Below, piece after piece: positions 1-64,000 of a DNA stretch of 64,000 nucleotides (positions are counted from its first letter, which is position 1; each line of letters begins with the position of its first letter). Source of the DNA: Pseudomonas sp. R84 (GTDB taxonomy: Bacteria; Pseudomonadota; Gammaproteobacteria; Pseudomonadales; Pseudomonadaceae); contig NZ_CP019426.1 in the NCBI RefSeq assembly GCF_009834515.1, forward strand, positions 791,001 through 855,000, in the 5' to 3' direction. The translations under genes were made by a program, and so were the position numbers. Below the pieces are notes generated by a model, which was given only the letters and a program-made list of their open reading frames with translations, did not search any database and was not told the origin of the DNA.

Positions 1-1
1 T

Positions 2-475
2 ACATCAGCCACAGCGCCATCGCGCATGCACAGCCTGCAACGAGCCTGGGTGGTGGAGGTCGATGAGCCACAACCCGATCGTTTGCGCCCGGTGGCGGTG
101 CAATTCGATTGGCTCTATCAAGGCGAAGGCGCTGCGCCGAGTCACTGTTGGCTACCGCTCGCACCGTCCCTGGCGCAAACGGCAATGGCGGCGCTGAGAG
201 ATGGCGTCGAGGTGGTGGTGAGCTTTTTCGAGGGTGATCCGGATCAACCGATGATCAGCGGTGTATTGCAACCGCCACTTGCCCTCACCGACACCGACAA
301 TGCCCCGACACTGCCCGACAACCTGGTGAGTGAAGGCCTGCAGCAACTACTGGCGTGTGGTGAGCCGTTGGTGCTGTTATGCCTGATCCCCGGCGGCGGC
401 AGTTTCAGTCACTGCGCAGAACCAGTGTGCAGTTGTCGACTGGTCACCGCCCTTGAACAGAGTGGCGCAACATGA
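2..475 (+). CDS. VgrG-type T6SS spike protein, 5'-truncated by the window edge
   Basis: The reading frame is open to the first base, so the start lies outside the window. The visible 157 residues hold the OB-fold part of a VgrG/gp5 spike: a VVEVDEPQPDRLRPVAVQFDW stretch, then CWLPLAP, and the family signature GDPDQPMISGVLQPP. VgrG proteins form the tip of the type VI secretion tube and carry effectors. Only about 60 residues follow the OB domain, so no long beta-helix or effector extension is present. The stop overlaps the start of the next gene (ATGA), indicating translational coupling to the DUF4123 adaptor. Family assignment is by recognisable motifs; the missing N-terminus prevents a subtype call. 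Confidence 0.7.
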   Translation, partial: TSATAPSRMHSLQRAWVVEVDEPQPDRLRPVAVQFDWLYQGEGAAPSHCWLPLAPSLAQTAMAALRDGVEVVVSFFEGDPDQPMISGVLQPPLALTDTDNAPTLPDNLVSEGLQQLLACGEPLVLLCLIPGGGSFSHCAEPVCSCRLVTALEQSGAT

Positions 476-1266
476 GTGGTGTGGCGTTTGAGCCCATGGC
501 GCAGTGGCTATTGCTCGATGGCACGGATGCACCGCAGGCCTTGCGGGTATTGCGCCAGGCCTTTGCCGACGTGCGGTGCTTCAAGCTGTTTGATGGCACC
601 GAGTTTGAACCGGTCAGCGAGCATGGCCCGCGGCTGATCGAGTTACGCGATTGCCCGGCGCTGGCCGCGTTGTGTCACAGCGATCCGAACACCTGGCGCG
701 GGCTGTTGCTGGGCAGTGAGGTCTCGGCGCAACAGTTGCTGAGACACTTGCAGCGCATGCTCACAGTGTCGTTCGGATTGAGTCATCGGGCCTTGCTCAG
801 CTATTACAACCGACAGACCGCGAGCTATTTTTTCGACGCCTGTAACGCCACCGAACTGAGCCGCTGGCTCGGCCCGATCCGCCAGTTGCGCTGGTTCGGC
901 GGAACCTGGGCCGATTGCGCAATTGGCAGCCAGGGCTGGCAGCAGTTGCGCAATCCGGGGCTTGCCGTCGAACCGTTGAGCATCGAAGAAAGTCTGACCC
1001 GGCGCCAGCGCGAACGCTTGCAGACTTGCCTGCTGGAACAACACATCTGGCGCTGGTGCCAATCGTTGGGAACCGATTACGCGACGATGTCCTCCCATGT
1101 TCAACAAGGTCTGGCGCTGGGATTCAGCGATCGCACCGTGCTCGATGGCTGGTTATGGCTACGCTTGCTGCATCCGCGTGCCGTGCTGGTGCCACCGCCG
1201 GTGGGGCTGACCCAGCAGCAGCGGCTTGACCATGTACGACGCCAGTGGCACGGCGATCAGTCCTGA
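472..1266 (+). CDS. DUF4123 domain protein (T6SS effector adaptor/chaperone)
   Basis: A 264-residue soluble protein with a DUF4123-like pattern: N-terminal WLLLDGTDAPQALRVL, then LIELRDCPAL and a central FYDP-like region (SYYNRQTASYFF) followed by GPIRQLRWFGGTW. DUF4123 proteins (Tap/TEC adaptors) load effectors onto VgrG. The start ATG overlaps the stop of the upstream vgrG by 4 bp, the arrangement expected for an adaptor of that spike. The next gene on the same strand begins 17 bp after its stop. The cargo is unclear. Function is from family knowledge and context. Confidence 0.72.
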   Translation: MSGVAFEPMAQWLLLDGTDAPQALRVLRQAFADVRCFKLFDGTEFEPVSEHGPRLIELRDCPALAALCHSDPNTWRGLLLGSEVSAQQLLRHLQRMLTVSFGLSHRALLSYYNRQTASYFFDACNATELSRWLGPIRQLRWFGGTWADCAIGSQGWQQLRNPGLAVEPLSIEESLTRRQRERLQTCLLEQHIWRWCQSLGTDYATMSSHVQQGLALGFSDRTVLDGWLWLRLLHPRAVLVPPPVGLTQQQRLDHVRRQWHGDQS

Positions 1267-1283
1267 GGCGAGGTTCGGCGCGT

Positions 1284-2159
1284 ATGACACGGTTTTTCCG
1301 GCAATGGATTGGCACAGTGATCGGCATCGTGTTGCTGCTGGTGCTGAGCGGTTGTTCGCCGGTGCAGGTGCTCAATGCGCTGACCCCGGACAGCACTTAC
1401 GAAAAAACCGTGGGCATCGCGTATGGCGACGACCCGCGGCAGAAGCTCGATGTATATGTGCCGCATCAGCCGATGTCCGGCGCGCCGGTGGTGGTGTTTT
1501 TCTATGGCGGCAGCTGGAACAGCGGTTCGCGCGTCGACTACCACTTTGTCGGAGAAGCGCTGGCGTCGCGGGGGATTGTCACGGTGGTGGCGGATTACCG
1601 CTTGTATCCGCAAGTGCGTTATCCACTGTTTCTGCAGGACGGGGCGCGGGCGGTGGCGTGGACCAAAGCGCATATTCGCGAGTTTTCCGGCAACCCGCAG
1701 CGCTTGTATTTGATGGGCCACAGCTCCGGCGGGTACAACGCGGCGATGCTTGCGCTGGATGGTGAATGGCTTGCGGCCGTGGGCATTTCGCCCAAGGATT
1801 TGCGGGGCTGGATCGGTCTGGCCGGGCCTTATGACTTCCTGCCGATCAAGAATCCCGAGGTGCGCCCGGTGTTCTTCTGGCCGGACTCACCGCCGCAATC
1901 GCAACCGATCAATCATGTCAGTCGCGGCGCACCACCCGCGCTGCTGATTGCCGCGAGCAAGGATGATCTGGTCAACCCGACGCGCAACACCGGCGGTCTC
2001 GCCAGCAAGCTGCGCGAGGCCGGCGTGCCGGTGCAGGATCTGTATTACTCGCGGCCCAGCCACATAACCTTGGTGGCCAGTCTGTCGCGACCGTTGCGGC
2101 GCCTGGCGCCAGTGCTCGATCAGGTCGTCGGGTTTATCGCGCGCACGCCGAGTCAGTGA
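1284..2159 (+). CDS. Lipoprotein alpha/beta hydrolase (carboxylesterase type)
   Basis: The chosen ATG follows a GAGG ribosome site and gives a clean lipoprotein signal (VLLLVLSGC, lipidated Cys24). Earlier in-frame starts would overlap the DUF4123 gene and bury the signal. The mature 268 residues form an alpha/beta hydrolase: oxyanion region VVFFYGGSW (in place of HGGG), nucleophile elbow GHSSGGYN, acid in SKDDLVN and histidine in PSHITL. This is the fold of BD-FAE/kynurenine-formamidase-like esterases; the substrate is unknown. It follows vgrG and DUF4123 closely, so it could be read as a lipase effector, but a lipobox argues for a resident envelope enzyme. Its 3' end overlaps the convergent MATE gene by 7 bp. 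Confidence 0.75.
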   Translation: MTRFFRQWIGTVIGIVLLLVLSGCSPVQVLNALTPDSTYEKTVGIAYGDDPRQKLDVYVPHQPMSGAPVVVFFYGGSWNSGSRVDYHFVGEALASRGIVTVVADYRLYPQVRYPLFLQDGARAVAWTKAHIREFSGNPQRLYLMGHSSGGYNAAMLALDGEWLAAVGISPKDLRGWIGLAGPYDFLPIKNPEVRPVFFWPDSPPQSQPINHVSRGAPPALLIAASKDDLVNPTRNTGGLASKLREAGVPVQDLYYSRPSHITLVASLSRPLRRLAPVLDQVVGFIARTPSQ

Positions 2160-3502
2160 GCAGCGCCGCTGAACCAGCCGTCGTTGCGCTTGAGCCACCA
2201 GGCTTGGGCACCCAGGGTCAGGCTGCGCAAGACCATGAACAGCAGAAAAGATATCCACAGGCCGTGATTGCCCAAGTCTTGCAGCGCCCAGGCGAACGGC
2301 AGGAGCAAAACCACGGTGATCAGCATGCCGTTGCGCATTTCCCGAGCGCGGGTGGCACCAATGAACAGTCCGTCAAGCAAGTAACTCCAGACCGCAATCA
2401 ATGGCAGCACGGCGAGGTAGGGCAGGTAGACGAACGCTGTGTCGCGTACGCTCTGGATATCGGTCTGCATCTCGATGAACAGGTGCCCGGCGAGCAAAAA
2501 CAGCGCGGCAAATCCGAGGCTGGCGATCAGCGACCAGCCGCCGGCCACCACCAGTGAACGACGCAAGGCCAGACGATCGCGGGCACCGATGGCGTGTCCG
2601 CACAAGGCCTCGACGGCATGGGCCAGGCCGTCCAGCGCATGCGCCGTGAGTAGCAAGCCATTAAGCAGCAACGCGTTGGCGGCCACCGTCGAATCGCCCA
2701 GCCGCGCGCCTTGTACGGTGATCAGGAAAAACACCGATTGCAGCGCCAGGCTGCGAATGAAGATATCGCGGTTGACCGCCAGCAACGGGCGCCAGCTCTG
2801 CCAGATTTTCAACGCCGCCCAGACGATGTGCCCCGGATACGCCCGCAGTGCCTTGCGGGTCAGCAGTAGTCCAAGCAGGGCGCCACTCCATTCGGCGATC
2901 ACCGAGGCCCGCGCCGAACCGACCACGCCCCAGTCCAGGCCGATGACGAACCACAGATTGAGGACGATGTTGATCAGGTTGGTGCTCAGCAGAATCGCCA
3001 GCGGCGCCCGGGCGTTTTGCGTGCCGAGAAACCAGCCGACCAGCGCATAACTGGCCAGCGCCGCAGGCAGTCCGAACAAGCGCGTGTGGAAAAAATCACG
3101 AGTGAGCTGATCCAGCTCCGCCGACGGTTGCATGAAGTGCAACGCAACACCACTCAGCGGCACACCCAAAGTGCCAAGCACCAGTGCCAGCCCCATCGCC
3201 AGCAGCAAGCCTTGCAACAGAATCTGCCGCAATGCTGCACCGTCGCTGCGCCCCGCAGCCTGCGCGGCAAACCCGGTGGTGCCCATGCGCAGGAAACCCA
3301 TGGCCCAGGCGAGAAAGGTGTACAGGCTGGCGCCGACCGCCACCGCGCCCAACTGATGGGCGTGGGGCAGGTGGCCGATGACAGTGCTGTCGACCAGCGC
3401 CACCAGCGGTACGGAAATATTGGAAAGAATCATCGGCGCAGCGAGCGCCCAGACCTTGCGGTGAGTTGGGCGGTCGCGCCAGTCGGCGATCAGAGTGGAC
3501 AT
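2153..3502 (-). CDS. MATE-family efflux transporter (DinF-like)
   Basis: A 449-residue inner-membrane protein with about twelve hydrophobic segments and a duplicated MATE layout (VWALAAPMILSNISVPLVALVDSTVIG at the start, a similar segment mid-protein). MATE proteins export cationic drugs or metabolites using Na+ or H+ gradients; this branch resembles DinF. The start at 3502 is set by an AAGGAG site six bases upstream. Further upstream in-frame codons run into a repeat element and were discarded. It converges on the lipoprotein hydrolase. No substrate can be assigned from sequence. Confidence 0.88.
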   Translation of the reverse strand: MSTLIADWRDRPTHRKVWALAAPMILSNISVPLVALVDSTVIGHLPHAHQLGAVAVGASLYTFLAWAMGFLRMGTTGFAAQAAGRSDGAALRQILLQGLLLAMGLALVLGTLGVPLSGVALHFMQPSAELDQLTRDFFHTRLFGLPAALASYALVGWFLGTQNARAPLAILLSTNLINIVLNLWFVIGLDWGVVGSARASVIAEWSGALLGLLLTRKALRAYPGHIVWAALKIWQSWRPLLAVNRDIFIRSLALQSVFFLITVQGARLGDSTVAANALLLNGLLLTAHALDGLAHAVEALCGHAIGARDRLALRRSLVVAGGWSLIASLGFAALFLLAGHLFIEMQTDIQSVRDTAFVYLPYLAVLPLIAVWSYLLDGLFIGATRAREMRNGMLITVVLLLPFAWALQDLGNHGLWISFLLFMVLRSLTLGAQAWWLKRNDGWFSGAAH

Positions 3503-3543
3503 GCGGGCTCCTTGGGGGAGCGGCATTGTAGCGGTAGAAGCCA

Positions 3544-3720
3544 CCCTCACCCCAGCCCTCTCCCAGAGGGAGAGGGAGCCGACCGAGGTGTCTGGCGTCA
3601 TCCATCGACCTGAGAGAATGTGCCGATTATGGATTCGCTGACACTCGCTCAAGTCGGTGTAGCTCTTGAATATCCCCCGGTCAGTCCCCTCTCCCTCCGG
3701 GAGAGGGTTAGGGTGAGGGG
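3544..3720. repeat. MITE-like intergenic repeat, copy A
   Basis: The ends are inverted copies (CCCTCACCCCAGCCCTCTCCC-like on the left, complementary GGGAGAGGG-TTA-GGGTGAGGGG on the right). Each end is itself a small hairpin (CCCTCTCCC and GGGAGAGGG around 3-4 bases). The middle contains a GATTATGGATTCG segment shared with the copies at 31656 and 33036. It has no coding capacity. Confidence 0.8.
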
Positions 3721-3732
3721 CTCTTCAACGGC

Positions 3733-4026
3733 CTAATGAATAATCCAGCTCAATAACCACAACCCGAGCAACAACCAGATAATCCCGGCAATGATCGACG
3801 CATTCATGAACGCGCGAATCGCCGACCACAACAGCATCAGCCCGACGATCAGCGCGATGATGCTGATGATCGAGGTGTCCATGCCCAGCGTCTTCGCCAG
3901 CCCGTCGACAAAGTTGCCGCCGGCATTGCTCAGAATGTTGAACAAACCACTGAGGCCATCAACGATAAAGCGGATGACCGAACCGAGCGCCTGGCCGAGC
4001 CATTCGAAAAAGCTTTCTACCTGCAT
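3733..4026 (-). CDS. Small conserved membrane protein of unknown function
   Basis: 97 residues starting MQVESFFEWLGQALG. The N-terminal third is amphipathic. The C-terminal half has two hydrophobic segments (IISIIALIVGLMLLWSAI and IIAGIIWLLLGLWLLSWII), so it is probably an inner-membrane protein with a short loop. The start at 4026 has an AGGA site 8 bases upstream; the in-frame extension to 4089 has no ribosome site. It sits between a repeat and a REPIN and seems monocistronic. I do not recognise a named family. Confidence 0.7.
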   Translation of the reverse strand: MQVESFFEWLGQALGSVIRFIVDGLSGLFNILSNAGGNFVDGLAKTLGMDTSIISIIALIVGLMLLWSAIRAFMNASIIAGIIWLLLGLWLLSWIIH

Positions 4027-4113
4027 GTGTGCATCCTGATGAAAGAGCTGAGCCTTGGGCCACAACGCGGGTGGCCGAGTTCCCTGCATGATAGAAGGTT
4101 TGCACCCATTCTG

Positions 4114-4203
4114 TGTGGGAGCGAGCCTGCTCGCGAATACGGTGGATCAGATAACTGATGGGTTGAATGACACACCGCTTTCGCGAGCAGGCTCGCTCCC
4201 ACA
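4114..4203. repeat. REPIN (inverted REP pair, TGTGGGAGCGAGC type)
   Basis: Two inverted copies of TGTGGGAGCGAGCCTGCTCG separated by about 40 bases, the classical Pseudomonas REPIN layout mobilised in trans by RAYT transposases. No RAYT gene is in the window. Confidence 0.93.
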
Positions 4204-4271
4204 ATAGATCATCTGTGCTGCTTGCCTTTGGTGGGTATCCCCCCGAAGCTATACGCCTTCAGGAGAGCCCG

Positions 4272-4574
4272 ATGAACCTTGTTGAACTGACCGAACGCCT
4301 GCACGCCATTCGCGACCGCAATGACTGGCGGCAATTTCACAGCCCGAAAAACCTTTCCATGGCGGCGAGTGTCGAGATGTCCGAGCTGGTGGAAATCTTC
4401 CAGTGGCTGACGGAAGACCAGTCGCGCCAGTTACCTGCTGACAAACTCGCCCATGCCGGACAGGAAGTTGGCGACATCGTGCTGTATCTGTTGCTGCTGT
4501 GCAGCGAGCTGGGGTTGGACATGAATGAAGTGGTGCGCAGCAAGCTCGCCGACAGCGAACGGCGGTTCAACTGA
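4272..4574 (+). CDS. MazG-like nucleotide pyrophosphohydrolase
   Basis: A 100-residue all-alpha NTP-PPase of the MazG/RS21-C6 type. The metal-binding pattern is visible as SVEMSELVEIFQWL (ExxE) followed by AGQEVGDIVLYLL (ExxD). Members hydrolyse (d)NTPs, often dCTP or modified nucleotides, to monophosphate and pyrophosphate, cleaning the nucleotide pool. The ATG is 11 bases after the start of an AGGAG motif at 4261. The stop overlaps the next ATG (TGATG), so it is translationally coupled to cmoM. Substrate preference is not readable from sequence. Confidence 0.85.
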   Translation: MNLVELTERLHAIRDRNDWRQFHSPKNLSMAASVEMSELVEIFQWLTEDQSRQLPADKLAHAGQEVGDIVLYLLLLCSELGLDMNEVVRSKLADSERRFN

Positions 4575-5323
4575 TGAGCGACCGGCATTTCGATCAGTTG
4601 GCGACGCGTTTCGCCGAAAAAATCTACGGTGGCGCCAAAGGTGCGATCCGTCTCGCGGTGTTGCAGGCTGACCTGGCCGAAGCGTTACCGGATCGCCCGT
4701 TGCGGGTGCTCGACATTGGCGGTGGTCTTGGCCACATGTCGCTGTGGCTGGCCGAACGCGGCCACGACGTGACTTTCACCGAGCCGGCCGCACCGATGCT
4801 CGACGGCGCGCGTCAGCGCTTCGCCGAAGCCGGGCAGACCGCGACATTCATTCAGGCACCATGGCAGGAACTGCTCGGCCAACTCACTGAACCGTACGAT
4901 CTGGTGATCTGCCACGCCGTGCTGGAATGGCTCGCCGAACCCCACGCGATCCTGCCGGTGCTGCATCAACTGACCAAACCCGGTGGCTGGTTGTCGCTGG
5001 CGTTCTACAACCGCGACGCGCTGATCTACCGCAACCTGCTCAAAGGCCATTTCAAGAAAATGCGCAAGAACGCCATGGCCGGCGAAAAGCAGAGTCTGAC
5101 TCCGCAGCAGCCGCTCGATCCACGAGAATTGGCAACGCAACTCGACGGCCTGTGGCAGGTCGAAACCCAGAGTGGGATCCGGGTTTTCCATGACTACATG
5201 CCAGTGGAATTCCAGGCCCGCGCCGAACTCGTCGATTTGCTCGAGATGGAGCTCGCTCACCGTCGTCACCCAAGCTTCGCCGGGCTTGGGCGCTATTTGC
5301 ACTGGATCTGCCGGCCGATCTGA
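4574..5323 (+). CDS. cmoM: tRNA 5-carboxymethoxyuridine methyltransferase CmoM
   Basis: A 249-residue class I SAM methyltransferase with motif I LDIGGGLGHMS (residues 46-56) and post-motif HAVLEWLAEP. Features shared with E. coli CmoM/SmtA include the start DRHFDQLATRFAEKIYG, KPGGWLSLAFYN, RVFHDYMP and the C-terminal LGRYLHWICR. CmoM methylates cmo5U34 to mcmo5U34 in the wobble position of some tRNAs. It is coupled to the MazG-like gene by a TGATG overlap, and a DUF4136 gene follows after 12 bp. Full length for the family. Confidence 0.88.
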   Translation: MSDRHFDQLATRFAEKIYGGAKGAIRLAVLQADLAEALPDRPLRVLDIGGGLGHMSLWLAERGHDVTFTEPAAPMLDGARQRFAEAGQTATFIQAPWQELLGQLTEPYDLVICHAVLEWLAEPHAILPVLHQLTKPGGWLSLAFYNRDALIYRNLLKGHFKKMRKNAMAGEKQSLTPQQPLDPRELATQLDGLWQVETQSGIRVFHDYMPVEFQARAELVDLLEMELAHRRHPSFAGLGRYLHWICRPI

Positions 5324-5335
5324 TCGGAGCGCGAC

Positions 5336-5950
5336 ATGAAAGCTCAATCCGGGTTACTGCTGATGTGTCTGGGCTTGGCTGCTTGCCAGAGCAGCAACCC
5401 GTACGTGGCGCAATCGCGGCCCTTGCCTCCGGCGCCGCCGCAAGCGGTCACCACCTTCGACCGCAGCGCGTACCCGGCACCGCCGCGTGACTATGGGCGT
5501 TATCGCAGTTGGGCCTGGCTCAACGGGCAACTGCCGCCGGGCACGGCCTGGGCCGATTCGGCGCAAGTGGCCGAAGCGGTGAGCAATGCGCTGGATCAGC
5601 GCGGCTTGCGCCCGTTGCACGACAATCGCCCGGCCGACTTGCTGGTCAGCGCCGATCTGCGTCTGGAAACCCGCTTGCGTCAGGTCCAGGACGACTACGG
5701 TTATTACGGCGGTGGATACGGTGGCTATGATCGCTATGGTCGCGGTTACGGCATGTACAACACGGTGCCGATCGTGCGCACCTATTCCGAGCAAGTCGTG
5801 GTGGTGCAGGTCAATCTGTTCGACGCCGGCAGCGGTCAGCCGGTGTGGAGCGCGAGCGCCGAAACCGCGAACAAGGGCAGCGAAATCGATCGCACCGACT
5901 CGATCCGCGAGGCTGTGGAAAAGGCCATGTCGGCGTATCCTCCCAGTTAG
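5336..5950 (+). CDS. DUF4136 lipoprotein, first of a tandem pair
   Basis: 204 residues with a lipoprotein signal (MCLGLAAC, Cys17). The mature part fits DUF4136: [12 protein letters not shown], then [30 protein letters not shown] and [16 protein letters not shown] Gly/Tyr-rich loop (about residues 122-142) interrupts the domain. DUF4136 proteins are envelope lipoproteins of unknown role. The following gene is a paralogue with the same motif order, so the pair arose by duplication. It probably shares the cmoM transcript. Confidence 0.82.
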
Positions 5951-6004
5951 CTTCCTGCCAATCAGAAGCTGCCGCAGGTTCATGTCTTCAACCGGAGAAA
6001 ACCC

Positions 6005-6562
6005 ATGTTCCGCCGTCTCGCTTTACTGGCCATGGCCGTGCTGCTCAGCGCCTGCGCCGCCAACCAGGTCAACCATGACTTCGATGCCAGCCGCGACTTT
6101 GCCGCCTATCGCAGCTGGAGCTGGAAAGACCCCGCCCTGCAATACCGCCCCGATGATCCGCGGATCAAAAGCGACCTGACCGAGCAACGCATTCGCCAGG
6201 CTGTGGCCGATCAGCTCGACCAGCGCGGTTTGCGTCCAGCGGCGGCGGGTGCCAAGGGTGACTTGTATGTGCAGACTTACCTGATCGTCGAGGATCGTCA
6301 GCAGCAAGTGACGACCAACTACGGCGGCGGCTGGGGCGGCCCGTGGAACGGCTACTGGGGCGCGCCGATGTACAACGAAACGCGCAACATCACCTACAAG
6401 GTGGCGACCATCCAGATCGACCTGCTCGACGGCAAGGATGGCAAACTGGTATGGCGCGGCAGTGATGAGCAGATGCTGTCCGGCAAGCCGAATCCCGATG
6501 ATCGCAGCAATGCCATCCGCGAGACGGTCGGGCGGATTCTGGCCAACTATCCACCGCGCTGA
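6005..6562 (+). CDS. DUF4136 lipoprotein, second of a tandem pair
   Basis: 185 residues with lipobox LLSAC (Cys17). DUF4136 landmarks parallel those of its neighbour: [40 protein letters not shown] and AIRETVGRILANYPPR. The variable loop is Gly/Trp-rich (NYGGGWGGPWNGYWG) where the neighbour is Gly/Tyr-rich. A strong ribosome site (GGAGAA) precedes the ATG. It is the last gene before a rho-independent terminator. Probably outer-membrane anchored; function unknown. Confidence 0.82.
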   Translation: MFRRLALLAMAVLLSACAANQVNHDFDASRDFAAYRSWSWKDPALQYRPDDPRIKSDLTEQRIRQAVADQLDQRGLRPAAAGAKGDLYVQTYLIVEDRQQQVTTNYGGGWGGPWNGYWGAPMYNETRNITYKVATIQIDLLDGKDGKLVWRGSDEQMLSGKPNPDDRSNAIRETVGRILANYPPR

Positions 6563-6575
6563 ATCCGTTAAAAAG

Positions 6576-6602
6576 TCGGAGCTGTTGAGCTCCGATTTTT
6601 TT
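6576..6602 (+). terminator. Rho-independent terminator after the DUF4136 pair
   Basis: Stem TCGGAGCT/AGCTCCGA with a 4-base loop, followed by seven T residues, 14 bases after the stop codon. Confidence 0.9.
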
Positions 6603-6621
6603 GTTCCACCCTAAATTCTAA

Positions 6622-6710
6622 TGTGGGAGCGAGCCTGCTCGCGAAAGCAGGGTGTCATTCAACTGTTATTTATCTGACACGACGCCTTCGCGAGCAGGCT
6701 CGCTCCCACA
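6622..6710. repeat. REPIN (TGTGGGAGCGAGC type)
   Basis: Two inverted REP halves with a ~40-base spacer in the interval between the terminator and tadG. Confidence 0.92.
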
Positions 6711-6740
6711 GGGATGTTTGTCTGTTCAAAATGGCGCGTT

Positions 6741-6748
6741 GCCATTAG
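6741..6748 (+). promoter_or_regulatory. GCCATTAG motif upstream of tadG
   Basis: An 8-base word lying 52 bases before the tadG start. The same word occurs upstream of pprB (12543) and in the rcpC/flp divergent spacer (22541). It is a candidate shared operator, possibly PprB; this is inference from recurrence only. Confidence 0.35.
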
Positions 6749-6799
6749 GCGTGTCTACACTCAATTGCACCAATGGAGCTAGCGGCAAAGGAGTGCGCC

Positions 6800-8797
6800 A
6801 TGTCGCCTCGTTCGCGATTCAACGGCCCGGCCCGCCAGCGCGGGGCGATTGGCTTGATGGCTGCGGCCACCCTCAGTCTGGCGGTGGTGATGCTGCTGTT
6901 GGTGGTCGACACCGGCCGCTTGTACATGGAACAACGCAAATTGCAGCGGGTGGTGGACAACGCCGCCCTCGAAGCCGTCAGCCGTGGCGGTAATTGCCTG
7001 CCGGGCCTGAGCGCCGCCAGTTATGCCGGGCAAAGCGCCGTGCGCAATGGCTACATCGTCGATGCCAGCAATACCCTAGCCACCACGTGCGGCACCTTGG
7101 TGACGGCCGCCACCGGCCTGCGCACGTTCGCGGTAGATGCCACGCAAGCAGCAGCGGTCAAAGTCGTCGCCAGTCGCACGCTGACCACCAGTTTTGCCGG
7201 TGGTATACAGGCCTTGTTCAGCGGTACACCGGTCAGTCTCAATACCACGCTCAATGCCTCGGCGGTGGCCGCCAAACCGCAGCCGACGGTGGCCCAACTG
7301 AATATTCGCAGCACCCTGGCCAGCATCGATACGGCCCAGTCGAACATCCTCAATCCGCTGTTTTCCGGGCTGCTCGGCGGCAACGTCAACCTCACGGCAC
7401 TGGGCTGGGATGGCCTGCTGAACACCGACATCAACCTGCTCAAATACCTTGATCAACTGGCGATCAATCTCAACGTCGCGGCGGGCAATTACACGCAGTT
7501 GCTCAACACTCAGGCCACGGTGACGCAACTGATCCAGGCGGCGGCGACCGTGGTGCAACTCAATGGCGCGACCGCGCAGGTGACCACTGCGCTGGGCCAA
7601 TTGCAGGTGGCGGCGATCAACGCGGCGCCGGTCAAACTGGGCGACATCCTGCAATTGCAGACCGGCACTACATCGGCAGGATTGGACGCCAATCTGCAAC
7701 TGCTGCAGCTGATTCAGGGCGTGGTGCAACTGGCCAACAGCAAGAGTGCGGTGGCGGCGACGTTGCCGATCAGTGTGCTCGGGCTGGCGAATGTCACGGT
7801 GCGGGTGAAAGTGATCGAACCGCCGCAGTTTTCCGCGATTGGCGATCCGGCGCGGGCCAAGGTCAATCCGACCGGGGCGGACCGGATTTATGTGCGTACG
7901 GCGCAGGTTCGCACGCTGGTCTCCGTGAATCTGCCGGTACTGTCCGGGGTGACGGGGCTGACCAATGCCGTGCTGGGGCTGGTCGGTGGATTGACCCCGA
8001 CCCTCAATGCACTACTGAGTCTGAATCTGGTCAGTACGCTCAATTCGGTCCTGTGCCTGTTGGGCGCGGGTTGCGAGCAACTTGATCCACAATTGCTGCC
8101 ATCACCGCAAATCGACATCAGTCTGGATGCCGGCGGCGCCAAGAGTTATGTCACCGATTACAGCTGTCCGACGGGCACCACCGGCACCAAGAGCCTGACT
8201 GCGCATACCATTACGTCCATCGCTGACTTGAAACTCGGCAAGATCGATCCGGCCAATGCCTTTTCTTCAGCGGCCGAACCCACGGTGGCGCCTTTGGCGC
8301 TGATCGATCTGGGGATCGTCACCTGTCACAAAATCCTGCTGCTCGGCACCTGTGATCCTGCCACCCATGTTCCTTTCGGCGCGGGAGGCATCGGCATCAT
8401 GCTCGACACCAGTGTCGGGCAAACTTCGCAAGACCTGGTGTTCACCAGCAGCACGCCGTTCGCCACCCCGGCCAACCTCAAACTGCCGCCGAGCATCTTG
8501 CCGGCCGCGCCAACCAGCAACATCGTCGGCAGCCTGTCGAGCACCCTCGCGGGCATCAACCTGATCGTCTACAAACCGCAGGGCAGCAACCCGTTGGGTG
8601 CCATCGTTACCGGCGTTGCCTCGTTGATCAGCGATGTCACCAACCGATTGTTGCCCGTGGTGACCGGTGCACTTAGTCCGTTGCTCGACCCGCTGCTGAA
8701 CAACCTGCTCAAAGGTCTGGGCATCAATCTGATGGACGTCGACGTCGGTGCCAATATGACCTGCGGCCAGACCGGCAAGGCCTATCTGGTGATCTAG
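6800..8797 (+). CDS. tadG: Tad pilus assembly protein TadG
   Basis: 665 residues. The start at 6800 follows an AAAGGAG site; an upstream ATG at 6773 lacks one. The N-terminus has a charged stretch and one membrane anchor (GLMAAATLSLAVVMLLLVV), then the TadE/G-like segment DTGRLYMEQRKLQRVVDNAALEA. The long remainder is secreted, rich in Ala/Leu/Thr/Asn, and may form a beta-rich adhesive or scaffold domain. There are few cysteines, mostly late (CPTGT, LLGTCDP). Position beside pprA, a TadE-like gene, fppA and pprB matches PA4297 in P. aeruginosa. It converges on pprA with a 4-bp overlap. It lacks the E5 prepilin motif, so it is unlikely to be processed by FppA. Confidence 0.85.
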   Translation: MSPRSRFNGPARQRGAIGLMAAATLSLAVVMLLLVVDTGRLYMEQRKLQRVVDNAALEAVSRGGNCLPGLSAASYAGQSAVRNGYIVDASNTLATTCGTLVTAATGLRTFAVDATQAAAVKVVASRTLTTSFAGGIQALFSGTPVSLNTTLNASAVAAKPQPTVAQLNIRSTLASIDTAQSNILNPLFSGLLGGNVNLTALGWDGLLNTDINLLKYLDQLAINLNVAAGNYTQLLNTQATVTQLIQAAATVVQLNGATAQVTTALGQLQVAAINAAPVKLGDILQLQTGTTSAGLDANLQLLQLIQGVVQLANSKSAVAATLPISVLGLANVTVRVKVIEPPQFSAIGDPARAKVNPTGADRIYVRTAQVRTLVSVNLPVLSGVTGLTNAVLGLVGGLTPTLNALLSLNLVSTLNSVLCLLGAGCEQLDPQLLPSPQIDISLDAGGAKSYVTDYSCPTGTTGTKSLTAHTITSIADLKLGKIDPANAFSSAAEPTVAPLALIDLGIVTCHKILLLGTCDPATHVPFGAGGIGIMLDTSVGQTSQDLVFTSSTPFATPANLKLPPSILPAAPTSNIVGSLSSTLAGINLIVYKPQGSNPLGAIVTGVASLISDVTNRLLPVVTGALSPLLDPLLNNLLKGLGINLMDVDVGANMTCGQTGKAYLVI

Positions 8798-11547
8798 GCG
8801 TCCACGGCAACCGGCAACTCGATGCAGAACCGCGCGCCCTCCGCCGAATTGCGCACGCTCAACTGGCCGCCCATGTTGTCGATGATACCGTAGCTCACCG
8901 ACAACCCTAGCCCGGTGCCGACGCCGATCGGTTTGGTGGTGAAGAACGGCTCGAAGATCCGCTCCAGCAGACGCGGATCAATGCCGCCGCCGTTGTCCTC
9001 GACCCACAACCGCACGTTCTGTTCATCGCGCTCGGCGTAGATCGCAATCCACGGTTTGAAGCTCGAGTCCTTCTCGCGTTTGCTCAACAACGCGTCGCGC
9101 GCATTGACCATCAGGTTGATCAGAACCTGCTCAAGCTGATCGACGTAGCCACGCACTTGCACCTCGAACCCTGTCTCGCTGATGTGCAAATCCACGCCTT
9201 TACCGCGCATGCCTTCGGCCAGCAGCGACAGCGTGCCTTCGATGGCCGAGGCGGGGTTGAACAGTTGCTGCTCAATCTCCGAACGCCGGCCGAATACCCG
9301 CATGTGATCGACCACTTTCGCGGCGCGCTGCACCTGCGCATCAATGCGGTTGAGTTTGTCGGTCAGGTAGTCGACCTGCACATCGCCGTTGCCCAGACGC
9401 TTGAGCACGTTGACGATGGCCATGCGCATCACGTTCAGCGGCTGATTGATTTCATGGGCAAGGCCGGTGGCCATTTCGCCGAGGGTGGCCATTTTCGCGC
9501 TTTGCGTGAGTTGTTGCTGCGAGCGGCGCACTTCGGTGTTGTCGCGGCCCACTGCTTGCACTTCGATCAATTGGCCGTGTTCATCGAACACGCCGCGATC
9601 GGACCAGACCCACCAGGCGTGTTCGCGGCCGGGCAGTTGCAGGCTGATTTCTGCGGTGCTTACCGGTTCATCTGCGGTCAGTGAAGCGAGGCGCAGGACG
9701 AATGCGGCGCGTTGTTCTTCGGACATCCAACTGCCCAGATCGACCCCCGGCAGTTGCTCCGGTGTGCATTCCAGGTACGTCGCCAACGGCCGGTTGCCGA
9801 AAGTCAGAATCAGGTCCGGGCGGTAGCGACAGATCATTGCCGGCGAGTCCTCCACCAGAATCCGGTAGCGCTCTTCACTCTTTTTCACCTGCTCGGCCGC
9901 CAGGGTCGCTTCGGTGACGTCCAGCCACAAACCGACCGCTTCCACCGGCAGGCCGAGGTCATTGCGCAGCAACCTGGCTTCATCGAGCAGCCAGTGATAT
10001 TCACCATGCCGGTCGCGCAGCCGATAACGCGCGCGCACTGAGCCTTCACGCAGCAACTGGCGGCTGCGGGCGAAATACAGGTCGCGATCGTCAGGGTGGA
10101 TCAGCTCGATCAGTGCACTGTTGCCGCAGTCCGCAAGACTCCAGCCCAGCAGCGGTTGCAGGCTGGCACTGAAGAACGCCGGGATCAGCGCGCCTTCGTG
10201 ATACTGCTGGACGTAAATCACCGCCGGCGAACTGGCGATCAGGTTGTCGAGCCGTGCATGCGCGGCGGCGGCGCGTTGCTGCTGGTTCTGGATGTCGCTG
10301 ATGTCGAGCATGAAACCGACTCGCCGGCGATGCTCGCCGCTGCCAATCACTTGGCCTTGCACGCGATACCACGTTGGCGCCTGCGCGGGATCGCCATTGC
10401 GCAGGCGCACCGACAGCGTCAGGGCTTCGCCATGTTGCTGCAAGGCCTGTAGACGGCTGCGCAACTCGTCGCGGTCGGCGGGATGGATCTGTGCCAGCCA
10501 GTCTTCCAGCGCCAGTCCGTCATTGTTCAGTTGCAGGGACGCAGCCAGCGCAGGCGCCAGTTGAATGTTGTCGTCACCGCCGAGGATTTCCCACCAGCCT
10601 GCACCCAACAGGGTTTGCAGCGCTTCGATGCGCTCCAGTTGCCGGTGATGCTGCTGTTCGCGCAGGCGCCCGAGCAACGGCCCGGCCAGCGCGGCGAGCA
10701 GCGCCATCCAGTCACGTTCGGTCAGGTACGGCGCGGCGCTGTCCACGGGATAAAACCCGCAGAGCAGCCAGGCCACCACACCGCGTTCATCGCTATACGG
10801 CACCGCGAAACCTTCGGCATTGCCAAACAGAGCCTGCACCCGTGAATGTTCATCGAGGCCATGGTGCGCGCCAACACGCTGCGGCGCAGCGCCGTTGAGG
10901 CTGTCCAGCGGCGTGCCGAGACGCTGATCGTCATGCCACAAAGTCGGCGCATCGTGGGCGCGATACTGGCGATAAATCTGCCAGCCCTGCGTCTCATCAT
11001 CGAGTAAGGCCAACGCCAGACAAGGGATGTGCCAGTGCTGGGCAATCACCTGCAGTTGTTCGCTGACGATCACCGGCAAACGCAGCGGGCTGCACGCGCG
11101 CAACTGTTCGCTGATCTGCCCGGCAATCAATTGGCAGGCGTCACGCTGGCGCGATTGCTGGCGTTCGAACAGCAGGTCGGCGATATCGATCAACTGCATC
11201 AACCAGCCTTCGCCCTGCGGTTGCACCCAGCCACGCAAGTGCAAGGGCTGCTCGCCCAATCCCGAAAAGTCGAGATCGAGCAGTAGCCCTTGCCACTCCC
11301 TCGGCCGACCTTCGATGGTCAATGTGCTGTGGGGCAACAGATAGGCGCTCAGTGGCAAGGGTTGCTGGTGCGGTTTGTGCTGCGCCAGCAGATGGCGCAA
11401 CGGGCCGGCCATTTGCAGCACGCCAGCGTCGTCGTTCAGGTACAGGTGCAAGCCTGTTGCGGGTGAGCCGAGTGGGTCGGGCAACTCGTGGGCGGCGGGC
11501 GGCGTGCGTTTGAGCAAGCGCCCGAAGAGTTTGTCCCCCGACGTCAA
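8794..11547 (-). CDS. pprA: PAS/GAF multidomain sensor histidine kinase PprA
   Basis: 917 residues with no clear membrane segments, so probably cytoplasmic. Order: N-terminal sensory part, a GAF-like region (about 150-310), several PAS domains (about 330-660) and a kinase core. The core has H-box LAHEINQPLN (His698), N-box NLMVNARDAL (Asn815), VEDNGGGID and TGLGLSVSYGI. It is the partner kinase of PprB, which controls Tad pili and adhesion in P. aeruginosa (family knowledge). The start is TTG in a TTGA overlap with the TadE-like gene; no ATG exists for another 45 codons. There is no strong ribosome site, so expression likely depends on coupling. Confidence 0.85.
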   Translation of the reverse strand: MTSGDKLFGRLLKRTPPAAHELPDPLGSPATGLHLYLNDDAGVLQMAGPLRHLLAQHKPHQQPLPLSAYLLPHSTLTIEGRPREWQGLLLDLDFSGLGEQPLHLRGWVQPQGEGWLMQLIDIADLLFERQQSRQRDACQLIAGQISEQLRACSPLRLPVIVSEQLQVIAQHWHIPCLALALLDDETQGWQIYRQYRAHDAPTLWHDDQRLGTPLDSLNGAAPQRVGAHHGLDEHSRVQALFGNAEGFAVPYSDERGVVAWLLCGFYPVDSAAPYLTERDWMALLAALAGPLLGRLREQQHHRQLERIEALQTLLGAGWWEILGGDDNIQLAPALAASLQLNNDGLALEDWLAQIHPADRDELRSRLQALQQHGEALTLSVRLRNGDPAQAPTWYRVQGQVIGSGEHRRRVGFMLDISDIQNQQQRAAAAHARLDNLIASSPAVIYVQQYHEGALIPAFFSASLQPLLGWSLADCGNSALIELIHPDDRDLYFARSRQLLREGSVRARYRLRDRHGEYHWLLDEARLLRNDLGLPVEAVGLWLDVTEATLAAEQVKKSEERYRILVEDSPAMICRYRPDLILTFGNRPLATYLECTPEQLPGVDLGSWMSEEQRAAFVLRLASLTADEPVSTAEISLQLPGREHAWWVWSDRGVFDEHGQLIEVQAVGRDNTEVRRSQQQLTQSAKMATLGEMATGLAHEINQPLNVMRMAIVNVLKRLGNGDVQVDYLTDKLNRIDAQVQRAAKVVDHMRVFGRRSEIEQQLFNPASAIEGTLSLLAEGMRGKGVDLHISETGFEVQVRGYVDQLEQVLINLMVNARDALLSKREKDSSFKPWIAIYAERDEQNVRLWVEDNGGGIDPRLLERIFEPFFTTKPIGVGTGLGLSVSYGIIDNMGGQLSVRNSAEGARFCIELPVAVDA

Positions 11548-11987
11548 AATTGCAGACTCGATTTGGCGGTCAGGTAGGTGGGCAGGTTGGGCACTGGGCC
11601 AACGACCGGAAGCACCAGAAACGGCATGACCTGATTCAACTTGCTGACCGGATAATCCACTCGCACCGTCAGCAGGCCTGAAGCGCTGTATTGGCTGCTG
11701 GTATCAACGCCGACCACCAGGTTGAAGACCGGCGGAATCCAGGATAATTGCTGGGTCAGCGTAGCGTTCGCGGTGTTGAGCACCACCGTTGAATAGTTGG
11801 GCGTGTTGGGATCGACCGCGACACTGCGGCGTACCGCTTCGGAGGTGGCCTGGTTGAACGATTGCATCATCACCAAGGGCAGGCTGTAACTGACCAGACC
11901 GTAAAACACGGCGAAAAAAATGATGAACACCAAGGCGAACTCAATCGCCACCGCACCTTTTTGCGACTTCCGAAAGCCGGTTTTCAT
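11544..11987 (-). CDS. TadE-like pseudopilin of the Tad locus
   Basis: 147 residues from the ATG at 11987; an in-frame GTG at 12011 would add eight. The N-terminus carries a type IV prepilin signal: basic leader, Gly11 at -1, then AVAIEFALVFIIFFAVFYG with Glu at +5, so it should be cut by FppA. The rest is a small extracellular domain (PNTPNYSTVVLN, LLTVRVDYPVSKLNQ). TadE pseudopilins assist Flp pilus assembly. It is transcribed with pprA (4-bp overlap) and divergent from fppA over about 75 bp. The position matches the gene between pprA and fppA in P. aeruginosa. Confidence 0.83.
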   Translation of the reverse strand: MKTGFRKSQKGAVAIEFALVFIIFFAVFYGLVSYSLPLVMMQSFNQATSEAVRRSVAVDPNTPNYSTVVLNTANATLTQQLSWIPPVFNLVVGVDTSSQYSASGLLTVRVDYPVSKLNQVMPFLVLPVVGPVPNLPTYLTAKSSLQF

Positions 11988-12062
11988 GAGTGCGTCTACC
12001 CTGACTGTCACTGCGTAGTATCAGCATAGAATCATTCAGCAAAAACGGACGGTTTTTACCGG

Positions 12063-12533
12063 ATGCACAGTTTTATCCTCCTGATCTGGCTCGTGCTGTG
12101 CGCGGCGCAAGACGCCCGCCAGCGCCGCATTGCCAATGCTCTGACCCTCGGCGTCGCCGCACTGGCGCTGATCTGGCTGTTGTGCACCGGCAGCACCTGG
12201 CTGGGCGCGGAAGCGGGGCAGGGCGGTTGGGCCTGCCTGATTGCGCTGGCACTGACCCTGCCGGGTTTTTTCATGGGCCGCATGGGCGCCGGCGATGTGA
12301 AATTAATGACAGCTCTGGGGCTTGCGACGGACGGTCTGTTCATTCTTGGGGTATTTATTGGTGCTGGGCTCGCCAGCGTGGTCTGGATGCTGCTGGCGCC
12401 AAGAGTCTGGCTTCATATGAGTCAAGGGCTTAGAGATCGTCTGCGATATCTGGGGCCAACTATGTCAAAAAAGCTGCCATTTGCACCGTTTGTGCTGCTT
12501 GGGACGGTGCTTGTTCTGCTTTGGATCCATTAG
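12063..12533 (+). CDS. fppA: Flp prepilin peptidase FppA (A24 family, TadV type)
   Basis: 156 residues with about four membrane segments. Both catalytic aspartates of A24 aspartyl prepilin peptidases are present: Asp17 in AAQDARQRRIAN and Asp78 in GAGDVK. The N-methylation domain of PilD is absent, as in TadV/FppA enzymes. It should process the two Flp prepilins and the TadE-like pseudopilin encoded nearby. Its stop codon lies inside a CCATTAG word that may belong to the pprB operator. Orientation is toward pprB. Confidence 0.9.
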   Translation: MHSFILLIWLVLCAAQDARQRRIANALTLGVAALALIWLLCTGSTWLGAEAGQGGWACLIALALTLPGFFMGRMGAGDVKLMTALGLATDGLFILGVFIGAGLASVVWMLLAPRVWLHMSQGLRDRLRYLGPTMSKKLPFAPFVLLGTVLVLLWIH

Positions 12534-12582
12534 TCGCCAAGCGCCATTAGTTCTATGTACATAGTCGGAAAGTACGTCTACT
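12527..12582 (+). promoter_or_regulatory. Candidate operator region upstream of pprB
   Basis: Two CCATTAG words 17 bases apart (12527 and 12544), then a perfect 12-base palindrome CTATGTACATAG (12553-12564) and the near-palindrome AGTACGTCTACT. All lie 80-130 bases before the pprB start. Dense symmetry in a short spacer suggests regulator binding, possibly autoregulation; not proven. Confidence 0.4.
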
Positions 12583-12659
12583 TTCAAAGGAACTGGTTAT
12601 ACAACCAAAGGCTGGCAGTACAGGAATGGTCAGCTTTGGCCTGGGACATGGAGTAGCAC

Positions 12660-13448
12660 TTGAACAAGCTTACGTCTGCGGTAAAAGTCCTCGTGGTCGA
12701 CGATCAGCCGTTGATTGTGGAGGAGTTGTGCGAGTTTCTTGAAAGTAGCGGTTATCGCTGTGTGCCGTGTGAGTCCAGTGCGCAGGCGATCGAGCGTTTC
12801 AGTGAGGACGCGGAGATCGGTCTGGTGCTGAGTGATCTGCACATGCCGGACATGGATGGCATTCAGTTGATTCAGGAATTGCAGCGGCTGGCGGGCAAGC
12901 ATCGGGCGTTCGAGGCGATCATGCTGACTGGGCGTGCCGACAAGCAGGACGTGATCAAGGCGTTGCGTGCCGGGATTGCCGATTATTATCAGAAACCGAT
13001 TGATCTGGATGAATTGCTCGAAGGTGTGCGGCGACAGGAGGTGGCTCTGCAGGAGCGGCAGAAGAATCTGCAACTGGGGCATTTGAATCAGAAGTTGCAG
13101 TATTTGTCTGAGTCGATTGATGACCTTTATCAGGATCTGGACAAGGTGCGGCGCAGTCCTTCGTCGGTGGTTCGCGATGGGTTGGGTGGTGAGCCCGCCG
13201 AGGTTGAGGCGCAGGAGATGCCGGCGATTTTCAATCAGTTGTCGCCGCGGCAACTGGATGTGGCGCGGTTGGTCGGTAAGGGGCAGACCAATTATCAGAT
13301 TGCCTGTGAGTTGGGGATTACCGAGAACACGGTGAAGCTTTATGTTTCGCAGGTGTTGCGGTTGACGCATATGCATAATCGGACGCAGTTGGCTTTGGCT
13401 CTTTCGCCGAGTGCTTCGGCTGCGCGGCAGCGGGTTACGGCGCATTGA
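12660..13448 (+). CDS. pprB: Response regulator PprB (receiver plus LuxR-type HTH)
   Basis: 262 residues. Receiver: acidic pocket VVDDQ (Asp14/15), phosphoacceptor Asp59 in LSDLHMPDMDG, MLTGRAD and KPID lysine near 115. A coiled linker (VALQERQKNLQLGHLNQKLQYL) leads to a C-terminal LuxR HTH (QLSPRQLDVARLVGKGQTNYQIACELGI). PprB is the Tad/adhesion regulator paired with PprA. The start is TTG with GGAG six bases upstream; the nearby ATG at 12648 runs into TAG after one codon. A ~320-bp repeat begins 46 bases after the stop. Confidence 0.9.
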   Translation: MNKLTSAVKVLVVDDQPLIVEELCEFLESSGYRCVPCESSAQAIERFSEDAEIGLVLSDLHMPDMDGIQLIQELQRLAGKHRAFEAIMLTGRADKQDVIKALRAGIADYYQKPIDLDELLEGVRRQEVALQERQKNLQLGHLNQKLQYLSESIDDLYQDLDKVRRSPSSVVRDGLGGEPAEVEAQEMPAIFNQLSPRQLDVARLVGKGQTNYQIACELGITENTVKLYVSQVLRLTHMHNRTQLALALSPSASAARQRVTAH

Positions 13449-13493
13449 CTTGGCGGCCTTTGGGCCGACCAGGTTCTTGGGGTTTGGTGTGTA

Positions 13494-13810
13494 TATCCGT
13501 TTTTTTGGGTGTTGCGGCTGGCGGTTCCGCCCTTACGGCGGGTCACTTTTTCAGACGCCAAAAAGTAACCAAAAGGCTGGGCCCCGGCGTTCGGCCCCTC
13601 GCTGGGGCTCGGGGTTCCTTCGTTCCGGGATCTATCCGGGGGCATCGCCTACGGTTTGCTTCGCTGCACCTCCTCTCGATGTGTTTGGCTTCGCCAAACG
13701 GTCGCTGCGCTCCCACCCCCGGATAAATCCCTCCACTCAGCCTGCCGAAGGGGCCAACAGATCAAAAGCTGCAGCCGAGCTAACGCTCATCCTGTTGAGT
13801 GGTTAGGAGC
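13494..13810. repeat. Long dispersed repeat, copy 1 (flanks tad locus)
   Basis: About 317 bp closely matching 23688-24013 in the same orientation. Shared landmarks are TTCCGCCCTTACGGCGGGTC, AAAAAGTAACCAAAA, GGGGCTCGGGGTTCCTTCG, GTTTGGCTTCGCCAAACGGT and CTAACGCTCATCCTGTTGAG. The GTTTGGC-TTC-GCCAAAC block is a hairpin. Open frames through it are low-complexity and differ between copies, so it is treated as non-coding. Confidence 0.88.
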
Positions 13811-14152
13811 GGGTGAGGGGCTTTTGATCTGGTTCAAAATCTGAATTCGACTCGATATTTCACGTCGGCGTAGCTCTCCCAAACACCACGGTCAGTCCCC
13901 TCTCCCTCTGGGAGAGGGTTAGGGTGAGGGGCTTTTGATCTATTTCATAATCTGAGTTCGACGCGGTATTTCACGTCGGCGTACCTTTTCCAAACACCTC
14001 GTTCAGTCCCCTCTCCCTCTGGGAGAGGGTTAGGGTGAGGGGCTTTTGATCTATTTCATAATCTGAGTTCGACGCGGTATTTCACGTCGGCGTACCTCTA
14101 CCAAACACCCCGGTCAGTCCCCTCTCCCTCCGGGAGAGGGCTAGGGTGAGGG
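13811..14152. repeat. Tandem array of three 111-bp units
   Basis: The word GGGTGAGGGGCTTTTGATCT recurs at 13811, 13922 and 14033 with an exact 111-base period, and a final partial boundary lies at 14144. Each unit ends in the hairpin CCCTCTCCC-TCT-GGGAGAGGG. The unit ends match the right end of the MITE-like element at 3544, 31656 and 33036, so the array looks like serial duplication of half an element. No gene lies in 13449-14487. Confidence 0.88.
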
Positions 14153-14207
14153 TTGGCTTTTGGCTGTTTAAATTTGTGGTAGATAACCAGAACCTTCCCA
14201 CACTGTT

Positions 14208-14464
14208 TTCAGGTTGTCCGTCGGACGTGAGCTCTCTAGTCTTTGGCTGTCGCTGCCAATTCAGCGACCGGGTGTGGAAACCTGAATTTCAAGTAGATGC
14301 GTTGCATCGCTACCGCAATCATTGTCGGCGTCTTCTTTCGTCTGCAAACTGTGTCGCGGCGGCTGTGCGCGGGCAGGCTTCGGTCTGGCCGGTTGCCTAC
14401 TTATCGGTTTTCCACCCTGCGTACAGCTGCCACCTTTTGTCGTGTGGAAACGACAAAGGTTGGC
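14208..14464 (+). ncRNA. Candidate structured 5' leader of the DUF6124 gene
   Basis: A closing stem TTCAGGTT (14208-14215) with AACCTGAA (14279-14286) encloses two hairpins: GTCCG-T-CGGAC (14216-14226) and GTCGCTG with CAGCGAC (14249-14268), a three-way junction. A third hairpin GATGC-GTT-GCATC lies at 14296-14308. A long 15-base stem (14429-14443 with 14450-14464, 13 pairs) ends 12 bases before the ribosome site. The density of nested stems is unlike ordinary spacer, suggesting a regulatory leader RNA. Strand is inferred from the downstream gene. Confidence 0.5.
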
Positions 14465-14487
14465 TCCTCAGCCAAGTAGGAGTTGTT

Positions 14488-14850
14488 ATGGACAAACTGA
14501 TCCCCGACCCACCCCACGAACCCCTCACCTCGCTCGAAGAAGCCATCCGCGCCGACAACCTCGCCAAAAACCGCGAAGCCATCAAACGCGCTCTCGATTT
14601 CTACCTCTGCCCCGAACCTGCAAAACCCCGCCAAGCCAGCACGATGTTTCTCATCCATCCGAAAATCGACACCGAAAGCCTGCTCGCCCACGCCTGCGAA
14701 TCCCTGGCCTCGGCCAACACACTGGCCGGTAACTTTGCCGATCAGCTTGGTCGGCCTGAGCGCAATACCGCGCTGGCGATTCAGCAGATCATCATGCTCG
14801 CCGAACTGGCGGTAAACCAGGCATTGGATCGGGTGGATGCGCAGACCTGA
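14488..14850 (+). CDS. DUF6124-type small protein
   Basis: 120 residues starting MDKLIPDPPHEPLTSLEEA, with a TAGGAG site six bases before the ATG. It is soluble, alpha-helical in appearance, with no signal peptide. The conserved-looking core is TMFLIHPKIDTESLLAHACESLASANTLAGNFADQL followed by helix ALAIQQIIMLAELAVNQAL. I recognise it as the Pseudomonas DUF6124/DUF3077-like group, of unknown function. It is an insertion relative to the P. aeruginosa tad order, is preceded by an unusually structured leader, and reads toward the leftward tad operon. Confidence 0.7.
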   Translation: MDKLIPDPPHEPLTSLEEAIRADNLAKNREAIKRALDFYLCPEPAKPRQASTMFLIHPKIDTESLLAHACESLASANTLAGNFADQLGRPERNTALAIQQIIMLAELAVNQALDRVDAQT

Positions 14851-14876
14851 ACTGGCTGAAACACCGCGTCATCGTT

Positions 14877-14950
14877 CATCGCCAGCAGGCTGGCTCCCAC
14901 AGGTGAAATGCATTTCAAAATGTGGGAGCGAGCTTGCTCGCGAAAGCGGT
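14877..14950. repeat. Outward-facing REP pair
   Basis: A degenerate REP (CGCCAGCAGGCTGGCTCCCA) and a second REP (TGTGGGAGCGAGCTTGCTCG) in the order opposite to a REPIN, filling the gap between the DUF6124 gene and the end of the tad operon. It may act as the operon's 3' structure. Confidence 0.8.
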
Positions 14951-14969
14951 GGAGCAGTGAGCCTCAAAC

Positions 14970-15242
14970 TCAATTCTTGCTCTCGATCTTGCCACCCGCA
15001 TCGGGATCATAAAAATCCGGAATCTCATATTTGTACTTCTTCAACCAGCGCTGCATCGCCAGATCCCGTTCGGTTGCGGTCGCCGTTTGTGGTTTGGGCG
15101 AGGCGGCTTTGTTGCGGCTTTGCAGGACCAGCCAGCCTTCGGTTTCCTGTTGTTGCGCCGAGGCGGGGCCGGCGTCGATGGCAGCGGCGCTGAGGGGCAG
15201 GCTGAGCAGGGTCAGGTAGCACAGGCCTTTAAAGGGATGCAT
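14970..15242 (-). CDS. DUF3613 periplasmic protein of the tad operon
   Basis: 90 residues with an N-terminal signal peptide (LCYLTLLSLPLSAAA). The mature part contains EGWLVLQSRNKAAS and AMQRWLKKYKYEIPDFYD, matching DUF3613, found beside tadD in pseudomonads (PA4298 position). It is the last gene of the leftward operon, 10 bp after tadD. Exported; role in pilus assembly unknown. The final Lys/Asn-rich tail is unremarkable. Confidence 0.8.
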   Translation of the reverse strand: MHPFKGLCYLTLLSLPLSAAAIDAGPASAQQQETEGWLVLQSRNKAASPKPQTATATERDLAMQRWLKKYKYEIPDFYDPDAGGKIESKN

Positions 15243-15252
15243 GGCTGTCTCC

Positions 15253-15975
15253 TTATTTGATCGGTGACGGCAACGGGTCGACGACGGCGGCCACTTGGTT
15301 GCTGGTGGCCGGTTTGGTCTTGATCGGGGCTTTGAGTTTTTCTGCGCGTTGCTGGGCTTCGGTGAATTGTTGCGGGGTCAGTTTCGCGCGGCTGACGATT
15401 TCGGCGGCTTGTGGCCAGTCGTTCTGGTACAGCAGCAGGGTGACCATGTTCAGTGTTGCCAGTTGGTTGTTCTGCTTGAGTTCGATGGCGGTGAGAAACT
15501 CGAAACGTGCGTCGTTCAGGCGCAGCTGGTTGAGGTAGACCACGCCGAGGTCGTTGCGGATTTTTTCGTCGGTGGGGGCCAGTCGGGCGGCGCGTTGCAG
15601 GTGGGCCTGGGCCTGGCCGTTGTCGCCGCGAGCGGCGTAGAGCTGGCCGAGGCCGTGTTCGGCTTCGGCGGTCAGGCAGCCGCCGAGCAGGCTGCGGTAC
15701 AGCGGCTCGGCTTCGCTGCGGCCGAGCAGGCGATAGACCTTGGCTTTGCGCAGGCGCACTTCGCTGATGTTGTCCGGCAGGCTTTGCAGGTTGGCGAGGC
15801 TGGCATGCAGTTTGCCGTCGTTGGCCAGGTCGTCTGCGAGGTTCAGGGCCAGCTCCTGCTCCTGGGGCATTTTGCTGCAACTGCTCGGTGACAGCAGTGC
15901 CGTCCAAGGTGCCTGGCCGTCGGTGGCGCAACCGCCGAGCAGCAACAGACTTGCGATGACTATCAGTACTTTCAT
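15253..15975 (-). CDS. tadD: Tad lipoprotein TadD (TPR pilotin)
   Basis: 240 residues from an ATG with a GGAGAG site. Lipobox LLLLGGC (Cys16). The mature part is built of TPR-like repeats, for example AEHGLGQLYAARGDNGQAQAHLQRAARLAPTDEKIRNDLGVVYLNQLRLNDARFEFLTAIELK (about residues 105-170). TadD is an outer-membrane lipoprotein needed for assembly of the RcpA secretin. It lies between tadC and the DUF3613 gene in the operon. An in-frame upstream start at 16020 would overlap tadC and destroy the signal. Confidence 0.9.
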   Translation of the reverse strand: MKVLIVIASLLLLGGCATDGQAPWTALLSPSSCSKMPQEQELALNLADDLANDGKLHASLANLQSLPDNISEVRLRKAKVYRLLGRSEAEPLYRSLLGGCLTAEAEHGLGQLYAARGDNGQAQAHLQRAARLAPTDEKIRNDLGVVYLNQLRLNDARFEFLTAIELKQNNQLATLNMVTLLLYQNDWPQAAEIVSRAKLTPQQFTEAQQRAEKLKAPIKTKPATSNQVAAVVDPLPSPIK

Positions 15976-15997
15976 CAAACGCTCTCCATGAGCAAGG

Positions 15998-16882
15998 TCA
16001 GTTTGCAAACGCCCGGGCAATGGCGGTGAAGCCCGGGCCGGCGAGGACGATCAGCAGTGCGGGAAACAGAAACAGCATCATCACCACCGACATCTTCGCC
16101 GACATTTTCGAGATGTATTCCTGCAAGCGCGTCAGGCGGCGGTCATCCAGCAATTGCTTGAGCGCCAGCAGCGATTTCATCGCGCCACCGCCCTGTTGAA
16201 TCAGTTGCTGGAGGATCACGCAGGTGTCAGTGAATTCGTCGACGGCGAGCATTACTGCGGTTTTGTTTAACTCTTGGCCGAGTTCCAGGCCAGAGTCGAC
16301 ACGGGTCAGGATCAGGCGCAGTTCGCTGGTCAGTTCCGGCAGCAGTTTTTGCGCTTCGATGCTGAGCACGCGCAGGGCCTGTTCGACGGCCATGCCGGAT
16401 TCGAAGAGGATGCGCAGCAGCGGAATGAACGTCGACACCTCCACGGCGATGGTTCTTTGCCGACGTGCCGCCGCGTAGGCCAGCAAGCGTTTGGGCAGCA
16501 GATAGCCGGCGCCGGTGGCGAGCATCGGCACGATCCAGCGGTTGTCAGCCTGCGGGAAAAACACCTCTTGCAGAAAAATCGCCAAACCCAACGTCAGCAA
16601 CGGCGTGCCGATCTGGCAGGCGGCGTACAGCGCCCGTTCGCTAGAGCGGCGCCAGCCGATGCGGTTGAGCAGAGTCTGGGTTTCGCTGTCGATGCTCACC
16701 GAGCGTTGTCCGAACTTACTGCCGCCCAGTGCGCGCAGCCAACTGCCGAAGCGGTTTTCACGCACCAGATGCCCTTGCAAGCGCTGATTGACCTGACGCA
16801 CCCGGCGCCGTTCGGTGAGCAAGTGATTGACCACGAGTAGCAGGGCGCCGAGCAGCAACATGAGAGCGGCGAGGTAGACCAT
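15998..16882 (-). CDS. tadC: Tad inner-membrane platform protein TadC
   Basis: 294 residues of the GspF/TadC family: N-terminal membrane anchor, two central hydrophobic segments, the T2SSF domain (LRILFESGMAVEQALRVLS, VILQQLIQQGGGAMKSLLALKQ) and a C-terminal membrane helix (MLFLFPALLIVLAGPGF). With TadB it forms the platform that couples the TadA ATPase to Flp polymerisation. It starts one base after the stop of tadB. Confidence 0.92.
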   Translation of the reverse strand: MVYLAALMLLLGALLLVVNHLLTERRRVRQVNQRLQGHLVRENRFGSWLRALGGSKFGQRSVSIDSETQTLLNRIGWRRSSERALYAACQIGTPLLTLGLAIFLQEVFFPQADNRWIVPMLATGAGYLLPKRLLAYAAARRQRTIAVEVSTFIPLLRILFESGMAVEQALRVLSIEAQKLLPELTSELRLILTRVDSGLELGQELNKTAVMLAVDEFTDTCVILQQLIQQGGGAMKSLLALKQLLDDRRLTRLQEYISKMSAKMSVVMMLFLFPALLIVLAGPGFTAIARAFAN

Positions 16883-16883
16883 G

Positions 16884-17768
16884 TCAGACGCTCCGTAACA
16901 TGCGCCACAGCGCCAGGCTTCCGAACACTTGCAACACGGCAGCGCTGATCAGCATGTGCTGCCCGCTCGCGTCGTTCCACATCCCGAGCATGTAACCGGG
17001 GTTGGTCAGCATGAAGTAACTCACCAGCAGCAACGGTAACGAGCCGAGCACCCACGCGGTCATGCGCGTTTCGCCGGTGAGCGCACGCAGTTGCCGCGCG
17101 CCTTGGTCGCGTTCGCGGATCAGTTTGATCAGGTTCTCCAGCAGCTCGCTGGCGTTGCCGCCGTAGCGATGATTGACTTTGAGGCCGAGGGCGAACATGC
17201 GCAGTTCGTCCTGTTCATACAGTTCGGCGAAATCGCTGACGGCGTCCGGCAAGTTCACGCCTAGTTGCACGTTGCGCTGGACCCGGCCCATGGCTTTTTT
17301 CAGCGGATCTTCACTGGCTTCAATGCCGCCCATGACTGCGTCGCTCAAGGTGCGCCCGGACTTCAGGCTGCGCACGGTGTGGTCAAGCAACTGCGGCAGT
17401 TGCTCGATCATCCGTTTGACCCGGCGCTGGTAAAGAATGCCGATGTACAGCCGCAACAGCAGTGGCGGTATGACGATCATCAGCAGCAGCCCGACCCAGT
17501 CGGCGAGAAAAAAACCCAGCGCCATCGCCAGCGCCCACAGACTTAGCCACAGACCGAAACGCTCGGTCGGGCGGCCCAGTCCTGCACGCAGAAACATCCG
17601 CTCCAGCCCGACCCACACAGGTTTTTCCGGCGCCAGTTGCGGCTGCCCCGCGGCGAGTCGGTTGAGGACTTTTTCCGTGGCGGTCTTGCGCAGGCCTTGC
17701 AGGAACAGACGGATCGACAGCCCCAGCAGCGTCAGGCAGATAACAATGAGAATGATCGGTCCCAACAT
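16884..17768 (-). CDS. tadB: Tad inner-membrane platform protein TadB
   Basis: 294 residues of the same GspF-like family as TadC and of identical length. It has an N-terminal anchor (LIVICLTLLGLSIRLFL), paired central membrane segments, the conserved GRTLSDAVMGGIEASEDPLKKAMG and LKVNHRYGGNASELLENL, and a C-terminal helix. The Gly-rich NRYGG-type motif is typical of TadB/CpaG. It lies between tadA (18 bp upstream) and tadC. Confidence 0.92.
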   Translation of the reverse strand: MLGPIILIVICLTLLGLSIRLFLQGLRKTATEKVLNRLAAGQPQLAPEKPVWVGLERMFLRAGLGRPTERFGLWLSLWALAMALGFFLADWVGLLLMIVIPPLLLRLYIGILYQRRVKRMIEQLPQLLDHTVRSLKSGRTLSDAVMGGIEASEDPLKKAMGRVQRNVQLGVNLPDAVSDFAELYEQDELRMFALGLKVNHRYGGNASELLENLIKLIRERDQGARQLRALTGETRMTAWVLGSLPLLLVSYFMLTNPGYMLGMWNDASGQHMLISAAVLQVFGSLALWRMLRSV

Positions 17769-17786
17769 GCTCGGTGCTCCTTGCCG

Positions 17787-19055
17787 TCAGCCCAGATGAG
17801 CCTCGTGGCGCAGCTTGTCGCCGGCCGGATTGACGGCTTCGCGCAGGAAGCCGAAACCGCTGCGGCGGTCGAGGCGGAACAAGGTATTGGTGACGTAAAC
17901 GTCCTCGCGAATGCCGACCACCTCCACGACTTCACTGACGCAGCGGCGCCCGTCAGGCATGCGCGTCAACTGGATGATCACGTCGAGGGCGGCGCAGATC
18001 ATCTGGCGCAGGGTGCGTTCGGCGATGGAGCGTCCGGTCAGGCCGACCAGTGTTTCCAAGCGCAACAGCGCATCCTGGGCGTTGTTGGCGTGCACGGTGC
18101 TCATCGAACCGTCGTGACCGGTGTTCATCGCGGTGAGGACGTCGACCACTTCGACGCCACGAATCTCGCCGAGGATGATCCGGTCAGGGCGCATCCGCAG
18201 GGCGTTGCGAATCAGGTCGCTGGCCTTCACTTCACCGTGGCCTTCGGCATTCGGCGGCCGCGTTTCCAGGCGCACCACGTGCGGGTGACCGAGCTGCAAT
18301 TCGGCGACGTCTTCGATGGTCACCAGACGCTCGTGCGGGTTGATCAACTGGCTGAGAATGTTCAACAGCGTGGTCTTGCCGGTGCCCGTGCCGCCGCTGA
18401 TCAGGATGTTGCAGCGCTTGCCTACGGCGTCCTGGAAAAACTCGAAGATCGACAGGTCGATGGTTTGCATCGCCATCAGGTCGCTGCTCTTGAGCATGTC
18501 CTTGCGAAATTTACGGATCGACAGGCATGGACCGTCGAGGGCGATCGGCGGAATGATTGCGTTGACCCGGCTGCCATCCGGCAGGCGTGCATCGACCATC
18601 GGCGAAGACTCGTCGAGGCGCCGACCGAGCGGCGCGAGGATGCGCTGCATCACGCGTTCGACGTGATGCGCGTCGATAAACCGCAGGTCACTCTGGTGCA
18701 GCACACCGTCGCGTTCGATGAACACCCGGTGCGGGCCGTTGACCAGAATCTCGGTCACCGACTGATCGCGCAGCAACACTTCCAGCGGGCCGAAACCGGT
18801 GAGTTCGTCGACGATCTCTTCGGCCAGCCGTTCCATTTCGTAGCGGGAAATCGCCAGGTGCAAACGGGCGATGTATTCGGCGACTTTGTCGGTGACGAAT
18901 TGCGCGAGCTGCTGGCGAGAACCTTCCAGCAGGTTTTTCCCGGACTCTTCGAGGGCGTCAATGATGTAGCGATGCAGGACCAGTTTCAGGCCTTCGTGAT
19001 CGCTGTTGCCGACGCCACTGCGGGGCGCCGCACCGAAGAGTTTTTCTGCGCTCAT
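17787..19055 (-). CDS. tadA: Tad secretion ATPase TadA (CpaF)
   Basis: 422 residues. It is a type II/IV secretion hexameric ATPase with Walker A GGTGTGKT (221-228), Asp box [14 protein letters not shown] and Walker [10 protein letters not shown] (292-300). The His box [14 protein letters not shown] is intact. It powers Flp pilus polymerisation at the inner membrane. The start at 19055 overlaps the tadZ stop by 4 bp (ATGA); in-frame codons further upstream lie inside tadZ and were rejected. All catalytic motifs are present. Confidence 0.95.
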
Positions 19056-20242
19056 GAGGTGCCTCGCAAGCGGTCGAACCAGGTCACTTTGGGCTTGGCC
19101 AGGCCTTCGGAACGTTTCGCCAGGCGTTCGCCGAGAGCGCGCAGGCTCTGGGTGAGTTTTTCGCGCGGGGCCAGTTCGAACAGGCTCACGCCCTGGTTTT
19201 TCGCGTTCAGGCGCACTTCCGGGGTGAGGGCCAGTGTGGCGATCACTTCCAGATTGAAGGTCTTGCCGAGGGTTTCCGAGTTGGGCGCGACATTGCTCAG
19301 GTAGCGGTCGATCAGCAGACGCCCGTGGTCGAGCTTCATGCCTTTTTCCCGCCACAGATTGAGCACGGCGAGGTTGCGTCGGCAGTTGAGCACGTTCTGA
19401 TCGGTGTACCAGAGCAACTTGTCGCAGTGGCTGACAAAGGTGCGCAAGGCTTCGCTGTCGGTCTGCCCGGTGAGGTTCACGACGATGTGCTGGAAGTGCT
19501 GGCGCAAGGCGCTGAGCAACATGTACAGCTCGGCGGCGCTGGTGTTTTCCAGCGGCTCGTCGTTGCTGGCGTAGGCGAGAATTCGCAGGCCGGCCTCGGC
19601 GCTGGTGAAGGCGCTGTCGATCAGCGTGGCGTCGAGCCTTCGCAAGTGGCGCAAGGCATCGCCGAAGTGAAACGAACTCTCAAGCCCGAGCAGGGCGAGG
19701 CTGTCACCGCGCGGCAAACCGAGATCAAGCAACAAGGTTTGCTGACCGCTTTTTTGCACCACCAACGCCATGTGATTGGCCAGCAGTGCGCCGTCGGAAC
19801 TGCTCTGCACGCCATACATCACCGTGAGGCCACCCAGTTGCGTGTTCGGTGCCACGGGCGGCAGGCGTTTGCTCAAGCGCCGCACCAGCCCGGCGACTTC
19901 ACTGGAGCGTGAACCGTAGGCGACAAAATCCCGGGCGCCGGCGCGCATCGCGTTGAGCACCAACTGATTGTCCATGCCGTCACCAAGGGCCACGATTGCC
20001 AGCATCGGTTTGGCCTCCAGCGCGCCTTCGATCAACGCGCTCTGGGCGACCACGTGCTCGCGATCAAGGCCGACGAACACCAGATTGGCAAAGGTCACGT
20101 CCACCAGCGCCAGCAGTTCATCAAGGCTGCCGCCACCGGCGCTGACCACTTGGCCCAACGGTGCGAGCGCGCCTTGCAGCCACTCCAGATCGGTGCTGTT
20201 GCGGGTGATGGCGAGAAAGGTCTGGCTCAGGCTCTGGCTCAT
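19052..20242 (-). CDS. tadZ: Pilus localisation ATPase-like protein TadZ (CpaE), P-loop degenerate
   Basis: 396 residues: an N-terminal receiver-like domain (about 1-130) lacking an obvious acceptor aspartate, then a MinD/ParA-like domain. Where CpaE/TadZ normally has a deviant Walker A (KGGxGxST), this protein has YGVQSSSDGALLANHMA, with no lysine and no Gly-rich loop, so nucleotide binding is doubtful. Downstream strands (TLLLDLGLP, HIVVNLTG, KLLWYTDQ) follow the fold. TadZ marks the pole and recruits the Tad apparatus. It overlaps tadA and rcpA by 4 bp each. Confidence 0.88.
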   Translation of the reverse strand: MSQSLSQTFLAITRNSTDLEWLQGALAPLGQVVSAGGGSLDELLALVDVTFANLVFVGLDREHVVAQSALIEGALEAKPMLAIVALGDGMDNQLVLNAMRAGARDFVAYGSRSSEVAGLVRRLSKRLPPVAPNTQLGGLTVMYGVQSSSDGALLANHMALVVQKSGQQTLLLDLGLPRGDSLALLGLESSFHFGDALRHLRRLDATLIDSAFTSAEAGLRILAYASNDEPLENTSAAELYMLLSALRQHFQHIVVNLTGQTDSEALRTFVSHCDKLLWYTDQNVLNCRRNLAVLNLWREKGMKLDHGRLLIDRYLSNVAPNSETLGKTFNLEVIATLALTPEVRLNAKNQGVSLFELAPREKLTQSLRALGERLAKRSEGLAKPKVTWFDRLRGTS

Positions 20243-21480
20243 TGCGATAACCCGCTGCGCTTGTCGAAGTTGCCGTTTTCAAGGAAGAACATGCGGTAGA
20301 AATTCGGATCGTAGTTACGCAGTTTTTCACCCGGTAGCGACGGCAGTTGCGCATCGGCGGCCAGTGGCTGGACCAGATGCGGGGTGACGATCATCAGCAG
20401 TTCGCGTTCTTCGCGCTTGATCTGCGAGCCTTTGAAAAACGCACCGAGCACCGGGATGTCGCCGAGGCCGGGAAACTTGTTCACTTGTGAGCTGTTGGTG
20501 GTGCTGATCAAGCCGCTGATGACGAAGCTTTCGCCATCGCCGAGTGACACGCTGGTGTCGGTGCGGCGGATGGTCAGGGCCGGCACAGTGGTGCCGGCAA
20601 TCTGTACGGCGTTGCTGAAGTCCAGTTCGCTGACTTCCGGGGCGACCTTCAACGCGATGCGATCGCGGCCGATGATGGTTGGCGTCAGGGTCAGGCGGAT
20701 ACCGAACTCCTTGTATTCGATCGACACGCTGTCGCTACCGGAACTGGGCACCGGAATCGGAATTTCACCGCCGGCCAGAAAGCTTGCGCTCTGCCCGTTC
20801 AGCGCCACCAGACTTGGCCGCGCGAGGGTATAGGCGAAGCCGCTGGTTTCCAGCGCATTGATGATCGCCATGGTCTTGCCGCCGACCCACGAGAAGTTGA
20901 ACAGCGAATTGTCCACCGGCAGGCGGGGCTGCGGCACACCATCAATCGGTGGCAGGGTGCCGGGCGAACCAAACAGAAAGTTGCCGCGCGTGCCGATCAG
21001 TGAGGCGGTGGCTTCTTTGAGTTTGGTCCGGCTGACTTCGACGAAGCGAATATCGGTCTGCACTTGCGACGGTAGGCTCGGGTCATCCGAGGGTAGGGTG
21101 GCGGTCATGGCGGCAGTGGCGGCGCCCTGAACAAAGACCATGCTTTGGCGCGGCTCGCTTGAGCACGACGTCCAGACCATCAGGCTGGTGGCCCCGGGCG
21201 CAACGCCGGTGAGCAGAAAGGACGAACTGCCGTTGGCGTGCACGTCGGCGATTTTCGGATCGCCAATCGCCAGACGGGTGATCGCTACCGGCGACTGTAC
21301 GTCCTGTTGAAAGCCTTCGCCGATTTCGATCACCGGCGGCATGCGCCCCAGTGCCGAACAGTTGCCGACCGCCGCCAACGCGGCGTCCATCGACAGGCCC
21401 ATCAGTAGCAGGGCGCGCAGCATGGGTTTGAATGTCGGCCTGGAACGACTCTGCATGCCCTTGGATCCTTGCGCAGTCAT
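20239..21480 (-). CDS. rcpA: Tad outer-membrane secretin RcpA (CpaC)
   Basis: 413 residues with a signal peptide after a basic N-terminus. An N-terminal pilus-anchor domain (FQQDVQSPVAITRLAIGDPKIADV) and BON/N1-like part precede the secretin channel domain (IRLTLTPTIIGRDRIALKVAPEVSELD, DGESFVISGLISTT, PGLGDIPVLGAFFKG, ELLMIVTPHLVQP). It forms the gated pore for the Flp pilus. The ATG at 21480 overlaps the rcpC stop by 4 bp. A Pro residue patch (IPIPVPSSG) fits the gate region. Confidence 0.93.
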   Translation of the reverse strand: MTAQGSKGMQSRSRPTFKPMLRALLLMGLSMDAALAAVGNCSALGRMPPVIEIGEGFQQDVQSPVAITRLAIGDPKIADVHANGSSSFLLTGVAPGATSLMVWTSCSSEPRQSMVFVQGAATAAMTATLPSDDPSLPSQVQTDIRFVEVSRTKLKEATASLIGTRGNFLFGSPGTLPPIDGVPQPRLPVDNSLFNFSWVGGKTMAIINALETSGFAYTLARPSLVALNGQSASFLAGGEIPIPVPSSGSDSVSIEYKEFGIRLTLTPTIIGRDRIALKVAPEVSELDFSNAVQIAGTTVPALTIRRTDTSVSLGDGESFVISGLISTTNSSQVNKFPGLGDIPVLGAFFKGSQIKREERELLMIVTPHLVQPLAADAQLPSLPGEKLRNYDPNFYRMFFLENGNFDKRSGLSQ

Positions 21481-22418
21481 GGGTTTTGTTGGGTGATCTG
21501 ATTGCCGCGAATGATTTCCACCGCCGGCCGTGGCGTGCTTCCGGAGCCGGCACTGGCAGGCGTTTTCGGGGCGCCGCTCAAGGCCAGTTGGGTGAACTGG
21601 ACAAGTTGTCGGTTGGCGCTGTCGAGATGGGCCGTGGACTGATCTTCACCGGCCCAGTATTTGGCCAGGCGTTGTTCTTCACTGCTGCGTACGGCCAGAC
21701 GCAAGGTGCCGACTTGCGTTGCCAGCATCAGTCGGCTGAGCAGTTGTTCCGGCACCGCCAGCACCACGGTGCGCGCGGCGATGCGGCGTTGATCCTGTTT
21801 GAGTTTTTCCTCGGCGCTCAGAGCTGGCGAGGCGGGTTGGCCGTCGTTGGTCAGGCCGTATTGATCGCCGACACCCAGCACGCGCATGGCCGGTAAAACG
21901 ATCTGTGCCGACTGTTCGAGGTTGCTGGAATCCTGGCGCAGGTAGAGCAAGACATCGACGTAATCCCCGGGGATCAGTTGCCCGGCCGCGCCGATCACTT
22001 CGTCGACCGCTACGGTGAGCGCGCGTTCATCGCTGTGAATCATGCGTGCCAGTGAGCCGCCGGCGGTGAAGCTTTCATCGTTCAGCCAGGTGCCGGCGCT
22101 GAGGTGCCGCCAGGGTGTGCGGCCGATGGCCTGATCGACATTGCTCAAGCTGCCAGCCGGTGCACTGCGCAGTTTTTCCACCGCTACATCGGCAGCGGTC
22201 AGCGCGGTAAAGGGTGGCACGTCGTGCAGCAGTACCACCACCGGTTGGCGGGCCTGGTCTTCGGCGATCGCGACAGTTTTTTCAACGGTGACCGCTGGGG
22301 CAACGGGGGCTTCGGCGACGGGTGCCGGTTGACGACTGAGCACCAGTCCCCAGTAACCGACAAAGATCGCTCCAAGCATAAGGATGGCTGCAAGGCCCAT
22401 GGTGACGCGACTGTTCAT
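21477..22418 (-). CDS. rcpC: Flp pilus assembly protein RcpC (CpaB)
   Basis: 313 residues: one N-terminal membrane anchor, a SAF domain (VVLLHDVPPFTALTAADVAVEKLR, about 60-120) and the CpaB/RcpC region (ALTVAVDEVIGAAGQLIPGDYVDVLLYL, TVVLAVPEQLLSRLMLATQVGTLRLAVR). The protein is periplasmic and associates with the RcpA secretin; SAF folds suggest cell-wall or glycan contact. It is the first gene of the leftward tad operon, so the operon promoter lies in 22419-22749. Confidence 0.92.
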   Translation of the reverse strand: MNSRVTMGLAAILMLGAIFVGYWGLVLSRQPAPVAEAPVAPAVTVEKTVAIAEDQARQPVVVLLHDVPPFTALTAADVAVEKLRSAPAGSLSNVDQAIGRTPWRHLSAGTWLNDESFTAGGSLARMIHSDERALTVAVDEVIGAAGQLIPGDYVDVLLYLRQDSSNLEQSAQIVLPAMRVLGVGDQYGLTNDGQPASPALSAEEKLKQDQRRIAARTVVLAVPEQLLSRLMLATQVGTLRLAVRSSEEQRLAKYWAGEDQSTAHLDSANRQLVQFTQLALSGAPKTPASAGSGSTPRPAVEIIRGNQITQQNP

Positions 22419-22749
22419 GACGGCTCTCCCTTTCCTGCTGCACTACCCACCGCACTTGCTTACGAGAGAAGTTCCCAATCCGGCAGCTATGAACATGCAA
22501 CTATTTCGCTATTTCCACGCTAGCTGATCCAAGCCAAAACGCCATTAGTGACAGGAAAATAACCCACTAAAGTATGAGTCTTGGCCAATTAACAGCAGCA
22601 ATCGGCAACTTCGCGATGTGATTAATCCTTTGTGATTAATCCGTTCTTACAGTTGTTGGCTGAGGCTTTGTTGACAATGCTCAAATGGCACGGTGGAACC
22701 TTGCCGCTGTAGTGCGACATCGGCGCCAGAGGCGCGAAGGAGTGGATGT
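22419..22749. promoter_or_regulatory. Divergent promoter region between rcpC and flp
   Basis: A gene-free 331-bp spacer, locally AT-rich. It holds GCCATTAG (22541-22548, also seen before tadG and pprB), a perfect 12-base direct repeat TGTGATTAATCC at 22617-22628 and 22631-22642 (14-base period), and a TTGACA -35-like hexamer at 22671. No good -10 follows the TTGACA, consistent with an activator-dependent promoter. It must serve the tad operon to the left and the flp genes to the right. Confidence 0.55.
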
Positions 22750-22959
22750 ATGTTCCAGATGATTGTTGATTATTTGACGGCCAGAGTTCGTCTGTTAATT
22801 AGAAACGAGGAAGCAGCATCGGCGATCGAGTACGCGATTGTGGTGGCGATGGTTGCCGTGGTGGTTGTGGCATTTGTGACCCCACTTGGTAATCGGGTGC
22901 TGTTCTACTTCAACAACATCTTGACCGGACTGGGCGGCACTGCCGTGACCAGACCCTGA
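22750..22959 (+). CDS. flp: Flp/Fap-type pilin, copy 1
   Basis: 69 residues, the major pilin type of Tad pili. A short hydrophilic leader is followed by the Flp motif ASAIEYAIVVAMVAVVVVAF with Glu27 at +5 and the Flp-specific Tyr28. The residue at -1 is Ala22 rather than the usual Gly. The ATG has a GAAGGAG site; an in-frame ATG at 22693 would add an unlikely Cys/Arg-rich leader. The short C-terminus (FNNILTGLGGTAVTRP) is typical. A second flp gene follows after 18 bp. Confidence 0.92.
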   Translation: MFQMIVDYLTARVRLLIRNEEAASAIEYAIVVAMVAVVVVAFVTPLGNRVLFYFNNILTGLGGTAVTRP

Positions 22960-22977
22960 CGACCGAGGAGAACTGCG

Positions 22978-23193
22978 ATGCTCTTTGAGTACCTGATGAT
23001 TCGTGCCCGCAGTTTCCTGGCCAATGAGGATGCAGCATCGGCCATCGAGTATGCGATTGTGGTGGCGATGGTGGCAGTGGTGGTCATCGTGTTCGTCACG
23101 CCGGTGGGTGGCCGTGTGCTGGTCATGTTCAATAACTTGCTGGTAGCGCTGGGCGGAACGGCTGTGTCGACCACGCCTGCACCGTCCTCCTGA
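22978..23193 (+). CDS. Flp/Fap-type pilin, copy 2
   Basis: 71 residues, a paralogue of the adjacent flp gene with the same core (ASAIEYAIVVAMVAVVV), Glu24 at +5 and Tyr25. The leader (MLFEYLMIRARSFLANEDA) ends in Ala at -1 instead of Gly. The C-terminus differs, ending in a Thr/Pro tail (STTPAPSS). A GAGGAG site precedes the ATG. It is co-transcribed with copy 1; it may be a minor pilin or a dose increase. Confidence 0.9.
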   Translation: MLFEYLMIRARSFLANEDAASAIEYAIVVAMVAVVVIVFVTPVGGRVLVMFNNLLVALGGTAVSTTPAPSS

Positions 23194-23266
23194 GTTGAAA
23201 CGAAGCTCAATGCCCGGCGAATGTCGGGCTACACTCGGGTTCACTTTCAGTTTTCAGGGATTGCCC

Positions 23267-23677
23267 ATGAATGCTCCTTCGCTGCAGCGCCAACAGTTGC
23301 TTCTGGTTGACGATGAAGAGGACGCGTTGCTGGAGCTGGCGGAGTTGCTGGAGGGTGAGGGTTTTAGTTGTCATACGGCGACGTCGGTGAAGCTGGCGTT
23401 GCATCATTTGACTCGCCATCCCGATATCGCGTTGGTGATTACTGATTTGCGTATGCCGGAGGAGTCCGGGATGTCGTTGATCAAGCGCTTGCGTGAGCAT
23501 ACTTCGCGCCAGCATTTGCCGGTGATTGTGATGTCGGGGCATGCGGATATGGAAGACGTCAGTGATCTGTTGCGGTTGCAGGTGGTAGATCTGTTTCGCA
23601 AGCCGATTTATTACGTCAGGTTGTTGGAGACTCTGGATAATTTGTTTCCCAAGCCTCGGAGTAATGTGGCTGGGTGA
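23267..23677 (+). CDS. Receiver-only response regulator of the tad locus
   Basis: 136 residues: a single receiver domain with acidic pair Asp15/Asp16 (LLVDDEEDA), phosphoacceptor Asp60 (VITDLRMPEESG), VIVMSGHAD and the FRKPI lysine. No output domain follows, so it probably acts by protein contact or as a phosphate sink. The likely partner is PprA or another kinase. An AGGGA site precedes the ATG at 23267; extending to 23195 would add a leader that lacks support. A long repeat begins 10 bases after the stop. Confidence 0.88.
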   Translation: MNAPSLQRQQLLLVDDEEDALLELAELLEGEGFSCHTATSVKLALHHLTRHPDIALVITDLRMPEESGMSLIKRLREHTSRQHLPVIVMSGHADMEDVSDLLRLQVVDLFRKPIYYVRLLETLDNLFPKPRSNVAG

Positions 23678-23687
23678 TTGGGGGGCA

Positions 23688-24013
23688 TATCCGTTGCTGC
23701 GGGTGTGGCTGATTAGGGTTCCGCCCTTACGGCGGGTCACTTTTTCCAGACGCCGAAAAAGTAACCAAAAAGGCTTGCTCCTACGTGCGGCCCGCTCGCT
23801 GGGGCTCGGGGTTCCTTCGCTGCGGGATCGATCCGGGGGCAGCGCCTACGGTTTGCTTCGCTGCACCTCCTCTCGCTGTGTTTGGCTTCGCCAAACGGTC
23901 GCTACGCTCCCACGCCCGGATCAATCCCTCCACTCAGCCTTCCGACGTCGCCCGTGGATCAAGATCAAGAGCTGCAGCCGAGCTAACGCTCATCCTGTTG
24001 AGTGGTGAGGAGC
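23688..24013. repeat. Long dispersed repeat, copy 2 (flanks tad locus)
   Basis: About 326 bp matching 13494-13810 in the same orientation, differing by scattered substitutions and small indels near the 3' third (GACGTCGCCCGTGGATCAAG replaces a shorter segment). It lies immediately behind the receiver gene, as copy 1 lies behind pprB. The remaining spacer 24014-24172 holds only a single REP. Confidence 0.88.
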
Positions 24014-24071
24014 GACGCGGTGCGAGGTGGGCTCACCGACCAAATTTCTCTCTGTATGCACCCAGTTCAAC

Positions 24072-24100
24072 TGTGGGAGCGAGCTTGCTCGCGAAGGCGG
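24072..24100. repeat. Single REP element
   Basis: One REP half (TGTGGGAGCGAGCTTGCTCG plus CGAAGGCGG) without an inverted partner. Confidence 0.85.
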
Positions 24101-24172
24101 CCTGCAAGCCGACCCATTTCTGCCGGTTGTACATTCCACCCGCCGCTGCTGAAGCCTCCTTGGTGTTTCAGC

Positions 24173-25843
24173 TTACAACTGGTAGCTGAAACTGATGCTG
24201 TACCGGGGCTTGCGATTGAACGTGTCCAGGGCTTCATCCGACATCGCCTTCGCCGCCTCCAGCGCAATGTTGTAGTACTTGGCATCGCCAAACCGTAGCC
24301 CGATCGCGGCCGATGACAGATTGTTGGCCTTTACCGGCAGTTCATTGAACCAGCTGCGCGAGCGATCAAGCACGACATACGGTTGCAGGACGCGCACCCA
24401 GTTGCCGTCGCGGTTGAAGCTGTAGTTGACCTCGTACGCTACGCCCCAGCCCTTGTCGCCGGACGCTTGATCGTCGGGATAACCGCGACCGAAGTTCTGC
24501 CCGCCGAACACCGCGCGTTCGCTGTCTGGCAGGGTGTCGTCGCTCCAGTACAGCGCGGCCGACAGCACGCCTTGCCAGTTGTCGAGGAACTTGTTGCTCT
24601 GCACCCCGGACAGGCGAACGCGGAAGAAATCGAGGTCGATGTCGTCGTAGTTGGTATGCGCGCCCAGGCTGTCGAAACCCTGGTACACGCCGCCACTGAG
24701 AATCCGCAGTTGCCGGGCATCGGCCTTGCGCCAGTCGCCTTCGAAGGCCAGAGCGCGTACGTCGGTGCGGAACTCGGTGCTGAACGGGAAGTTGATGCCG
24801 TTGTAGCGGGTCTTGTCATCGACTGCGTACAGACGCGAGCCGGCGGTCAGCAGTTCGTTGGAGGCGGCAATCAACGGCAGGGTGAAACCGATGGAGTAGC
24901 GGTCGTTTTCGCGATGGGTGCTGAGTCGACCACCGCCGTTGATGAGGACTTCGGTACTGGGATCGGCGCGGTAGCGTGAAGCGGATAAGGCAAGTTGCGC
25001 GCCCTCGTCATTGAGGAACTGGTTGTAGTCGAGGCGGTAGTAATGTTCGTGATCATCACCCGGTGGAAACAGACCGCTGAGGGTCAGTTGTTCGCCCATC
25101 GAGGTTTGCGAATTGCTACTGACGCCGAGCAAAGCCTGGGTGCCGTTGCGGTTGTCTTCGGTGGTGCTCAGCGTACTGGTGAAGGGTTTGCGACTGGCCT
25201 GGGCGACCAGCGTTGTCGCGCCGTCTGTGGTACCGGGCGGTGGTACCTGGGCCTGGATCGTTACGCCGGGGATGCGCGTCATCAGCGTGGTGTAGCGCTC
25301 GAACGTCTTGCGGGTCAGCGGCCGTTCGGCCTGGATCTTCGCCGCCAGTTTGTCGAGCAGGGCTTTGACCCGACCGACATCGCCCTCGATCTGGATATCG
25401 CGCACGTAGCCTTCCACCAGCACCACGCGCGCTACGCCGTCATTGAAATTTTGCTGCGGCAAGAACGCGTAGGACAGCAGGTAGCCGTCCTGCTGATAGC
25501 GTCGAGTGATGCTGCGCGTGGCCTCGATCAGTTCGGCGAGCGTGGCTTGGCGGCCGATCAGGGGTTTGTAGATTTCGGCGAGTTCGTTGAGCGGGTAAAG
25601 GGTTCCGCCTTCGATCTGCACGGTTTGCAAATTGATCTTGGTCTCCATCAACAGTGGTTGCGCAGCGGCGGCACCGGCGTCCGGCACTTGCACGGGCGTG
25701 GCGCTCGGGCGATAGGCGTCGGCGGGCAGGTTCGGCACCGGCAGGTTGCGGATGGTTTCGTTGCTGTTGAGAAAACTGGGCAGGGTGTCGGCGAGGGCGG
25801 CGGAACTGAGACTGAGGAACAGCAGGGATGCCATTACGCGCAT
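24173..25843 (-). CDS. ShlB/FhaC-family two-partner secretion outer-membrane transporter (TpsB)
   Basis: 556 residues. Signal peptide MRVMASLLFLSLSSAALA, then a POTRA_2 domain (about 75-150: YPLNELAEIYKPLIGRQATL, RRYQQDGYLLSYAFLPQQ, DGVARVVLVEGYVRDI), a second POTRA-like part, and a C-terminal 16-strand-type barrel. The L6 VRGY-like motif is present as NFGRGYPDD, and the protein ends in an aromatic-terminated strand (SISFSYQL). Such proteins export one TpsA partner. The only neighbour that fits is the upstream repetitive lipoprotein, which has no recognisable TPS domain. The ATG at 25843 has GGAG seven bases upstream. A terminator separates it from that gene. Confidence 0.88.
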   Translation of the reverse strand: MRVMASLLFLSLSSAALADTLPSFLNSNETIRNLPVPNLPADAYRPSATPVQVPDAGAAAAQPLLMETKINLQTVQIEGGTLYPLNELAEIYKPLIGRQATLAELIEATRSITRRYQQDGYLLSYAFLPQQNFNDGVARVVLVEGYVRDIQIEGDVGRVKALLDKLAAKIQAERPLTRKTFERYTTLMTRIPGVTIQAQVPPPGTTDGATTLVAQASRKPFTSTLSTTEDNRNGTQALLGVSSNSQTSMGEQLTLSGLFPPGDDHEHYYRLDYNQFLNDEGAQLALSASRYRADPSTEVLINGGGRLSTHRENDRYSIGFTLPLIAASNELLTAGSRLYAVDDKTRYNGINFPFSTEFRTDVRALAFEGDWRKADARQLRILSGGVYQGFDSLGAHTNYDDIDLDFFRVRLSGVQSNKFLDNWQGVLSAALYWSDDTLPDSERAVFGGQNFGRGYPDDQASGDKGWGVAYEVNYSFNRDGNWVRVLQPYVVLDRSRSWFNELPVKANNLSSAAIGLRFGDAKYYNIALEAAKAMSDEALDTFNRKPRYSISFSYQL

Positions 25844-25890
25844 AGGACACTCCATGGTCAGATCACAGCACTGGGCTGAATTCTCCTAAG

Positions 25891-25924
25891 AAAAAAGGCG
25901 GAAGACTCGTGGGAATCTTCCGCC
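25891..25924 (-). terminator. Rho-independent terminator between the lipoprotein gene and tpsB
   Basis: On the minus strand, GGCGGAAGA and TCTTCCGCC form a 9-bp stem around a 10-base loop, followed by a T-run (A-run at 25891-25896 on the plus strand). It lies downstream of the lipoprotein stop and upstream of tpsB, so it may attenuate tpsB expression. Confidence 0.85.
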
Positions 25925-25977
25925 CTCAACCAAGCGTAGGCGCTGTAGGTGAGGCCGTCGAATCGGCCAGGTGCAAT

Positions 25978-27573
25978 TTAGCGTTTGTTGCCCCCCAGGG
26001 TATTAGTCAGACCACCGAGTACGCCGCCCAGACCGCCACCGGTGGCAGCTCCGCTGGTACCCCCGCTGGTACCCCCGTTGACCAGTCCACCGACGGCGGC
26101 AACGGTGCCGCCCACGTTGCTGACCAGACCTCCGACCGCTGTGGTGACCGGATTGTTGGTCGCGGCAATGGTGTTGCCGATACTGCTGACCGCACCGCCA
26201 ACCTGGCCGGTGAGACCGGCGACGGGTGATCCGATACCGGTCGCTGCGCCGACTTGTTGGGTCACGTTGGTCACAGCGCTGGTGACCGGATTCAGACCCG
26301 TGCCCAAGGTGGCGCCAACCGTGGCCAGAGGTGAGGTGGTTGCGGTGATCGGGGTGCCCGAACCGCCAAGTACGGTGTTGAGCGAAGCCACGGTATTACC
26401 CAGGCCGACAGCGGTAACGCCGCCTGCGCTGACCACGCCATTGGTATTGCCGGCATTCAGGCCTGCGCCGACGTTGACCACGGCACCGCCGACGGTTTGC
26501 AGCAGGCCAGTACCACCGAGGCCGCCGCCCAGACCACCACCCACACCGCCAGTACCCGAGCCGGTGCCGTTGGACACCAGACCACCAGCCTTGCCGACCG
26601 CGGTGCCGGTATCGCTCAACGCGCCGCCGAGGGTGTTGGTCAAGGCATTGCCGTTACCCGCATCGGTGACCTTGCCGCCCAGGGTGTTCACCGCGCCGCC
26701 GACTTGCGAGATCGCGCCTTTGAGTGGATCGCCGAGCCCGGTGGCAGTGCCGAGTTTGTCGGTGGTGCTTTCGACCATTGCGATCACGGGAACCAGACTA
26801 CCGCCGACTTTGTTCGTCAGTTGGCTGGTCGGGCCGTTGGTCAGCGTGGTGTCGAGGGTATTGCCGAGCATGGTGACTTTCTCGCCGACACCGTCAAGCA
26901 GCGGCGCGACTTTGGTCACAACACCGCCCACCACCGGAACGCTGCCGGTCGCGGTTGCCAGTTTGCCGCTGAGATCAGAGACACCGTTGCCCACATCGGT
27001 CACCACACCGCCGACCGAAGCGACGGTGGTGGTCAGGCCTTTAGGGTCGGTCGCCAGCTTGCCTACGCCATTGGCGACACCGTCACCCAAGGTGCTGACG
27101 ACATTGCCGGCGGTGTTGGCCGCACTTTGTACAACGCCACCGACAACAGGAACGCTGCTCAGCGAGTCACCGATCTGGCCAACGCCATCGCCGACGCCAG
27201 CGACGGTATTACCGACATCCTGCACCAGTGTGGTGGTCACCAACGGTGTGGTGGTTGGATTGGTCGGGTTGGTGGGATCGGTCGGATCTGTCGGGTTGGT
27301 TGGATTGGTCGGATCGGTGCCACCTGTACCACCGGTTCCGCCAGTACCACCTGTGTTACCGGTTCCGCCAGTGCCGCCAGTGCCCGCAGTATCACCGGTG
27401 CCCCCCGTACCGCCAGTACCCGAGGTGCCGCCAGTGCCGGCGGTGCCGTCCGCCGCGGAACTGCCGGAACTGCTTTTATGACCGCCACCACCGCTGCTGC
27501 ACCCGGTGAGGCCAAGGGAGAGAATCAATGCCAGAGCGATTGCCGATTTGCACCATACGCCTTGAGTTTTCAT
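25978..27573 (-). CDS. Repetitive Gly/Thr-rich lipoprotein, candidate TPS cargo
   Basis: 531 residues with a lipoprotein signal (LSLGLTGC, Cys25) and an AAGGA ribosome site. Residues ~26-60 are Ser/Gly. A strict three-residue repeat of GTG/GTS/NTG type then runs for about 15 triplets and switches to PTN/PTD triplets. The rest (~110-530) is Gly/Val/Thr-rich with a recurring VGGxVxxVGxxV pattern (VGGVVTDVGNGVSDL, LGGALSDTGTAVGKAGG). There are almost no aromatics and no Cys after Cys25. Automatic annotation would call this collagen-like. It probably forms an extended surface stalk or fibre. Its position beside tpsB suggests export by it, though it lacks the TPS domain of known TpsA proteins. Confidence 0.75.
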   Translation of the reverse strand: MKTQGVWCKSAIALALILSLGLTGCSSGGGGHKSSSGSSAADGTAGTGGTSGTGGTGGTGDTAGTGGTGGTGNTGGTGGTGGTGGTDPTNPTNPTDPTDPTNPTNPTTTPLVTTTLVQDVGNTVAGVGDGVGQIGDSLSSVPVVGGVVQSAANTAGNVVSTLGDGVANGVGKLATDPKGLTTTVASVGGVVTDVGNGVSDLSGKLATATGSVPVVGGVVTKVAPLLDGVGEKVTMLGNTLDTTLTNGPTSQLTNKVGGSLVPVIAMVESTTDKLGTATGLGDPLKGAISQVGGAVNTLGGKVTDAGNGNALTNTLGGALSDTGTAVGKAGGLVSNGTGSGTGGVGGGLGGGLGGTGLLQTVGGAVVNVGAGLNAGNTNGVVSAGGVTAVGLGNTVASLNTVLGGSGTPITATTSPLATVGATLGTGLNPVTSAVTNVTQQVGAATGIGSPVAGLTGQVGGAVSSIGNTIAATNNPVTTAVGGLVSNVGGTVAAVGGLVNGGTSGGTSGAATGGGLGGVLGGLTNTLGGNKR

Positions 27574-27770
27574 GATCGTAATTCCTTGCACCTGTCACAA
27601 CGTTCGTTGACTTCGATGGCTCGCCGATCTGTCGTCGGTGATGCCTTCGACCGTTGTGCTCAATCTCAGTCCAGGGGCGGGTTTCAGGCCATTCTCAAGT
27701 TGGTATTAACGCCTTTATATAGAGGGCGAAATTCAGCGCCTAAGGACTAATACCCACGATATAGCCGCAC

Positions 27771-27796
27771 AAAAAAAGGCCTTGATAATCAAGGCC
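27771..27796 (-). terminator. Terminator of the fabG-like/maoC operon
   Basis: Perfect stem GGCCTTGAT/ATCAAGGCC with the T-run on the minus strand (seven A on plus). It lies about 75 bases after the maoC stop. T residues also follow on the plus strand (27801-27806), so it may be bidirectional. Confidence 0.85.
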
Positions 27797-27872
27797 CGGG
27801 TTTTTTCAGTGGAAGGGGCAAGGACGGCGGAAACTTAAGTTATATACACACAATTAACGGTGTCCCGCGAGC

Positions 27873-28727
27873 TCAGGCAATGGGTTGCCACTGCCCGACC
27901 ATGTGTTCGAGGTCTTGTGCACCGATCAGCCGCAACTCACCACTGGACCCCGCCGCACTCGCCAGCAAGGTCACTTCACTGGGCAGGCGCACCGGTTTAC
28001 GAAAGTGCACGGCGATCTCGAGGTTGGCCTTGGGCAAATGATCGCCCAGCGCCGCGAGCGTTCGCGCCTTGTTCCACAAACCATGGGCGATGGCTGTTGG
28101 AAAACCGAACAGCTTGGCGCTGGCTGCACTCAGGTGAATCGGGTTGTAGTCTCCGGAGACTTTGGCGTATTGCCGACCGATATCGGCCGGGGCTTTCCAG
28201 CGCGCCACCTCCACCAATGATTGCGAGGGCTCCCAGGTCTGCTCGACAGCCTCGCCCTCAAGCTTCACCCCCCGACAGAGCATCTGGCTTTCGGCTTCCC
28301 ACAACGGCCCGAGCTGGTCATCCAGCGTGGTCAGCAGATCGAACGTTGCACCTTTGGGATGCGCTTGCAGATTTGTCACGCGCACGCTCACTTGCGCCCG
28401 ACCGATTCCGCCCATCGGTCGCAACACGCGAATGCGGTTGCTCAGATGAATCAACCCCAACAGAGGAAACGGAAACTCCCTGGCGGTGAGCAATTGCATC
28501 TGCAAGGCAAAGGCGAGGACATGCGGATACGTCGGCGGCAACAGACCGTCATCGGTGAATCCGCAGACCTTGCGATAGGCCGCCAAGCGTTTGCCATCGA
28601 CATCGACCCAACAGCGCAAACCACTGTCGGGCAACCGGGTACCGGTGATTTTCCGTCGCGTCGCCGCCCGTGCATACAGCCCGGGCAGACTCGGCTCGCG
28701 ATCCAGCGTATGCCATTCGATGCTCAT
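27873..28727 (-). CDS. MaoC-like hotdog dehydratase
   Basis: 284 residues. The C-terminal half carries the hydratase-2 motif YAKVSGDYNPIHLS (Asp/His pair near 190-200) followed by FPTAIAHGLW. The N-terminal half is a second, degenerate hotdog. MaoC proteins hydrate trans-2-enoyl-CoA or act on acyl-ACP analogues. The start at 28727 lies 2 bases beyond the stop of the upstream reductase gene, so the two are co-transcribed; a terminator follows. With the reductase and the divergent thiolase it forms an acyl-CoA processing set resembling PA4785-PA4786. Confidence 0.82.
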   Translation of the reverse strand: MSIEWHTLDREPSLPGLYARAATRRKITGTRLPDSGLRCWVDVDGKRLAAYRKVCGFTDDGLLPPTYPHVLAFALQMQLLTAREFPFPLLGLIHLSNRIRVLRPMGGIGRAQVSVRVTNLQAHPKGATFDLLTTLDDQLGPLWEAESQMLCRGVKLEGEAVEQTWEPSQSLVEVARWKAPADIGRQYAKVSGDYNPIHLSAASAKLFGFPTAIAHGLWNKARTLAALGDHLPKANLEIAVHFRKPVRLPSEVTLLASAAGSSGELRLIGAQDLEHMVGQWQPIA

Positions 28728-28729
28728 GC

Positions 28730-30082
28730 CTAAGCCCCCAGAACACTTTGTCCACAGACCCGCAGCGCTTGCCCGGTAAACGCGCCGGTGCCCGGCTGCG
28801 CCAGCCACGCGACCGCTTCGGCGACGTCTTGCGGCAGGCCGCCCTGACCGAGCGAACTCATGCGCCGCCCGGCCTCACGCAGGCCGAACGGAATGTGTGC
28901 GGTCATCTGCGTTTCGATAAAACCAGGGGCGACGGCGTTGATGCTGATACCACGTTCCAGCAGCGTCGGCGCCCAGGCTTGCGCCAGACCGATCAGCCCG
29001 GCCTTGCTCGCGGCGTAGTTGGTTTGCCCACGGTTACCGGCAATGCCGCTGATCGAGGCCAGCAAAATCACCCGCGCGTTGTCGTGCAGCGTGCCGCTGT
29101 CGAGCAGCGCTTTGGTCAGCACTTGCGGCGCGTTGAGGTTGACGGCCAGCACCGCGTCCCAGAATTCCGGGGTCATGTTGGCCAGGGTTTTGTCACGGGT
29201 GATGCCGGCGTTGTGCACCAGAATATCGAGGCCATCAGGCAGTTGTTCAATCAACTGTGTGGCGGCGTCGGTAGCGCAGATATCCAGGGTGATCGCTCGG
29301 CCACCGAGGCGGGCGGCGAGGGCTTCCAGATCGGTCTTGGCCGGCGGGACATCGAGCAGGATCACGTCGGCGCCATCGCGCGCCAGGGTTTCAGCGATGG
29401 ACGCACCGATGCCGCGCGCCGCGCCGGTGACCAATGCCTTGCGCCCGGCCAGCGGGCGCGTCCAGTCAGTCACTGGCGTCGCACAAGCGGTCAGGCGAAT
29501 CACCTGTCCGGACACAAACGCACTTTTCGGCGAGAGGAAAAACCGCAGCGGGCCTTCCAGCTGATCTTCCGCGCCTTCGCCGACATAGATCAGTTGCAGC
29601 GTGCCGCCGCTGCGCAGTTCTTTGGCCAGCGAACGTGAAAACCCTTCCAGCGCGCGCTGTGCGCTGGCGGCAAACGGATCACTTAGGGTTTCCGGCGCGC
29701 GACCGAGAATCACCAGATGGGCGCTGTGGTCGAGGTTTTTCATCAGCGGCTGGAAGAATTCGCGCAGCTGTTTGAGCTGGTCGGTGTGCAGCAATTCGCT
29801 GGCGTCGAACACCACGGCTTTGAGTTTCGGGCCGTGGCCGGGAATCCATTCAGTCGCGGTCGTCGGTTGCTCGCCGTAGCGGTAAATACTCTCGGTCAAA
29901 CGGTTGGCGAAAGCGCCGACGCGTTCGGCCAGCGGGCCGCCGCCGATCAGCAGCGCACCTTCCACCGGCCGCAGGCGCCCGGCCTGCCAGCGTTCCAGTC
30001 GCACCGGCGACGGCAGGCCCAGCGCCCCGACCAGACGATGGCCGATGGACGAGTTGGCGAAGTCGATATAGCGGTCAGACAT
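28730..30082 (-). CDS. High-molecular-weight FabG-type 3-oxoacyl-ACP/CoA reductase
   Basis: 450 residues. The C-terminal SDR (about 210-450) has GAARGIGASIAETLA, NAGITRDKTLANM, catalytic Ser in LLASISGIAGN and the YAASKAG Tyr-Lys. The N-terminal ~200 residues are a second Rossmann-like domain without a clean glycine motif, as in HMW FabG proteins. It would reduce 3-oxoacyl chains with NAD(P)H. A GGAGAG site precedes the ATG. It shares an operon with the MaoC gene and is divergent from a thiolase across a REPIN. The exact pathway (beta-oxidation or an alternative chain-modifying route) is not clear. Confidence 0.87.
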   Translation of the reverse strand: MSDRYIDFANSSIGHRLVGALGLPSPVRLERWQAGRLRPVEGALLIGGGPLAERVGAFANRLTESIYRYGEQPTTATEWIPGHGPKLKAVVFDASELLHTDQLKQLREFFQPLMKNLDHSAHLVILGRAPETLSDPFAASAQRALEGFSRSLAKELRSGGTLQLIYVGEGAEDQLEGPLRFFLSPKSAFVSGQVIRLTACATPVTDWTRPLAGRKALVTGAARGIGASIAETLARDGADVILLDVPPAKTDLEALAARLGGRAITLDICATDAATQLIEQLPDGLDILVHNAGITRDKTLANMTPEFWDAVLAVNLNAPQVLTKALLDSGTLHDNARVILLASISGIAGNRGQTNYAASKAGLIGLAQAWAPTLLERGISINAVAPGFIETQMTAHIPFGLREAGRRMSSLGQGGLPQDVAEAVAWLAQPGTGAFTGQALRVCGQSVLGA

Positions 30083-30235
30083 GGAACGCTCTCCAGAAGT
30101 TGGGGTTCAAAGTGTGGACTGTCGATGGCAATCAATCGTTCGATTAACGCAATAAGGCCTACGCTTGAACAGCAGAGTAGTTTGCCCCCGGCGTTTGTGT
30201 TGCCGAACGCACATTCATAAACACAGCTGACCCCC

Positions 30236-30324
30236 TGTAGGAGTGAGCCTGCTCGCGATAGCGGTGTATCAGTCAAGAAATGTTTATCTGACCCACCGCT
30301 ATCGCGAGCAGGCTCACTCCTACA
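30236..30324. repeat. REPIN (TGTAGGAGTGAGC type)
   Basis: Inverted REP pair of the variant subtype TGTAGGAGTGAGCCTGCTCG in the divergent spacer between the reductase and thiolase genes. Confidence 0.92.
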
Positions 30325-30366
30325 AGGGATTGGCGTGAATTCAGACCTTTGGACAAGGAGTTATTC

Positions 30367-31644
30367 ATGAGTCAGCTGCGCCGCGTCGCGATCATTGGTG
30401 GTAACCGTATCCCCTTCGCCCGCTCCAACGGGCCGTACGCCACGGCCAGCAATCAGGCAATGCTCACCGCCGCCCTCGAAGGCCTGATCGAACGCTACAA
30501 CCTGCACGGCCAGCGCATCGGCGAAGTGGTGGCGGGCGCGGTGCTGAAATTGTCACGAGATATGAGCCTGACCCGTGAATGCGTGCTCGGCTCGCGTCTG
30601 TCACCGGCGACTCCCGCCTACGACATTCAGCAAGCCTGCGGCACCGGCCTGGAAGCGGCGATCCTGGTGGCGAACAAAATCGCCCTCGGTCAGATCGAGA
30701 GCGGCATTGCTGGCGGCGTCGACACCACCTCGGACGCGCCGATCAGTGTCAGCGAAGGCCTGCGCAAAATTCTCCTGCAAGCCAACCGCGCCAAGACCAC
30801 CGGCGACAAGCTGAAAACCTTTCTGCAACTGCGGCCCAAACATCTGATTCCGGATTTTCCACGCATCGGTGAACCACGCACTGGGCTTTCGATGGGCCAG
30901 CACTGTGAATTGATGGCGCAGACCTGGCAGATCCCGCGTGAAGAGCAGGATCAACTGACCCTCGAAAGCCACCAAAAACTGGCTGCGTCTTACAGCGAAG
31001 GCTGGCACAACGACTTGATGACGCCGTTCCTTGGTCTGACCCGCGACAACAATTTGCGTCCGGACCTGACCCTGGAAAAACTCGCGACGCTGAAACCGGC
31101 GTTTGAAAAAAGCGCCAAAGGTACGCTGACGGCGGGCAACTCCACCCCGCTGACCGATGGCGCGTCTGTGGTGCTGCTCGGCAGTGAAGAGTGGGCCAAG
31201 GAGCGCGGCTTGCCGATCCTCGCGTATTTGCGCGATGGCGAAGCGGCGGCGGTGGATTTCGTCAACGGTGCGGAAGGGCTGCTGATGGCGCCGGTGTACG
31301 CCGTGCCGCGATTGCTCGCACGCAACGGCCTGACCTTGCAGGACTTCGACTACTACGAAATTCACGAAGCGTTTGCGGCGCAGGTGCTGTGCACACTGAA
31401 GGCTTGGGAAGATCCCGAATACTGTAAAACCCGCCTGGGACTCGACGCGCCGCTGGGCTCGATCGATCGCAGCCGACTCAATGTGAAGGGCAGTTCGCTG
31501 GCGGCCGGGCATCCGTTTGCTGCGACTGGCGGGCGTATCGTGGCGAACCTGGCGAAGTTGCTGGACGCGGCGGGCAAGGGCCGGGGTCTGATCTCGATTT
31601 GCGCGGCGGGCGGGCAAGGCGTCACCGCTATCATCGAACGCTAA
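30367..31644 (+). CDS. Acetyl-CoA C-acyltransferase (thiolase, FadI-like)
   Basis: 425 residues with an AAGGAG site six bases before the ATG. Thiolase signatures are intact: nucleophile Cys91 in QQACGTGLEAAI, HEAFAAQVL, GHPFAATGGRIV and the C-terminal CAAGGQGVTAIIE. The length and RIPFARSNGPYATASN start fit the FadI/PA4785-like branch rather than short PhaA. It would cleave or condense acyl-CoAs. It is divergent from the fabG-like/maoC operon, suggesting a shared fatty-acyl function. Confidence 0.9.
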   Translation: MSQLRRVAIIGGNRIPFARSNGPYATASNQAMLTAALEGLIERYNLHGQRIGEVVAGAVLKLSRDMSLTRECVLGSRLSPATPAYDIQQACGTGLEAAILVANKIALGQIESGIAGGVDTTSDAPISVSEGLRKILLQANRAKTTGDKLKTFLQLRPKHLIPDFPRIGEPRTGLSMGQHCELMAQTWQIPREEQDQLTLESHQKLAASYSEGWHNDLMTPFLGLTRDNNLRPDLTLEKLATLKPAFEKSAKGTLTAGNSTPLTDGASVVLLGSEEWAKERGLPILAYLRDGEAAAVDFVNGAEGLLMAPVYAVPRLLARNGLTLQDFDYYEIHEAFAAQVLCTLKAWEDPEYCKTRLGLDAPLGSIDRSRLNVKGSSLAAGHPFAATGGRIVANLAKLLDAAGKGRGLISICAAGGQGVTAIIER

Positions 31645-31655
31645 CGCTAGAAGAG

Positions 31656-31859
31656 CCCCTCACCCTAACCCTCTCCCAGAGGGAGAGGGGACTGATTGGG
31701 GGATGTTTGAGGTGATCGAGCTTTACCGAATCCATAATCGACGGTGTTTAACTCAGATGGTTAGCCCAATCCATAATCGACGCGGTATTTCAGGTCGATG
31801 TATAACGTCAGACACCTCGGTCGGCTCCCTCTCCCTCCGGGAGAGGGCTGGGGTGAGGG
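31656..31859. repeat. MITE-like intergenic repeat, copy C
   Basis: About 204 bp with inverted ends CCCCTCACCCTAACCCTCTC and GGGAGAGGGCTGGGGTGAGG. The core repeats ATCCATAATCGACG twice (about 31732 and 31772), indicating an internal duplication. The rest of the spacer to 32083 shows no recognisable element. Confidence 0.8.
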
Positions 31860-32083
31860 TAAAAGGGCTAAAACCGCAGATGTCAGATTCTGTCGCAAAT
31901 GCCCTCAACGGCCGATACCAACAAACAGGCAAGGCTCGGCTATGATTCGCAGCGGTCGATTTTTCGGCACAGTGTGTGCATTCACAGGTTCACAGGTCGG
32001 CAACCCCTCCCCGTGATGCGAGGATTGCCGTATAACGAGTGACATTCGCGTGTTTGGTAATAAAGGACCCACAATAAAAGCTG

Positions 32084-32980
32084 ATGAAGACTCCAAAACG
32101 CATTGAACCCCTGATCGAGGACGGTCTGGTCGACGAAGTGCTGCGCCCACTGATGAGTGGTAAAGAAGCAGCTGTTTATGTGGTGCGCTGCGGCAATCAG
32201 TTACGTTGCGCAAAGGTCTACAAGGAGGCGAACAAACGCAGTTTCCGCCAGGCGGCCGAGTATCAGGAAGGCCGCAAGGTGCGCAACAGCCGACAGGCTC
32301 GCGCAATGGCAAAAGGCTCCAAGTTCGGTCGCAAAGAGACCGAAGATGCTTGGCAGAACGCCGAAGTGGCGGCGCTGTTCCGTCTGGCCGGCGCCGGCGT
32401 GCGGGTACCCAAGCCGTATGACTTCCTCGACGGCGTGCTGTTGATGGAGCTGGTGGCCGACGAATTCGGCGACGCCGCGCCGCGTCTGAACGACGTGGTG
32501 CTGGAGCCGGATCAGGCGCGCGAGTATCACGCGTTCCTGATTTCGCAGATCGTGCTGATGTTGTGTACCGGTCTGGTGCACGGTGACCTCTCGGAGTTCA
32601 ACGTGCTGCTGACGCCGACCGGCCCGGTCATCATTGACCTGCCGCAGGCCGTCGACGCTGCCGGTAACAACCACGCGTTCAGCATGCTGGAGCGGGATGT
32701 CGGCAACATGGCTTCGTACTTCGGTCGCTTTGCGCCGGAATTGAAGCTGACCAAGTACGCCAAGGAAATGTGGGCGTTGTACGAAGCCGGCACTTTGCAC
32801 CCGAACAGTGTGCTGACCGGTGAGTTCGATGATCCGGAAGACCTGGCCGACGTTGGCGGGGTGTTGCGCGAGATCGAAGCGGCGCGCCTCGACGAGGAAC
32901 GCAAGCAGGCCATCCGTGCGGCGGACGACGAGCCGAAAGGCAAGTCCGAAGAACCACCGCCACCACCGTGGATGCAGTGA
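32084..32980 (+). CDS. RIO1-family protein kinase (PA4780-like)
   Basis: 298 residues. RIO kinase landmarks: Lys in LRCAKVYKEANKRSFRQ, ELVADEFGDAAPRLND hinge, catalytic loop LVHGDLSEFNVLL with Asp, and metal-binding IIDLPQAVD. Bacterial RIO kinases phosphorylate Ser/Thr; cellular targets are not established. The C-terminus is acidic then Pro-rich (EEPPPPPWMQ). No strong ribosome site is seen; an AAAGGA lies 16 bases upstream. It is monocistronic, followed by a terminator. Confidence 0.87.
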   Translation: MKTPKRIEPLIEDGLVDEVLRPLMSGKEAAVYVVRCGNQLRCAKVYKEANKRSFRQAAEYQEGRKVRNSRQARAMAKGSKFGRKETEDAWQNAEVAALFRLAGAGVRVPKPYDFLDGVLLMELVADEFGDAAPRLNDVVLEPDQAREYHAFLISQIVLMLCTGLVHGDLSEFNVLLTPTGPVIIDLPQAVDAAGNNHAFSMLERDVGNMASYFGRFAPELKLTKYAKEMWALYEAGTLHPNSVLTGEFDDPEDLADVGGVLREIEAARLDEERKQAIRAADDEPKGKSEEPPPPPWMQ

Positions 32981-32993
32981 TTGCTTGATGAGA

Positions 32994-33017
32994 AACCCGG
33001 CTTCGGCCGGGTTTTTT
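32994..33017 (+). terminator. Terminator after the RIO kinase gene
   Basis: Stem AACCCGGC/GCCGGGTT with TTCG loop followed by TTTT, 13 bases after the stop. Confidence 0.92.
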
Positions 33018-33035
33018 GTTTGGTTTCGAAATGCA

Positions 33036-33226
33036 CCCTCACCCCAGCCCTCCCGAAACGTCGGACCGCCCAGAGGGAGAGGGGGCCGACCGAGGTCTCT
33101 TGCGTCATACATCGACCTGAAACACCGGGTCGATTATGGATTCGACGAAAAACGTTCAGATCGGTGTACCCCCAAATATCCCCCAATCAGTTCCCTCTCC
33201 CCCTGGGAGAGGGTTAGGGTGAGGGG
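33036..33226. repeat. MITE-like intergenic repeat, copy D
   Basis: About 191 bp with ends CCCTCACCCCAGCCCTCCCG and GGGAGAGGGTTAGGGTGAGG. The left hairpin is interrupted by an insertion (GAAACGTCGGACCGCC). The core GATTATGGATTCGACG is shared with copies A and C. Confidence 0.8.
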
Positions 33227-33292
33227 CCTCTTTCGGATCCCCGCAAATTCACGTCTACTGTCCACCGCCCCAACCACACTCAAGGACTGAAT

Positions 33293-34501
33293 GTGACCAC
33301 CCCCCGCAACACCCGCCTGATCGTCACTGCCCGACTGATCTCCGATTTCGGCGCCTTCCTCAACATGGTCGCGCTGGCCACCTACGTCTACCTGCTGAGC
33401 AACAGCGCCATGAGCGTCGGGATTTTCCTCGCCAGCCGCGTGGGCGGGGGGATATTTGCCAGCCTGATCGGCACCGCGTTTTACCGCCGTTGCAGTGGAC
33501 GTGCACCGCTGATCGCGTTCGATCTGCTGCGCGCCAGTGTGCTGGGTCTGTTATTGATTGTGCCCGTCAGCCAGCAAGCCATGCTGTTGCCGGTGATTGC
33601 CTTCGGCCTGGGCCTGGGCAACTCGATGTTCGCCATCGGCCTCAACAGCCAGTTGCCGCGTCTGATCCCTGCTGATCAATTGCTCAAGGCCAACGCCTGG
33701 ATCACTTCGGCCTCATCCGGCGCGATGGTCGCTGGCAGTCTGGTGTCGGGTTTGCTGGTGGCGGGTTTTGGCTTTGAAACGGTGTTCGCACTGAATGCAC
33801 TGACCTATTTGCTGGCAGCGTTATTGATCGTGCCGCTGCGTTTCGAACCCACGACCGTCAACGATGAACCCGAACGGGGCGAATGGACAGCACTCAAGCA
33901 AGGCCTGCGTTCGGCACCGGTGATTGCCGCGATGCTTGCGGTGACGATGGCCGACACGTTGGGCAGCGCTGCGCACAACGTCGGCTTTCCGATTATTTCC
34001 AAACTGCTCACACCGGATTCTGCGAGCACCACACTGGGGCTGATGCTCGCGGTGTGGGCCAGCGGCAAACTGCTGGGCGCGCGAATCGCCAGTCGTCTCA
34101 AGGGCTCGGACAACAGCCATCTGGAACGGCGGTTTTTCTTCGGCGTGGCGCTGATGTCCTGCGGCTTCATCCTGATGTTCCAGCAACACAGCCTCTACGG
34201 TCTGCTGCTGTTTTCATTGCCGGCGGGCCTCGGTGACGGCTTTTCCGAAGTCGGGTTGATGTCGCGGCTGCAGCGCGAACCCGAGCAGTTGCGCCTGCCA
34301 GTTTTCAGCGTGCTGACCTTGCTGCAAATGACCGGGTTCGGCATCGGTATGCTCATCGCCGCGCCGTTCTACGGGTGGTGGACGCCGGGCGCCGTGGTCA
34401 TGCTGTTTCACGGCATTCCCCTCGGCACATTGCTCGCGGTGAAAGTCCTGGCACTCAGGCGCGGGCGGGTTGTGCGCAGCAGCCCGACGCCAGTTCCTTG
34501 A
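33293..34501 (+). CDS. MFS transporter (EntS/MFS_3-like exporter)
   Basis: 402 residues with about twelve hydrophobic segments. The start is GTG with AAGGA seven bases upstream. The opening LIVTARLISDFGAFLNMVALATYVYLLSNSA and the GLGNSMFAIGLNSQLPRLIPADQLLKANA segment resemble MFS_3 exporters, which extrude siderophores or drugs. No substrate clue lies nearby. The 3' end overlaps convergent cueR by 47 bp. Confidence 0.83.
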   Translation: MTTPRNTRLIVTARLISDFGAFLNMVALATYVYLLSNSAMSVGIFLASRVGGGIFASLIGTAFYRRCSGRAPLIAFDLLRASVLGLLLIVPVSQQAMLLPVIAFGLGLGNSMFAIGLNSQLPRLIPADQLLKANAWITSASSGAMVAGSLVSGLLVAGFGFETVFALNALTYLLAALLIVPLRFEPTTVNDEPERGEWTALKQGLRSAPVIAAMLAVTMADTLGSAAHNVGFPIISKLLTPDSASTTLGLMLAVWASGKLLGARIASRLKGSDNSHLERRFFFGVALMSCGFILMFQQHSLYGLLLFSLPAGLGDGFSEVGLMSRLQREPEQLRLPVFSVLTLLQMTGFGIGMLIAAPFYGWWTPGAVVMLFHGIPLGTLLAVKVLALRRGRVVRSSPTPVP

Positions 34502-34868
34502 GGATCGGGCAGTCGGGGCGGTGGTCGCCGTTACAGTGCTCGACGAGGTCTTGCAGAGTGTCGCGCAACTCGCCGAGTTCGCGGATCTTCTGATTCAACT
34601 CGTCTATGTGCTGGCGCGCCAACGCCTTCACATCGGCGCTGGCGCGTTGGCGATCCTGCCAGAGGGTCAACAGTTTGCCGACCTCTTCCAGGGAAAAGCC
34701 GAGATCCCGCGAGCGCTTGATGAATGCCAGCGTGTGCAGGTCATCGTCACGGTAGACCCGATAACCGCTGTCGGTGCGATGGGCGGCTTTGAGCAGGCCG
34801 ATCGACTCGTAGTAACGGATCATTTTCGCGCTGAGGCCACTGTGTTTGGCCGCTTGACCGATGTTCAT
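34455..34868 (-). CDS. cueR: Cu(I)-responsive MerR-family regulator CueR
   Basis: 137 residues: N-terminal MerR HTH ([22 protein letters not shown]), dimerisation helix and the metal loop [10 protein letters not shown] with Cys112 and Cys120, the exact positions of the E. coli CueR ligands. It senses cytosolic Cu+ and activates copA/copZ by untwisting a 19-bp-spaced promoter. It is transcribed after copA with a 4-bp ATGA overlap. The C-terminal extension has an extra CC pair ([10 protein letters not shown]). Confidence 0.93.
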
Positions 34869-37258
34869 CGGTGCTCCTCCAGATCCTTGGGTTTCCAGGT
34901 TTTCAACAGTAGCGCATTGCTCACCACGCTGACGCTCGACAGCGCCATCGCCGCACCGGCCAGCACCGGATTAAGGAAGCCGAACGCCGCCAGCGGAATG
35001 CCGATCAGGTTGTAGACGAAGGCCCAGAACAGGTTCTGGCGGATCTTCGCATAAGTCTTGCGGCTGATTTCCAGTGCCGCCGGCACCAGCCGTGGATCGC
35101 CGCGCATCAGGGTAATGCCCGCCGCGTGCATGGCGACGTCGGTGCCGCCGCCCATGGCGATACCGATGTCGGCAGCGGCGAGGGCCGGGGCGTCGTTGAT
35201 GCCGTCACCGACCATGGCGACCACGCCGGTTTTCTTCAGCTCGCTGACGGTGGCGGCTTTGTCCGCCGGCAGCACTTCGGCGTGGACGTTGCTGATGCCC
35301 AGCGCTTCGGCGACCACACGTGCGCTGCCACGGTTGTCGCCAGTCAGCAGATGGCTGTGAATATTGCGGGCAGCAAGTTGTTGCACGGCTTCAAGTGCGC
35401 CGGGTTTCAAGGTGTCACCGAAGGCGAACAAGCCGAGTACTTTTTGCTCAGGACTTTGCTCGATCAACCACGACAACGTGCGGCCTTCGGTTTCCCAGGC
35501 GCTGGCGGATTCGGCAAGGTCTCCAGCGCTCAAGCCGCTTTCGTCCAGCAAGCGCCGATTGCCCAGCGCCAGACGCCGGCCGTCGAGATTGCCGGCAATG
35601 CCGCGACCGGTCAGCGACTGGCTGTCGCTGACATCTGGCACGTTCAGACCTCGTTCAGCAGCCGCATCCAACACTGCTTTGGCCAGTGGGTGTTCACTGC
35701 CGCGTTGCAGGGCGCCGGCCAGTTTCAGCAGCGCGTCTTCATCACCATCCACTGCACTGAAATGGGCGATACGCGGTGTGCCAGAGGTCAGCGTGCCGGT
35801 CTTGTCGAAGACCACGCTGCTAACTTCATGGGCGCGTTCCAGCGCTTCGGCGTCCTTGATCAGAATGCCGTGACGCGCCGCTACGCCGGTGCCGGCCATG
35901 ATCGCCGTCGGCGTGGCAAGGCCCAATGCACACGGGCAGGCGATGACCAGCACCGCGACGGCGTTGATCAACGCGGTCTCCATCGGTGCGCCGTAGAGCC
36001 ACCAGCCGATCAGTGTCGCCAACGCTAAAACCAGCACGGTGGGCACGAATACCTGACTGACGTTATCCACGAGTTTCTGGATCGGCGCTTTGGCGGCTTG
36101 GGCGTCTTCTACCAGACGAATAATCCGTGCCAGAACGGTTTCCGCACCGAGCGCCTGGGTGCGCACCAGCAAGCGACCCTCGCCATTGATCGCGCCGCCG
36201 GTGACCTTGTCCCCCGGTTGTTTCGGCACCGGCAGACTCTCGCCGCTGATCAGTGCTTCGTCGGCATGACTCTGGCCCTCGATGACTTCGCCATCGACCG
36301 GGAAACGTTCGCCGGGTTTGACCAGCACCAGATCGTTGAGGCGCAACGCGCTGATGGCGACATCCTGCTCGCGGCCGTCGATCACTTGAATCGCCCGCTC
36401 CGGACGCAACGCTTCCAGCGCGCGGATGGCGCTGGCGGTCTGGCGTTTGGCGCGGCTCTCCAGGTATTTGCCGAGCAGTACCAGGGCAATGACCACCGCC
36501 GACGCTTCGAAATACAGATGCGGCATGCGCCCGGCAGCGGTGGCCCATTCGTAAAGGCTCAGGCCGTAACCGGCGCTGGTGCCGAGGGCGACCAGCAAGT
36601 CCATATTGCCGGCGCCAGCGCGAACGGCTTTCCATGCGGCGACGTAGAAGCGTGCACCGAAAATGAACTGCACGGGCGTGGCGAGGGCGAATTGCGCCCA
36701 TGCCGGGAGCATCCAGTGGATGCCGAACGGTTGCAGCAACATCGGCGCCACCAGCGGCAGGGCGAGGGCGATCGCGCAGATCAGTGCCCAGCGTTCATGT
36801 TTCAGGCGCTGTTGTTGTTTATCGGTTTGTGGGTGTTCGGCTTGCCAGACGCTGGCCGAGTAGCCGGCCTTGCTCACGGCGTCGAGCAGGGTTTGCGAAT
36901 CGACCTGACCGAGCAATTCGAGGTGCGCACGTTCGTTGGCCAGGTTAACGCTGACACTTTTCACCCCGAGGACTTTGCTCAGGGCGCGTTCGACGCGACC
37001 GACGCAGGACGCGCAGGTCATGCCTTCGATATTCAATTCGATAGTCTGCTGCGGGACGCTGTAACCGGCACGTTCGACCGCGTCCATCAACGCCGGCAGA
37101 CTGTCGCCCGGCGCTTGCACACGGGCCTGCTCGGTGGCGAGATTGACGCTGACGGCACTGGCGCCGCTGACTTTGCTCAAGGCCCGCTCGACACGCCCGG
37201 CACAACTGGCGCAGGTCATGCCGGCAATCGGCAGGTCGAAAGTGATGGAATCGGACAT
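34865..37258 (-). CDS. copA: Cu(I)-exporting P1B-type ATPase CopA
   Basis: 797 residues. There are two N-terminal heavy-metal domains, each with MTCASC (first Cys pair at 16/19, second near 80). Eight membrane segments include [13 protein letters not shown], the Cu-selective CPC motif. The cytosolic part has [16 protein letters not shown] with the phosphorylated Asp, SEHPLAKAV and [12 protein letters not shown]. It pumps cytosolic Cu+ to the periplasm. A CueR-type promoter lies 31-61 bases upstream, and cueR is the second gene of the operon. Confidence 0.95.
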
Positions 37259-37288
37259 CGGTCGTACTCCCTGTAGTAGATACCTACA

Positions 37289-37319
37289 AGGATCAACCTT
37301 GCCATGCGGGCAAGGTCAA
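37289..37319 (-). promoter_or_regulatory. CueR-activated copA promoter
   Basis: Read on the minus strand: TTGACC (-35), a 19-base spacer and GATCCT (-10). Between them is a perfect dyad ACCTTGCC-N5-GGCAAGGT. The 19-base spacing and dyad are diagnostic of MerR-family copper promoters. Confidence 0.9.
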
Positions 37320-37350
37320 GCGCCATTCTTTGACGCGCCGCAAAACCAAC

Positions 37351-37440
37351 TGTGGGAGCGAGCCTGCTGGCGAAAGCGGTGGGTCAGTCAACATCATCGC
37401 TGAATGACACACCGTATTCGCGAGCAGGCTCGCTCCCACA
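37351..37440. repeat. REPIN (TGTGGGAGCGAGC type)
   Basis: Inverted REP pair between the copA promoter and the end of the small periplasmic gene at 37454. The left half has CTGG in place of CTCG in its core. Confidence 0.92.
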
Positions 37441-37453
37441 GGTTTGTATTTGC

Positions 37454-37837
37454 TTAATAGCCGAGATCGGCGCGCTTCAGGTACACGCCTTCCTGTGTCA
37501 TCGCGATCCGGTACTTCTGCACATCGCCCGCCTGCAGTTTTATTTCCTGCGAACCCGGTGCGAGCAAGCCCGGATTGCAACCCGGTACCTGCCCCGGCAG
37601 TAGTTTCAGACGCAGCGATACAGTGCCCGGTGGCAGGTTGAAAGACGTGCTCTGTTCCTGAAACAGGCGCGCCGACAGCTGATCCTGGATATACACACCG
37701 ATTTCGCAGGAGGTTGCCACTTCCAGGCGCTCGCGGGAGATGATCAGAACGCCGTAATCCTCACCAGCGGCTTGCACTGTAGGAACGGCGGCAAAGAGAC
37801 TGAGAAAGCCAAACAGGCTGAAAGCTGACCAGCGCAT
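37454..37837 (-). CDS. Small periplasmic protein of unknown function
   Basis: 127 residues with a signal peptide (FSLFGFLSLFAAVPTVQAA). The mature part looks beta-rich (YGVLIISRERLEVATSCEIGVYIQDQ, PGTVSLRLKLLPGQVPGC, KYRIAMTQEGVYLKRADLGY). It has two cysteines that could form a disulfide (about 43 and 87). It lies between copA and copZ and may be transcribed from the same region as copZ in the opposite direction. No metal-binding His/Met cluster is seen, so a copper role is only contextual. Confidence 0.7.
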   Translation of the reverse strand: MRWSAFSLFGFLSLFAAVPTVQAAGEDYGVLIISRERLEVATSCEIGVYIQDQLSARLFQEQSTSFNLPPGTVSLRLKLLPGQVPGCNPGLLAPGSQEIKLQAGDVQKYRIAMTQEGVYLKRADLGY

Positions 37838-37923
37838 GGCTGAATCTCCTGAATCGAGTCATTGATGTACGCAGCTTGGCCGAGCGCGGCGCCGATTGCC
37901 AGCCCGGCAGTTTATTGAAGAAC

Positions 37924-37954
37924 TTGACCTTGCCATCGTGGCAAGCTCGAAACT
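37924..37954 (+). promoter_or_regulatory. CueR-type promoter of copZ
   Basis: TTGACC (-35) at 37924, a 19-base spacer and GAAACT (-10) at 37949. The dyad ACCTTGCC-N5-GGCAAGCT matches the copA operator in 15 of 16 arm bases. It lies 31 bases before the copZ start. Confidence 0.85.
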
Positions 37955-37984
37955 GCCGGCAACCTCACTCAAAGGAGTCATTCC

Positions 37985-38182
37985 ATGCAAGTGTTCAACG
38001 TTCAAGGCATGTCCTGCGGTCACTGCGTCAAAGCCATCACCAGCGCAGTTCAGGCCAAAGATCCGGCGGCCAGTGTGCGGGTCGATCTGGCGGCGAAAGA
38101 GGTAGGCGTTGAGAGTGCGTTGACCAGCGATCAGGTCATCGAGGCGATCAGCGAAGAAGGCTACGCAGTGAAACTCGTCTGA
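37985..38182 (+). CDS. copZ: Copper chaperone CopZ
   Basis: 65 residues forming a single heavy-metal-associated domain with the metal loop GMSCGHC (Cys11/Cys14). The His between the cysteines is typical of bacterial CopZ. It carries Cu+ to CopA. AAAGGAG precedes the ATG, and the gene sits behind its own CueR-type promoter. Full length for the family. Confidence 0.93.
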   Translation: MQVFNVQGMSCGHCVKAITSAVQAKDPAASVRVDLAAKEVGVESALTSDQVIEAISEEGYAVKLV

Positions 38183-38271
38183 AGTTTTATAGTTAGCGAG
38201 CTATCGGAATGTTCAAGGCGTCCGGGCGCGGCTAGACTGTCGGGCTGCCGACTTGCCAACCTGGATGCCTG

Positions 38272-39474
38272 ATGAACTTCCGTACCATTCTGATTCTCGG
38301 TGCCTTGACCGCCTTCGGGCCCTTGGCGATCGACTTCTATTTACCTGCCTTTCCCTCGATGGCGCTGGCGTTCGGCACCGATGAGAAACACGTGCAGATG
38401 ACGCTGGCGGCGTATTTCGCCGGGTTGTCGATTGGCCAACTGGCTTATGGCCCGGTGGCGGATCGCTTTGGCCGACGCATTCCATTACTGGTCGGGCTCA
38501 CGCTGTTCACCCTGGCATCCCTGGCCTGTGCTTATGCGCCAAATCTGGAATGGTTGATCGGCGCGCGTTTCGTCCAGGCACTTGGAGGCTGTGCAGGGAT
38601 GGTGATTTCCCGGGCGGTGGTCAGCGACAAGTGCGACGCGGTGGGCTCGGCGAAAGTCTTCTCGCAATTGATGCTGGTGATGGGCCTGGCGCCGATTCTG
38701 GCGCCGATGCTCGGCGGTCTGCTGGTCAACACCACCGGCTGGCAGTCGATTTTCCTGGTGCTGACCGGGTTCAGCGCGCTGGCCGGTTTGGCCGTGGCGC
38801 TGGGCCTGCCGGAAAGTATGCCGGCGCACATGCCTCGCCAGCCGTTGTCCGGCGCGCTGCGTCAGTACGGTCGCTTGCTCAAGGACCGGGTTTACCTCGG
38901 CCATGCTCTGACTGGCGGCATCGCCATCGCCGGGATGTTTGCCTACATCGCCGGTTCGCCGTTTATCTTCATCAAACTGTATGGCGTGCCGGCCGAGCAT
39001 TTCGGCTGGCTGTTCGGCACCAACGCGGCGGGGTTCATTCTGGTGGCGCAGGTCAACGCGCGGATGTTGGCCAAGCGCGGCCCGGCGTTCCTGTTGTCGC
39101 GGGCAGTGTGGGTGTATTTCGCTGCCGGGCTAGCGTTGCTCGCGGTCAGCGCAATGCACACCGAATCCTTGTGGCCGCTGCTGATTCCCCTGTTCATCTG
39201 CGTATCGAGCCTGGGTTGCATCAGCCCGAATGCCGCTGCCTGCGCGATGAACGGTCAGGGCGCACGGGCCGGCAGTGCTTCGGCACTGCTCGGCTGCATG
39301 CAATTCAGTGTCGCCGCTGGTGCTTCGGCGCTAGTGGGGGTGTTGCACGACGGCACCGCCGTGCCGATGGCAATAGTCATCAGCCTGTGCGGTTTGCTGG
39401 TGGTGTGCGTGGCGCTGCTCACCCGCCGTCTGCAGAATGCCCGGGCACTGGCGCAAGCTCAGGCCGAGGCATAA
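38272..39474 (+). CDS. Bcr/CflA-family multidrug efflux MFS transporter
   Basis: 400 residues and twelve predicted membrane segments. Family hallmarks: ALTAFGPLAIDFYLPAFPSM, the motif A loop YGPVADRFGRRIPLL, RFVQALGGCAGMVISRAVVSD and SRAVW in the second half. Bcr/CflA exporters extrude chloramphenicol, bicyclomycin or sulfonamide-like compounds by proton antiport. It appears monocistronic after copZ. The ribosome site is weak. Confidence 0.9.
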   Translation: MNFRTILILGALTAFGPLAIDFYLPAFPSMALAFGTDEKHVQMTLAAYFAGLSIGQLAYGPVADRFGRRIPLLVGLTLFTLASLACAYAPNLEWLIGARFVQALGGCAGMVISRAVVSDKCDAVGSAKVFSQLMLVMGLAPILAPMLGGLLVNTTGWQSIFLVLTGFSALAGLAVALGLPESMPAHMPRQPLSGALRQYGRLLKDRVYLGHALTGGIAIAGMFAYIAGSPFIFIKLYGVPAEHFGWLFGTNAAGFILVAQVNARMLAKRGPAFLLSRAVWVYFAAGLALLAVSAMHTESLWPLLIPLFICVSSLGCISPNAAACAMNGQGARAGSASALLGCMQFSVAAGASALVGVLHDGTAVPMAIVISLCGLLVVCVALLTRRLQNARALAQAQAEA

Positions 39475-39480
39475 ATAACC

Positions 39481-39654
39481 TCAGCCGGCGGCGCGCTGCT
39501 GGCTGCGGTCGGGAATCTGATGGGGCGCGCAAAGTCGCGCTTCGAGGGTGCGGGTGAAGGCCAGTGCTTCGGCTTCACTGCGGAATGTCACGGCGTGTTG
39601 GTCCAGACGAACCTGCCATTGAGACTTTGCCACTTCTTTTATCAGGATCTTCAT
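39481..39654 (-). CDS. Small hypothetical protein (57 aa)
   Basis: Starts MKILIKEVAKSQWQVRLDQ with a strong GGGAGG site seven bases upstream; extending to 39741 adds a Cys-rich leader without a ribosome site. It resembles short two-strand/one-helix DUF2188-like proteins (QWQVRLDQHAVTFRSEAEALAFTRTLEA). It converges on the Bcr/CflA gene with a 6-bp gap. Function unknown. Confidence 0.65.
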   Translation of the reverse strand: MKILIKEVAKSQWQVRLDQHAVTFRSEAEALAFTRTLEARLCAPHQIPDRSQQRAAG

Positions 39655-39773
39655 TGCTGACCTCCCTTGCGTAAAAGATGTATCGCAGAGGCTTCGATTG
39701 TAGACCTGAATACGATCGCAATTGTGACAACGGTCAAGCATCGGACTGACGGCAAAAAACCTCCGGCAGCCCC

Positions 39774-39808
39774 TGTAGGAGCTGCCGAAGGCTGCGATCT
39801 TTTGATCT
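39774..39808. repeat. Second-family palindrome, single copy
   Basis: TGTAGGAGCTGCCGAAGGCTGCG followed by ATCTTTTGATCTT. The core GCTGCCGAAGGCTGC can form a short hairpin. Its right end touches the stop codon of the oxidoreductase gene at 39808. Confidence 0.8.
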
Positions 39809-40821
39809 TAGAAACCTTCTAAAACAATTTTCCCCTTGGCTTTGCCACTTTCCAGCAACTCATGGGCGCGGCGCAGGTTCGCCGCATTGATCGTGCCGAA
39901 ATGCTCGCCCACCGTAGTCTTCAAGGTTCCGGCATCAATCAGCTCCGCCACGCGATTGAGCAGTTTGTGCTGCTCGATCATGTCCGGCGTTTCGAACAGC
40001 GAGCGGGTGTACATGAACTCCCAGTGCAGCGACAGGCTTTTGCGCTTGAGTTTGCTTACGTCCAGCGACTTCGGATCATCGATCAATGCCAGTTTGCCCT
40101 GCGGCGCCAAGGCTTCGACCAATTGATCGAGGTGCTGATCGGTCTGGGTCAGGCTGGCGACGTGAGTCACGCTGTCGATCCCGGCGCGCTTGAGCTCTTC
40201 GCTCAGCGGCTGGCTGTGATCAATGACCAGATCGGCGCCCAGCTCTTTGACCCAATCGCGGGTCTGCTCGCGGGAAGCGGTGCCGATCACCTTCAGGCCT
40301 GTCAGTTGTTTGGCCAATTGCGTGAGGATCGAGCCAACCCCGCCGGCGGCACCGACGATCAGCAGGCTCTGATCTTCGTTGGTTTTGCTTTCGCGGATCT
40401 GCAGGCGTTCGAACAACAATTCCCACGCGGTGATCGCGGTCAGTGGCAGTGCGGCAGCGTCGGCAAAACCGAGGGATTTCGGCATATGGCCGACGATGCG
40501 TTCATCCACCACGTGCAGTTCGCTGTTACCGCCGGCACGGGCGATGGAGCCGGCGTAAAAGACCTTGTCGCCGGTCTTGAACAATGTCACTTCGCTACCA
40601 ACAGCCTTGACCACACCGGCGACGTCCCAGCCCAGCACTTTCGCCGCGCCGTTTTCCGGCGCCACGTTCTGCCGAACTTTGGTGTCGACCGGGTTGACCG
40701 AGATGGCTTTGACTTCCACCAGCACGTCGCGCGGGCCGGCGACCGGTTCTGGCAGTTCGATGTCTTGCAGGGATTGGGCGTCGCTGATCGGCAAGGAAGC
40801 GTAATAGGCGATGGCTTTCAT
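39808..40821 (-). CDS. Zinc-type alcohol dehydrogenase-like quinone oxidoreductase
   Basis: 337 residues of the MDR superfamily. The GroES-like N-terminus (VLVEVKAISVNPVDTKVRQN, LGWDVAGVVKAVGSEVTLFKTGDKVFYAG) lacks zinc ligands, as in quinone oxidoreductases of this branch. The NADPH site is LLIVGAAGGVGSILTQLAKQ. It reduces quinones or enones. The start at 40821 gives the canonical MKAIAYYASLPI opening. It forms an operon with the ABM-domain gene (32-bp gap) and is divergent from a LysR gene. Confidence 0.9.
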   Translation of the reverse strand: MKAIAYYASLPISDAQSLQDIELPEPVAGPRDVLVEVKAISVNPVDTKVRQNVAPENGAAKVLGWDVAGVVKAVGSEVTLFKTGDKVFYAGSIARAGGNSELHVVDERIVGHMPKSLGFADAAALPLTAITAWELLFERLQIRESKTNEDQSLLIVGAAGGVGSILTQLAKQLTGLKVIGTASREQTRDWVKELGADLVIDHSQPLSEELKRAGIDSVTHVASLTQTDQHLDQLVEALAPQGKLALIDDPKSLDVSKLKRKSLSLHWEFMYTRSLFETPDMIEQHKLLNRVAELIDAGTLKTTVGEHFGTINAANLRRAHELLESGKAKGKIVLEGF

Positions 40822-40853
40822 GAATGGCTCCGTACAGGTAATAGCAGAAGGAA

Positions 40854-41147
40854 TCAGGCAATCGCGCCGAGGCGCTTGAGCTGGAAGTGTTCGATGGTGT
40901 GGCCGGCGCTGGCCTGGAAATGCTGAAAGTGCGCGCTGTTGTTGTGCGCCTCGAGAATCGCTTCGCTGGCCCAGTGTTCGATCACATAAAACACCTGCGG
41001 GTCGGCGAGGTCGCGGTGCAAGTCGTACTGGCTGCAACCGTCCTCGGCGCGGCTCGGTTCAACCAAGGCGCGTAGACCCTGTTCGAGGAGATCCTGTTGG
41101 CCCGGTTTGGCAACCAGGGTGGCGATAGCGGTGAATGGCTGGGACAT
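40854..41147 (-). CDS. Antibiotic biosynthesis monooxygenase (ABM/YgiN-like) domain protein
   Basis: 97 residues, a single ferredoxin-like ABM domain: ATLVAKPGQQDLLEQGLRALVEPSRAEDGC, FYVIEHWASEAILEAHNNSAHFQHF. YgiN-type proteins act as quinol monooxygenases or quinone-handling partners, fitting the quinone oxidoreductase in the same operon. GGAG precedes the ATG at 41147. Confidence 0.88.
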   Translation of the reverse strand: MSQPFTAIATLVAKPGQQDLLEQGLRALVEPSRAEDGCSQYDLHRDLADPQVFYVIEHWASEAILEAHNNSAHFQHFQASAGHTIEHFQLKRLGAIA

Positions 41148-41266
41148 GCTCGGCTCCAGGGAAGCGGGATGAATGTGATGGAGAGATGATTGGCTATTTC
41201 TCTGCGAGATAAAACCGGCTAAAAGAGCAGTCTCTTTCAATATTTTTTTGATAATCGAGGCTGAGC

Positions 41267-42196
41267 ATGCTGCGTTTCGATGACTTGCAGTTGTTTGTCC
41301 GGGCGGCGGATCTGGGCAGTCTGTCGGCGGCTGCGCGAGTAATGGACATGTCTGCGGCCGTGGCCAGTGCGGCGTTAAAGCGAATCGAACAACAACTCGG
41401 CGCGCGGTTGCTCGCGCGTTCGACCCGCAGTTTGCGTCTGACGGCCGAGGGTGAGGGCTTTCTCGAATACGCCCGCGCGGCGTTGAGCAACCTCGATGAA
41501 GGCCGGCGCTTGCTGGCCAGCGGGCAGGATCAGGTCAGCGGGGTGTTGCAGTTGTCGGCGCCTTCGGACTTCGGCCGCAACCTGTTGCTGCCGTGGCTCG
41601 ATGAGTTCCAGCGCGAGCACCCGAAGCTGACCGTGCGTTTGCTGCTTGGCGACCGCATCGCCGATCTGTTTCGGCAACCGGTGGACGTCGCCTTGCGTTA
41701 TGGCGAGCCGGAAGACTCAAGCCTGGTCGCATTGCCCATCGCCCCGAACAATCGTCGTGTGCTGTGCGCCTCGCCGGCGTATCTGGCCCGGCACGGCGAA
41801 CCGCGTCAGCTCGAGCAATTGGCTCAGCACAACTGCCTGTTGTACATGCTCGGCAGCCGGGTTCATGACCATTGGAGTTTTCACGACGGTAAACGTGAAG
41901 TCGGCCTGACCGTCAGTGGCGACCGTTTCAGCGATGACGCCGACGTTGTGCGCCTGTGGGCGGTGGCTGGCGCCGGAATTGCCTACAAGTCGTGGCTGGA
42001 CGTGGGCGCCGATGTGCTGGCCGGGCGTCTCAAAGTGCTGCTGCCGGAGTTGCTGTGTGAGCGCGCACCGCTGAATTTGTTGTGCGCCCATCGCGCTCAA
42101 TTGAGTAAGCCGGTGAACCTACTGAGGGAAATGCTCGCCAGCCGATGCGCTGATTTGAGTAGTCAATTTCCCGCTTTTCCGAAAGTTGATCATTAG
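41267..42196 (+). CDS. LysR-family regulator
   Basis: 309 residues. N-terminal winged HTH (DDLQLFVRAADLGSLSAAARVMDMSAAVASAALKRIEQQLGARLLARSTRS), then a LysR substrate domain of the CrgA/QhpR-like type (GVLQLSAPSDFGRNLLLPWLDEF, DVALRYGEPEDSSLVALPI). It is divergent from the ABM/quinone-oxidoreductase operon over 119 bp and is its likely regulator, probably sensing an electrophile or quinone (inference). Confidence 0.88.
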   Translation: MLRFDDLQLFVRAADLGSLSAAARVMDMSAAVASAALKRIEQQLGARLLARSTRSLRLTAEGEGFLEYARAALSNLDEGRRLLASGQDQVSGVLQLSAPSDFGRNLLLPWLDEFQREHPKLTVRLLLGDRIADLFRQPVDVALRYGEPEDSSLVALPIAPNNRRVLCASPAYLARHGEPRQLEQLAQHNCLLYMLGSRVHDHWSFHDGKREVGLTVSGDRFSDDADVVRLWAVAGAGIAYKSWLDVGADVLAGRLKVLLPELLCERAPLNLLCAHRAQLSKPVNLLREMLASRCADLSSQFPAFPKVDH

Positions 42197-42513
42197 TCGC
42201 AGGTAAATAGAGAAATTTCTGTCAGGAACAATCACCACCTGCGCAGGCCCCGGCGCGGGACGCGGGAGCTAACCCGCTTATACTAGCGCCCGCCTCATGC
42301 CAGCACCGACACCCCGGCCCGGAGACCCTCGCACCGCGTCGCCAGTATTCGAGTGATGGTCGCGCAACTGCTGCGGGTTCTGTGCCGGAGCAGGCTGCGT
42401 CAGTGGCCTGCCTTGCCCCGGTTCATGGCGATTTTCGCGTCTTGGCCGATGACTCATTACCGGCCAAGATGTCTCCGAGCAGTAGACGATACGATTCAAC
42501 AGGGAGTGAACAC
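42197..42513. other. Spacer without a recognised gene
   Basis: 317 bp, GC-rich in the middle. A TATACT hexamer at 42277 and an ATG with a short frame of about 20 codons (42297 onward) suggest a promoter with a small leader or a decayed gene start. I recognise no protein or RNA family. The last 30 bases hold the AGGGAG site of the next gene. Confidence 0.4.
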
Positions 42514-43248
42514 ATGGAACATGCACCTTGCATCAGCCAGATCGCCACGTTGCTGGCCGACCCCAAGCGCAGCGCGATGATGTGGGCGTTGATGGATGGC
42601 TCGGCCCGGCAAACCGAGGAGCTTGCGCTACTGGCAGGGCTGTCGACGTCGTCGGCCAGCGCGCACTTGGCGCGGCTTTCCACGGGTGGTCTGTTGAAGG
42701 TCGAAGTCCGTGGTCGCAAACGGTTTTTCCGTCTCTCGGCACCGGAGGTCGGCGCTGCGATAGAAGCGCTGGCCAGCGCTACCATCGCCAGTGCTCCAAG
42801 GGAGATTCCCGAGGTATTCAAGCGCACCACCCCCATGGCCAAACCGCAGACCGCGCCGTCCTCATTGTTGCGCGCGCGTTTTTGCGATGACCATCTGGGC
42901 GGTACGCTGGCGGCGGATCTGTATCAGCGGATGCTCGATGCCGGTTGGATCGAACAGCTTGAACAACGCGTCGTGGTGACCCACAAAGGGGCGAAATTGT
43001 TGGCTGGGCGCGGTGTGTTCATTCAAGCGCTGGCTCATCGCAACGTACAAGTGGCGTGCGCTTGTCCGGACTGGAGCGAGCGCCGTCCGCACATGGGTGG
43101 CTCACTCGGCGCAGCGTTGTTGCAGCTGTTCATGCAGTCCGGTTGGCTGACATTGCCCAACGACTCAAGAGCCTTGCAATTGACGGCCACCGGCCAGCGC
43201 GAATTGCACCGCTTCGCCAAGGAAACCGAGCTGGAAATGGCGTTCTAG
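42514..43248 (+). CDS. ArsR-family transcriptional regulator with C-terminal domain
   Basis: 244 residues. The N-terminal ArsR winged helix (ISQIATLLADPKRSAMMWALMDG, TEELALLAGLSTSSASAHLARLSTGGLL) is followed by a second domain with HRNVQVACACPDWSERRPHMGG, containing a CxC motif and HR/RP segment that may bind a ligand or metal. AGGGAG precedes the ATG at 42514. An MFS gene follows 125 bp downstream on the same strand and is a plausible target. The ligand is unknown. Confidence 0.83.
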   Translation: MEHAPCISQIATLLADPKRSAMMWALMDGSARQTEELALLAGLSTSSASAHLARLSTGGLLKVEVRGRKRFFRLSAPEVGAAIEALASATIASAPREIPEVFKRTTPMAKPQTAPSSLLRARFCDDHLGGTLAADLYQRMLDAGWIEQLEQRVVVTHKGAKLLAGRGVFIQALAHRNVQVACACPDWSERRPHMGGSLGAALLQLFMQSGWLTLPNDSRALQLTATGQRELHRFAKETELEMAF

Positions 43249-43373
43249 AGCAATCGCATTCGACGTCAGCACTTCTGGCGTCGTTCACGGCTGCGAACAG
43301 GTCGCATCCAGCACCAACGCCTGGGCGCTATCGCGCACACTCGATCCGGGGATATTTCGGAGGGGGAGGCGCC

Positions 43374-44756
43374 ATGGATACACACGGCTACAGCGCGGCA
43401 GAGCGCTTGGAGCGACTGCCAATCAGCGGTTATCACCGGATCATTTTCATCATCATTGCCCTGGCGTTTTTCTTCGACTCCATGGATCTGGCGATGATGA
43501 CGTTCTTGCTCGGCTCGATCAAAGCCGAGTTCGGCCTGAGCAGTGCGCAAGCGGGATTGCTCGCCAGTTCGAGTTTTTTCGGCATGGTGCTGGGGGCGTC
43601 GCTGTCTGGCATGCTCGCCGATCGCTTCGGGCGTAAACCGGTGTTTCAGTGGAGCATCGTGCTGTGGGGCGTGGCCAGTTATCTGTGCTCGACGGCGCAA
43701 ACGGTCGAGACGCTGACGCTGTTCCGCATCTTGCTGGGAATTGGCATGGGCATGGAGTTCCCCATCGCCCAATCGATGCTGTCCGAGCTGATTCCGGCGC
43801 AACGACGCGGGCGTTACATCGCGTTGATGGATGGTTTCTGGCCGCTCGGTTTCGTGGCGGCCGGCGTACTGTCTTACTTTCTGCTGCCTTTGATTGGCTG
43901 GCGCGACATCTTTCTGGTGTTGGCAGTGCCGGCGGTGTTTGTGCTGGCGATCCGCTTTTTCATTCCCGAGTCACCGCGCTGGCTGGAGCAGGCAGGGCGC
44001 GATGCCGCTGCGGACAAGGTTTTGAACGGCATCGAGGCGCGGGTGCGCAAATCGCTGGGCGGCGCGGCACTGCCGGAACCGATTCGTTTGCCGCGCACGG
44101 TGACGCCGCCGGGCAACTTCTTTGCGGCACTCAAGCAGATCTGGTCGCCGCAGTATCGCCAGCGCACGACGATGATCTGGAGTCTGTGGTTTTTTGCGCT
44201 GCTTGGCTTTTACGGGCTGACGTCGTGGCTGAGTGCCTTGCTGCAACAGTCGGGTTTTGCCGTGACGCAGTCGGTGTATTACACGGTGCTGATTTCCCTT
44301 GGCGGGATTCCCGGCTTTCTCATGGCGGCGTGGTTGGTCGAGCGTTGGGGGCGCAAACCGGTGTGCATCGTCACCTTGCTCGGTGGTGGGGTGATGGCGT
44401 TTCTGTACGGGCAGAGTGCGGTGTTTGGCGGCAACGTGGCGCTGCTGATCAGCACCGGGCTGTTGATGCAGTTTTTCCTGTTCGGCATGTGGGCGGTGCT
44501 TTACACCTACACGCCGGAGCTGTATCCGACGTCGGCACGGGCGACAGGCTCGGGCTTTGCCTCGGCAATTGGCCGGGTCGGCTCGCTGCTCGGGCCGTTG
44601 GTGACCGGGCTGGTGTTCCCGATTACCGGGCAGGGCGGGGTGTTCGCGCTGGGGGCGGCGTGTTTCGCGATAGCGGCGGGGGTGGTGTGGCTGTTCGGGA
44701 TGGAGACGCGGGGGAAAACCCTGGAAGAGCTGACTGAAAGCCAAATTCCGGGCTAA
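43374..44756 (+). CDS. MFS transporter (sugar/aromatic-acid porter type)
   Basis: 460 residues and twelve membrane segments. Motif A is GMLADRFGRKPVFQ. The central loop PESPRWLEQAGRDAAADKVLNGIEARV resembles the sugar-porter PESPRWL motif, and the C-terminal half has WLVERWGRKPV, YTPELYPTSARATGSGFASAIGRVGSLLGPL. Such carriers import organic acids, aromatics or sugars. GGGGGAGG precedes the ATG at 43374. The upstream ArsR-type gene may control it. Confidence 0.88.
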   Translation: MDTHGYSAAERLERLPISGYHRIIFIIIALAFFFDSMDLAMMTFLLGSIKAEFGLSSAQAGLLASSSFFGMVLGASLSGMLADRFGRKPVFQWSIVLWGVASYLCSTAQTVETLTLFRILLGIGMGMEFPIAQSMLSELIPAQRRGRYIALMDGFWPLGFVAAGVLSYFLLPLIGWRDIFLVLAVPAVFVLAIRFFIPESPRWLEQAGRDAAADKVLNGIEARVRKSLGGAALPEPIRLPRTVTPPGNFFAALKQIWSPQYRQRTTMIWSLWFFALLGFYGLTSWLSALLQQSGFAVTQSVYYTVLISLGGIPGFLMAAWLVERWGRKPVCIVTLLGGGVMAFLYGQSAVFGGNVALLISTGLLMQFFLFGMWAVLYTYTPELYPTSARATGSGFASAIGRVGSLLGPLVTGLVFPITGQGGVFALGAACFAIAAGVVWLFGMETRGKTLEELTESQIPG

Positions 44757-44769
44757 ACAAAGAACCAAT

Positions 44770-44859
44770 TGTGGGAGCGAGCCTGCTCGCGAAAGTGGAG
44801 TGTCATTAAACGAAAATGTTAACTGACACTCCCTCTTCGCGAGCAGGCTCGCTCCCACA
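44770..44859. repeat. REPIN (TGTGGGAGCGAGC type)
   Basis: Inverted REP pair between the convergent MFS and deaminase genes; likely serves as a 3'-end structure for both. Confidence 0.92.
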
Positions 44860-44877
44860 TGGGTACTTCGGTGTTGC

Positions 44878-45840
<963 letters not shown>

Positions 45841-45911
45841 TCATCAGGTGCAATGACGGCATTCTACAGATGCGCGTCGAAACAATTGGCAAAACCTGAC
45901 CAAGCGATCCA

Positions 45912-46877
45912 TCACACGGTTTCTTGCTCGCGGCGATAGGCGTAGGTATCGGCGAAGCGCGACAACAGGAATTCGGCGCAGGTGGTGGTCGGATATTTCG
46001 CTGGATGCAGTGCGTCCTGACAACCCGGCAGGCATTCGATGCGCGTGTCCGGGTGCGGCTCGGCGAAGAACGGCATCGAATAGCGATCGACCCCGAGCGG
46101 GCTGATCACCCGGTGCGGCGTTGAGCGATAACGATCATTGCTCCAGCGCGCCATCATGTCGCCGAGGTTGACCACGAACGTGCCCTCGATCGGCGGCGCG
46201 TCGATCCATTGACCCCTCACATTTTTGACCTGCAAGCCACCGGCGCTGTCCTGATAGAGCAGGGTGATGCAGCCGTAATCGGTGTGCGCGCCGGCGCCTT
46301 GCTGCTCGGTGGAGCTGGCGGTGTGGCGCGGTGGGTAATGGATCATGCGCAGAACGCTGACGGGTTCGTTGAAGCGGCTGTCGAAGAAGTCGCGTTCGAT
46401 GTTCAGCGCGACGGTCATCGCCCGCAACAAGGTTTGCGCGAGGGCCTGCATGTCGAGGTAGTGCTGCTCCATCAACTCCGCCCATCCGGTTTGCGCCGGA
46501 TGACGGTTCGGCCCGCGCAACGGTTTTTCCGCGAGTACATCAGGATGGTTGGCCGGCAGGTGCAGACCCATGTCGAAGGTTTCTTTCAGATCGCTGGGTT
46601 TGCTTGGGTCGAGTTGCTCGGTGGCGATGGCGCCGTAGCCGCGATGGTGGCGCGTCTGGGTGATGTCGATCTTGAGTTTTTCCGCTGCGGGCAGGGCGAA
46701 AAAACGTTGGGTGTGATCGAGCATCGCGTCGATGCGCTGCGCGGAAATCGGATGACCCTTGATGTAGAAGAAACCCCATTCGCGGCAGGCGTGGTCGATT
46801 TGCTCGGCCACGGCGGGCCAGGCGTTTTCGTCGGCGGAATAGAGCGGGCTGATATCGATGATCGGAAGCTGATCCAT
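45912..46877 (-). CDS. 2OG/Fe(II)-dependent or IPNS-like dioxygenase (PA0147-like)
   Basis: 321 residues. N-terminal DIOX_N domain (LPIIDISPLYSADENAWPAVAEQIDHACREWGFFYIKGHPI) and a jelly-roll core with iron ligands GAHTDYG (His, Asp) and STPHRVI (His), plus 2OG-binding RYSMPFF. The family includes isopenicillin N synthase and plant-type oxygenases. The substrate is unknown; its neighbours are purine deaminases and a purine-type ABC system. The ATG at 46877 has AAGGA upstream. Confidence 0.85.
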   Translation of the reverse strand: MDQLPIIDISPLYSADENAWPAVAEQIDHACREWGFFYIKGHPISAQRIDAMLDHTQRFFALPAAEKLKIDITQTRHHRGYGAIATEQLDPSKPSDLKETFDMGLHLPANHPDVLAEKPLRGPNRHPAQTGWAELMEQHYLDMQALAQTLLRAMTVALNIERDFFDSRFNEPVSVLRMIHYPPRHTASSTEQQGAGAHTDYGCITLLYQDSAGGLQVKNVRGQWIDAPPIEGTFVVNLGDMMARWSNDRYRSTPHRVISPLGVDRYSMPFFAEPHPDTRIECLPGCQDALHPAKYPTTTCAEFLLSRFADTYAYRREQETV

Positions 46878-46907
46878 ACACAATCCTTGAATACGCTGAA
46901 GATCAAA

Positions 46908-46997
46908 TGTAGGAGTGAGCCTGCTCGCGATAGCGGTGTATCAGGCGACACTTTTGCTGAATGACCCACCGCTATCGCGAGCAGGCTCACTCCTACA
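46908..46997. repeat. REPIN (TGTAGGAGTGAGC type)
   Basis: Inverted REP pair of the variant subtype between the dioxygenase and BMP genes. Confidence 0.92.
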
Positions 46998-47019
46998 AGG
47001 GATGGTGGTATGACTGAAA

Positions 47020-48093
47020 TTACTTCGGCATCTCAGCCTTCATGCCTTCAACGTAATAGTTCATCGACGCCAGTTCCGCATTCGTCGCGCTCACGCCCGC
47101 CGGGATTTTCTCCACGCCGACCTGATCCTTGATCGGCCCGGTAAACGGCTGAAATGCGCCGCTCTTGATGTCGGCAATGATCTGCTCGGCCTCGGCTTTC
47201 ACCGGCGCTGGCACTAGATCGCTGATTGGCAGTTCAACCGTGCCCTCCTTCAACCCGCCCCAGTAATCCTGGGATTTCCAGGTGTGGTCGATCACGCTTT
47301 GCGTCGCCTGAATATAGTGCGGCGCCCAGTCGTTGACGATCGAGGTCAGTACTGCTTTCGGCCCGAAGTGCGCCATGTCCGAGGCGTAACCCACTGCGTA
47401 CACGCCACGCCGTTCGGCGGCTTGAATCGGCGCCGGGCTGTCGGTGTGCTGGAACACCACGTCGACGCCCTGATCGATCAGCGCGTTGGCGGCATCGGCT
47501 TCCTTGCCCGGATCGAACCACGAGTTGACCCACACCACTTTGATCTCGGTGCCCGGGTTGTACTTGTTCAAGGCCAGTTGAATCGAGTTGATATCGCGGA
47601 TCACCTCGGGGATCGGGAACGAAGCGACGTAACCGATTTTCTTGGTCTTGGTCATCTTCGCCGCGAGGAAACCGCCGACATAACGCCCCTCGTAAGTGCG
47701 CGCCAGATAGGTGCCGAGGTTCTTGTCCTGTTTGTAGCCGGTGGCGTGTTCGAAGGTCACCTTGGGAAATTGCTTGGCGACTTTCAACGTCGGGTTCATG
47801 TAGCCAAACGAGGTGGTGAAGATCAGGTCGTACTTGTCCTTGGCCATGTTGCGAATCACCCGCTCGGCGTCGGCGCCCTCAGCGACGTTCTCGACGTAGT
47901 TGGTGGTGATCTGCGTACCGAGTTTTTCTGCGAGAGCCTTGCGTCCCTGCTCATGCTGATACGTCCAGCCGTGGTCACCGATCGGGCCGATGTAGACGAA
48001 ACCGACCTTCAGCGGATCGGCAGCGCTGGCGCTTAGACTGATCCCCAGACCGAGGGCGGCGCACAGCAGTTTGTGCAGCGGACGTATTTGCAT
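47020..48093 (-). CDS. BMP-family ABC transporter substrate-binding protein (nucleoside/purine)
   Basis: 357 residues with a signal peptide (LLCAALGLGISLSASA). BMP/PnrA family: VGFVYIGPIGDHGWTYQHEQGRKAL, IFTTSFGYMNPTLKVAKQFPKVTFEHATGY, DVVFQHTDSPAPIQAAE. Members bind nucleosides or purine bases in the periplasm. The cognate permeases and ATPase are probably the set at 52814-56407, separated by five unrelated genes. GGAG lies nine bases before the ATG at 48093. The neighbouring deaminases suggest adenine, guanine or 8-oxoguanine as ligand. Confidence 0.9.
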   Translation of the reverse strand: MQIRPLHKLLCAALGLGISLSASAADPLKVGFVYIGPIGDHGWTYQHEQGRKALAEKLGTQITTNYVENVAEGADAERVIRNMAKDKYDLIFTTSFGYMNPTLKVAKQFPKVTFEHATGYKQDKNLGTYLARTYEGRYVGGFLAAKMTKTKKIGYVASFPIPEVIRDINSIQLALNKYNPGTEIKVVWVNSWFDPGKEADAANALIDQGVDVVFQHTDSPAPIQAAERRGVYAVGYASDMAHFGPKAVLTSIVNDWAPHYIQATQSVIDHTWKSQDYWGGLKEGTVELPISDLVPAPVKAEAEQIIADIKSGAFQPFTGPIKDQVGVEKIPAGVSATNAELASMNYYVEGMKAEMPK

Positions 48094-48164
48094 GAATTGG
48101 AGCTCCATTTTGTTGTGTGTGGTCAGGGCCAATGCAAATTGCTGACCAACAGGACAACAAACAA

Positions 48165-48239
48165 AAAAGATCGCAGCCTTCGGCAGCTCCTACATGGGAA
48201 TGCGCAACCTGTAGGAGCTGCCGAAGGCTGCGATCTTTT
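48165..48239. repeat. Inverted pair of the second palindrome family
   Basis: AAAAGATCGCAGCCTTCGGC and its complement form two 30-base perfect inverted arms around about 15 bases. It lies in the spacer between the BMP gene and chaA and could fold into one long hairpin. Confidence 0.88.
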
Positions 48240-48367
48240 CAGCGTCAGAACCAACGCAGTGCAAGTCCGCGAGTTCACGCCAACGCTTGGTGCGCTAAGG
48301 TGTAACGAAACGTTAGCGCCGCCCCGCAGTCAGTAGCTCATTCGCACTCTTCGGCAAAAGGCCCGTT

Positions 48368-49459
48368 ATGTTTACAATCCTCAAGCAAGAAAGCTTTCTG
48401 CTACTGGCCGTCATCGCCGCGTGCGTCGCCTATCCGTTGGAACACTGGATGCTGCACAGCGGCCAGATCGTCGCGCTGACTGCCGGCCTGGCGCTGATCG
48501 CGTTCATCGTCGCCGCCTCGATGCGCGTCGCCCATCACGCAGAACTGCTCGCCGAAAAGGTCGGCGACCCTTACGGCACGATGATCCTCACCCTCGCGGC
48601 TGTTCTGGTCGAAGTGGTGATCCTCGCGATCATGATGAGCAACGAAGCATCGCCCACGCTGGTGCGTGACACGATCTATTCGGCCGTGATGCTCGACATC
48701 AACGGCATCCTCGGCCTCGCCGCGCTGATGGGCGGGATCAAACATGGCGAGCAGTCGTACAACGACGATTCGGCGCGCAGCTACAGTGTGATGATCCTCA
48801 CCGCCATGGGCGTGTCGATGGTGGTGCCGGAGTTCATTCCCGAGGCCAACTGGAAGATTTATTCGGCGTTCACCATCGGTGCAATGGTGGTGCTTTACGC
48901 GCTGTTTCTGCGCATGCAGGTCGGCCCGCACAGTTATTTTTTCAGCTACAGCTACCCAGACAAACGCCGCAAGAAAGAACCGCTGGGCGCGCAGGCGAAA
49001 GCGCCGAGCATCGGCCTGTCGATCGGCATTCTGGTGTTTGGCATTGTGGTGATCGGTGCACTGGCCGAAGTGATGTCGAAGACCCTCGATCTGGGTCTGG
49101 AAGGCACCGGGGCACCACCGGTGATCACGGCGATTCTGGTGGCGGCGATTTCTGCGGCGCCGGAGATTTTGACCGCGTTGCGTGCAGCGTTGGCCAACCG
49201 CATGCAGTCGGTGGTCAACATTGCGATGGGCGCGTCACTGTCGACGGTGATTCTGACGGTGCCGGTGATGGAAGCGATGGCGCTGTACACCGGCCAGCCG
49301 TTTCAAATGGCGATGACGCCGGTGCAGACGGTGATGATCTTCATCACGCTGATCGTCAGCGCGATCAACCTCAATGACGGTGAGACCAATGCCATCGAAG
49401 GCATGACTCACTTCGTGCTGTTCGCGACGTTCATCATGTTGTCCCTGCTGGGCCTTTGA
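48368..49459 (+). CDS. chaA: Ca2+/H+ (cation/proton) antiporter ChaA
   Basis: 363 residues with about eleven membrane segments. Two CaCA-type alpha repeats: AEKVGDPYGTMILTLAAVLVEVVILAIMM and AISAAPEILTALRAALANRMQSVVNIAMGASLSTVIL, each with the acidic residue for cation binding. A charged cytosolic loop (YPDKRRKKEPLG) separates the halves. ChaA exports Na+, Ca2+ or K+ at alkaline pH. Monocistronic; a REPIN follows. Confidence 0.9.
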   Translation: MFTILKQESFLLLAVIAACVAYPLEHWMLHSGQIVALTAGLALIAFIVAASMRVAHHAELLAEKVGDPYGTMILTLAAVLVEVVILAIMMSNEASPTLVRDTIYSAVMLDINGILGLAALMGGIKHGEQSYNDDSARSYSVMILTAMGVSMVVPEFIPEANWKIYSAFTIGAMVVLYALFLRMQVGPHSYFFSYSYPDKRRKKEPLGAQAKAPSIGLSIGILVFGIVVIGALAEVMSKTLDLGLEGTGAPPVITAILVAAISAAPEILTALRAALANRMQSVVNIAMGASLSTVILTVPVMEAMALYTGQPFQMAMTPVQTVMIFITLIVSAINLNDGETNAIEGMTHFVLFATFIMLSLLGL

Positions 49460-49475
49460 GGCTGACAGAAACCAA

Positions 49476-49565
49476 TGTGGGAGCGAGCCTGCTCGCGAAA
49501 GCGGTGTGTCATTCAACAAACATGTTGTCTGACACTCTCTCTTCGCGAGCAGGCTCGCTCCCACA
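49476..49565. repeat. REPIN (TGTGGGAGCGAGC type)
   Basis: Inverted REP pair between the convergent chaA and 8-oxoguanine deaminase genes. Confidence 0.92.
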
Positions 49566-49583
49566 GTTTTGAACGGCGGTGTA

Positions 49584-50942
49584 TCAGGTACCGGCGATCA
49601 GTTGGCGAGCCGCCTGGCTGTGGTCGGCGATCAGGCCCTTCAGATCCAGCCCTTCAACCTGGCCATCCACCACACGCCACTTACCACCAATCATCACCCG
49701 ATCCGCACGATCGGCGCCGCACAACAACAGCGCCGAAATCGGATCATGGCTGCCGGAGAAGCGCAGCTCATCGAGCTTGAACAACGCCAGATCCGCCTGC
49801 TTGCCCACGGCAATCTCACCAATATCGGTACGGCCCAACAAGCTCGCCGAACCCTTGGTCGCCCAGCCCAGCACGCGTTCCGGAGTGATCTTCTCGGCGC
49901 CATAACGCAGACGCTGTATGTACAACGCCTGACGCGCTTCGAGAATCATGTTCGACGCATCGTTGGACGCCGAACCGTCGACTCCCAGACCAAACAACGC
50001 GCCCGCGTCAGTCAGATCGATACTTGGGCAGATGCCGGAAGCCAGACGCATGTTCGAGCTCGGGCAATGGCAGATACCGGTGCCAGCCTCGCCGAGACGA
50101 GCGATTTCATCCGGGTTGAAATGGATGCCGTGGGCCAGCCATGTGCGCGGACCGAGCCAGCCGACGCTGTCCAGGTAATCAACGGTGCGCAGGCCGAAAC
50201 GCTGCAGGCAGAAATCTTCTTCGTCGAGGGTTTCGGCCAAATGCGTGTGCAGGCGTACGTCGAGCTTGTTCGCCAGTTCGGCGCTGGCCGACATGATTTC
50301 CGGGGTCACCGAGAACGGCGAGCACGGCGCCAGTGCGATCTGGATCTGCGCGCCGTCGCCACGCTCGTGGTACTCGTGAATCAGGCGCTGACTGTCGTCG
50401 AGAATCACCTGACCTTCCTGCACGGTCTGCTGCGGCGGCAGGCCGCCGTCCTTCTCGCCGAGGCTCATCGAACCGCGAGTGAGCATGGCGCGCATGCCCA
50501 GTTCACGCACGGTTTCGACTTGCACGTCGATGGCGTTTTCCAGGCCGTCCGGGAACAGATAGTGGTGGTCGGCAGCGGTGGTGCAGCCCGACAGCAACAG
50601 CTCGGCCAAAGCGACTTTGGTGGCGAGTGCGAGTTTTTCCGGTGTCAGGCGCGCCCACACCGGGTACAGGGTTTTCAACCACGGGAACAACGGCTGATTG
50701 ACCACCGGTGCCCAGGCGCGAGTCAGCGTTTGATAGAAGTGATGGTGGGTGTTGATCAGGCCCGGCAGGATCACATGCTCGCGGGCATCGAACACTGCAT
50801 TGCACGGCGCCGACGGCTGCTGGCCAGCGGCGAGGACTTCGACGATGACACCGTCTTGCACGACAAGACCGCCACGGGCATCGAGCTCGTTGGAAGTGAA
50901 AATGGCGAGGGGATTTTTTAACCAGGTACGGGTCGCGGGCAT
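49584..50942 (-). CDS. 8-oxoguanine deaminase (PA0142-like)
   Basis: 452 residues of the amidohydrolase/cytosine-deaminase-like group. Metal ligands: GLINTHHHFYQTL, VRLHTHLAETLDE, WLAHGIHFN and GVDGSASND. PA0142 of P. aeruginosa, with the same layout, was shown to deaminate 8-oxoguanine to uric acid. The role would be salvage or clearance of oxidised guanine. The ATG at 50942 has AGAGGAG upstream; the longer frame to 51077 has no ribosome site. Confidence 0.92.
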   Translation of the reverse strand: MPATRTWLKNPLAIFTSNELDARGGLVVQDGVIVEVLAAGQQPSAPCNAVFDAREHVILPGLINTHHHFYQTLTRAWAPVVNQPLFPWLKTLYPVWARLTPEKLALATKVALAELLLSGCTTAADHHYLFPDGLENAIDVQVETVRELGMRAMLTRGSMSLGEKDGGLPPQQTVQEGQVILDDSQRLIHEYHERGDGAQIQIALAPCSPFSVTPEIMSASAELANKLDVRLHTHLAETLDEEDFCLQRFGLRTVDYLDSVGWLGPRTWLAHGIHFNPDEIARLGEAGTGICHCPSSNMRLASGICPSIDLTDAGALFGLGVDGSASNDASNMILEARQALYIQRLRYGAEKITPERVLGWATKGSASLLGRTDIGEIAVGKQADLALFKLDELRFSGSHDPISALLLCGADRADRVMIGGKWRVVDGQVEGLDLKGLIADHSQAARQLIAGT

Positions 50943-51091
50943 GTTGCCGGCTCCTCTGAAAATGGGGTTCAGGGTTGCCAGCTCAGTGATGCCCTGTCTG
51001 CTGATCCAGGGTCGCCGCGAGGACGAGGTGCGCAGTTTCAAACAAAAGCGCTTGCCGGGCAAGCCCAACCCGACCATTCACCACGGTCCCT

Positions 51092-51181
51092 TGTAGGAGT
51101 GAGCCTGCTCGCGATAGCGGTGTATCAGGCAACACTTTTGCTGAATGACACACCGCTATCGCGAGCAGGCTCACTCCTACA
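51092..51181. repeat. REPIN (TGTAGGAGTGAGC type)
   Basis: Inverted REP pair of the variant subtype between the SDR stop and the 8-oxoguanine deaminase promoter. Confidence 0.92.
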
Positions 51182-51195
51182 GGGGATTTGTATGC

Positions 51196-51879
51196 TTACC
51201 AGGGGATGGTTTCACCCTTGTAGTTGATGAAGTGGTGCCCGCCCTTGCCGGTGTACGCATTCACCTGATCAACCAGCCCGCGAGTGCTGGTTTCCACGTC
51301 AAGGTCGGCACCTTCACCACCCATATCGGTCTTCACCCAGCCCGGATGCAGCGACAACACCGTCATCTTCCGCTCGCCCAATTGCGTGATAAAACTGTTG
51401 GTCATCGAATTCAGCGCAGCCTTGCTCGCCTTGTACAACGCCAGCTCAGGTGCGTCTGGCACCGTCACGCTGCCCAGCCCGGAACTCATGAACGCCAGCA
51501 CACCGCTGCCATCACGAATCTGCCCGGCAAAACGCTGAGCCAGATTGATCGGCGCCACCGCGTTGGTGAAAAACAACTGACCGACTTCAGCCAGTGTCGC
51601 GCCGCCCGGGGTCTGATCGGCCGGGCCTTTGACCCCGGCGTTGACGAACAGCAAGTCGAAGGTTTCGCCCTTGAGCTGTTGGCTCAGAGCAATGACCGCT
51701 TGCTGGTCGTCCATGTCGAGCTTCTCGATCCGCACCTTGCCCAGCACTTGCAGCGCCTCGGCGTTTTGCGGATTGCGCACGGTGGCGGTGACTTCCCAGC
51801 CATCGGCCAGCAGGGTTTTCACCAGACCGAGGCCAAGGCCCCGGGAGGCGCCGATGATCAGTGCGTTTTTTGCAGACAT
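51196..51879 (-). CDS. Short-chain dehydrogenase/reductase
   Basis: 227 residues, classical SDR: cofactor motif IIGASRGLGLGL, LLFVNAGV (NAG), FMSSGLGSV (Ser) and YKASKAAL (Tyr/Lys), followed by LHPGWVKTDMGG. The type is close to C-factor-like or carbonyl-reducing SDRs; the cofactor preference is probably NADP(H). AAGGA precedes the ATG. It is transcribed 25 bp after the MerR gene and is its probable target. Confidence 0.87.
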   Translation of the reverse strand: MSAKNALIIGASRGLGLGLVKTLLADGWEVTATVRNPQNAEALQVLGKVRIEKLDMDDQQAVIALSQQLKGETFDLLFVNAGVKGPADQTPGGATLAEVGQLFFTNAVAPINLAQRFAGQIRDGSGVLAFMSSGLGSVTVPDAPELALYKASKAALNSMTNSFITQLGERKMTVLSLHPGWVKTDMGGEGADLDVETSTRGLVDQVNAYTGKGGHHFINYKGETIPW

Positions 51880-51904
51880 GATGGGCTTCCTTGATGAATG
51901 AGGA

Positions 51905-52255
51905 TCATGGATTCAATGGACAGGCCTGACCGAGCCGAAGTTGCAGCTCCTGACGCAACGCGTCGAGTTCGCTCATGCGGGTTTCGATCAATTGCAGTTT
52001 GTCGCGCAGCAACTGCGCCACGGCGTTGTCCGGGTCGGGCACGTTCCACAATGCGGCAACGCTGTCGCCGATCTCGCCGAGGGTAAATCCCAGGCGCTGC
52101 GCGGTTTTGATGTAGAGCACCAGTTGCACCATCTCCGGCGGATATTCGCGATAACCGTTGGCACTGCGTTGCGCCGCGATCAACCCACGCTGCTCGTAGA
52201 AACGCAGGGTGTCACGGCTGACGGCGCTGGCCTGGGCTAATTCACCGATGCGCAT
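51905..52255 (-). CDS. MerR-family regulator
   Basis: 116 residues: MerR HTH (MRIGELAQASAVSRDTLRFYEQRGLI), wing (ANGYREYPPEMVQLVLYIKTAQRLGF) and a dimerisation helix. The short C-terminus ends in QACPLNP with one cysteine, so it lacks a CueR-like two-Cys loop and may sense an electrophile or redox signal, like NmlR/AdhR types. The ATG at 52255 is chosen over a TTG four codons upstream. A MerR-type operator lies directly upstream. Confidence 0.85.
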   Translation of the reverse strand: MRIGELAQASAVSRDTLRFYEQRGLIAAQRSANGYREYPPEMVQLVLYIKTAQRLGFTLGEIGDSVAALWNVPDPDNAVAQLLRDKLQLIETRMSELDALRQELQLRLGQACPLNP

Positions 52256-52275
52256 GCTGGCTCTCAAAAGAGGTA

Positions 52276-52306
52276 TTGACCCTGGAGCATACTCCAGGCT
52301 TTACCG
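52276..52306. promoter_or_regulatory. MerR-type operator/promoter between MerR and the membrane protein gene
   Basis: TTGACC (52276-52281), a 19-base spacer with perfect dyad CCTGGAG-CATA-CTCCAGG (52281-52298), and a weak -10 (TTACCG). The spacing fits MerR activation of the rightward gene. The site also covers the leftward MerR/SDR start region, so control may be bidirectional. Confidence 0.75.
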
Positions 52307-52335
52307 TGCTTGCTCCCTGAATTTCTGGAGCATGG

Positions 52336-52773
52336 ATGATGTGGACTTCAACGCAGTATCGCAACGTGGTGCGCGGCAGTGCCTGGTATGACTTGATCGT
52401 CACGGCAGCGTTTGCCACGCCTTGGAGTTTTGCGCTTGTGCATGAGTTGTTGAGTGCGCTGGATTTACCCGGCGAATTGCCGGCGTTTCAGCCTGTGCAC
52501 ATGTTGATGGCGAATCTGTTGGGTTCGGTGGTATGTGTTTGGGCGGTGCTGCGGATTCGCGATCCGCAGGCGCGTTATGGAAGGTATGACGCGGTGGCCA
52601 GATTTTTGTTTGCGGCTTGGCAGGGGTATGCCTTGCTGCACGGCGCCAGTTCGATTTTGCTGGTTTTTCTGGTCTTCGAGTTAGCGTGGGGCATTGCTCA
52701 GGTGTTGCCTGTTGAACAGCCATCGCGAGCAGGCTCACTCCTACAAGGGAATTGTGAATCCGATCCAATGTAG
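52336..52773 (+). CDS. Small membrane protein with a REP-derived C-terminus
   Basis: 145 residues with about four hydrophobic segments (LIVTAAFATPWSFALVHELL, LMANLLGSVVCVWAVL, GYALLHGASSILLVFLVFELAWGIAQV). GGAG lies five bases before a double ATG. The last ~18 residues (PSRAGSLLQGNCESDPM) are encoded by a REP element, and the stop is the TAG inside the next REP (TGTAGGAG). The native protein probably ended earlier. It is the rightward target of the MerR operator. Function unknown. Confidence 0.7.
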   Translation: MMWTSTQYRNVVRGSAWYDLIVTAAFATPWSFALVHELLSALDLPGELPAFQPVHMLMANLLGSVVCVWAVLRIRDPQARYGRYDAVARFLFAAWQGYALLHGASSILLVFLVFELAWGIAQVLPVEQPSRAGSLLQGNCESDPM

Positions 52774-52795
52774 GAGTGAGCCTGCTCGCGATAGG
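52721..52795. repeat. Outward-facing REP pair overlapping a gene end
   Basis: REP halves TCGCGAGCAGGCTCACTCCT (52723) and TGTAGGAGTGAGCCTGCTCG (52769) in the order opposite to a REPIN. The left one is inside the coding sequence of the membrane protein. Confidence 0.88.
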
Positions 52796-52813
52796 GCCAA
52801 CAAGGTCACCGCA

Positions 52814-53740
52814 TCAATGCCCCGCCTGCCACGGCTGCCCCAACGAAACCGGCGCATACAACCGCGTCCGCAGCGCATCCCGCGACAACAACACCAGCAC
52901 CACAATCGTCGCCACATACGGCAGCATCGCCAGCAAACTCGACGGAATCGCCAGCCCCAACCCCTGCGCGACCAAATGCAGGATGCTGGCGAGGCCAAAC
53001 AGATACGCCCCGAGCAACAACCGCCACACTCGCCAACTGGCAAACACCACCAGCGCCAAGGCGATCCAGCCACGCCCGGCAGTCATGTTTTCCGCCCACA
53101 TCGGCGTATACGCCAGCGACAAATAAGCCCCGGCCAACCCGGCCATTGCCCCGCCAAACAGCACCGCCAAGGTACGCACGGTCAACACCGGCAAGCCCAT
53201 CGCACTCGCTGCATCCGGGTTCTCGCCCACGGCCTGAATAATCAACCCGACACGACTTTTGATGATCACCCACGCCACTAGCGCAAACAGCGCGAACGAC
53301 AGATACACCAGCAGATCCTGAGCAAACAGCATCCGCCCGATCAGCGGAATTTCACTCAGCCAAGGAATCGCCAACGGCTCAAAACCCGCCAGCGGTTTAC
53401 CCACCCAGGCCGCGCCGACAAAGGTCGACAGTCCGACACCAAAAATCGTCAGAGCCAAACCGGTCGCCACTTGATTGGCATTGAACACCAGCGCCACCAG
53501 CGCAAACAGTGACGACAACAACATCCCTGCCAACATCGCCAACAACACCCCAAGCCACAGGTTGCCGCTGTTCAGCGCGACGATAAAACCGATCACCGCG
53601 CCAAACAGCATCATCCCTTCCTGCCCAAGGTTGAGCACGCCGCTCTTCTCGCAGATCAGCTCACCCAACGCCACCAGCAACAGGGGCGTGCCGCAACGCA
53701 CCATGGCGTAGAAAATATTGCTCAACAGATCGATATCCAT
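52814..53740 (-). CDS. ABC transporter permease, BMP/nucleoside type (second permease)
   Basis: 308 residues, about nine membrane segments, BPD_transp_2 family: RCGTPLLLVALGELICEKSGVLNLGQEGMMLFGA, then GENPDAASAMGLPV (EAA-like coupling loop). The gene order ATPase, permease, permease matches NupABC/PnrCDE nucleoside importers. The ATG at 53740 overlaps the upstream permease stop (TGATG); a GTG one codon earlier is the alternative. It lacks an adjacent binding protein; the BMP protein at 47020 is the candidate. Confidence 0.9.
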   Translation of the reverse strand: MDIDLLSNIFYAMVRCGTPLLLVALGELICEKSGVLNLGQEGMMLFGAVIGFIVALNSGNLWLGVLLAMLAGMLLSSLFALVALVFNANQVATGLALTIFGVGLSTFVGAAWVGKPLAGFEPLAIPWLSEIPLIGRMLFAQDLLVYLSFALFALVAWVIIKSRVGLIIQAVGENPDAASAMGLPVLTVRTLAVLFGGAMAGLAGAYLSLAYTPMWAENMTAGRGWIALALVVFASWRVWRLLLGAYLFGLASILHLVAQGLGLAIPSSLLAMLPYVATIVVLVLLSRDALRTRLYAPVSLGQPWQAGH

Positions 53741-54846
53741 CACAGCGCTCCGGCGGTTACGGCGGTGGTCGACGTGCGCTTTACCCAGCGCAGGTTCAGG
53801 CGTGGCCGATAGAGGATCAGCACGTCACAGGCGAGCAGGAAAAACAGCATCATTCCCTGAAACAATTGGGTGATCGCTTGCGGCAGATTCATCGTCATTT
53901 GTGCGCTTTCGCCACCGATATACAGCAGCGCCATCAACAGGCTGGAAAACAGAATCCCGATCGGATTGAGTCGCCCAAGAAACGCCACGGTAATCGCCGC
54001 ATAGCCGTAACCCGGTGACACCTGCGGCACCAATTGGCCAATCGGCCCGGTGACTTCGCAGACTCCCGCAAGCCCGGCCAATCCGCCGCTGATCAACAGC
54101 GCCAGCCAGATCAGCCGCTTCTCGCGAAAGCCGACAAACCCCGCCGCACGCTTGTCCAGCCCGAGCACTTTGATCTGGAAACCGACAAAGCTTTTCTGCA
54201 ACAACACCCACACCGCGACCAGTGCGAGCAGGGCGAAATACACCCCGGCGTGCACGCGGCCATCCTCCATCAACAACGGTAAACGGCTGGCATCGCCGAA
54301 CATCGCCGATTCGGGAAAGTTGAAGCCGGCGGGATCTTTCAACGGCCCGTGCACGCAGAACAGCAGCAGGTTCAGGGCGATGTAATTGAGCATGATGCTG
54401 GTGAGGATTTCGTTGGCATTGAAGCGCGTGCGCAACCACGCGGTCAGCCCGGCCCACGCCGCGCCTGCGACGGTGCCGGTGAGCAGAATAAATACCAGCG
54501 CCCAACGGCTTTGCATGCCGATGATGTTCACCGCCAAGGCACTGCCGGCGAGCGCGCCGAGGAGTAATTGGCCTTCGGCGCCGATGTTCCAGATTCGCGC
54601 CTGATAGGCCACCGCCAGACCCAGCGCGCAGAGCAGGATCGGCAGCGCTTTGACCAGTAATTCGGAGACGCCATACAAGTCGCTGACCGGCGCGATCAGC
54701 AGCGTGTGCAAGGTTTGCAATGGGTCATGGCCAAGGGCGATAAACAACAGCGAGCCACAACCGAGCGTCAGCGCCGCCGCCAATAACGGCGAGCACCACA
54801 ACATCAAGCGCGATTGCTGGCCACGGGGTTCGAGGGAAAGCAGCAT
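53740..54846 (-). CDS. ABC transporter permease, BMP/nucleoside type (first permease)
   Basis: 368 residues with about ten membrane segments, BPD_transp_2 family. Features: LLVKALPILLCALGLAVAYQARIWNIGAEGQLLLGA (the NIGAEGQ motif of this family) and the coupling loop QIKVLGLDKRAAGFVGF. The start at 54846 has GGAG upstream and follows the ATPase gene by 13 bp. It pairs with the next permease to form the channel. Confidence 0.9.
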   Translation of the reverse strand: MLLSLEPRGQQSRLMLWCSPLLAAALTLGCGSLLFIALGHDPLQTLHTLLIAPVSDLYGVSELLVKALPILLCALGLAVAYQARIWNIGAEGQLLLGALAGSALAVNIIGMQSRWALVFILLTGTVAGAAWAGLTAWLRTRFNANEILTSIMLNYIALNLLLFCVHGPLKDPAGFNFPESAMFGDASRLPLLMEDGRVHAGVYFALLALVAVWVLLQKSFVGFQIKVLGLDKRAAGFVGFREKRLIWLALLISGGLAGLAGVCEVTGPIGQLVPQVSPGYGYAAITVAFLGRLNPIGILFSSLLMALLYIGGESAQMTMNLPQAITQLFQGMMLFFLLACDVLILYRPRLNLRWVKRTSTTAVTAGAL

Positions 54847-54859
54847 GTGGAAAACTCCG

Positions 54860-56407
54860 TTAAACCGTGGCGGCTGAAGGTGGGTTGTCGAACTGGCCGG
54901 CCATCCAGCCGCCGACGTCGCTGAGTTGCGTATCGGTGGTGTTGTGCAGCGCCGACAAGCGTCCGCCACACAAGGCGCCGAGGCGGTCGCTGATCTGGAA
55001 CAGTTCGTCGAGGTCTTCGGAGATCACCAGAATCGCCGCGCCGGCATCGCGCAAAGCGATCAACGCGCGGTGGATGGTCGCGGCAGCGCCGACGTCCACG
55101 CCCCAGGTCGGGTGCGCGGCGATCAGCAGTTTCGGTTGCTGAAGGATTTCCCGGCCGAGGATGAATTTCTGCAGGTTGCCGCCGGACAAACTGCGCGCGG
55201 CGGTTTGCGTGCCCGGGGTTTTCACGCCGAAGCGCTGAATGATCTGTTGGGCGAGGGCTTCGACTTTGCCGCGTTCGATCAAACCGTGGCTGACCAAACC
55301 TTGTTGGAAAGCTGTGAGGAGGGCGTTATCGGCCAGACTCAATTCCGGCACCGCGCCGTGGCCGAGACGCTCGGCAGGCACGAATGCCAAACCCAGTTTG
55401 CGCCGTGCATCCGGGCGTAAATCAGCGACATGTTGTTCGGCGAATCGAATGGTCGCGGCTTGCGCCCGAGGCAAGGTTTGTTCGCCGCTGAGCAGGGCCA
55501 GCAATTCATCCTGACCATTACCGGCGACCCCAGCGATACCGACGATTTCACCGCTGCGCACCTGCACATCAATGTCAGTCAGCGAACAACCAAACGGGTC
55601 CGGGTTGTGCCAGCTCAAGCCGTTCACCTGCAAAAACGCCGCGCCGCCGCTGACCTTTGGATAATCGCCAATCAACGCCGCCGCTTCGCCAACCATCAAC
55701 TGCGCCAATTGCTGATCGGAACATTCGGCCGGTACGCAATGCCCGGCCACGCGCCCGCCGCGCAGAACCGTCGCGCTGTGACACAGCGCCCGAACTTCGC
55801 CGAGCTTGTGGCTGATAAACAGAATGCTGCAGCCCTCGGCGGCGAGACGGCGCAAGGTGATGAACAATTCATCCGCCTCCTGCGGTGTCAGCACTGACGT
55901 CGGTTCGTCGAGGATCAGCAGACGAATGTCCTGCATCAGGCAACGGATGATTTCCACGCGCTGGCGCTCGCCGATCGACAGGCTGAGGACAAGTCGCTCC
56001 GGCTCTAGCGCCATGCCATAACGGCGCGAGACTTCACGAATCTTCGGCTCCAGTTGTTTCGGCGTGCCAGCCTTCGCGCCCATCGCCAGCGCTATGTTCT
56101 GCGCGACGCTGAGGGTTTCGAACAGCGAGAAATGCTGGAACACCATGCCGATGCCCAACTGCCGTGCCTGCGCCGGATTGCGGATGTTGACGCGTTGGCC
56201 TTGCCAGAGCATTTCCCCGGCGTCGGCCTGGGTGACGCCGTAGATAATTTTCATCAAGGTACTTTTGCCCGCACCGTTTTCCCCGAGCAGGGCGTGAATT
56301 TCTCCGGGCGCAATGCTCAGGTCGATGGCGTCGTTGGCCAGACAGCCGGGATAAAGTTTGCTGATGTGGCGCAGTTGCAGGCGCGGGAGGGGAGGCGCGA
56401 TTGGCAT
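54860..56407 (-). CDS. ABC transporter ATP-binding protein, tandem-domain nucleoside/sugar type
   Basis: 515 residues with two ABC domains. The first is complete: Walker A GENGAGKST, Q-loop VFQHFSLFETL, signature LSIGERQR, Walker B LLILDEPTSVL and switch His in FISHKLGE. The second has a degenerate P-loop (GVAGNGQDEL), signature LSGGNLQK and AAHPTWGVD, as usual in RbsA/NupA-type proteins. It energises the two permeases that follow. It is the first gene of the operon; the long spacer upstream contains DnaA-box words. Confidence 0.92.
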   Translation of the reverse strand: MPIAPPLPRLQLRHISKLYPGCLANDAIDLSIAPGEIHALLGENGAGKSTLMKIIYGVTQADAGEMLWQGQRVNIRNPAQARQLGIGMVFQHFSLFETLSVAQNIALAMGAKAGTPKQLEPKIREVSRRYGMALEPERLVLSLSIGERQRVEIIRCLMQDIRLLILDEPTSVLTPQEADELFITLRRLAAEGCSILFISHKLGEVRALCHSATVLRGGRVAGHCVPAECSDQQLAQLMVGEAAALIGDYPKVSGGAAFLQVNGLSWHNPDPFGCSLTDIDVQVRSGEIVGIAGVAGNGQDELLALLSGEQTLPRAQAATIRFAEQHVADLRPDARRKLGLAFVPAERLGHGAVPELSLADNALLTAFQQGLVSHGLIERGKVEALAQQIIQRFGVKTPGTQTAARSLSGGNLQKFILGREILQQPKLLIAAHPTWGVDVGAAATIHRALIALRDAGAAILVISEDLDELFQISDRLGALCGGRLSALHNTTDTQLSDVGGWMAGQFDNPPSAATV

Positions 56408-56927
56408 GACAGGCTCGACTTGCTTGAAGTTGTGCCTGTGGATAAAGCAATTTCCTGGCCATTGAGTCAGGAACCCGAGCGGGCTGCGGCTGCGTGCGCT
56501 CGGCGCAGAGCATTGCGGTGAAAATTGGCGGGATTCGCAGCACCATTTCAGCGCAAAGCCGTTGATCGGGCTCCAGTTTTGCCCGCCGGCAACTGATCAA
56601 AAAACGAGCAAACCCGTGGGAGCTAGGCAGAACCTGCGACTGCGGCGGTCATGAACGGGTTATCCACAGGTTGCTCCACAGTTATTGTGCGCAAGCTGCA
56701 AACCCGGGCATAAGCACTGCAGTGCTTTCTTCTAATGGTGATAAACCGCGCTAACCATCTGTTTCTATTTGAAATATTCGTTTCGTCGGGTGAATTGAAC
56801 GAAAAGTGAACAAACCGCGCAAAGCCACGTGACAGAAGGGTTACAGCGGAATGTACTCAGGTTATCCACAGTCGGGTGCACAGCAGATGTGGGCAACTCT
56901 GTGGAATAAGAAATTTCGGGGTGCCCC
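56408..56927. other. Spacer with three perfect DnaA-box 9-mers
   Basis: TGTGGATAA at 56437-56445 and its complement TTATCCACA at 56660-56668 and 56862-56870. Partial matches surround the last two (CTCCACAGTTATTGTGC, GTGGGCAACTCTGTGGAATA). The middle is AT-rich for this genome (56730-56810). No gene is evident. It may be a DnaA-binding cluster for titration or regulation, or chance enrichment; there is no adjacent replication gene. Confidence 0.5.
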
Positions 56928-57047
56928 AAAAGATCGCAGCCTTCGGCAGCTCCTACATGGAAACGCCGAAACCGGAATCACCCCCCAAAATTCGTGACAA
57001 CCACGGATCCGTGTAGGAGCTGCGGAACGCTGCGATCTTTTGATCTT
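56928..57047. repeat. Spaced inverted pair of the second palindrome family
   Basis: AAAAGATCGCAGCCTTCGGC at 56928 and the complementary TGTAGGAGCTGCGGAACGCT at 57012 flank about 54 bases of unrelated sequence. The right copy is mutated in its loop. It lies just after the yigZ-like stop. Confidence 0.85.
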
Positions 57048-57051
57048 GGCT

Positions 57052-57633
57052 TCACCGCTGCAACAAAATCCGCCCACGACTCAAATCCGCCAACTGGCTT
57101 TGTAACAACTCGATCTGCGCCTCACCCACCGCCAACTTCAATTCAACCCCGTTTGCCGTGAAGTTTTCCTCCACCACCAATCCACCCAGATCGGCAACGC
57201 GCAACTTCACCAACGCCAATTCGGCAAACCCGCAAGCACAACTCAATGGCACCCGGCTTATCAACTCAACCTTGGCCGCCGTTTGCAGGCATTTGTTCGC
57301 ACCACCGCCATAAGCCCGGGCCAAGCCGCCCGTGCCCAATTGAATACCGCCGTACCAACGAATCACCAGCACCGCGACCTGATCGCAATCCTGCGCTTCA
57401 ATCGCCGCCAGAATCGGTCGCCCGGCCGTGCCGCCCGGTTCGCCGTCATCATTGCTACGGTATTGATCGCCGAGCTTCCACGCCCAGCAATTGTGCGAGG
57501 CGTTGAAATCGCTGTGTTGTTCGAAAAAAGCCTGCGCCTCGGCAGGGCTGCCGATCGGCGTGGCGAAAGTGATAAAGCGGCTTTTGCGAATCTCTTCGCG
57601 GTACTCGCAAAAACCGCTGAGGGTGAAAGGCAT
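57052..57633 (-). CDS. yigZ: IMPACT/YigZ-family protein
   Basis: 193 residues. UPF0029 N-terminal domain (RKSRFITFATPIGSPAEAQAFFEQHSDFNASHNCWAWKLG, NDDGEPGGTAGRPILAAIE, VAVLVIRWYGGIQLGTGGLARAYG) and a C-terminal DUF1949 half. IMPACT proteins bind ribosome-associated factors; the bacterial role is poorly defined. It is the last gene of an operon with the RutR-like regulator (7-bp gap) and the NCS2 permease. Confidence 0.9.
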   Translation of the reverse strand: MPFTLSGFCEYREEIRKSRFITFATPIGSPAEAQAFFEQHSDFNASHNCWAWKLGDQYRSNDDGEPGGTAGRPILAAIEAQDCDQVAVLVIRWYGGIQLGTGGLARAYGGGANKCLQTAAKVELISRVPLSCACGFAELALVKLRVADLGGLVVEENFTANGVELKLAVGEAQIELLQSQLADLSRGRILLQR

Positions 57634-57640
57634 AAACGTC

Positions 57641-58291
57641 TTATAGAGGAGGAGTGAGGCCGCAGCCTTTGAGAATGATGCGGATCAGGTTGTTGCCGGC
57701 GTCTTCCATGTCCTGCTTGGTCAGCTTGCTGCGACCGCTGACGCGGCAGATCTGCGTGGCGAAGTCGGCGTAATGCTGAGTGCTGCCCCATAACAGGAAG
57801 ATCAGGTGCACCGGATCGACCGCGTCCATTTTGCCCGCATCGATCCACGCCTGAAACACCGCCGCACGGCCAGTGAACCAGGCGCGGTAATCCTGATTGA
57901 AATATTCGGTGAGGCATTCACCGCCGCTGATCACTTCCATCGCAAAGATTCGCGAGGCTTGCGGCTGGCGACGGGAGAATTCCATCTTGGCGCGGATATA
58001 GCGGGTCAGCGCTTCGGCCGGATCGTCTTCGGCGGTGAGCGTATTAAAGGTGCTGTCCCACAGCTCGATGATGTTGCTCAGCACCGCCACGTACAAACCG
58101 AGTTTGTTGGTGAAGTAGTAATGCAGGTTCGCCTTGGGCAACCCGGCATTCTGGGCGATGGTGTTCATGCTGGTGCCTTTGTACCCGTGACGGGCGAACT
58201 CGTCTTCGGCGGCTTTGAGGATGGTCTCTTCGTTCTTCTGACGAATGCGGCTGGCGGGTTTGCCGCCATGGGCAGGGACTTCAAAGGTCAT
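57641..58291 (-). CDS. TetR-family regulator of the RutR type
   Basis: 216 residues. N-terminal TetR HTH (ILKAAEDEFARHGYKGTSMNTIAQNAGLPKANLHYYFTNKLGLY). The C-terminal domain matches RutR/YcdC closely: YIRAKMEFSRRQPQASRIFAMEVISGG and DAVDPVHLIFLLWGSTQHYADFATQI. E. coli RutR binds uracil and thymine and controls pyrimidine and purine catabolism genes. Here it is the second gene after an NCS2 permease, so it probably senses a nucleobase or breakdown product. GGAAG precedes the ATG at 58291; the longer frame to 58342 is unlikely. Confidence 0.88.
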   Translation of the reverse strand: MTFEVPAHGGKPASRIRQKNEETILKAAEDEFARHGYKGTSMNTIAQNAGLPKANLHYYFTNKLGLYVAVLSNIIELWDSTFNTLTAEDDPAEALTRYIRAKMEFSRRQPQASRIFAMEVISGGECLTEYFNQDYRAWFTGRAAVFQAWIDAGKMDAVDPVHLIFLLWGSTQHYADFATQICRVSGRSKLTKQDMEDAGNNLIRIILKGCGLTPPL

Positions 58292-58379
58292 AGGCACTTC
58301 CGGGTTTGTCTGTGGGTGCAACCAGTTGCGTTGATAGCGCACCCACAGACATCCGACAAGTCCTTGCGCGATAAAACCG

Positions 58380-59768
58380 TTACGCCTGTTCGATCTTGTT
58401 CAGCGCCGCGTGCACTTCAGCGGCCTCGGTTTTCGACTCCGGCAGCAAAAGGCACAGGATGATTGCCGTCAATCCACCGCTGGTGATCGCCGAGTCGAAC
58501 AGGTTCTGCACCAGTTTCGGCAGCAGGTGCAGCAGGTTCGGTTGTGCGGCGATGCCGAGGCCAACGCCGAACGACGTGGCGATGATCAACATGCTGCGTC
58601 GATCCAGCGGCGACTGCGCGAGGATGCGCACGCCGGCAGCGGCCACCGCGCCGAACATCACCAGGGTCGCACCGCCGAGTACCGGTTTCGGAATCTGTTG
58701 CAGCACCGCGCCTATCATCGGGAACAGGCCGAGACAAAACAGAATCGCGCCGATGTACAACCCGACGTAGCGACTGGCCACGCCGGTCAACTGGATCACG
58801 CCGTTGTTCTGCGCGAACGTGGTGTTGGGGAAAGCGCTGAAGGTCGCGGCGATCATGCAGCTCACGCCATCGCCGAGTACGCCACCGCGCAGGCGGCTTA
58901 TATAAGAAGGGCCGCTGATTGGCTGGCGGGCAAGCATGCAGTTGGCCGTGAGGTCACCGACGGTTTCGATGGTGCTGATCAGATAAATCAGTGCGACCGG
59001 CAGGAAAGCCGTCCAGTCGAAGCTGAAGCCAAACTTGAACGGTGTAGGAAAACTCACCAGTGGCAAGTCAGGTAAAGGCTGCGGCACCAGTTTCCCACTG
59101 AACCACGCGGCCAGACTGCCGAGCAGCAAACCGATGATGATTGCCGACAAGCGCACCCATGGCGTGTTCGAGCGGTTGAGCAGAATGATCGTCAGCAACA
59201 CAAACACGCCCAGCGCCAGATTGCCCGGCGCACCGAAGTCAGGCGCATTGAAGCCGCCGCCGAGATCAGTGATGCCGACCTTGATCAGGCTGATGCCGAT
59301 CAGGGTAATGACGATCCCGGTCACCAGCGGTGTAACCACGCGGCGCAATTGACCAATGAAGCGGCTGAGAACGATCTGCACCAGCGCGCCGAAAAAGCAC
59401 ACACCGAAGATCATCGCGAGAATGTCTTCCGGGCTGCCGCCACGTTGCTTGACCAGAAACCCCGCCGACAGCACCGCGCCGAGAAAGGCAAAACTGGTGC
59501 CTTGCAGACAGATCATTCCCGCGCCAATCCCGAATGGCCGCCGCGCCTGAATAAACGTGCCGATGCCGGAAACCATCAAGGCCATGCTGATCAGGTACGG
59601 CAAATGCGCGGTCAGCCCGAGGGCCGAGCCGATCACCAACGGCGGGGTGATGATGCCGACGAAACTGGCGAGCACGTGTTGCAGCGCCGCGAGTGTCGCG
59701 GCGAGCGGTTTGGGGCGGTCGTCGAGGCCGTAGATCAGGTCGCTGGACGGTGCGGAATCTGGCTGCAT
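58380..59768 (-). CDS. NCS2-family nucleobase permease (xanthine/uracil type)
   Basis: 462 residues, about fourteen membrane segments, UraA/XanP fold. Diagnostic motifs: STIETVGDLTA (Glu in TM8) and QNNGVIQLTGVASR (the QNxGxxxxTG signature of NCS2). The Gln-Asn form and length fit xanthine/uric-acid carriers more than uracil carriers. It imports a purine base with protons. It is the first gene of an operon with a RutR-like regulator and yigZ. Confidence 0.9.
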   Translation of the reverse strand: MQPDSAPSSDLIYGLDDRPKPLAATLAALQHVLASFVGIITPPLVIGSALGLTAHLPYLISMALMVSGIGTFIQARRPFGIGAGMICLQGTSFAFLGAVLSAGFLVKQRGGSPEDILAMIFGVCFFGALVQIVLSRFIGQLRRVVTPLVTGIVITLIGISLIKVGITDLGGGFNAPDFGAPGNLALGVFVLLTIILLNRSNTPWVRLSAIIIGLLLGSLAAWFSGKLVPQPLPDLPLVSFPTPFKFGFSFDWTAFLPVALIYLISTIETVGDLTANCMLARQPISGPSYISRLRGGVLGDGVSCMIAATFSAFPNTTFAQNNGVIQLTGVASRYVGLYIGAILFCLGLFPMIGAVLQQIPKPVLGGATLVMFGAVAAAGVRILAQSPLDRRSMLIIATSFGVGLGIAAQPNLLHLLPKLVQNLFDSAITSGGLTAIILCLLLPESKTEAAEVHAALNKIEQA

Positions 59769-59859
59769 GGCTTAGGGCTTCTTATCAGAGGAACGAAGTA
59801 ATTTCCCCTCTGCAAAAACCTGTCCACTTGCTCAGCTTTATCGGCAAATAACCCGCAAA

Positions 59860-59894
59860 TGCAGGAGCTGCCGCAGGCTGCGATCTTTTGATCT
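59860..59894. repeat. Second-family palindrome, single copy
   Basis: A variant TGCAGGAGCTGCCGCAGGCTG followed by CGATCTTTTGATCTT, ending 6 bases before the bauR stop. Confidence 0.78.
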
Positions 59895-59899
59895 TGCCT

Positions 59900-60820
59900 T
59901 CAACGCGTCGCCGCCAAACTCTCCAAAAAGCTCTCCAGCACCAAATGAGGGCGCCGCCCCTTGCGCGTGACCGATGCCAGACTCAAATCGTAAAACCGCG
60001 TTCCTGCTTTCAAAGCACGCAAACGCCCCTGCTGCACCCAAAGACTGGCGTAATGATCCGGCAGATACCCAATGTAACGCCCGGTCAAAATCAAAAACGC
60101 CATGCCTTCCCGGTCAGAAGCACTGGCCGTGCAATTGAGTGCCTGGTAATGCGCCTGAATCTCCGCCGGCAAACGAAACGTCGGCGCAATCGCGTCCTGA
60201 CTGTTAAGGCGTTCGTCATCCAGTTGCTTGTCATCGACATAAAACAACGGATGCCCCACCGCGCAATAAAGCAGTGAACGCTCGCTGTACAGCGGCTGAT
60301 ATTCCAGTCCCGACAACGCACTGGCCTGCGGTACCACGCCAACATGCAGGCGCCCATCGAGCACGCCTTGCTCGACTTCATTCGGCGCAATCATGCGGAT
60401 CTGGATCTGCACGTCTGGTCCGCGCTCCTTCAACTGGGCGAGGGCGTGGGTAATGCGCATGTGGGGCAGGGTGACGAGGTTGTCGGTCAGGCCGATGATC
60501 AGCTCGCCACGCAAATGCTGGTGCAGGCCGTTGACCTCGGTGCGGAAACTTTCCAGTGCACTTAATAGTTGCAGCGCCGATTGATACACCTCGCGACCTT
60601 CTTCGGTTAGCGAAAAACCCGCGCGCCCACGCTGACACAAACGCAAACCGAGACGCTGCTCCAGATCGCTCATCTGCTGACTGATTGCCGAGCGCCCAAT
60701 GCCGAGCACGGTTTCCGCTGCCGAGAAGCCGCCGCATTCCACCACGCTGCGAAAAATCCGCAGCAGGCGAATATCAAAGTCACTGACCTGGGCCAGCGGA
60801 TCGGGGCGGCGGCTGCTCAT
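59900..60820 (-). CDS. bauR: LysR-family activator BauR
   Basis: 306 residues. LysR HTH (FDIRLLRIFRSVVECGGFSAAETVLGIGRSAISQQMSDLEQRLGLRLCQRG) and a periplasmic-binding-like effector domain. It is divergent from bauA over 138 bp, the PA0133/PA0132 arrangement in P. aeruginosa, where BauR activates beta-alanine catabolism. The start at 60820 is the first ATG; a TTG eight codons earlier is possible. Assignment rests on context and domain. Confidence 0.85.
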   Translation of the reverse strand: MSSRRPDPLAQVSDFDIRLLRIFRSVVECGGFSAAETVLGIGRSAISQQMSDLEQRLGLRLCQRGRAGFSLTEEGREVYQSALQLLSALESFRTEVNGLHQHLRGELIIGLTDNLVTLPHMRITHALAQLKERGPDVQIQIRMIAPNEVEQGVLDGRLHVGVVPQASALSGLEYQPLYSERSLLYCAVGHPLFYVDDKQLDDERLNSQDAIAPTFRLPAEIQAHYQALNCTASASDREGMAFLILTGRYIGYLPDHYASLWVQQGRLRALKAGTRFYDLSLASVTRKGRRPHLVLESFLESLAATR

Positions 60821-60958
60821 CTTATTGTTCTCATTGTTTAGCAAAGTTCTAACTGAAGGTTAGAAGAGTTGGATTTCACCGACTTTATCGCCGTGGCAAT
60901 TTAGCTGCAACAACGCTTTTTATCTCCCTGACGCTTATGCCCTGCGAGGTTTTGCCCG

Positions 60959-62308
60959 ATGAACATGCCTGAAAACGCGCCGTCGCCACTGGCCAGCCAA
61001 CTGAAGCTGGACGCGCACTGGATGCCGTACACCGCCAACCGTAACTTCCAGCGCGATCCGCGTCTGATCGTTGGCGCCGAAGGCAGCTGGCTGATCGACG
61101 ACAAAGGCCGCCGGGTATACGACTCGCTGTCCGGTCTGTGGACCTGCGGCGCTGGCCACACTCGCAAGGAAATTCAGGAAGCTGTCTCGAAACAGTTGGG
61201 CACCCTCGATTACTCGCCGGGCTTCCAGTACGGCCACCCGTTGTCGTTCCAGCTGGCCGAAAAAATCACCGAGCTGACTCCGGGCAACCTCAATCACGTG
61301 TTCTTCACTGACTCGGGCTCCGAGTGCGCCGACACCGCGGTGAAAATGGTTCGTGCCTACTGGCGTCTGAAAGGCCAGTCGACCAAAACCAAAATGATCG
61401 GCCGTGCCCGTGGCTACCACGGCGTGAACATCGCCGGCACCAGCCTTGGTGGCGTCAACGGCAACCGCAAGCTGTTCGGTCAGGCGATGATGGACGTCGA
61501 TCACCTGCCGCACACGCTGCTGGCCAGCAACGCATTTTCCCGTGGCATGCCGGAGCAGGGCGGTATCGCGCTGGCCGATGAGCTGCTGAAGCTGATCGAA
61601 CTGCACGACGCTTCGAACATCGCCGCCGTATTCGTAGAACCTATGGCCGGTTCCGCTGGCGTACTGGTACCGCCGCAGGGTTATCTGAAGCGTCTGCGCG
61701 AGATCTGCGATCAGCACAGCATCCTGCTGGTGTTCGACGAAGTGATCACCGGTTTCGGTCGTACCGGCAACATGTTCGGCGCTGACACCTTTGGCGTGAC
61801 CCCGGACCTGATGTGCATCGCCAAGCAAGTCACCAACGGCGCGATCCCGATGGGCGCGGTGATTGCCAGCTCCGAGATCTACCAGACCTTCATGAATCAG
61901 CCGACGCCGGAATACGCTGTGGAATTCCCGCACGGCTACACCTACTCGGCGCACCCGGTAGCTTGCGCCGCTGGTCTGGCGGCACTCGATCTGCTGCAAA
62001 AAGAAAACCTGGTGCAGAGCGTCGCTGAAGTCGCGCCGCATTTCGAAAACGCGCTGCATGGTTTGAAAGGTTCGAAGAACGTTATCGACATTCGTAACTT
62101 CGGTCTGGCCGGCGCGATCCAGATTGCCCCGCGTGACGGCGACGCCATCGTGCGTCCATTCGAAGCGGGCATGGCCCTGTGGAAAGCCGGGTTCTACGTA
62201 CGCTTCGGCGGCGACACTTTGCAGTTCGGCCCAACTTTTAACAGTAAGCCGCAAGACCTCGATCGTCTGTTCGACGCGGTCGGCGAAGTGCTGAACAAGC
62301 TCGACTGA
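60959..62308 (+). CDS. bauA: Beta-alanine:pyruvate aminotransferase BauA
   Basis: 449 residues, class III PLP aminotransferase. Features: MPYTANRNFQRDPRLIVGAEGSWLIDDKGRRVYDSLSGLWTCGAGH, FTDSGSECADTAVKMVRAY, VFDEVITGFGRTG (Asp) and the PLP lysine in CIAKQVTNGAIPMGAV. It converts beta-alanine and pyruvate to 3-oxopropanoate and alanine; the Pseudomonas omega-transaminases belong here. GAGG lies upstream of a double start (ATGAACATG). bauC follows after 76 bp. Confidence 0.95.
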   Translation: MNMPENAPSPLASQLKLDAHWMPYTANRNFQRDPRLIVGAEGSWLIDDKGRRVYDSLSGLWTCGAGHTRKEIQEAVSKQLGTLDYSPGFQYGHPLSFQLAEKITELTPGNLNHVFFTDSGSECADTAVKMVRAYWRLKGQSTKTKMIGRARGYHGVNIAGTSLGGVNGNRKLFGQAMMDVDHLPHTLLASNAFSRGMPEQGGIALADELLKLIELHDASNIAAVFVEPMAGSAGVLVPPQGYLKRLREICDQHSILLVFDEVITGFGRTGNMFGADTFGVTPDLMCIAKQVTNGAIPMGAVIASSEIYQTFMNQPTPEYAVEFPHGYTYSAHPVACAAGLAALDLLQKENLVQSVAEVAPHFENALHGLKGSKNVIDIRNFGLAGAIQIAPRDGDAIVRPFEAGMALWKAGFYVRFGGDTLQFGPTFNSKPQDLDRLFDAVGEVLNKLD

Positions 62309-62336
62309 TTTTTCCTTCTATATATACCTACAAAAA

Positions 62337-62360
62337 CGGGCACTCCTTAACGTGTGCCCG
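62337..62360 (+). promoter_or_regulatory. Intercistronic hairpin between bauA and bauC
   Basis: CGGGCAC and GTGCCCG form a 7-bp stem around a 10-base loop. No T-run follows, so it is more likely an mRNA-stability or processing site than a terminator. Confidence 0.6.
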
Positions 62361-62384
62361 TGGACAAGAATTCAGGAGTTTTCG

Positions 62385-63878
62385 ATGAGCGTTATCCCGC
62401 ATTTGATCAATGGCGAACTGGTGACCGAGAACGGTCGCGCGGTAGATGTGTTCAACCCGTCCACCGGTCAGGCTATCCACAAGTTGCCACTGGCGAGTCA
62501 GGCAACCATCCAGAAAGCCATTGATGCCGCCAAGGCTGCGTTCCCGGCCTGGCGCAACACGCCACCGGCCAAACGTGCGCAGGTGATGTTCCGCTTCAAG
62601 CAACTGCTGGAGCAGAACGAAGCGCGTATCTCGCAATTGATCAGCGAAGAACATGGCAAGACTCTGGAAGACGCTGCCGGTGAATTGAAGCGCGGTATCG
62701 AGAACGTCGAGTTCGCTTGCGCAGCGCCAGAAATCCTCAAGGGCGAGTACAGCCGCAACGTCGGTCCGAACATCGACGCATGGTCGGACTTTCAGCCGCT
62801 GGGCATCGTTGCCGGCATCACCCCGTTCAACTTTCCGGCCATGGTGCCGCTGTGGATGTACCCGTTGGCGATCGTCTGCGGTAACTGCTTCATCCTCAAG
62901 CCGTCCGAGCGTGATCCAAGCTCTACACTGCTGATTGCTCAGTTGCTGCTGGAAGCGGGTCTTCCGAAAGGCGTGATGAGCGTGGTGCATGGCGACAAGA
63001 CTGCCGTGGATGCGCTGATCGAAGCGCCGGAAGTCAAAGCGCTGAGCTTCGTTGGCTCGACGCCGATTGCCGAGTACATCTACGCCGAAGGCACCAAACG
63101 CGGCAAACGCGTTCAGGCACTGGGTGGCGCGAAGAACCATGCGGTGCTGATGCCGGATGCCGATCTGGATAATGCGGTCAGCGCACTGATGGGCGCCGCG
63201 TACGGTTCGTGCGGCGAGCGTTGCATGGCGATCTCGGTTGCTGTGTGTGTGGGCGACCAGGTGGCGGATGCGCTGGTGGCGAAACTGGTTCCACAGATCC
63301 AGGCGTTGAAAATCGGCGCCGGCACTTCGTGCGGTCTGGACATGGGCCCACTGGTGACCGGACAGGCGCGGGACAAGGTTAGCGGTTACGTTGATGACGG
63401 CGTGGCAGCGGGCGCGACCCTGGTGGTCGACGGTCGTGGGTTCAGCGTGGCGGGTCATGAAGAGGGCTTCTTCCTCGGTGGCTGCCTGTTCGACAACGTC
63501 ACCCCGGAGATGCGCATCTATAAAGAAGAGATCTTCGGTCCGGTACTGTGCATCGTTCGCGTGAACAGCCTGGAAGAGGCAATGCAACTGATCAACGATC
63601 ACGAATACGGCAACGGCACCTGCATCTTCACCCGTGACGGTGAAGCGGCGCGTCTGTTCTGCGATGAGATCGAAGTCGGCATGGTCGGCGTCAACGTGCC
63701 GCTGCCGGTACCGGTGGCTTATCACAGCTTCGGCGGCTGGAAGCGTTCGCTGTTCGGCGACCTGCACGCTTATGGTCCGGATGGTGTGCGCTTCTATACC
63801 CGTCGCAAGGCGATCACTCAGCGCTGGCCGCAGCGTGCGAGCCACGAGGCGTCGCAGTTCGCGTTCCCTAGCTTGTAA
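62385..63878 (+). CDS. bauC: CoA-acylating methylmalonate-/malonate-semialdehyde dehydrogenase (BauC/MmsA)
   Basis: 497 residues, ALDH superfamily, MMSDH type. Features: VAGITPFNFPAMVPLWMYPLAIVCGN, KPSERDPS, SFVGSTPIAEYIY, catalytic Cys in YGSCGERCMAISVAV and GPLVTGQARDKVSGYVDDGV. It oxidises 3-oxopropanoate (and methylmalonate semialdehyde) with CoA and NAD+ to acetyl-CoA (or propionyl-CoA) and CO2, taking the product of BauA. AGGAG precedes the ATG at 62385. A strong terminator follows. The symbol bauC follows the PA0130 position; mmsA is the family name. Confidence 0.92.
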   Translation: MSVIPHLINGELVTENGRAVDVFNPSTGQAIHKLPLASQATIQKAIDAAKAAFPAWRNTPPAKRAQVMFRFKQLLEQNEARISQLISEEHGKTLEDAAGELKRGIENVEFACAAPEILKGEYSRNVGPNIDAWSDFQPLGIVAGITPFNFPAMVPLWMYPLAIVCGNCFILKPSERDPSSTLLIAQLLLEAGLPKGVMSVVHGDKTAVDALIEAPEVKALSFVGSTPIAEYIYAEGTKRGKRVQALGGAKNHAVLMPDADLDNAVSALMGAAYGSCGERCMAISVAVCVGDQVADALVAKLVPQIQALKIGAGTSCGLDMGPLVTGQARDKVSGYVDDGVAAGATLVVDGRGFSVAGHEEGFFLGGCLFDNVTPEMRIYKEEIFGPVLCIVRVNSLEEAMQLINDHEYGNGTCIFTRDGEAARLFCDEIEVGMVGVNVPLPVPVAYHSFGGWKRSLFGDLHAYGPDGVRFYTRRKAITQRWPQRASHEASQFAFPSL

Positions 63879-63890
63879 GTAGAAGGGCAG

Positions 63891-63925
63891 AAGGCCGACC
63901 TCATCGAGGTCGGCCTTCGTGTTTT
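63891..63925 (+). terminator. Rho-independent terminator after bauC
   Basis: Perfect 11-bp stem AAGGCCGACCT/AGGTCGGCCTT with a 5-base loop, then a T-containing tract (CGTGTTTTC). Confidence 0.88.
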
Positions 63926-63967
63926 CGGGTTTTTTTGACCGATGTGACAGAATTATGAAAATAGGTG

Positions 63968-63995
63968 TTGACGGCAGATTTGAGATGTCTATAAT
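63968..63995 (+). promoter_or_regulatory. Strong sigma-70 promoter at the window end
   Basis: TTGACG (63968), a 16-base spacer and a consensus TATAAT (63990-63995), followed by TCGCC. The consensus -10 and GC-rich discriminator resemble stable RNA promoters, so a tRNA or similar gene probably begins just outside. Confidence 0.7.
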
Positions 63996-64000
63996 TCGCC

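What the first reader, a model, noticed from the sequence alone, without database searches (positions are those of the whole stretch)
24173..27573. Two-partner secretion transporter paired with a triplet-repeat lipoprotein that has no TPS domain
Seen: a complete ShlB/FhaC-type transporter lies downstream of a 531-aa lipoprotein made of GTG/PTN triplets and VGGxVxxVGxxV repeats. Known: TpsB transporters export large proteins carrying an N-terminal TPS domain. This neighbour has a lipobox and no such domain. Inference: either a new cargo class exported through the barrel to the cell surface, or an assembly partner. Proximity to the Tad pilus locus suggests a joint adhesion programme.
Basis: partly seen in the sequence, partly recalled or inferred. 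Interest (0 to 1): 0.7.

Follow-up and report, generated by a model that had tools for sequence, protein, structure and literature searches.

The report
Outer-membrane transporter with helical lipoprotein partner
A bacterial outer-membrane export channel of a well-known type is found together, across distantly related bacteria and often beside genes for an adhesive pilus, with a lipid-anchored helical protein that lacks the usual export signal, so it is probably a variant of a known export system that places this protein on the cell surface.

Summary
A 531-aa lipoprotein (Pfam Collagen_mid, 154 bits; no TPS domain) lies directly upstream of a TpsB (two POTRA domains, 16-strand barrel predicted).

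The pair is tightly coupled. The lipoprotein lies upstream in 78 of 78 readable Pseudomonas loci. In 149 genomes of the window's genus, all 56 with Collagen_mid over the cut-off carry it next to this TpsB; none of the 80 without the TpsB has it over the cut-off. The pair recurs in other families with TpsB only 32-40% identical.

The main rival, a distant canonical TpsA, was tested. The genome's one TpsA without a TpsB beside it occurs in exactly the same 48 of 149 genomes as another TpsB. Five genomes with this TpsB have no detected TPS domain.

The cargo is predicted helical, unlike beta-helical TpsA proteins. The pair is linked to Tad pilus genes; published expression data fit.

Against: 13 of 69 genomes keep the TpsB with no such lipoprotein. 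Export is inferred, not shown. Collagen_mid lipoproteins and their flp-linked operon were already described in Burkholderia; a TPS reading was not found in the papers searched.

New variant of two-partner secretion, interest 0.6.

The parts
25978..27573 (-). Collagen_mid lipoprotein gene, 531 aa, presumed cargo
   Evidence: ORF; PF15984 154.3 bits against a cut-off of 31.1; tblastn hit with this protein in 78 of 80 related loci, the 2 misses (L047, L088) having under 400 bases upstream
27499..27573 (-). signal peptide and lipobox LTGC, Cys25; Ser at +2 (predicted outer-membrane sorting, general knowledge)
   Evidence: sequence; G24, C25 and S26-G31 invariant in a 53-row alignment, the window plus 52 of 78 loci
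27244..27498 (-). Gly/Thr/Pro triplet linker, residues 26-110 (85 residues)
   Evidence: 33-141 residues in the 53 aligned rows; DNA tandem repeats of 9, 18 and 27 bases
26572..27126 (-). Collagen_mid domain, best stretch, residues 150-334; predicted alpha-helical repeats
   Evidence: AF2 blocks 69-88 pLDDT up to residue 330; hydrophobic periodicity 4, 7, 11, 14
26077..26505 (-). second helical repeat region, residues 357-499
   Evidence: AF2 model, blocks 60-75 pLDDT from residue 361
25981..26040 (-). Gly/Leu-rich C-terminal tail ending in basic residues
   Evidence: K or R within the last 3 residues in 83 of 91 paired lipoproteins
25894..25927 (-). terminator-like hairpin between the two genes
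   Evidence: 15 pairs; that scan's loose criteria find as many sites, 4, as in shuffles, mean 4.4; with a stem of 10 or more pairs, 68 of 78 loci against a mean of 0.05 and maximum of 1 in 20 base-shuffled sets
24173..25855 (-). TpsB (ShlB/FhaC-type) transporter gene; likelier start at 25843
   Evidence: AF2 model with two POTRA domains and 16 barrel strands by my count of the listed elements; best PDB matches CdiB 6wim and FhaC 4ql0
25409..25633 (-). POTRA_2 domain, residues 75-149
24479..24490 (-). GRGY at residues 456-459, in the place of the Omp85/TpsB L6 motif (motif recalled)
   Evidence: R457, G458 and Y459 invariant in 36 aligned rows, G456 in 90% or more
23267..23677 (+). response regulator between TpsB and the pilin genes
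   Evidence: reading frame
22750..23193 (+). two Flp pilin genes, 22750-22959 and 22978-23193
   Evidence: reading frames; named by recall and by the same gene order in the UK4 table of PMC6372562
17787..22418 (-). Tad genes cpaF/tadA, tadZ, rcpA, rcpC (named by recall and by the same gene order in PMC6372562)
   Evidence: ORFs; found near the pair in most relatives

Best explanation
The two genes form a variant two-partner secretion module. The lipoprotein is made with a lipoprotein signal peptide, is lipidated and sorted to the outer membrane. Its helical repeat region is then passed outward through the dedicated TpsB barrel and shown on the cell surface, where it acts in cell-cell or surface adhesion together with Tad/Flp pili. 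Recognition must use something other than a TPS domain (the helical repeats, the linker or the conserved C-terminal tail). Shown: the genes, their domains, the lipobox, the conserved pairing, the lack of a TPS partner left over in this genome, and the Tad linkage. Inferred: lipidation, passage through the barrel, surface display and adhesion.
For: Lipoprotein directly upstream in 78 of 78 readable loci found by TpsB alone. 56 of 56 genomes of the genus with Collagen_mid over the cut-off have the TpsB adjacent on the same strand; 0 of 80 TpsB-negative genomes have one over the cut-off. In a phylum draw, 13 of 13 genomes over the cut-off have such a TpsB next to a copy, counting the own genome. 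In a class draw, the 2 best TpsB matches besides the own genome both have a Collagen_mid lipoprotein upstream; of the 5 weaker ones, 4 can be read upstream and have none. No TPS partner is left: three TPS proteins in the genome go with three other TpsBs, two by adjacency and one by co-occurrence; 5 of 69 TpsB genomes have no detected TPS domain. Tad (tadZ) in 55 of 56 paired genomes. Published: BCAL1524, a Burkholderia Collagen_mid lipoprotein, is in outer-membrane vesicles and promotes autoaggregation (PMC10303873, passages); flp genes and BCAL1520/1523/1524 are co-induced on contact with host membrane vesicles (PMC7970998, passages); in P. fluorescens UK4 the FhaC-like gene listed after the flp/tad genes falls with them in an rpoS mutant (PMC6372562, passages).
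Against: 13 of 69 genomes keep the TpsB but have no detected lipoprotein of this family, so the TpsB has another use there or is a leftover. The lipoprotein gene itself is not in the UK4 table: the next two locus numbers do not occur in that paper's main text, whose table lists representative genes only. No export, lipidation or surface test exists. The models are of middling confidence (lipoprotein mean pLDDT 65.1, five models 46.9-65.1; TpsB 62.6, five models 51.4-62.6).
Confidence: 0.66

Rival explanations
1. The lipoprotein is an accessory of the transporter (a periplasmic partner, plug or assembly factor), and the real cargo is another protein, for example one made with the Tad pilus.
For: TpsB without the lipoprotein persists in 13 of 69 genomes, 6 of them with Tad. 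Tad genes lie in the fetched flanks of 70 of 80 loci.
Against: An accessory should follow its transporter, but here the lipoprotein never occurs over the cut-off without the TpsB in the genus draw, while the TpsB occurs without it. Lipoprotein copies multiply in some genomes without a TpsB nearby, as cargo would. The relative BCAL1524 has an autoaggregation phenotype of its own (PMC10303873).
Confidence: 0.17
2. The two genes are neighbours in one adhesion and biofilm regulon (Tad, RpoS) but act separately; the lipoprotein reaches its place by the ordinary Lol route and the TpsB serves something else.
For: Co-expression and clustering with Tad; a conserved terminator-like hairpin between the genes would partly uncouple their expression.
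Against: Adjacency and order are kept where no Tad gene is in the stretch read (L150-L153) and with TpsB down to 32-40% identity.
Confidence: 0.12
3. The TpsB serves a canonical TpsA encoded elsewhere in the genome, and the lipoprotein is incidental.
For: The genome has one TpsA of 4179 aa without a TpsB beside it, and that TpsA and this TpsB co-occur more often than by chance: the TpsB is in 36 of 48 genomes with the TpsA and 33 of 101 without (Fisher p 1.5e-6).
Against: That TpsA and another TpsB (L091) occur in the identical 48 of 149 genomes, while this TpsB lacks the TpsA in 33 of 69. Five TpsB genomes have no detected TPS domain, four of them paired with the lipoprotein.
Confidence: 0.04

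Closest known systems
Two-partner secretion, type Vb (FhaB/FhaC, CdiA/CdiB)
   Same: TpsB with two POTRA domains and a 16-strand barrel (predicted); partner gene adjacent; N-terminal signal peptide
   Different: Partner has a lipobox, no detected TPS domain, is about 500 aa and is predicted helical, not beta-helical
Bcc-CLPs (Collagen_mid lipoproteins of the Burkholderia cepacia complex, PMC10224339), e.g. BCAL1524
   Same: Same Pfam domain, lipoprotein, triplet regions; a possible operon next to the flp locus with an outer-membrane protein, BCAL1522 (likely a TpsB by size and place; its sequence was not tested here)
   Different: In the abstract, passages and section read, that work does not call BCAL1522 a transporter for the lipoproteins; POTRA, hemolysin and ShlB occur 0 times in its main text
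Surface-lipoprotein export: Slam, and lipid-anchored autotransporters such as NalP and SphB1 (recalled)
   Same: A lipid-anchored protein ends up on the cell surface by way of an outer-membrane barrel (for this pair, inferred)
   Different: Here the barrel is of the TpsB type and is a separate protein
Classical bacterial collagen-like proteins (Gly-X-Y triple helix)
   Same: Glycine triplets in the linker; relative L038 carries GPT/GPA triplets
   Different: The core is a helical heptad-like repeat; Pfam gives no classical collagen-repeat match

Membership tests
Two-partner secretion (type Vb) | TpsB: two POTRA domains and a 16-strand Omp85-type barrel | tested here: met
   Pfam reports one POTRA_2, the second POTRA is from the model (mean pLDDT 62.6)
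Two-partner secretion (type Vb) | Cargo carries an N-terminal TPS domain | tested here: not met
   no PF05860 at E <= 1 in the lipoprotein; the three matches in the genome are elsewhere
Two-partner secretion (type Vb) | Cargo is a large beta-helical protein | tested here: not met
   AF2 model has helices and no strands (mean pLDDT 65.1); heptad-like hydrophobic spacing
Two-partner secretion (type Vb) | Cargo and transporter genes paired and co-conserved | tested here: met
   exception: 13 of 69 genomes have the TpsB alone
Two-partner secretion (type Vb) | Cargo crosses the outer membrane only with its TpsB | not testable with these tools
   needs a deletion experiment
Collagen_mid lipoproteins (Bcc-CLP type) | PF15984 domain over the curated cut-off | tested here: met
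   154.3 bits against 31.1
Collagen_mid lipoproteins (Bcc-CLP type) | Lipobox and low-complexity triplet regions | tested here: met
Classical collagen-like proteins | Gly-X-Y triple-helix region | tested here: inconclusive
   no collagen-repeat match at E <= 1, but the linker has glycine triplets and a single-chain model cannot show a triple helix
Slam surface-lipoprotein translocon | Slam-type barrel with periplasmic TPR domain (recalled) | tested here: not met
   only POTRA_2 and ShlB reach their Pfam cut-offs

The most novel reading that the evidence does not exclude
A branch of two-partner secretion has switched cargo class: its TpsB recognises an alpha-helical lipoprotein without a TPS domain and threads its C-terminal helical part outward, while the lipid anchor stays in the periplasmic leaflet and the triplet linker (33-141 residues in 53 aligned relatives) runs through the pore. 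The barrel would then be both exporter and permanent holder of a surface adhesin that works with Tad pili.
Probability: 0.25. Interest if true: 0.82.

Novelty: new variant of a known kind. Interest (0 to 1): 0.6.

Why it matters
TpsB transporters are understood to select cargo by a TPS domain, and beta-helix folding is often invoked as a driver of export (general knowledge). A TpsB branch dedicated to a helical lipoprotein would show that neither is required, would give Collagen_mid lipoproteins of Pseudomonas and Burkholderia a route to the surface, and would tie them to Tad pili. It also offers a small, genetically simple system for asking what drives transport through an Omp85 pore.

Tried and rejected
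A distant canonical TpsA as the real cargo: tested by co-occurrence and not supported. A result that leans the other way, the co-occurrence of that TpsA with this TpsB (p 1.5e-6), is best read as shared lineage, since the TpsA matches another TpsB genome for genome.

A lipoprotein hidden elsewhere in the 13 genomes with TpsB alone: none found with a 53-row profile at E <= 0.001; both positive controls in the same call were found. One of the 13, G096, has a Collagen_mid match below the cut-off on another contig, with no TpsB in the stretch around it. A remnant of the lipoprotein before those TpsB genes: none seen by eye in the translated upstream frames.

A gene fusion (P0003, Candidatus Burkholderia verschuerenii) joins Collagen_mid to POTRA and barrel, but by eye the transporter's signal peptide, the start of its POTRA and its last residues are missing, so it may be a decayed gene; given no weight.

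A known fold for the lipoprotein: Foldseek against PDB gave no match at E <= 0.001; the best, at 0.012, is a designed single-chain six-helix barrel. A profile search of PDB sequences gave none at E <= 0.1. A GLT[GSNK] C-terminal motif: in 68 of 91 only, so not defining.

Mistakes of mine and their repair: the first CpaF query was in a wrong frame and was redone in frame; Tad counts are. The lipobox pattern in the scripts missed L080 and L150-L152, whose sequences read LSGGC and SLQGC. A text search for neighbouring locus numbers in PMC6372562 could not match because of the prefix and was repeated. The output was cut, so some of its stretches were seen only through.
Full report
What is there. 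On the minus strand, 27573..25978 encodes a 531-aa lipoprotein and 25855..24173 a TpsB. Pfam finds POTRA_2 and ShlB in the transporter and Collagen_mid (PF15984, 154.3 bits, cut-off 31.1) in the lipoprotein, with no TPS domain. NCBIfam named neither above its cut-off. The window is Pseudomonas by its relatives: the best TpsB match in genome contigs, which may leave the own genome out, is 98% identical, in Pseudomonas sp. Irchel 3H7. The likelier start of the TpsB is the second ATG, 25843.

The lipoprotein. Cys25 is followed by Ser; G24, C25 and S26-G31 are invariant in a 53-row alignment (window plus 52 of 78 loci). A Gly/Thr/Pro linker of 33-141 residues in those rows leads to a domain whose hydrophobic residues recur at 4, 7, 11 and 14 (residues 111-332 tested). 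AlphaFold2 makes most of the chain from residue 112 to 499 helical, with no strands; 256 of 531 residues reach pLDDT 70-90, none more. No PDB match at E <= 0.001. So the core is not a beta-helix, and the collagen likeness lies only in the linker's triplets.

The transporter. AlphaFold2 gives two POTRA domains and 16 barrel strands (my count; mean pLDDT 62.6). The best PDB matches are CdiB and FhaC; by sequence the best solved relative is CdiB, E 1.9e-9.

Pairing in Pseudomonas. Searching with the TpsB alone gave 80 loci (of 96 confirmed; the best 80 were kept). In 78 a Gly-rich ORF lies directly upstream; the other two (L047, L088) have under 400 bases there. The window's lipoprotein hits all 78 by tblastn. 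In a draw of 149 genomes of the window's genus, 58 have a Collagen_mid match, 56 over the cut-off; 69 have the TpsB; all 56 are adjacent and on one strand. The two matches below the cut-off (G028, G096) have no TpsB in the fetched stretch around them.

Pairing elsewhere. In a 398-genome phylum draw 18 have a match, 13 over the cut-off. All 13 have such a TpsB next to at least one copy: the own genome, two more of its genus and ten outside the genus, three of them in its family, at 32-40% identity. Of the five below the cut-off, three were read (G028, G155, G483) and have no TpsB; two (G266, G345) were not read. Seven further stretches hold Collagen_mid copies without a TpsB in the stretch (L139, L141, L143, L144, L146, L147, L148); an eighth, L154, ends too soon to tell. 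In a 369-genome class draw, eight genomes matched a TpsB profile at E <= 1e-60: the own genome; two at 394 and 420 bits, each with a Collagen_mid lipoprotein upstream (58.7 and 150.4 bits); and five at 205-269 bits. Of these five, four have no such gene upstream, one of them lying beside a TPS-domain protein, and the fifth (L171) ends 0.3 kb upstream. These searches do not score every first-look candidate (for instance 19 of 25 for the own genome, 7 of 25), so counts of presence may be low.

No TpsA partner. The genome has three TPS-domain proteins and four POTRA_2 transporters. Two TpsA lie beside a TpsB. The third, 4179 aa, has none beside it, but it and the TpsB of L091 occur in the same 48 of 149 genomes. 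This TpsB lacks that TpsA in 33 of 69, though the two co-occur more than chance (p 1.5e-6). TPS domains were found in 119 of 149 genomes; five TpsB genomes have none (G042, G100, G103, G106, G116), four of them paired.

The exceptions. In 13 of 69 genomes the TpsB (49-60% identical) has no Collagen_mid lipoprotein over the cut-off; a 53-row profile found none in any of the 13, and found both controls. There pbpC (name by recall) lies directly upstream in 12 of 13. In a 47-sequence tree these 13 and two paired loci (L087, L089) form one clade, support 100, sister to the other paired Pseudomonas; the paired loci from other genera branch deeper. L087 and L089 have pbpC, lipoprotein and TpsB in that order. 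The simplest reading is a paired ancestor and later loss of the lipoprotein; whether once or several times is open, because L087 and L089 are placed among the exceptions with supports of only 67 and 75. The deepest ingroup node has support 75, and only three outgroup TpsB were used.

Tad. tadZ is present in 55 of 56 paired genomes, 6 of 13 with TpsB alone and 22 of 80 without TpsB; in the 58 of 61 where TpsB and tadZ are on one contig they are 2.2-8.3 kb apart. Of 80 loci, 70 have Tad genes in the fetched flanks; six of the other ten end 0.2-3.0 kb after the TpsB, four have the full 10 kb without Tad. Six of ten distant paired loci have Tad genes too. Genomes of one genus are not independent, so p-values overstate; recurrence across families carries more weight.

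Expression and prior work. A hairpin with a T-rich tail follows the lipoprotein gene in 68-69 of 78 loci, far above 20 base shuffles; it could make cargo more abundant than transporter, which is inference. In P. fluorescens UK4 the FhaC-like gene listed after flp/tad falls to 0.017 (mRNA) and 0.38 (protein) in an rpoS mutant (PMC6372562, passages); that it is the orthologue is inferred from its place, and the lipoprotein gene is not named in the main text. In Burkholderia cenocepacia the operon BCAL1524-1520 beside flp (PMC2753556, passages), its induction with flp (PMC7970998, passages), BCAL1524 in vesicles and in autoaggregation (PMC10303873, passages), and the lipoprotein family (PMC10224339, abstract, passages and section 10) are published. 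Vesicles do not prove surface exposure. That BCAL1522 is the matching TpsB is inferred from its size, place and annotation. Eight searches of the paper library brought up no paper whose title or abstract makes the TPS link; of the listed papers only the five named here were opened.

Verdict. It works like two-partner secretion in anatomy and pairing, but a defining feature of TPS cargo was tested and not met, so it is filed not as a canonical TPS system but as a variant.

Noticed in passing
L168:5442-6419: Directly downstream of the TpsB lies a 325-aa protein with an apparent signal peptide and VTDTVxGLTGG repeats like those in the C-terminal part of the lipoprotein, without a Pfam match; possibly a second client.
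   Followed up: partly
L122-L132 and L134: In 12 of 13 genomes with TpsB alone, pbpC (penicillin-binding protein 1C, name by recall) lies directly upstream of the TpsB; in two paired loci (L087, L089) the lipoprotein sits between them.
   Followed up: partly
L012, L021, L026 and others: The Tad genes lie in the opposite orientation and order relative to the TpsB in part of the loci, yet stay linked to it.
   Followed up: no
window 22750-23677: Two flp pilin genes in tandem, followed by a response regulator gene.
   Followed up: no
P0003: A database protein joins Collagen_mid with POTRA and ShlB domains; it lacks the transporter's signal peptide and last residues and may be a decayed gene.
   Followed up: partly
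L142:7254-10435: Two Collagen_mid lipoprotein genes in tandem before one TpsB, as described for BCAL1523-1524.
   Followed up: no
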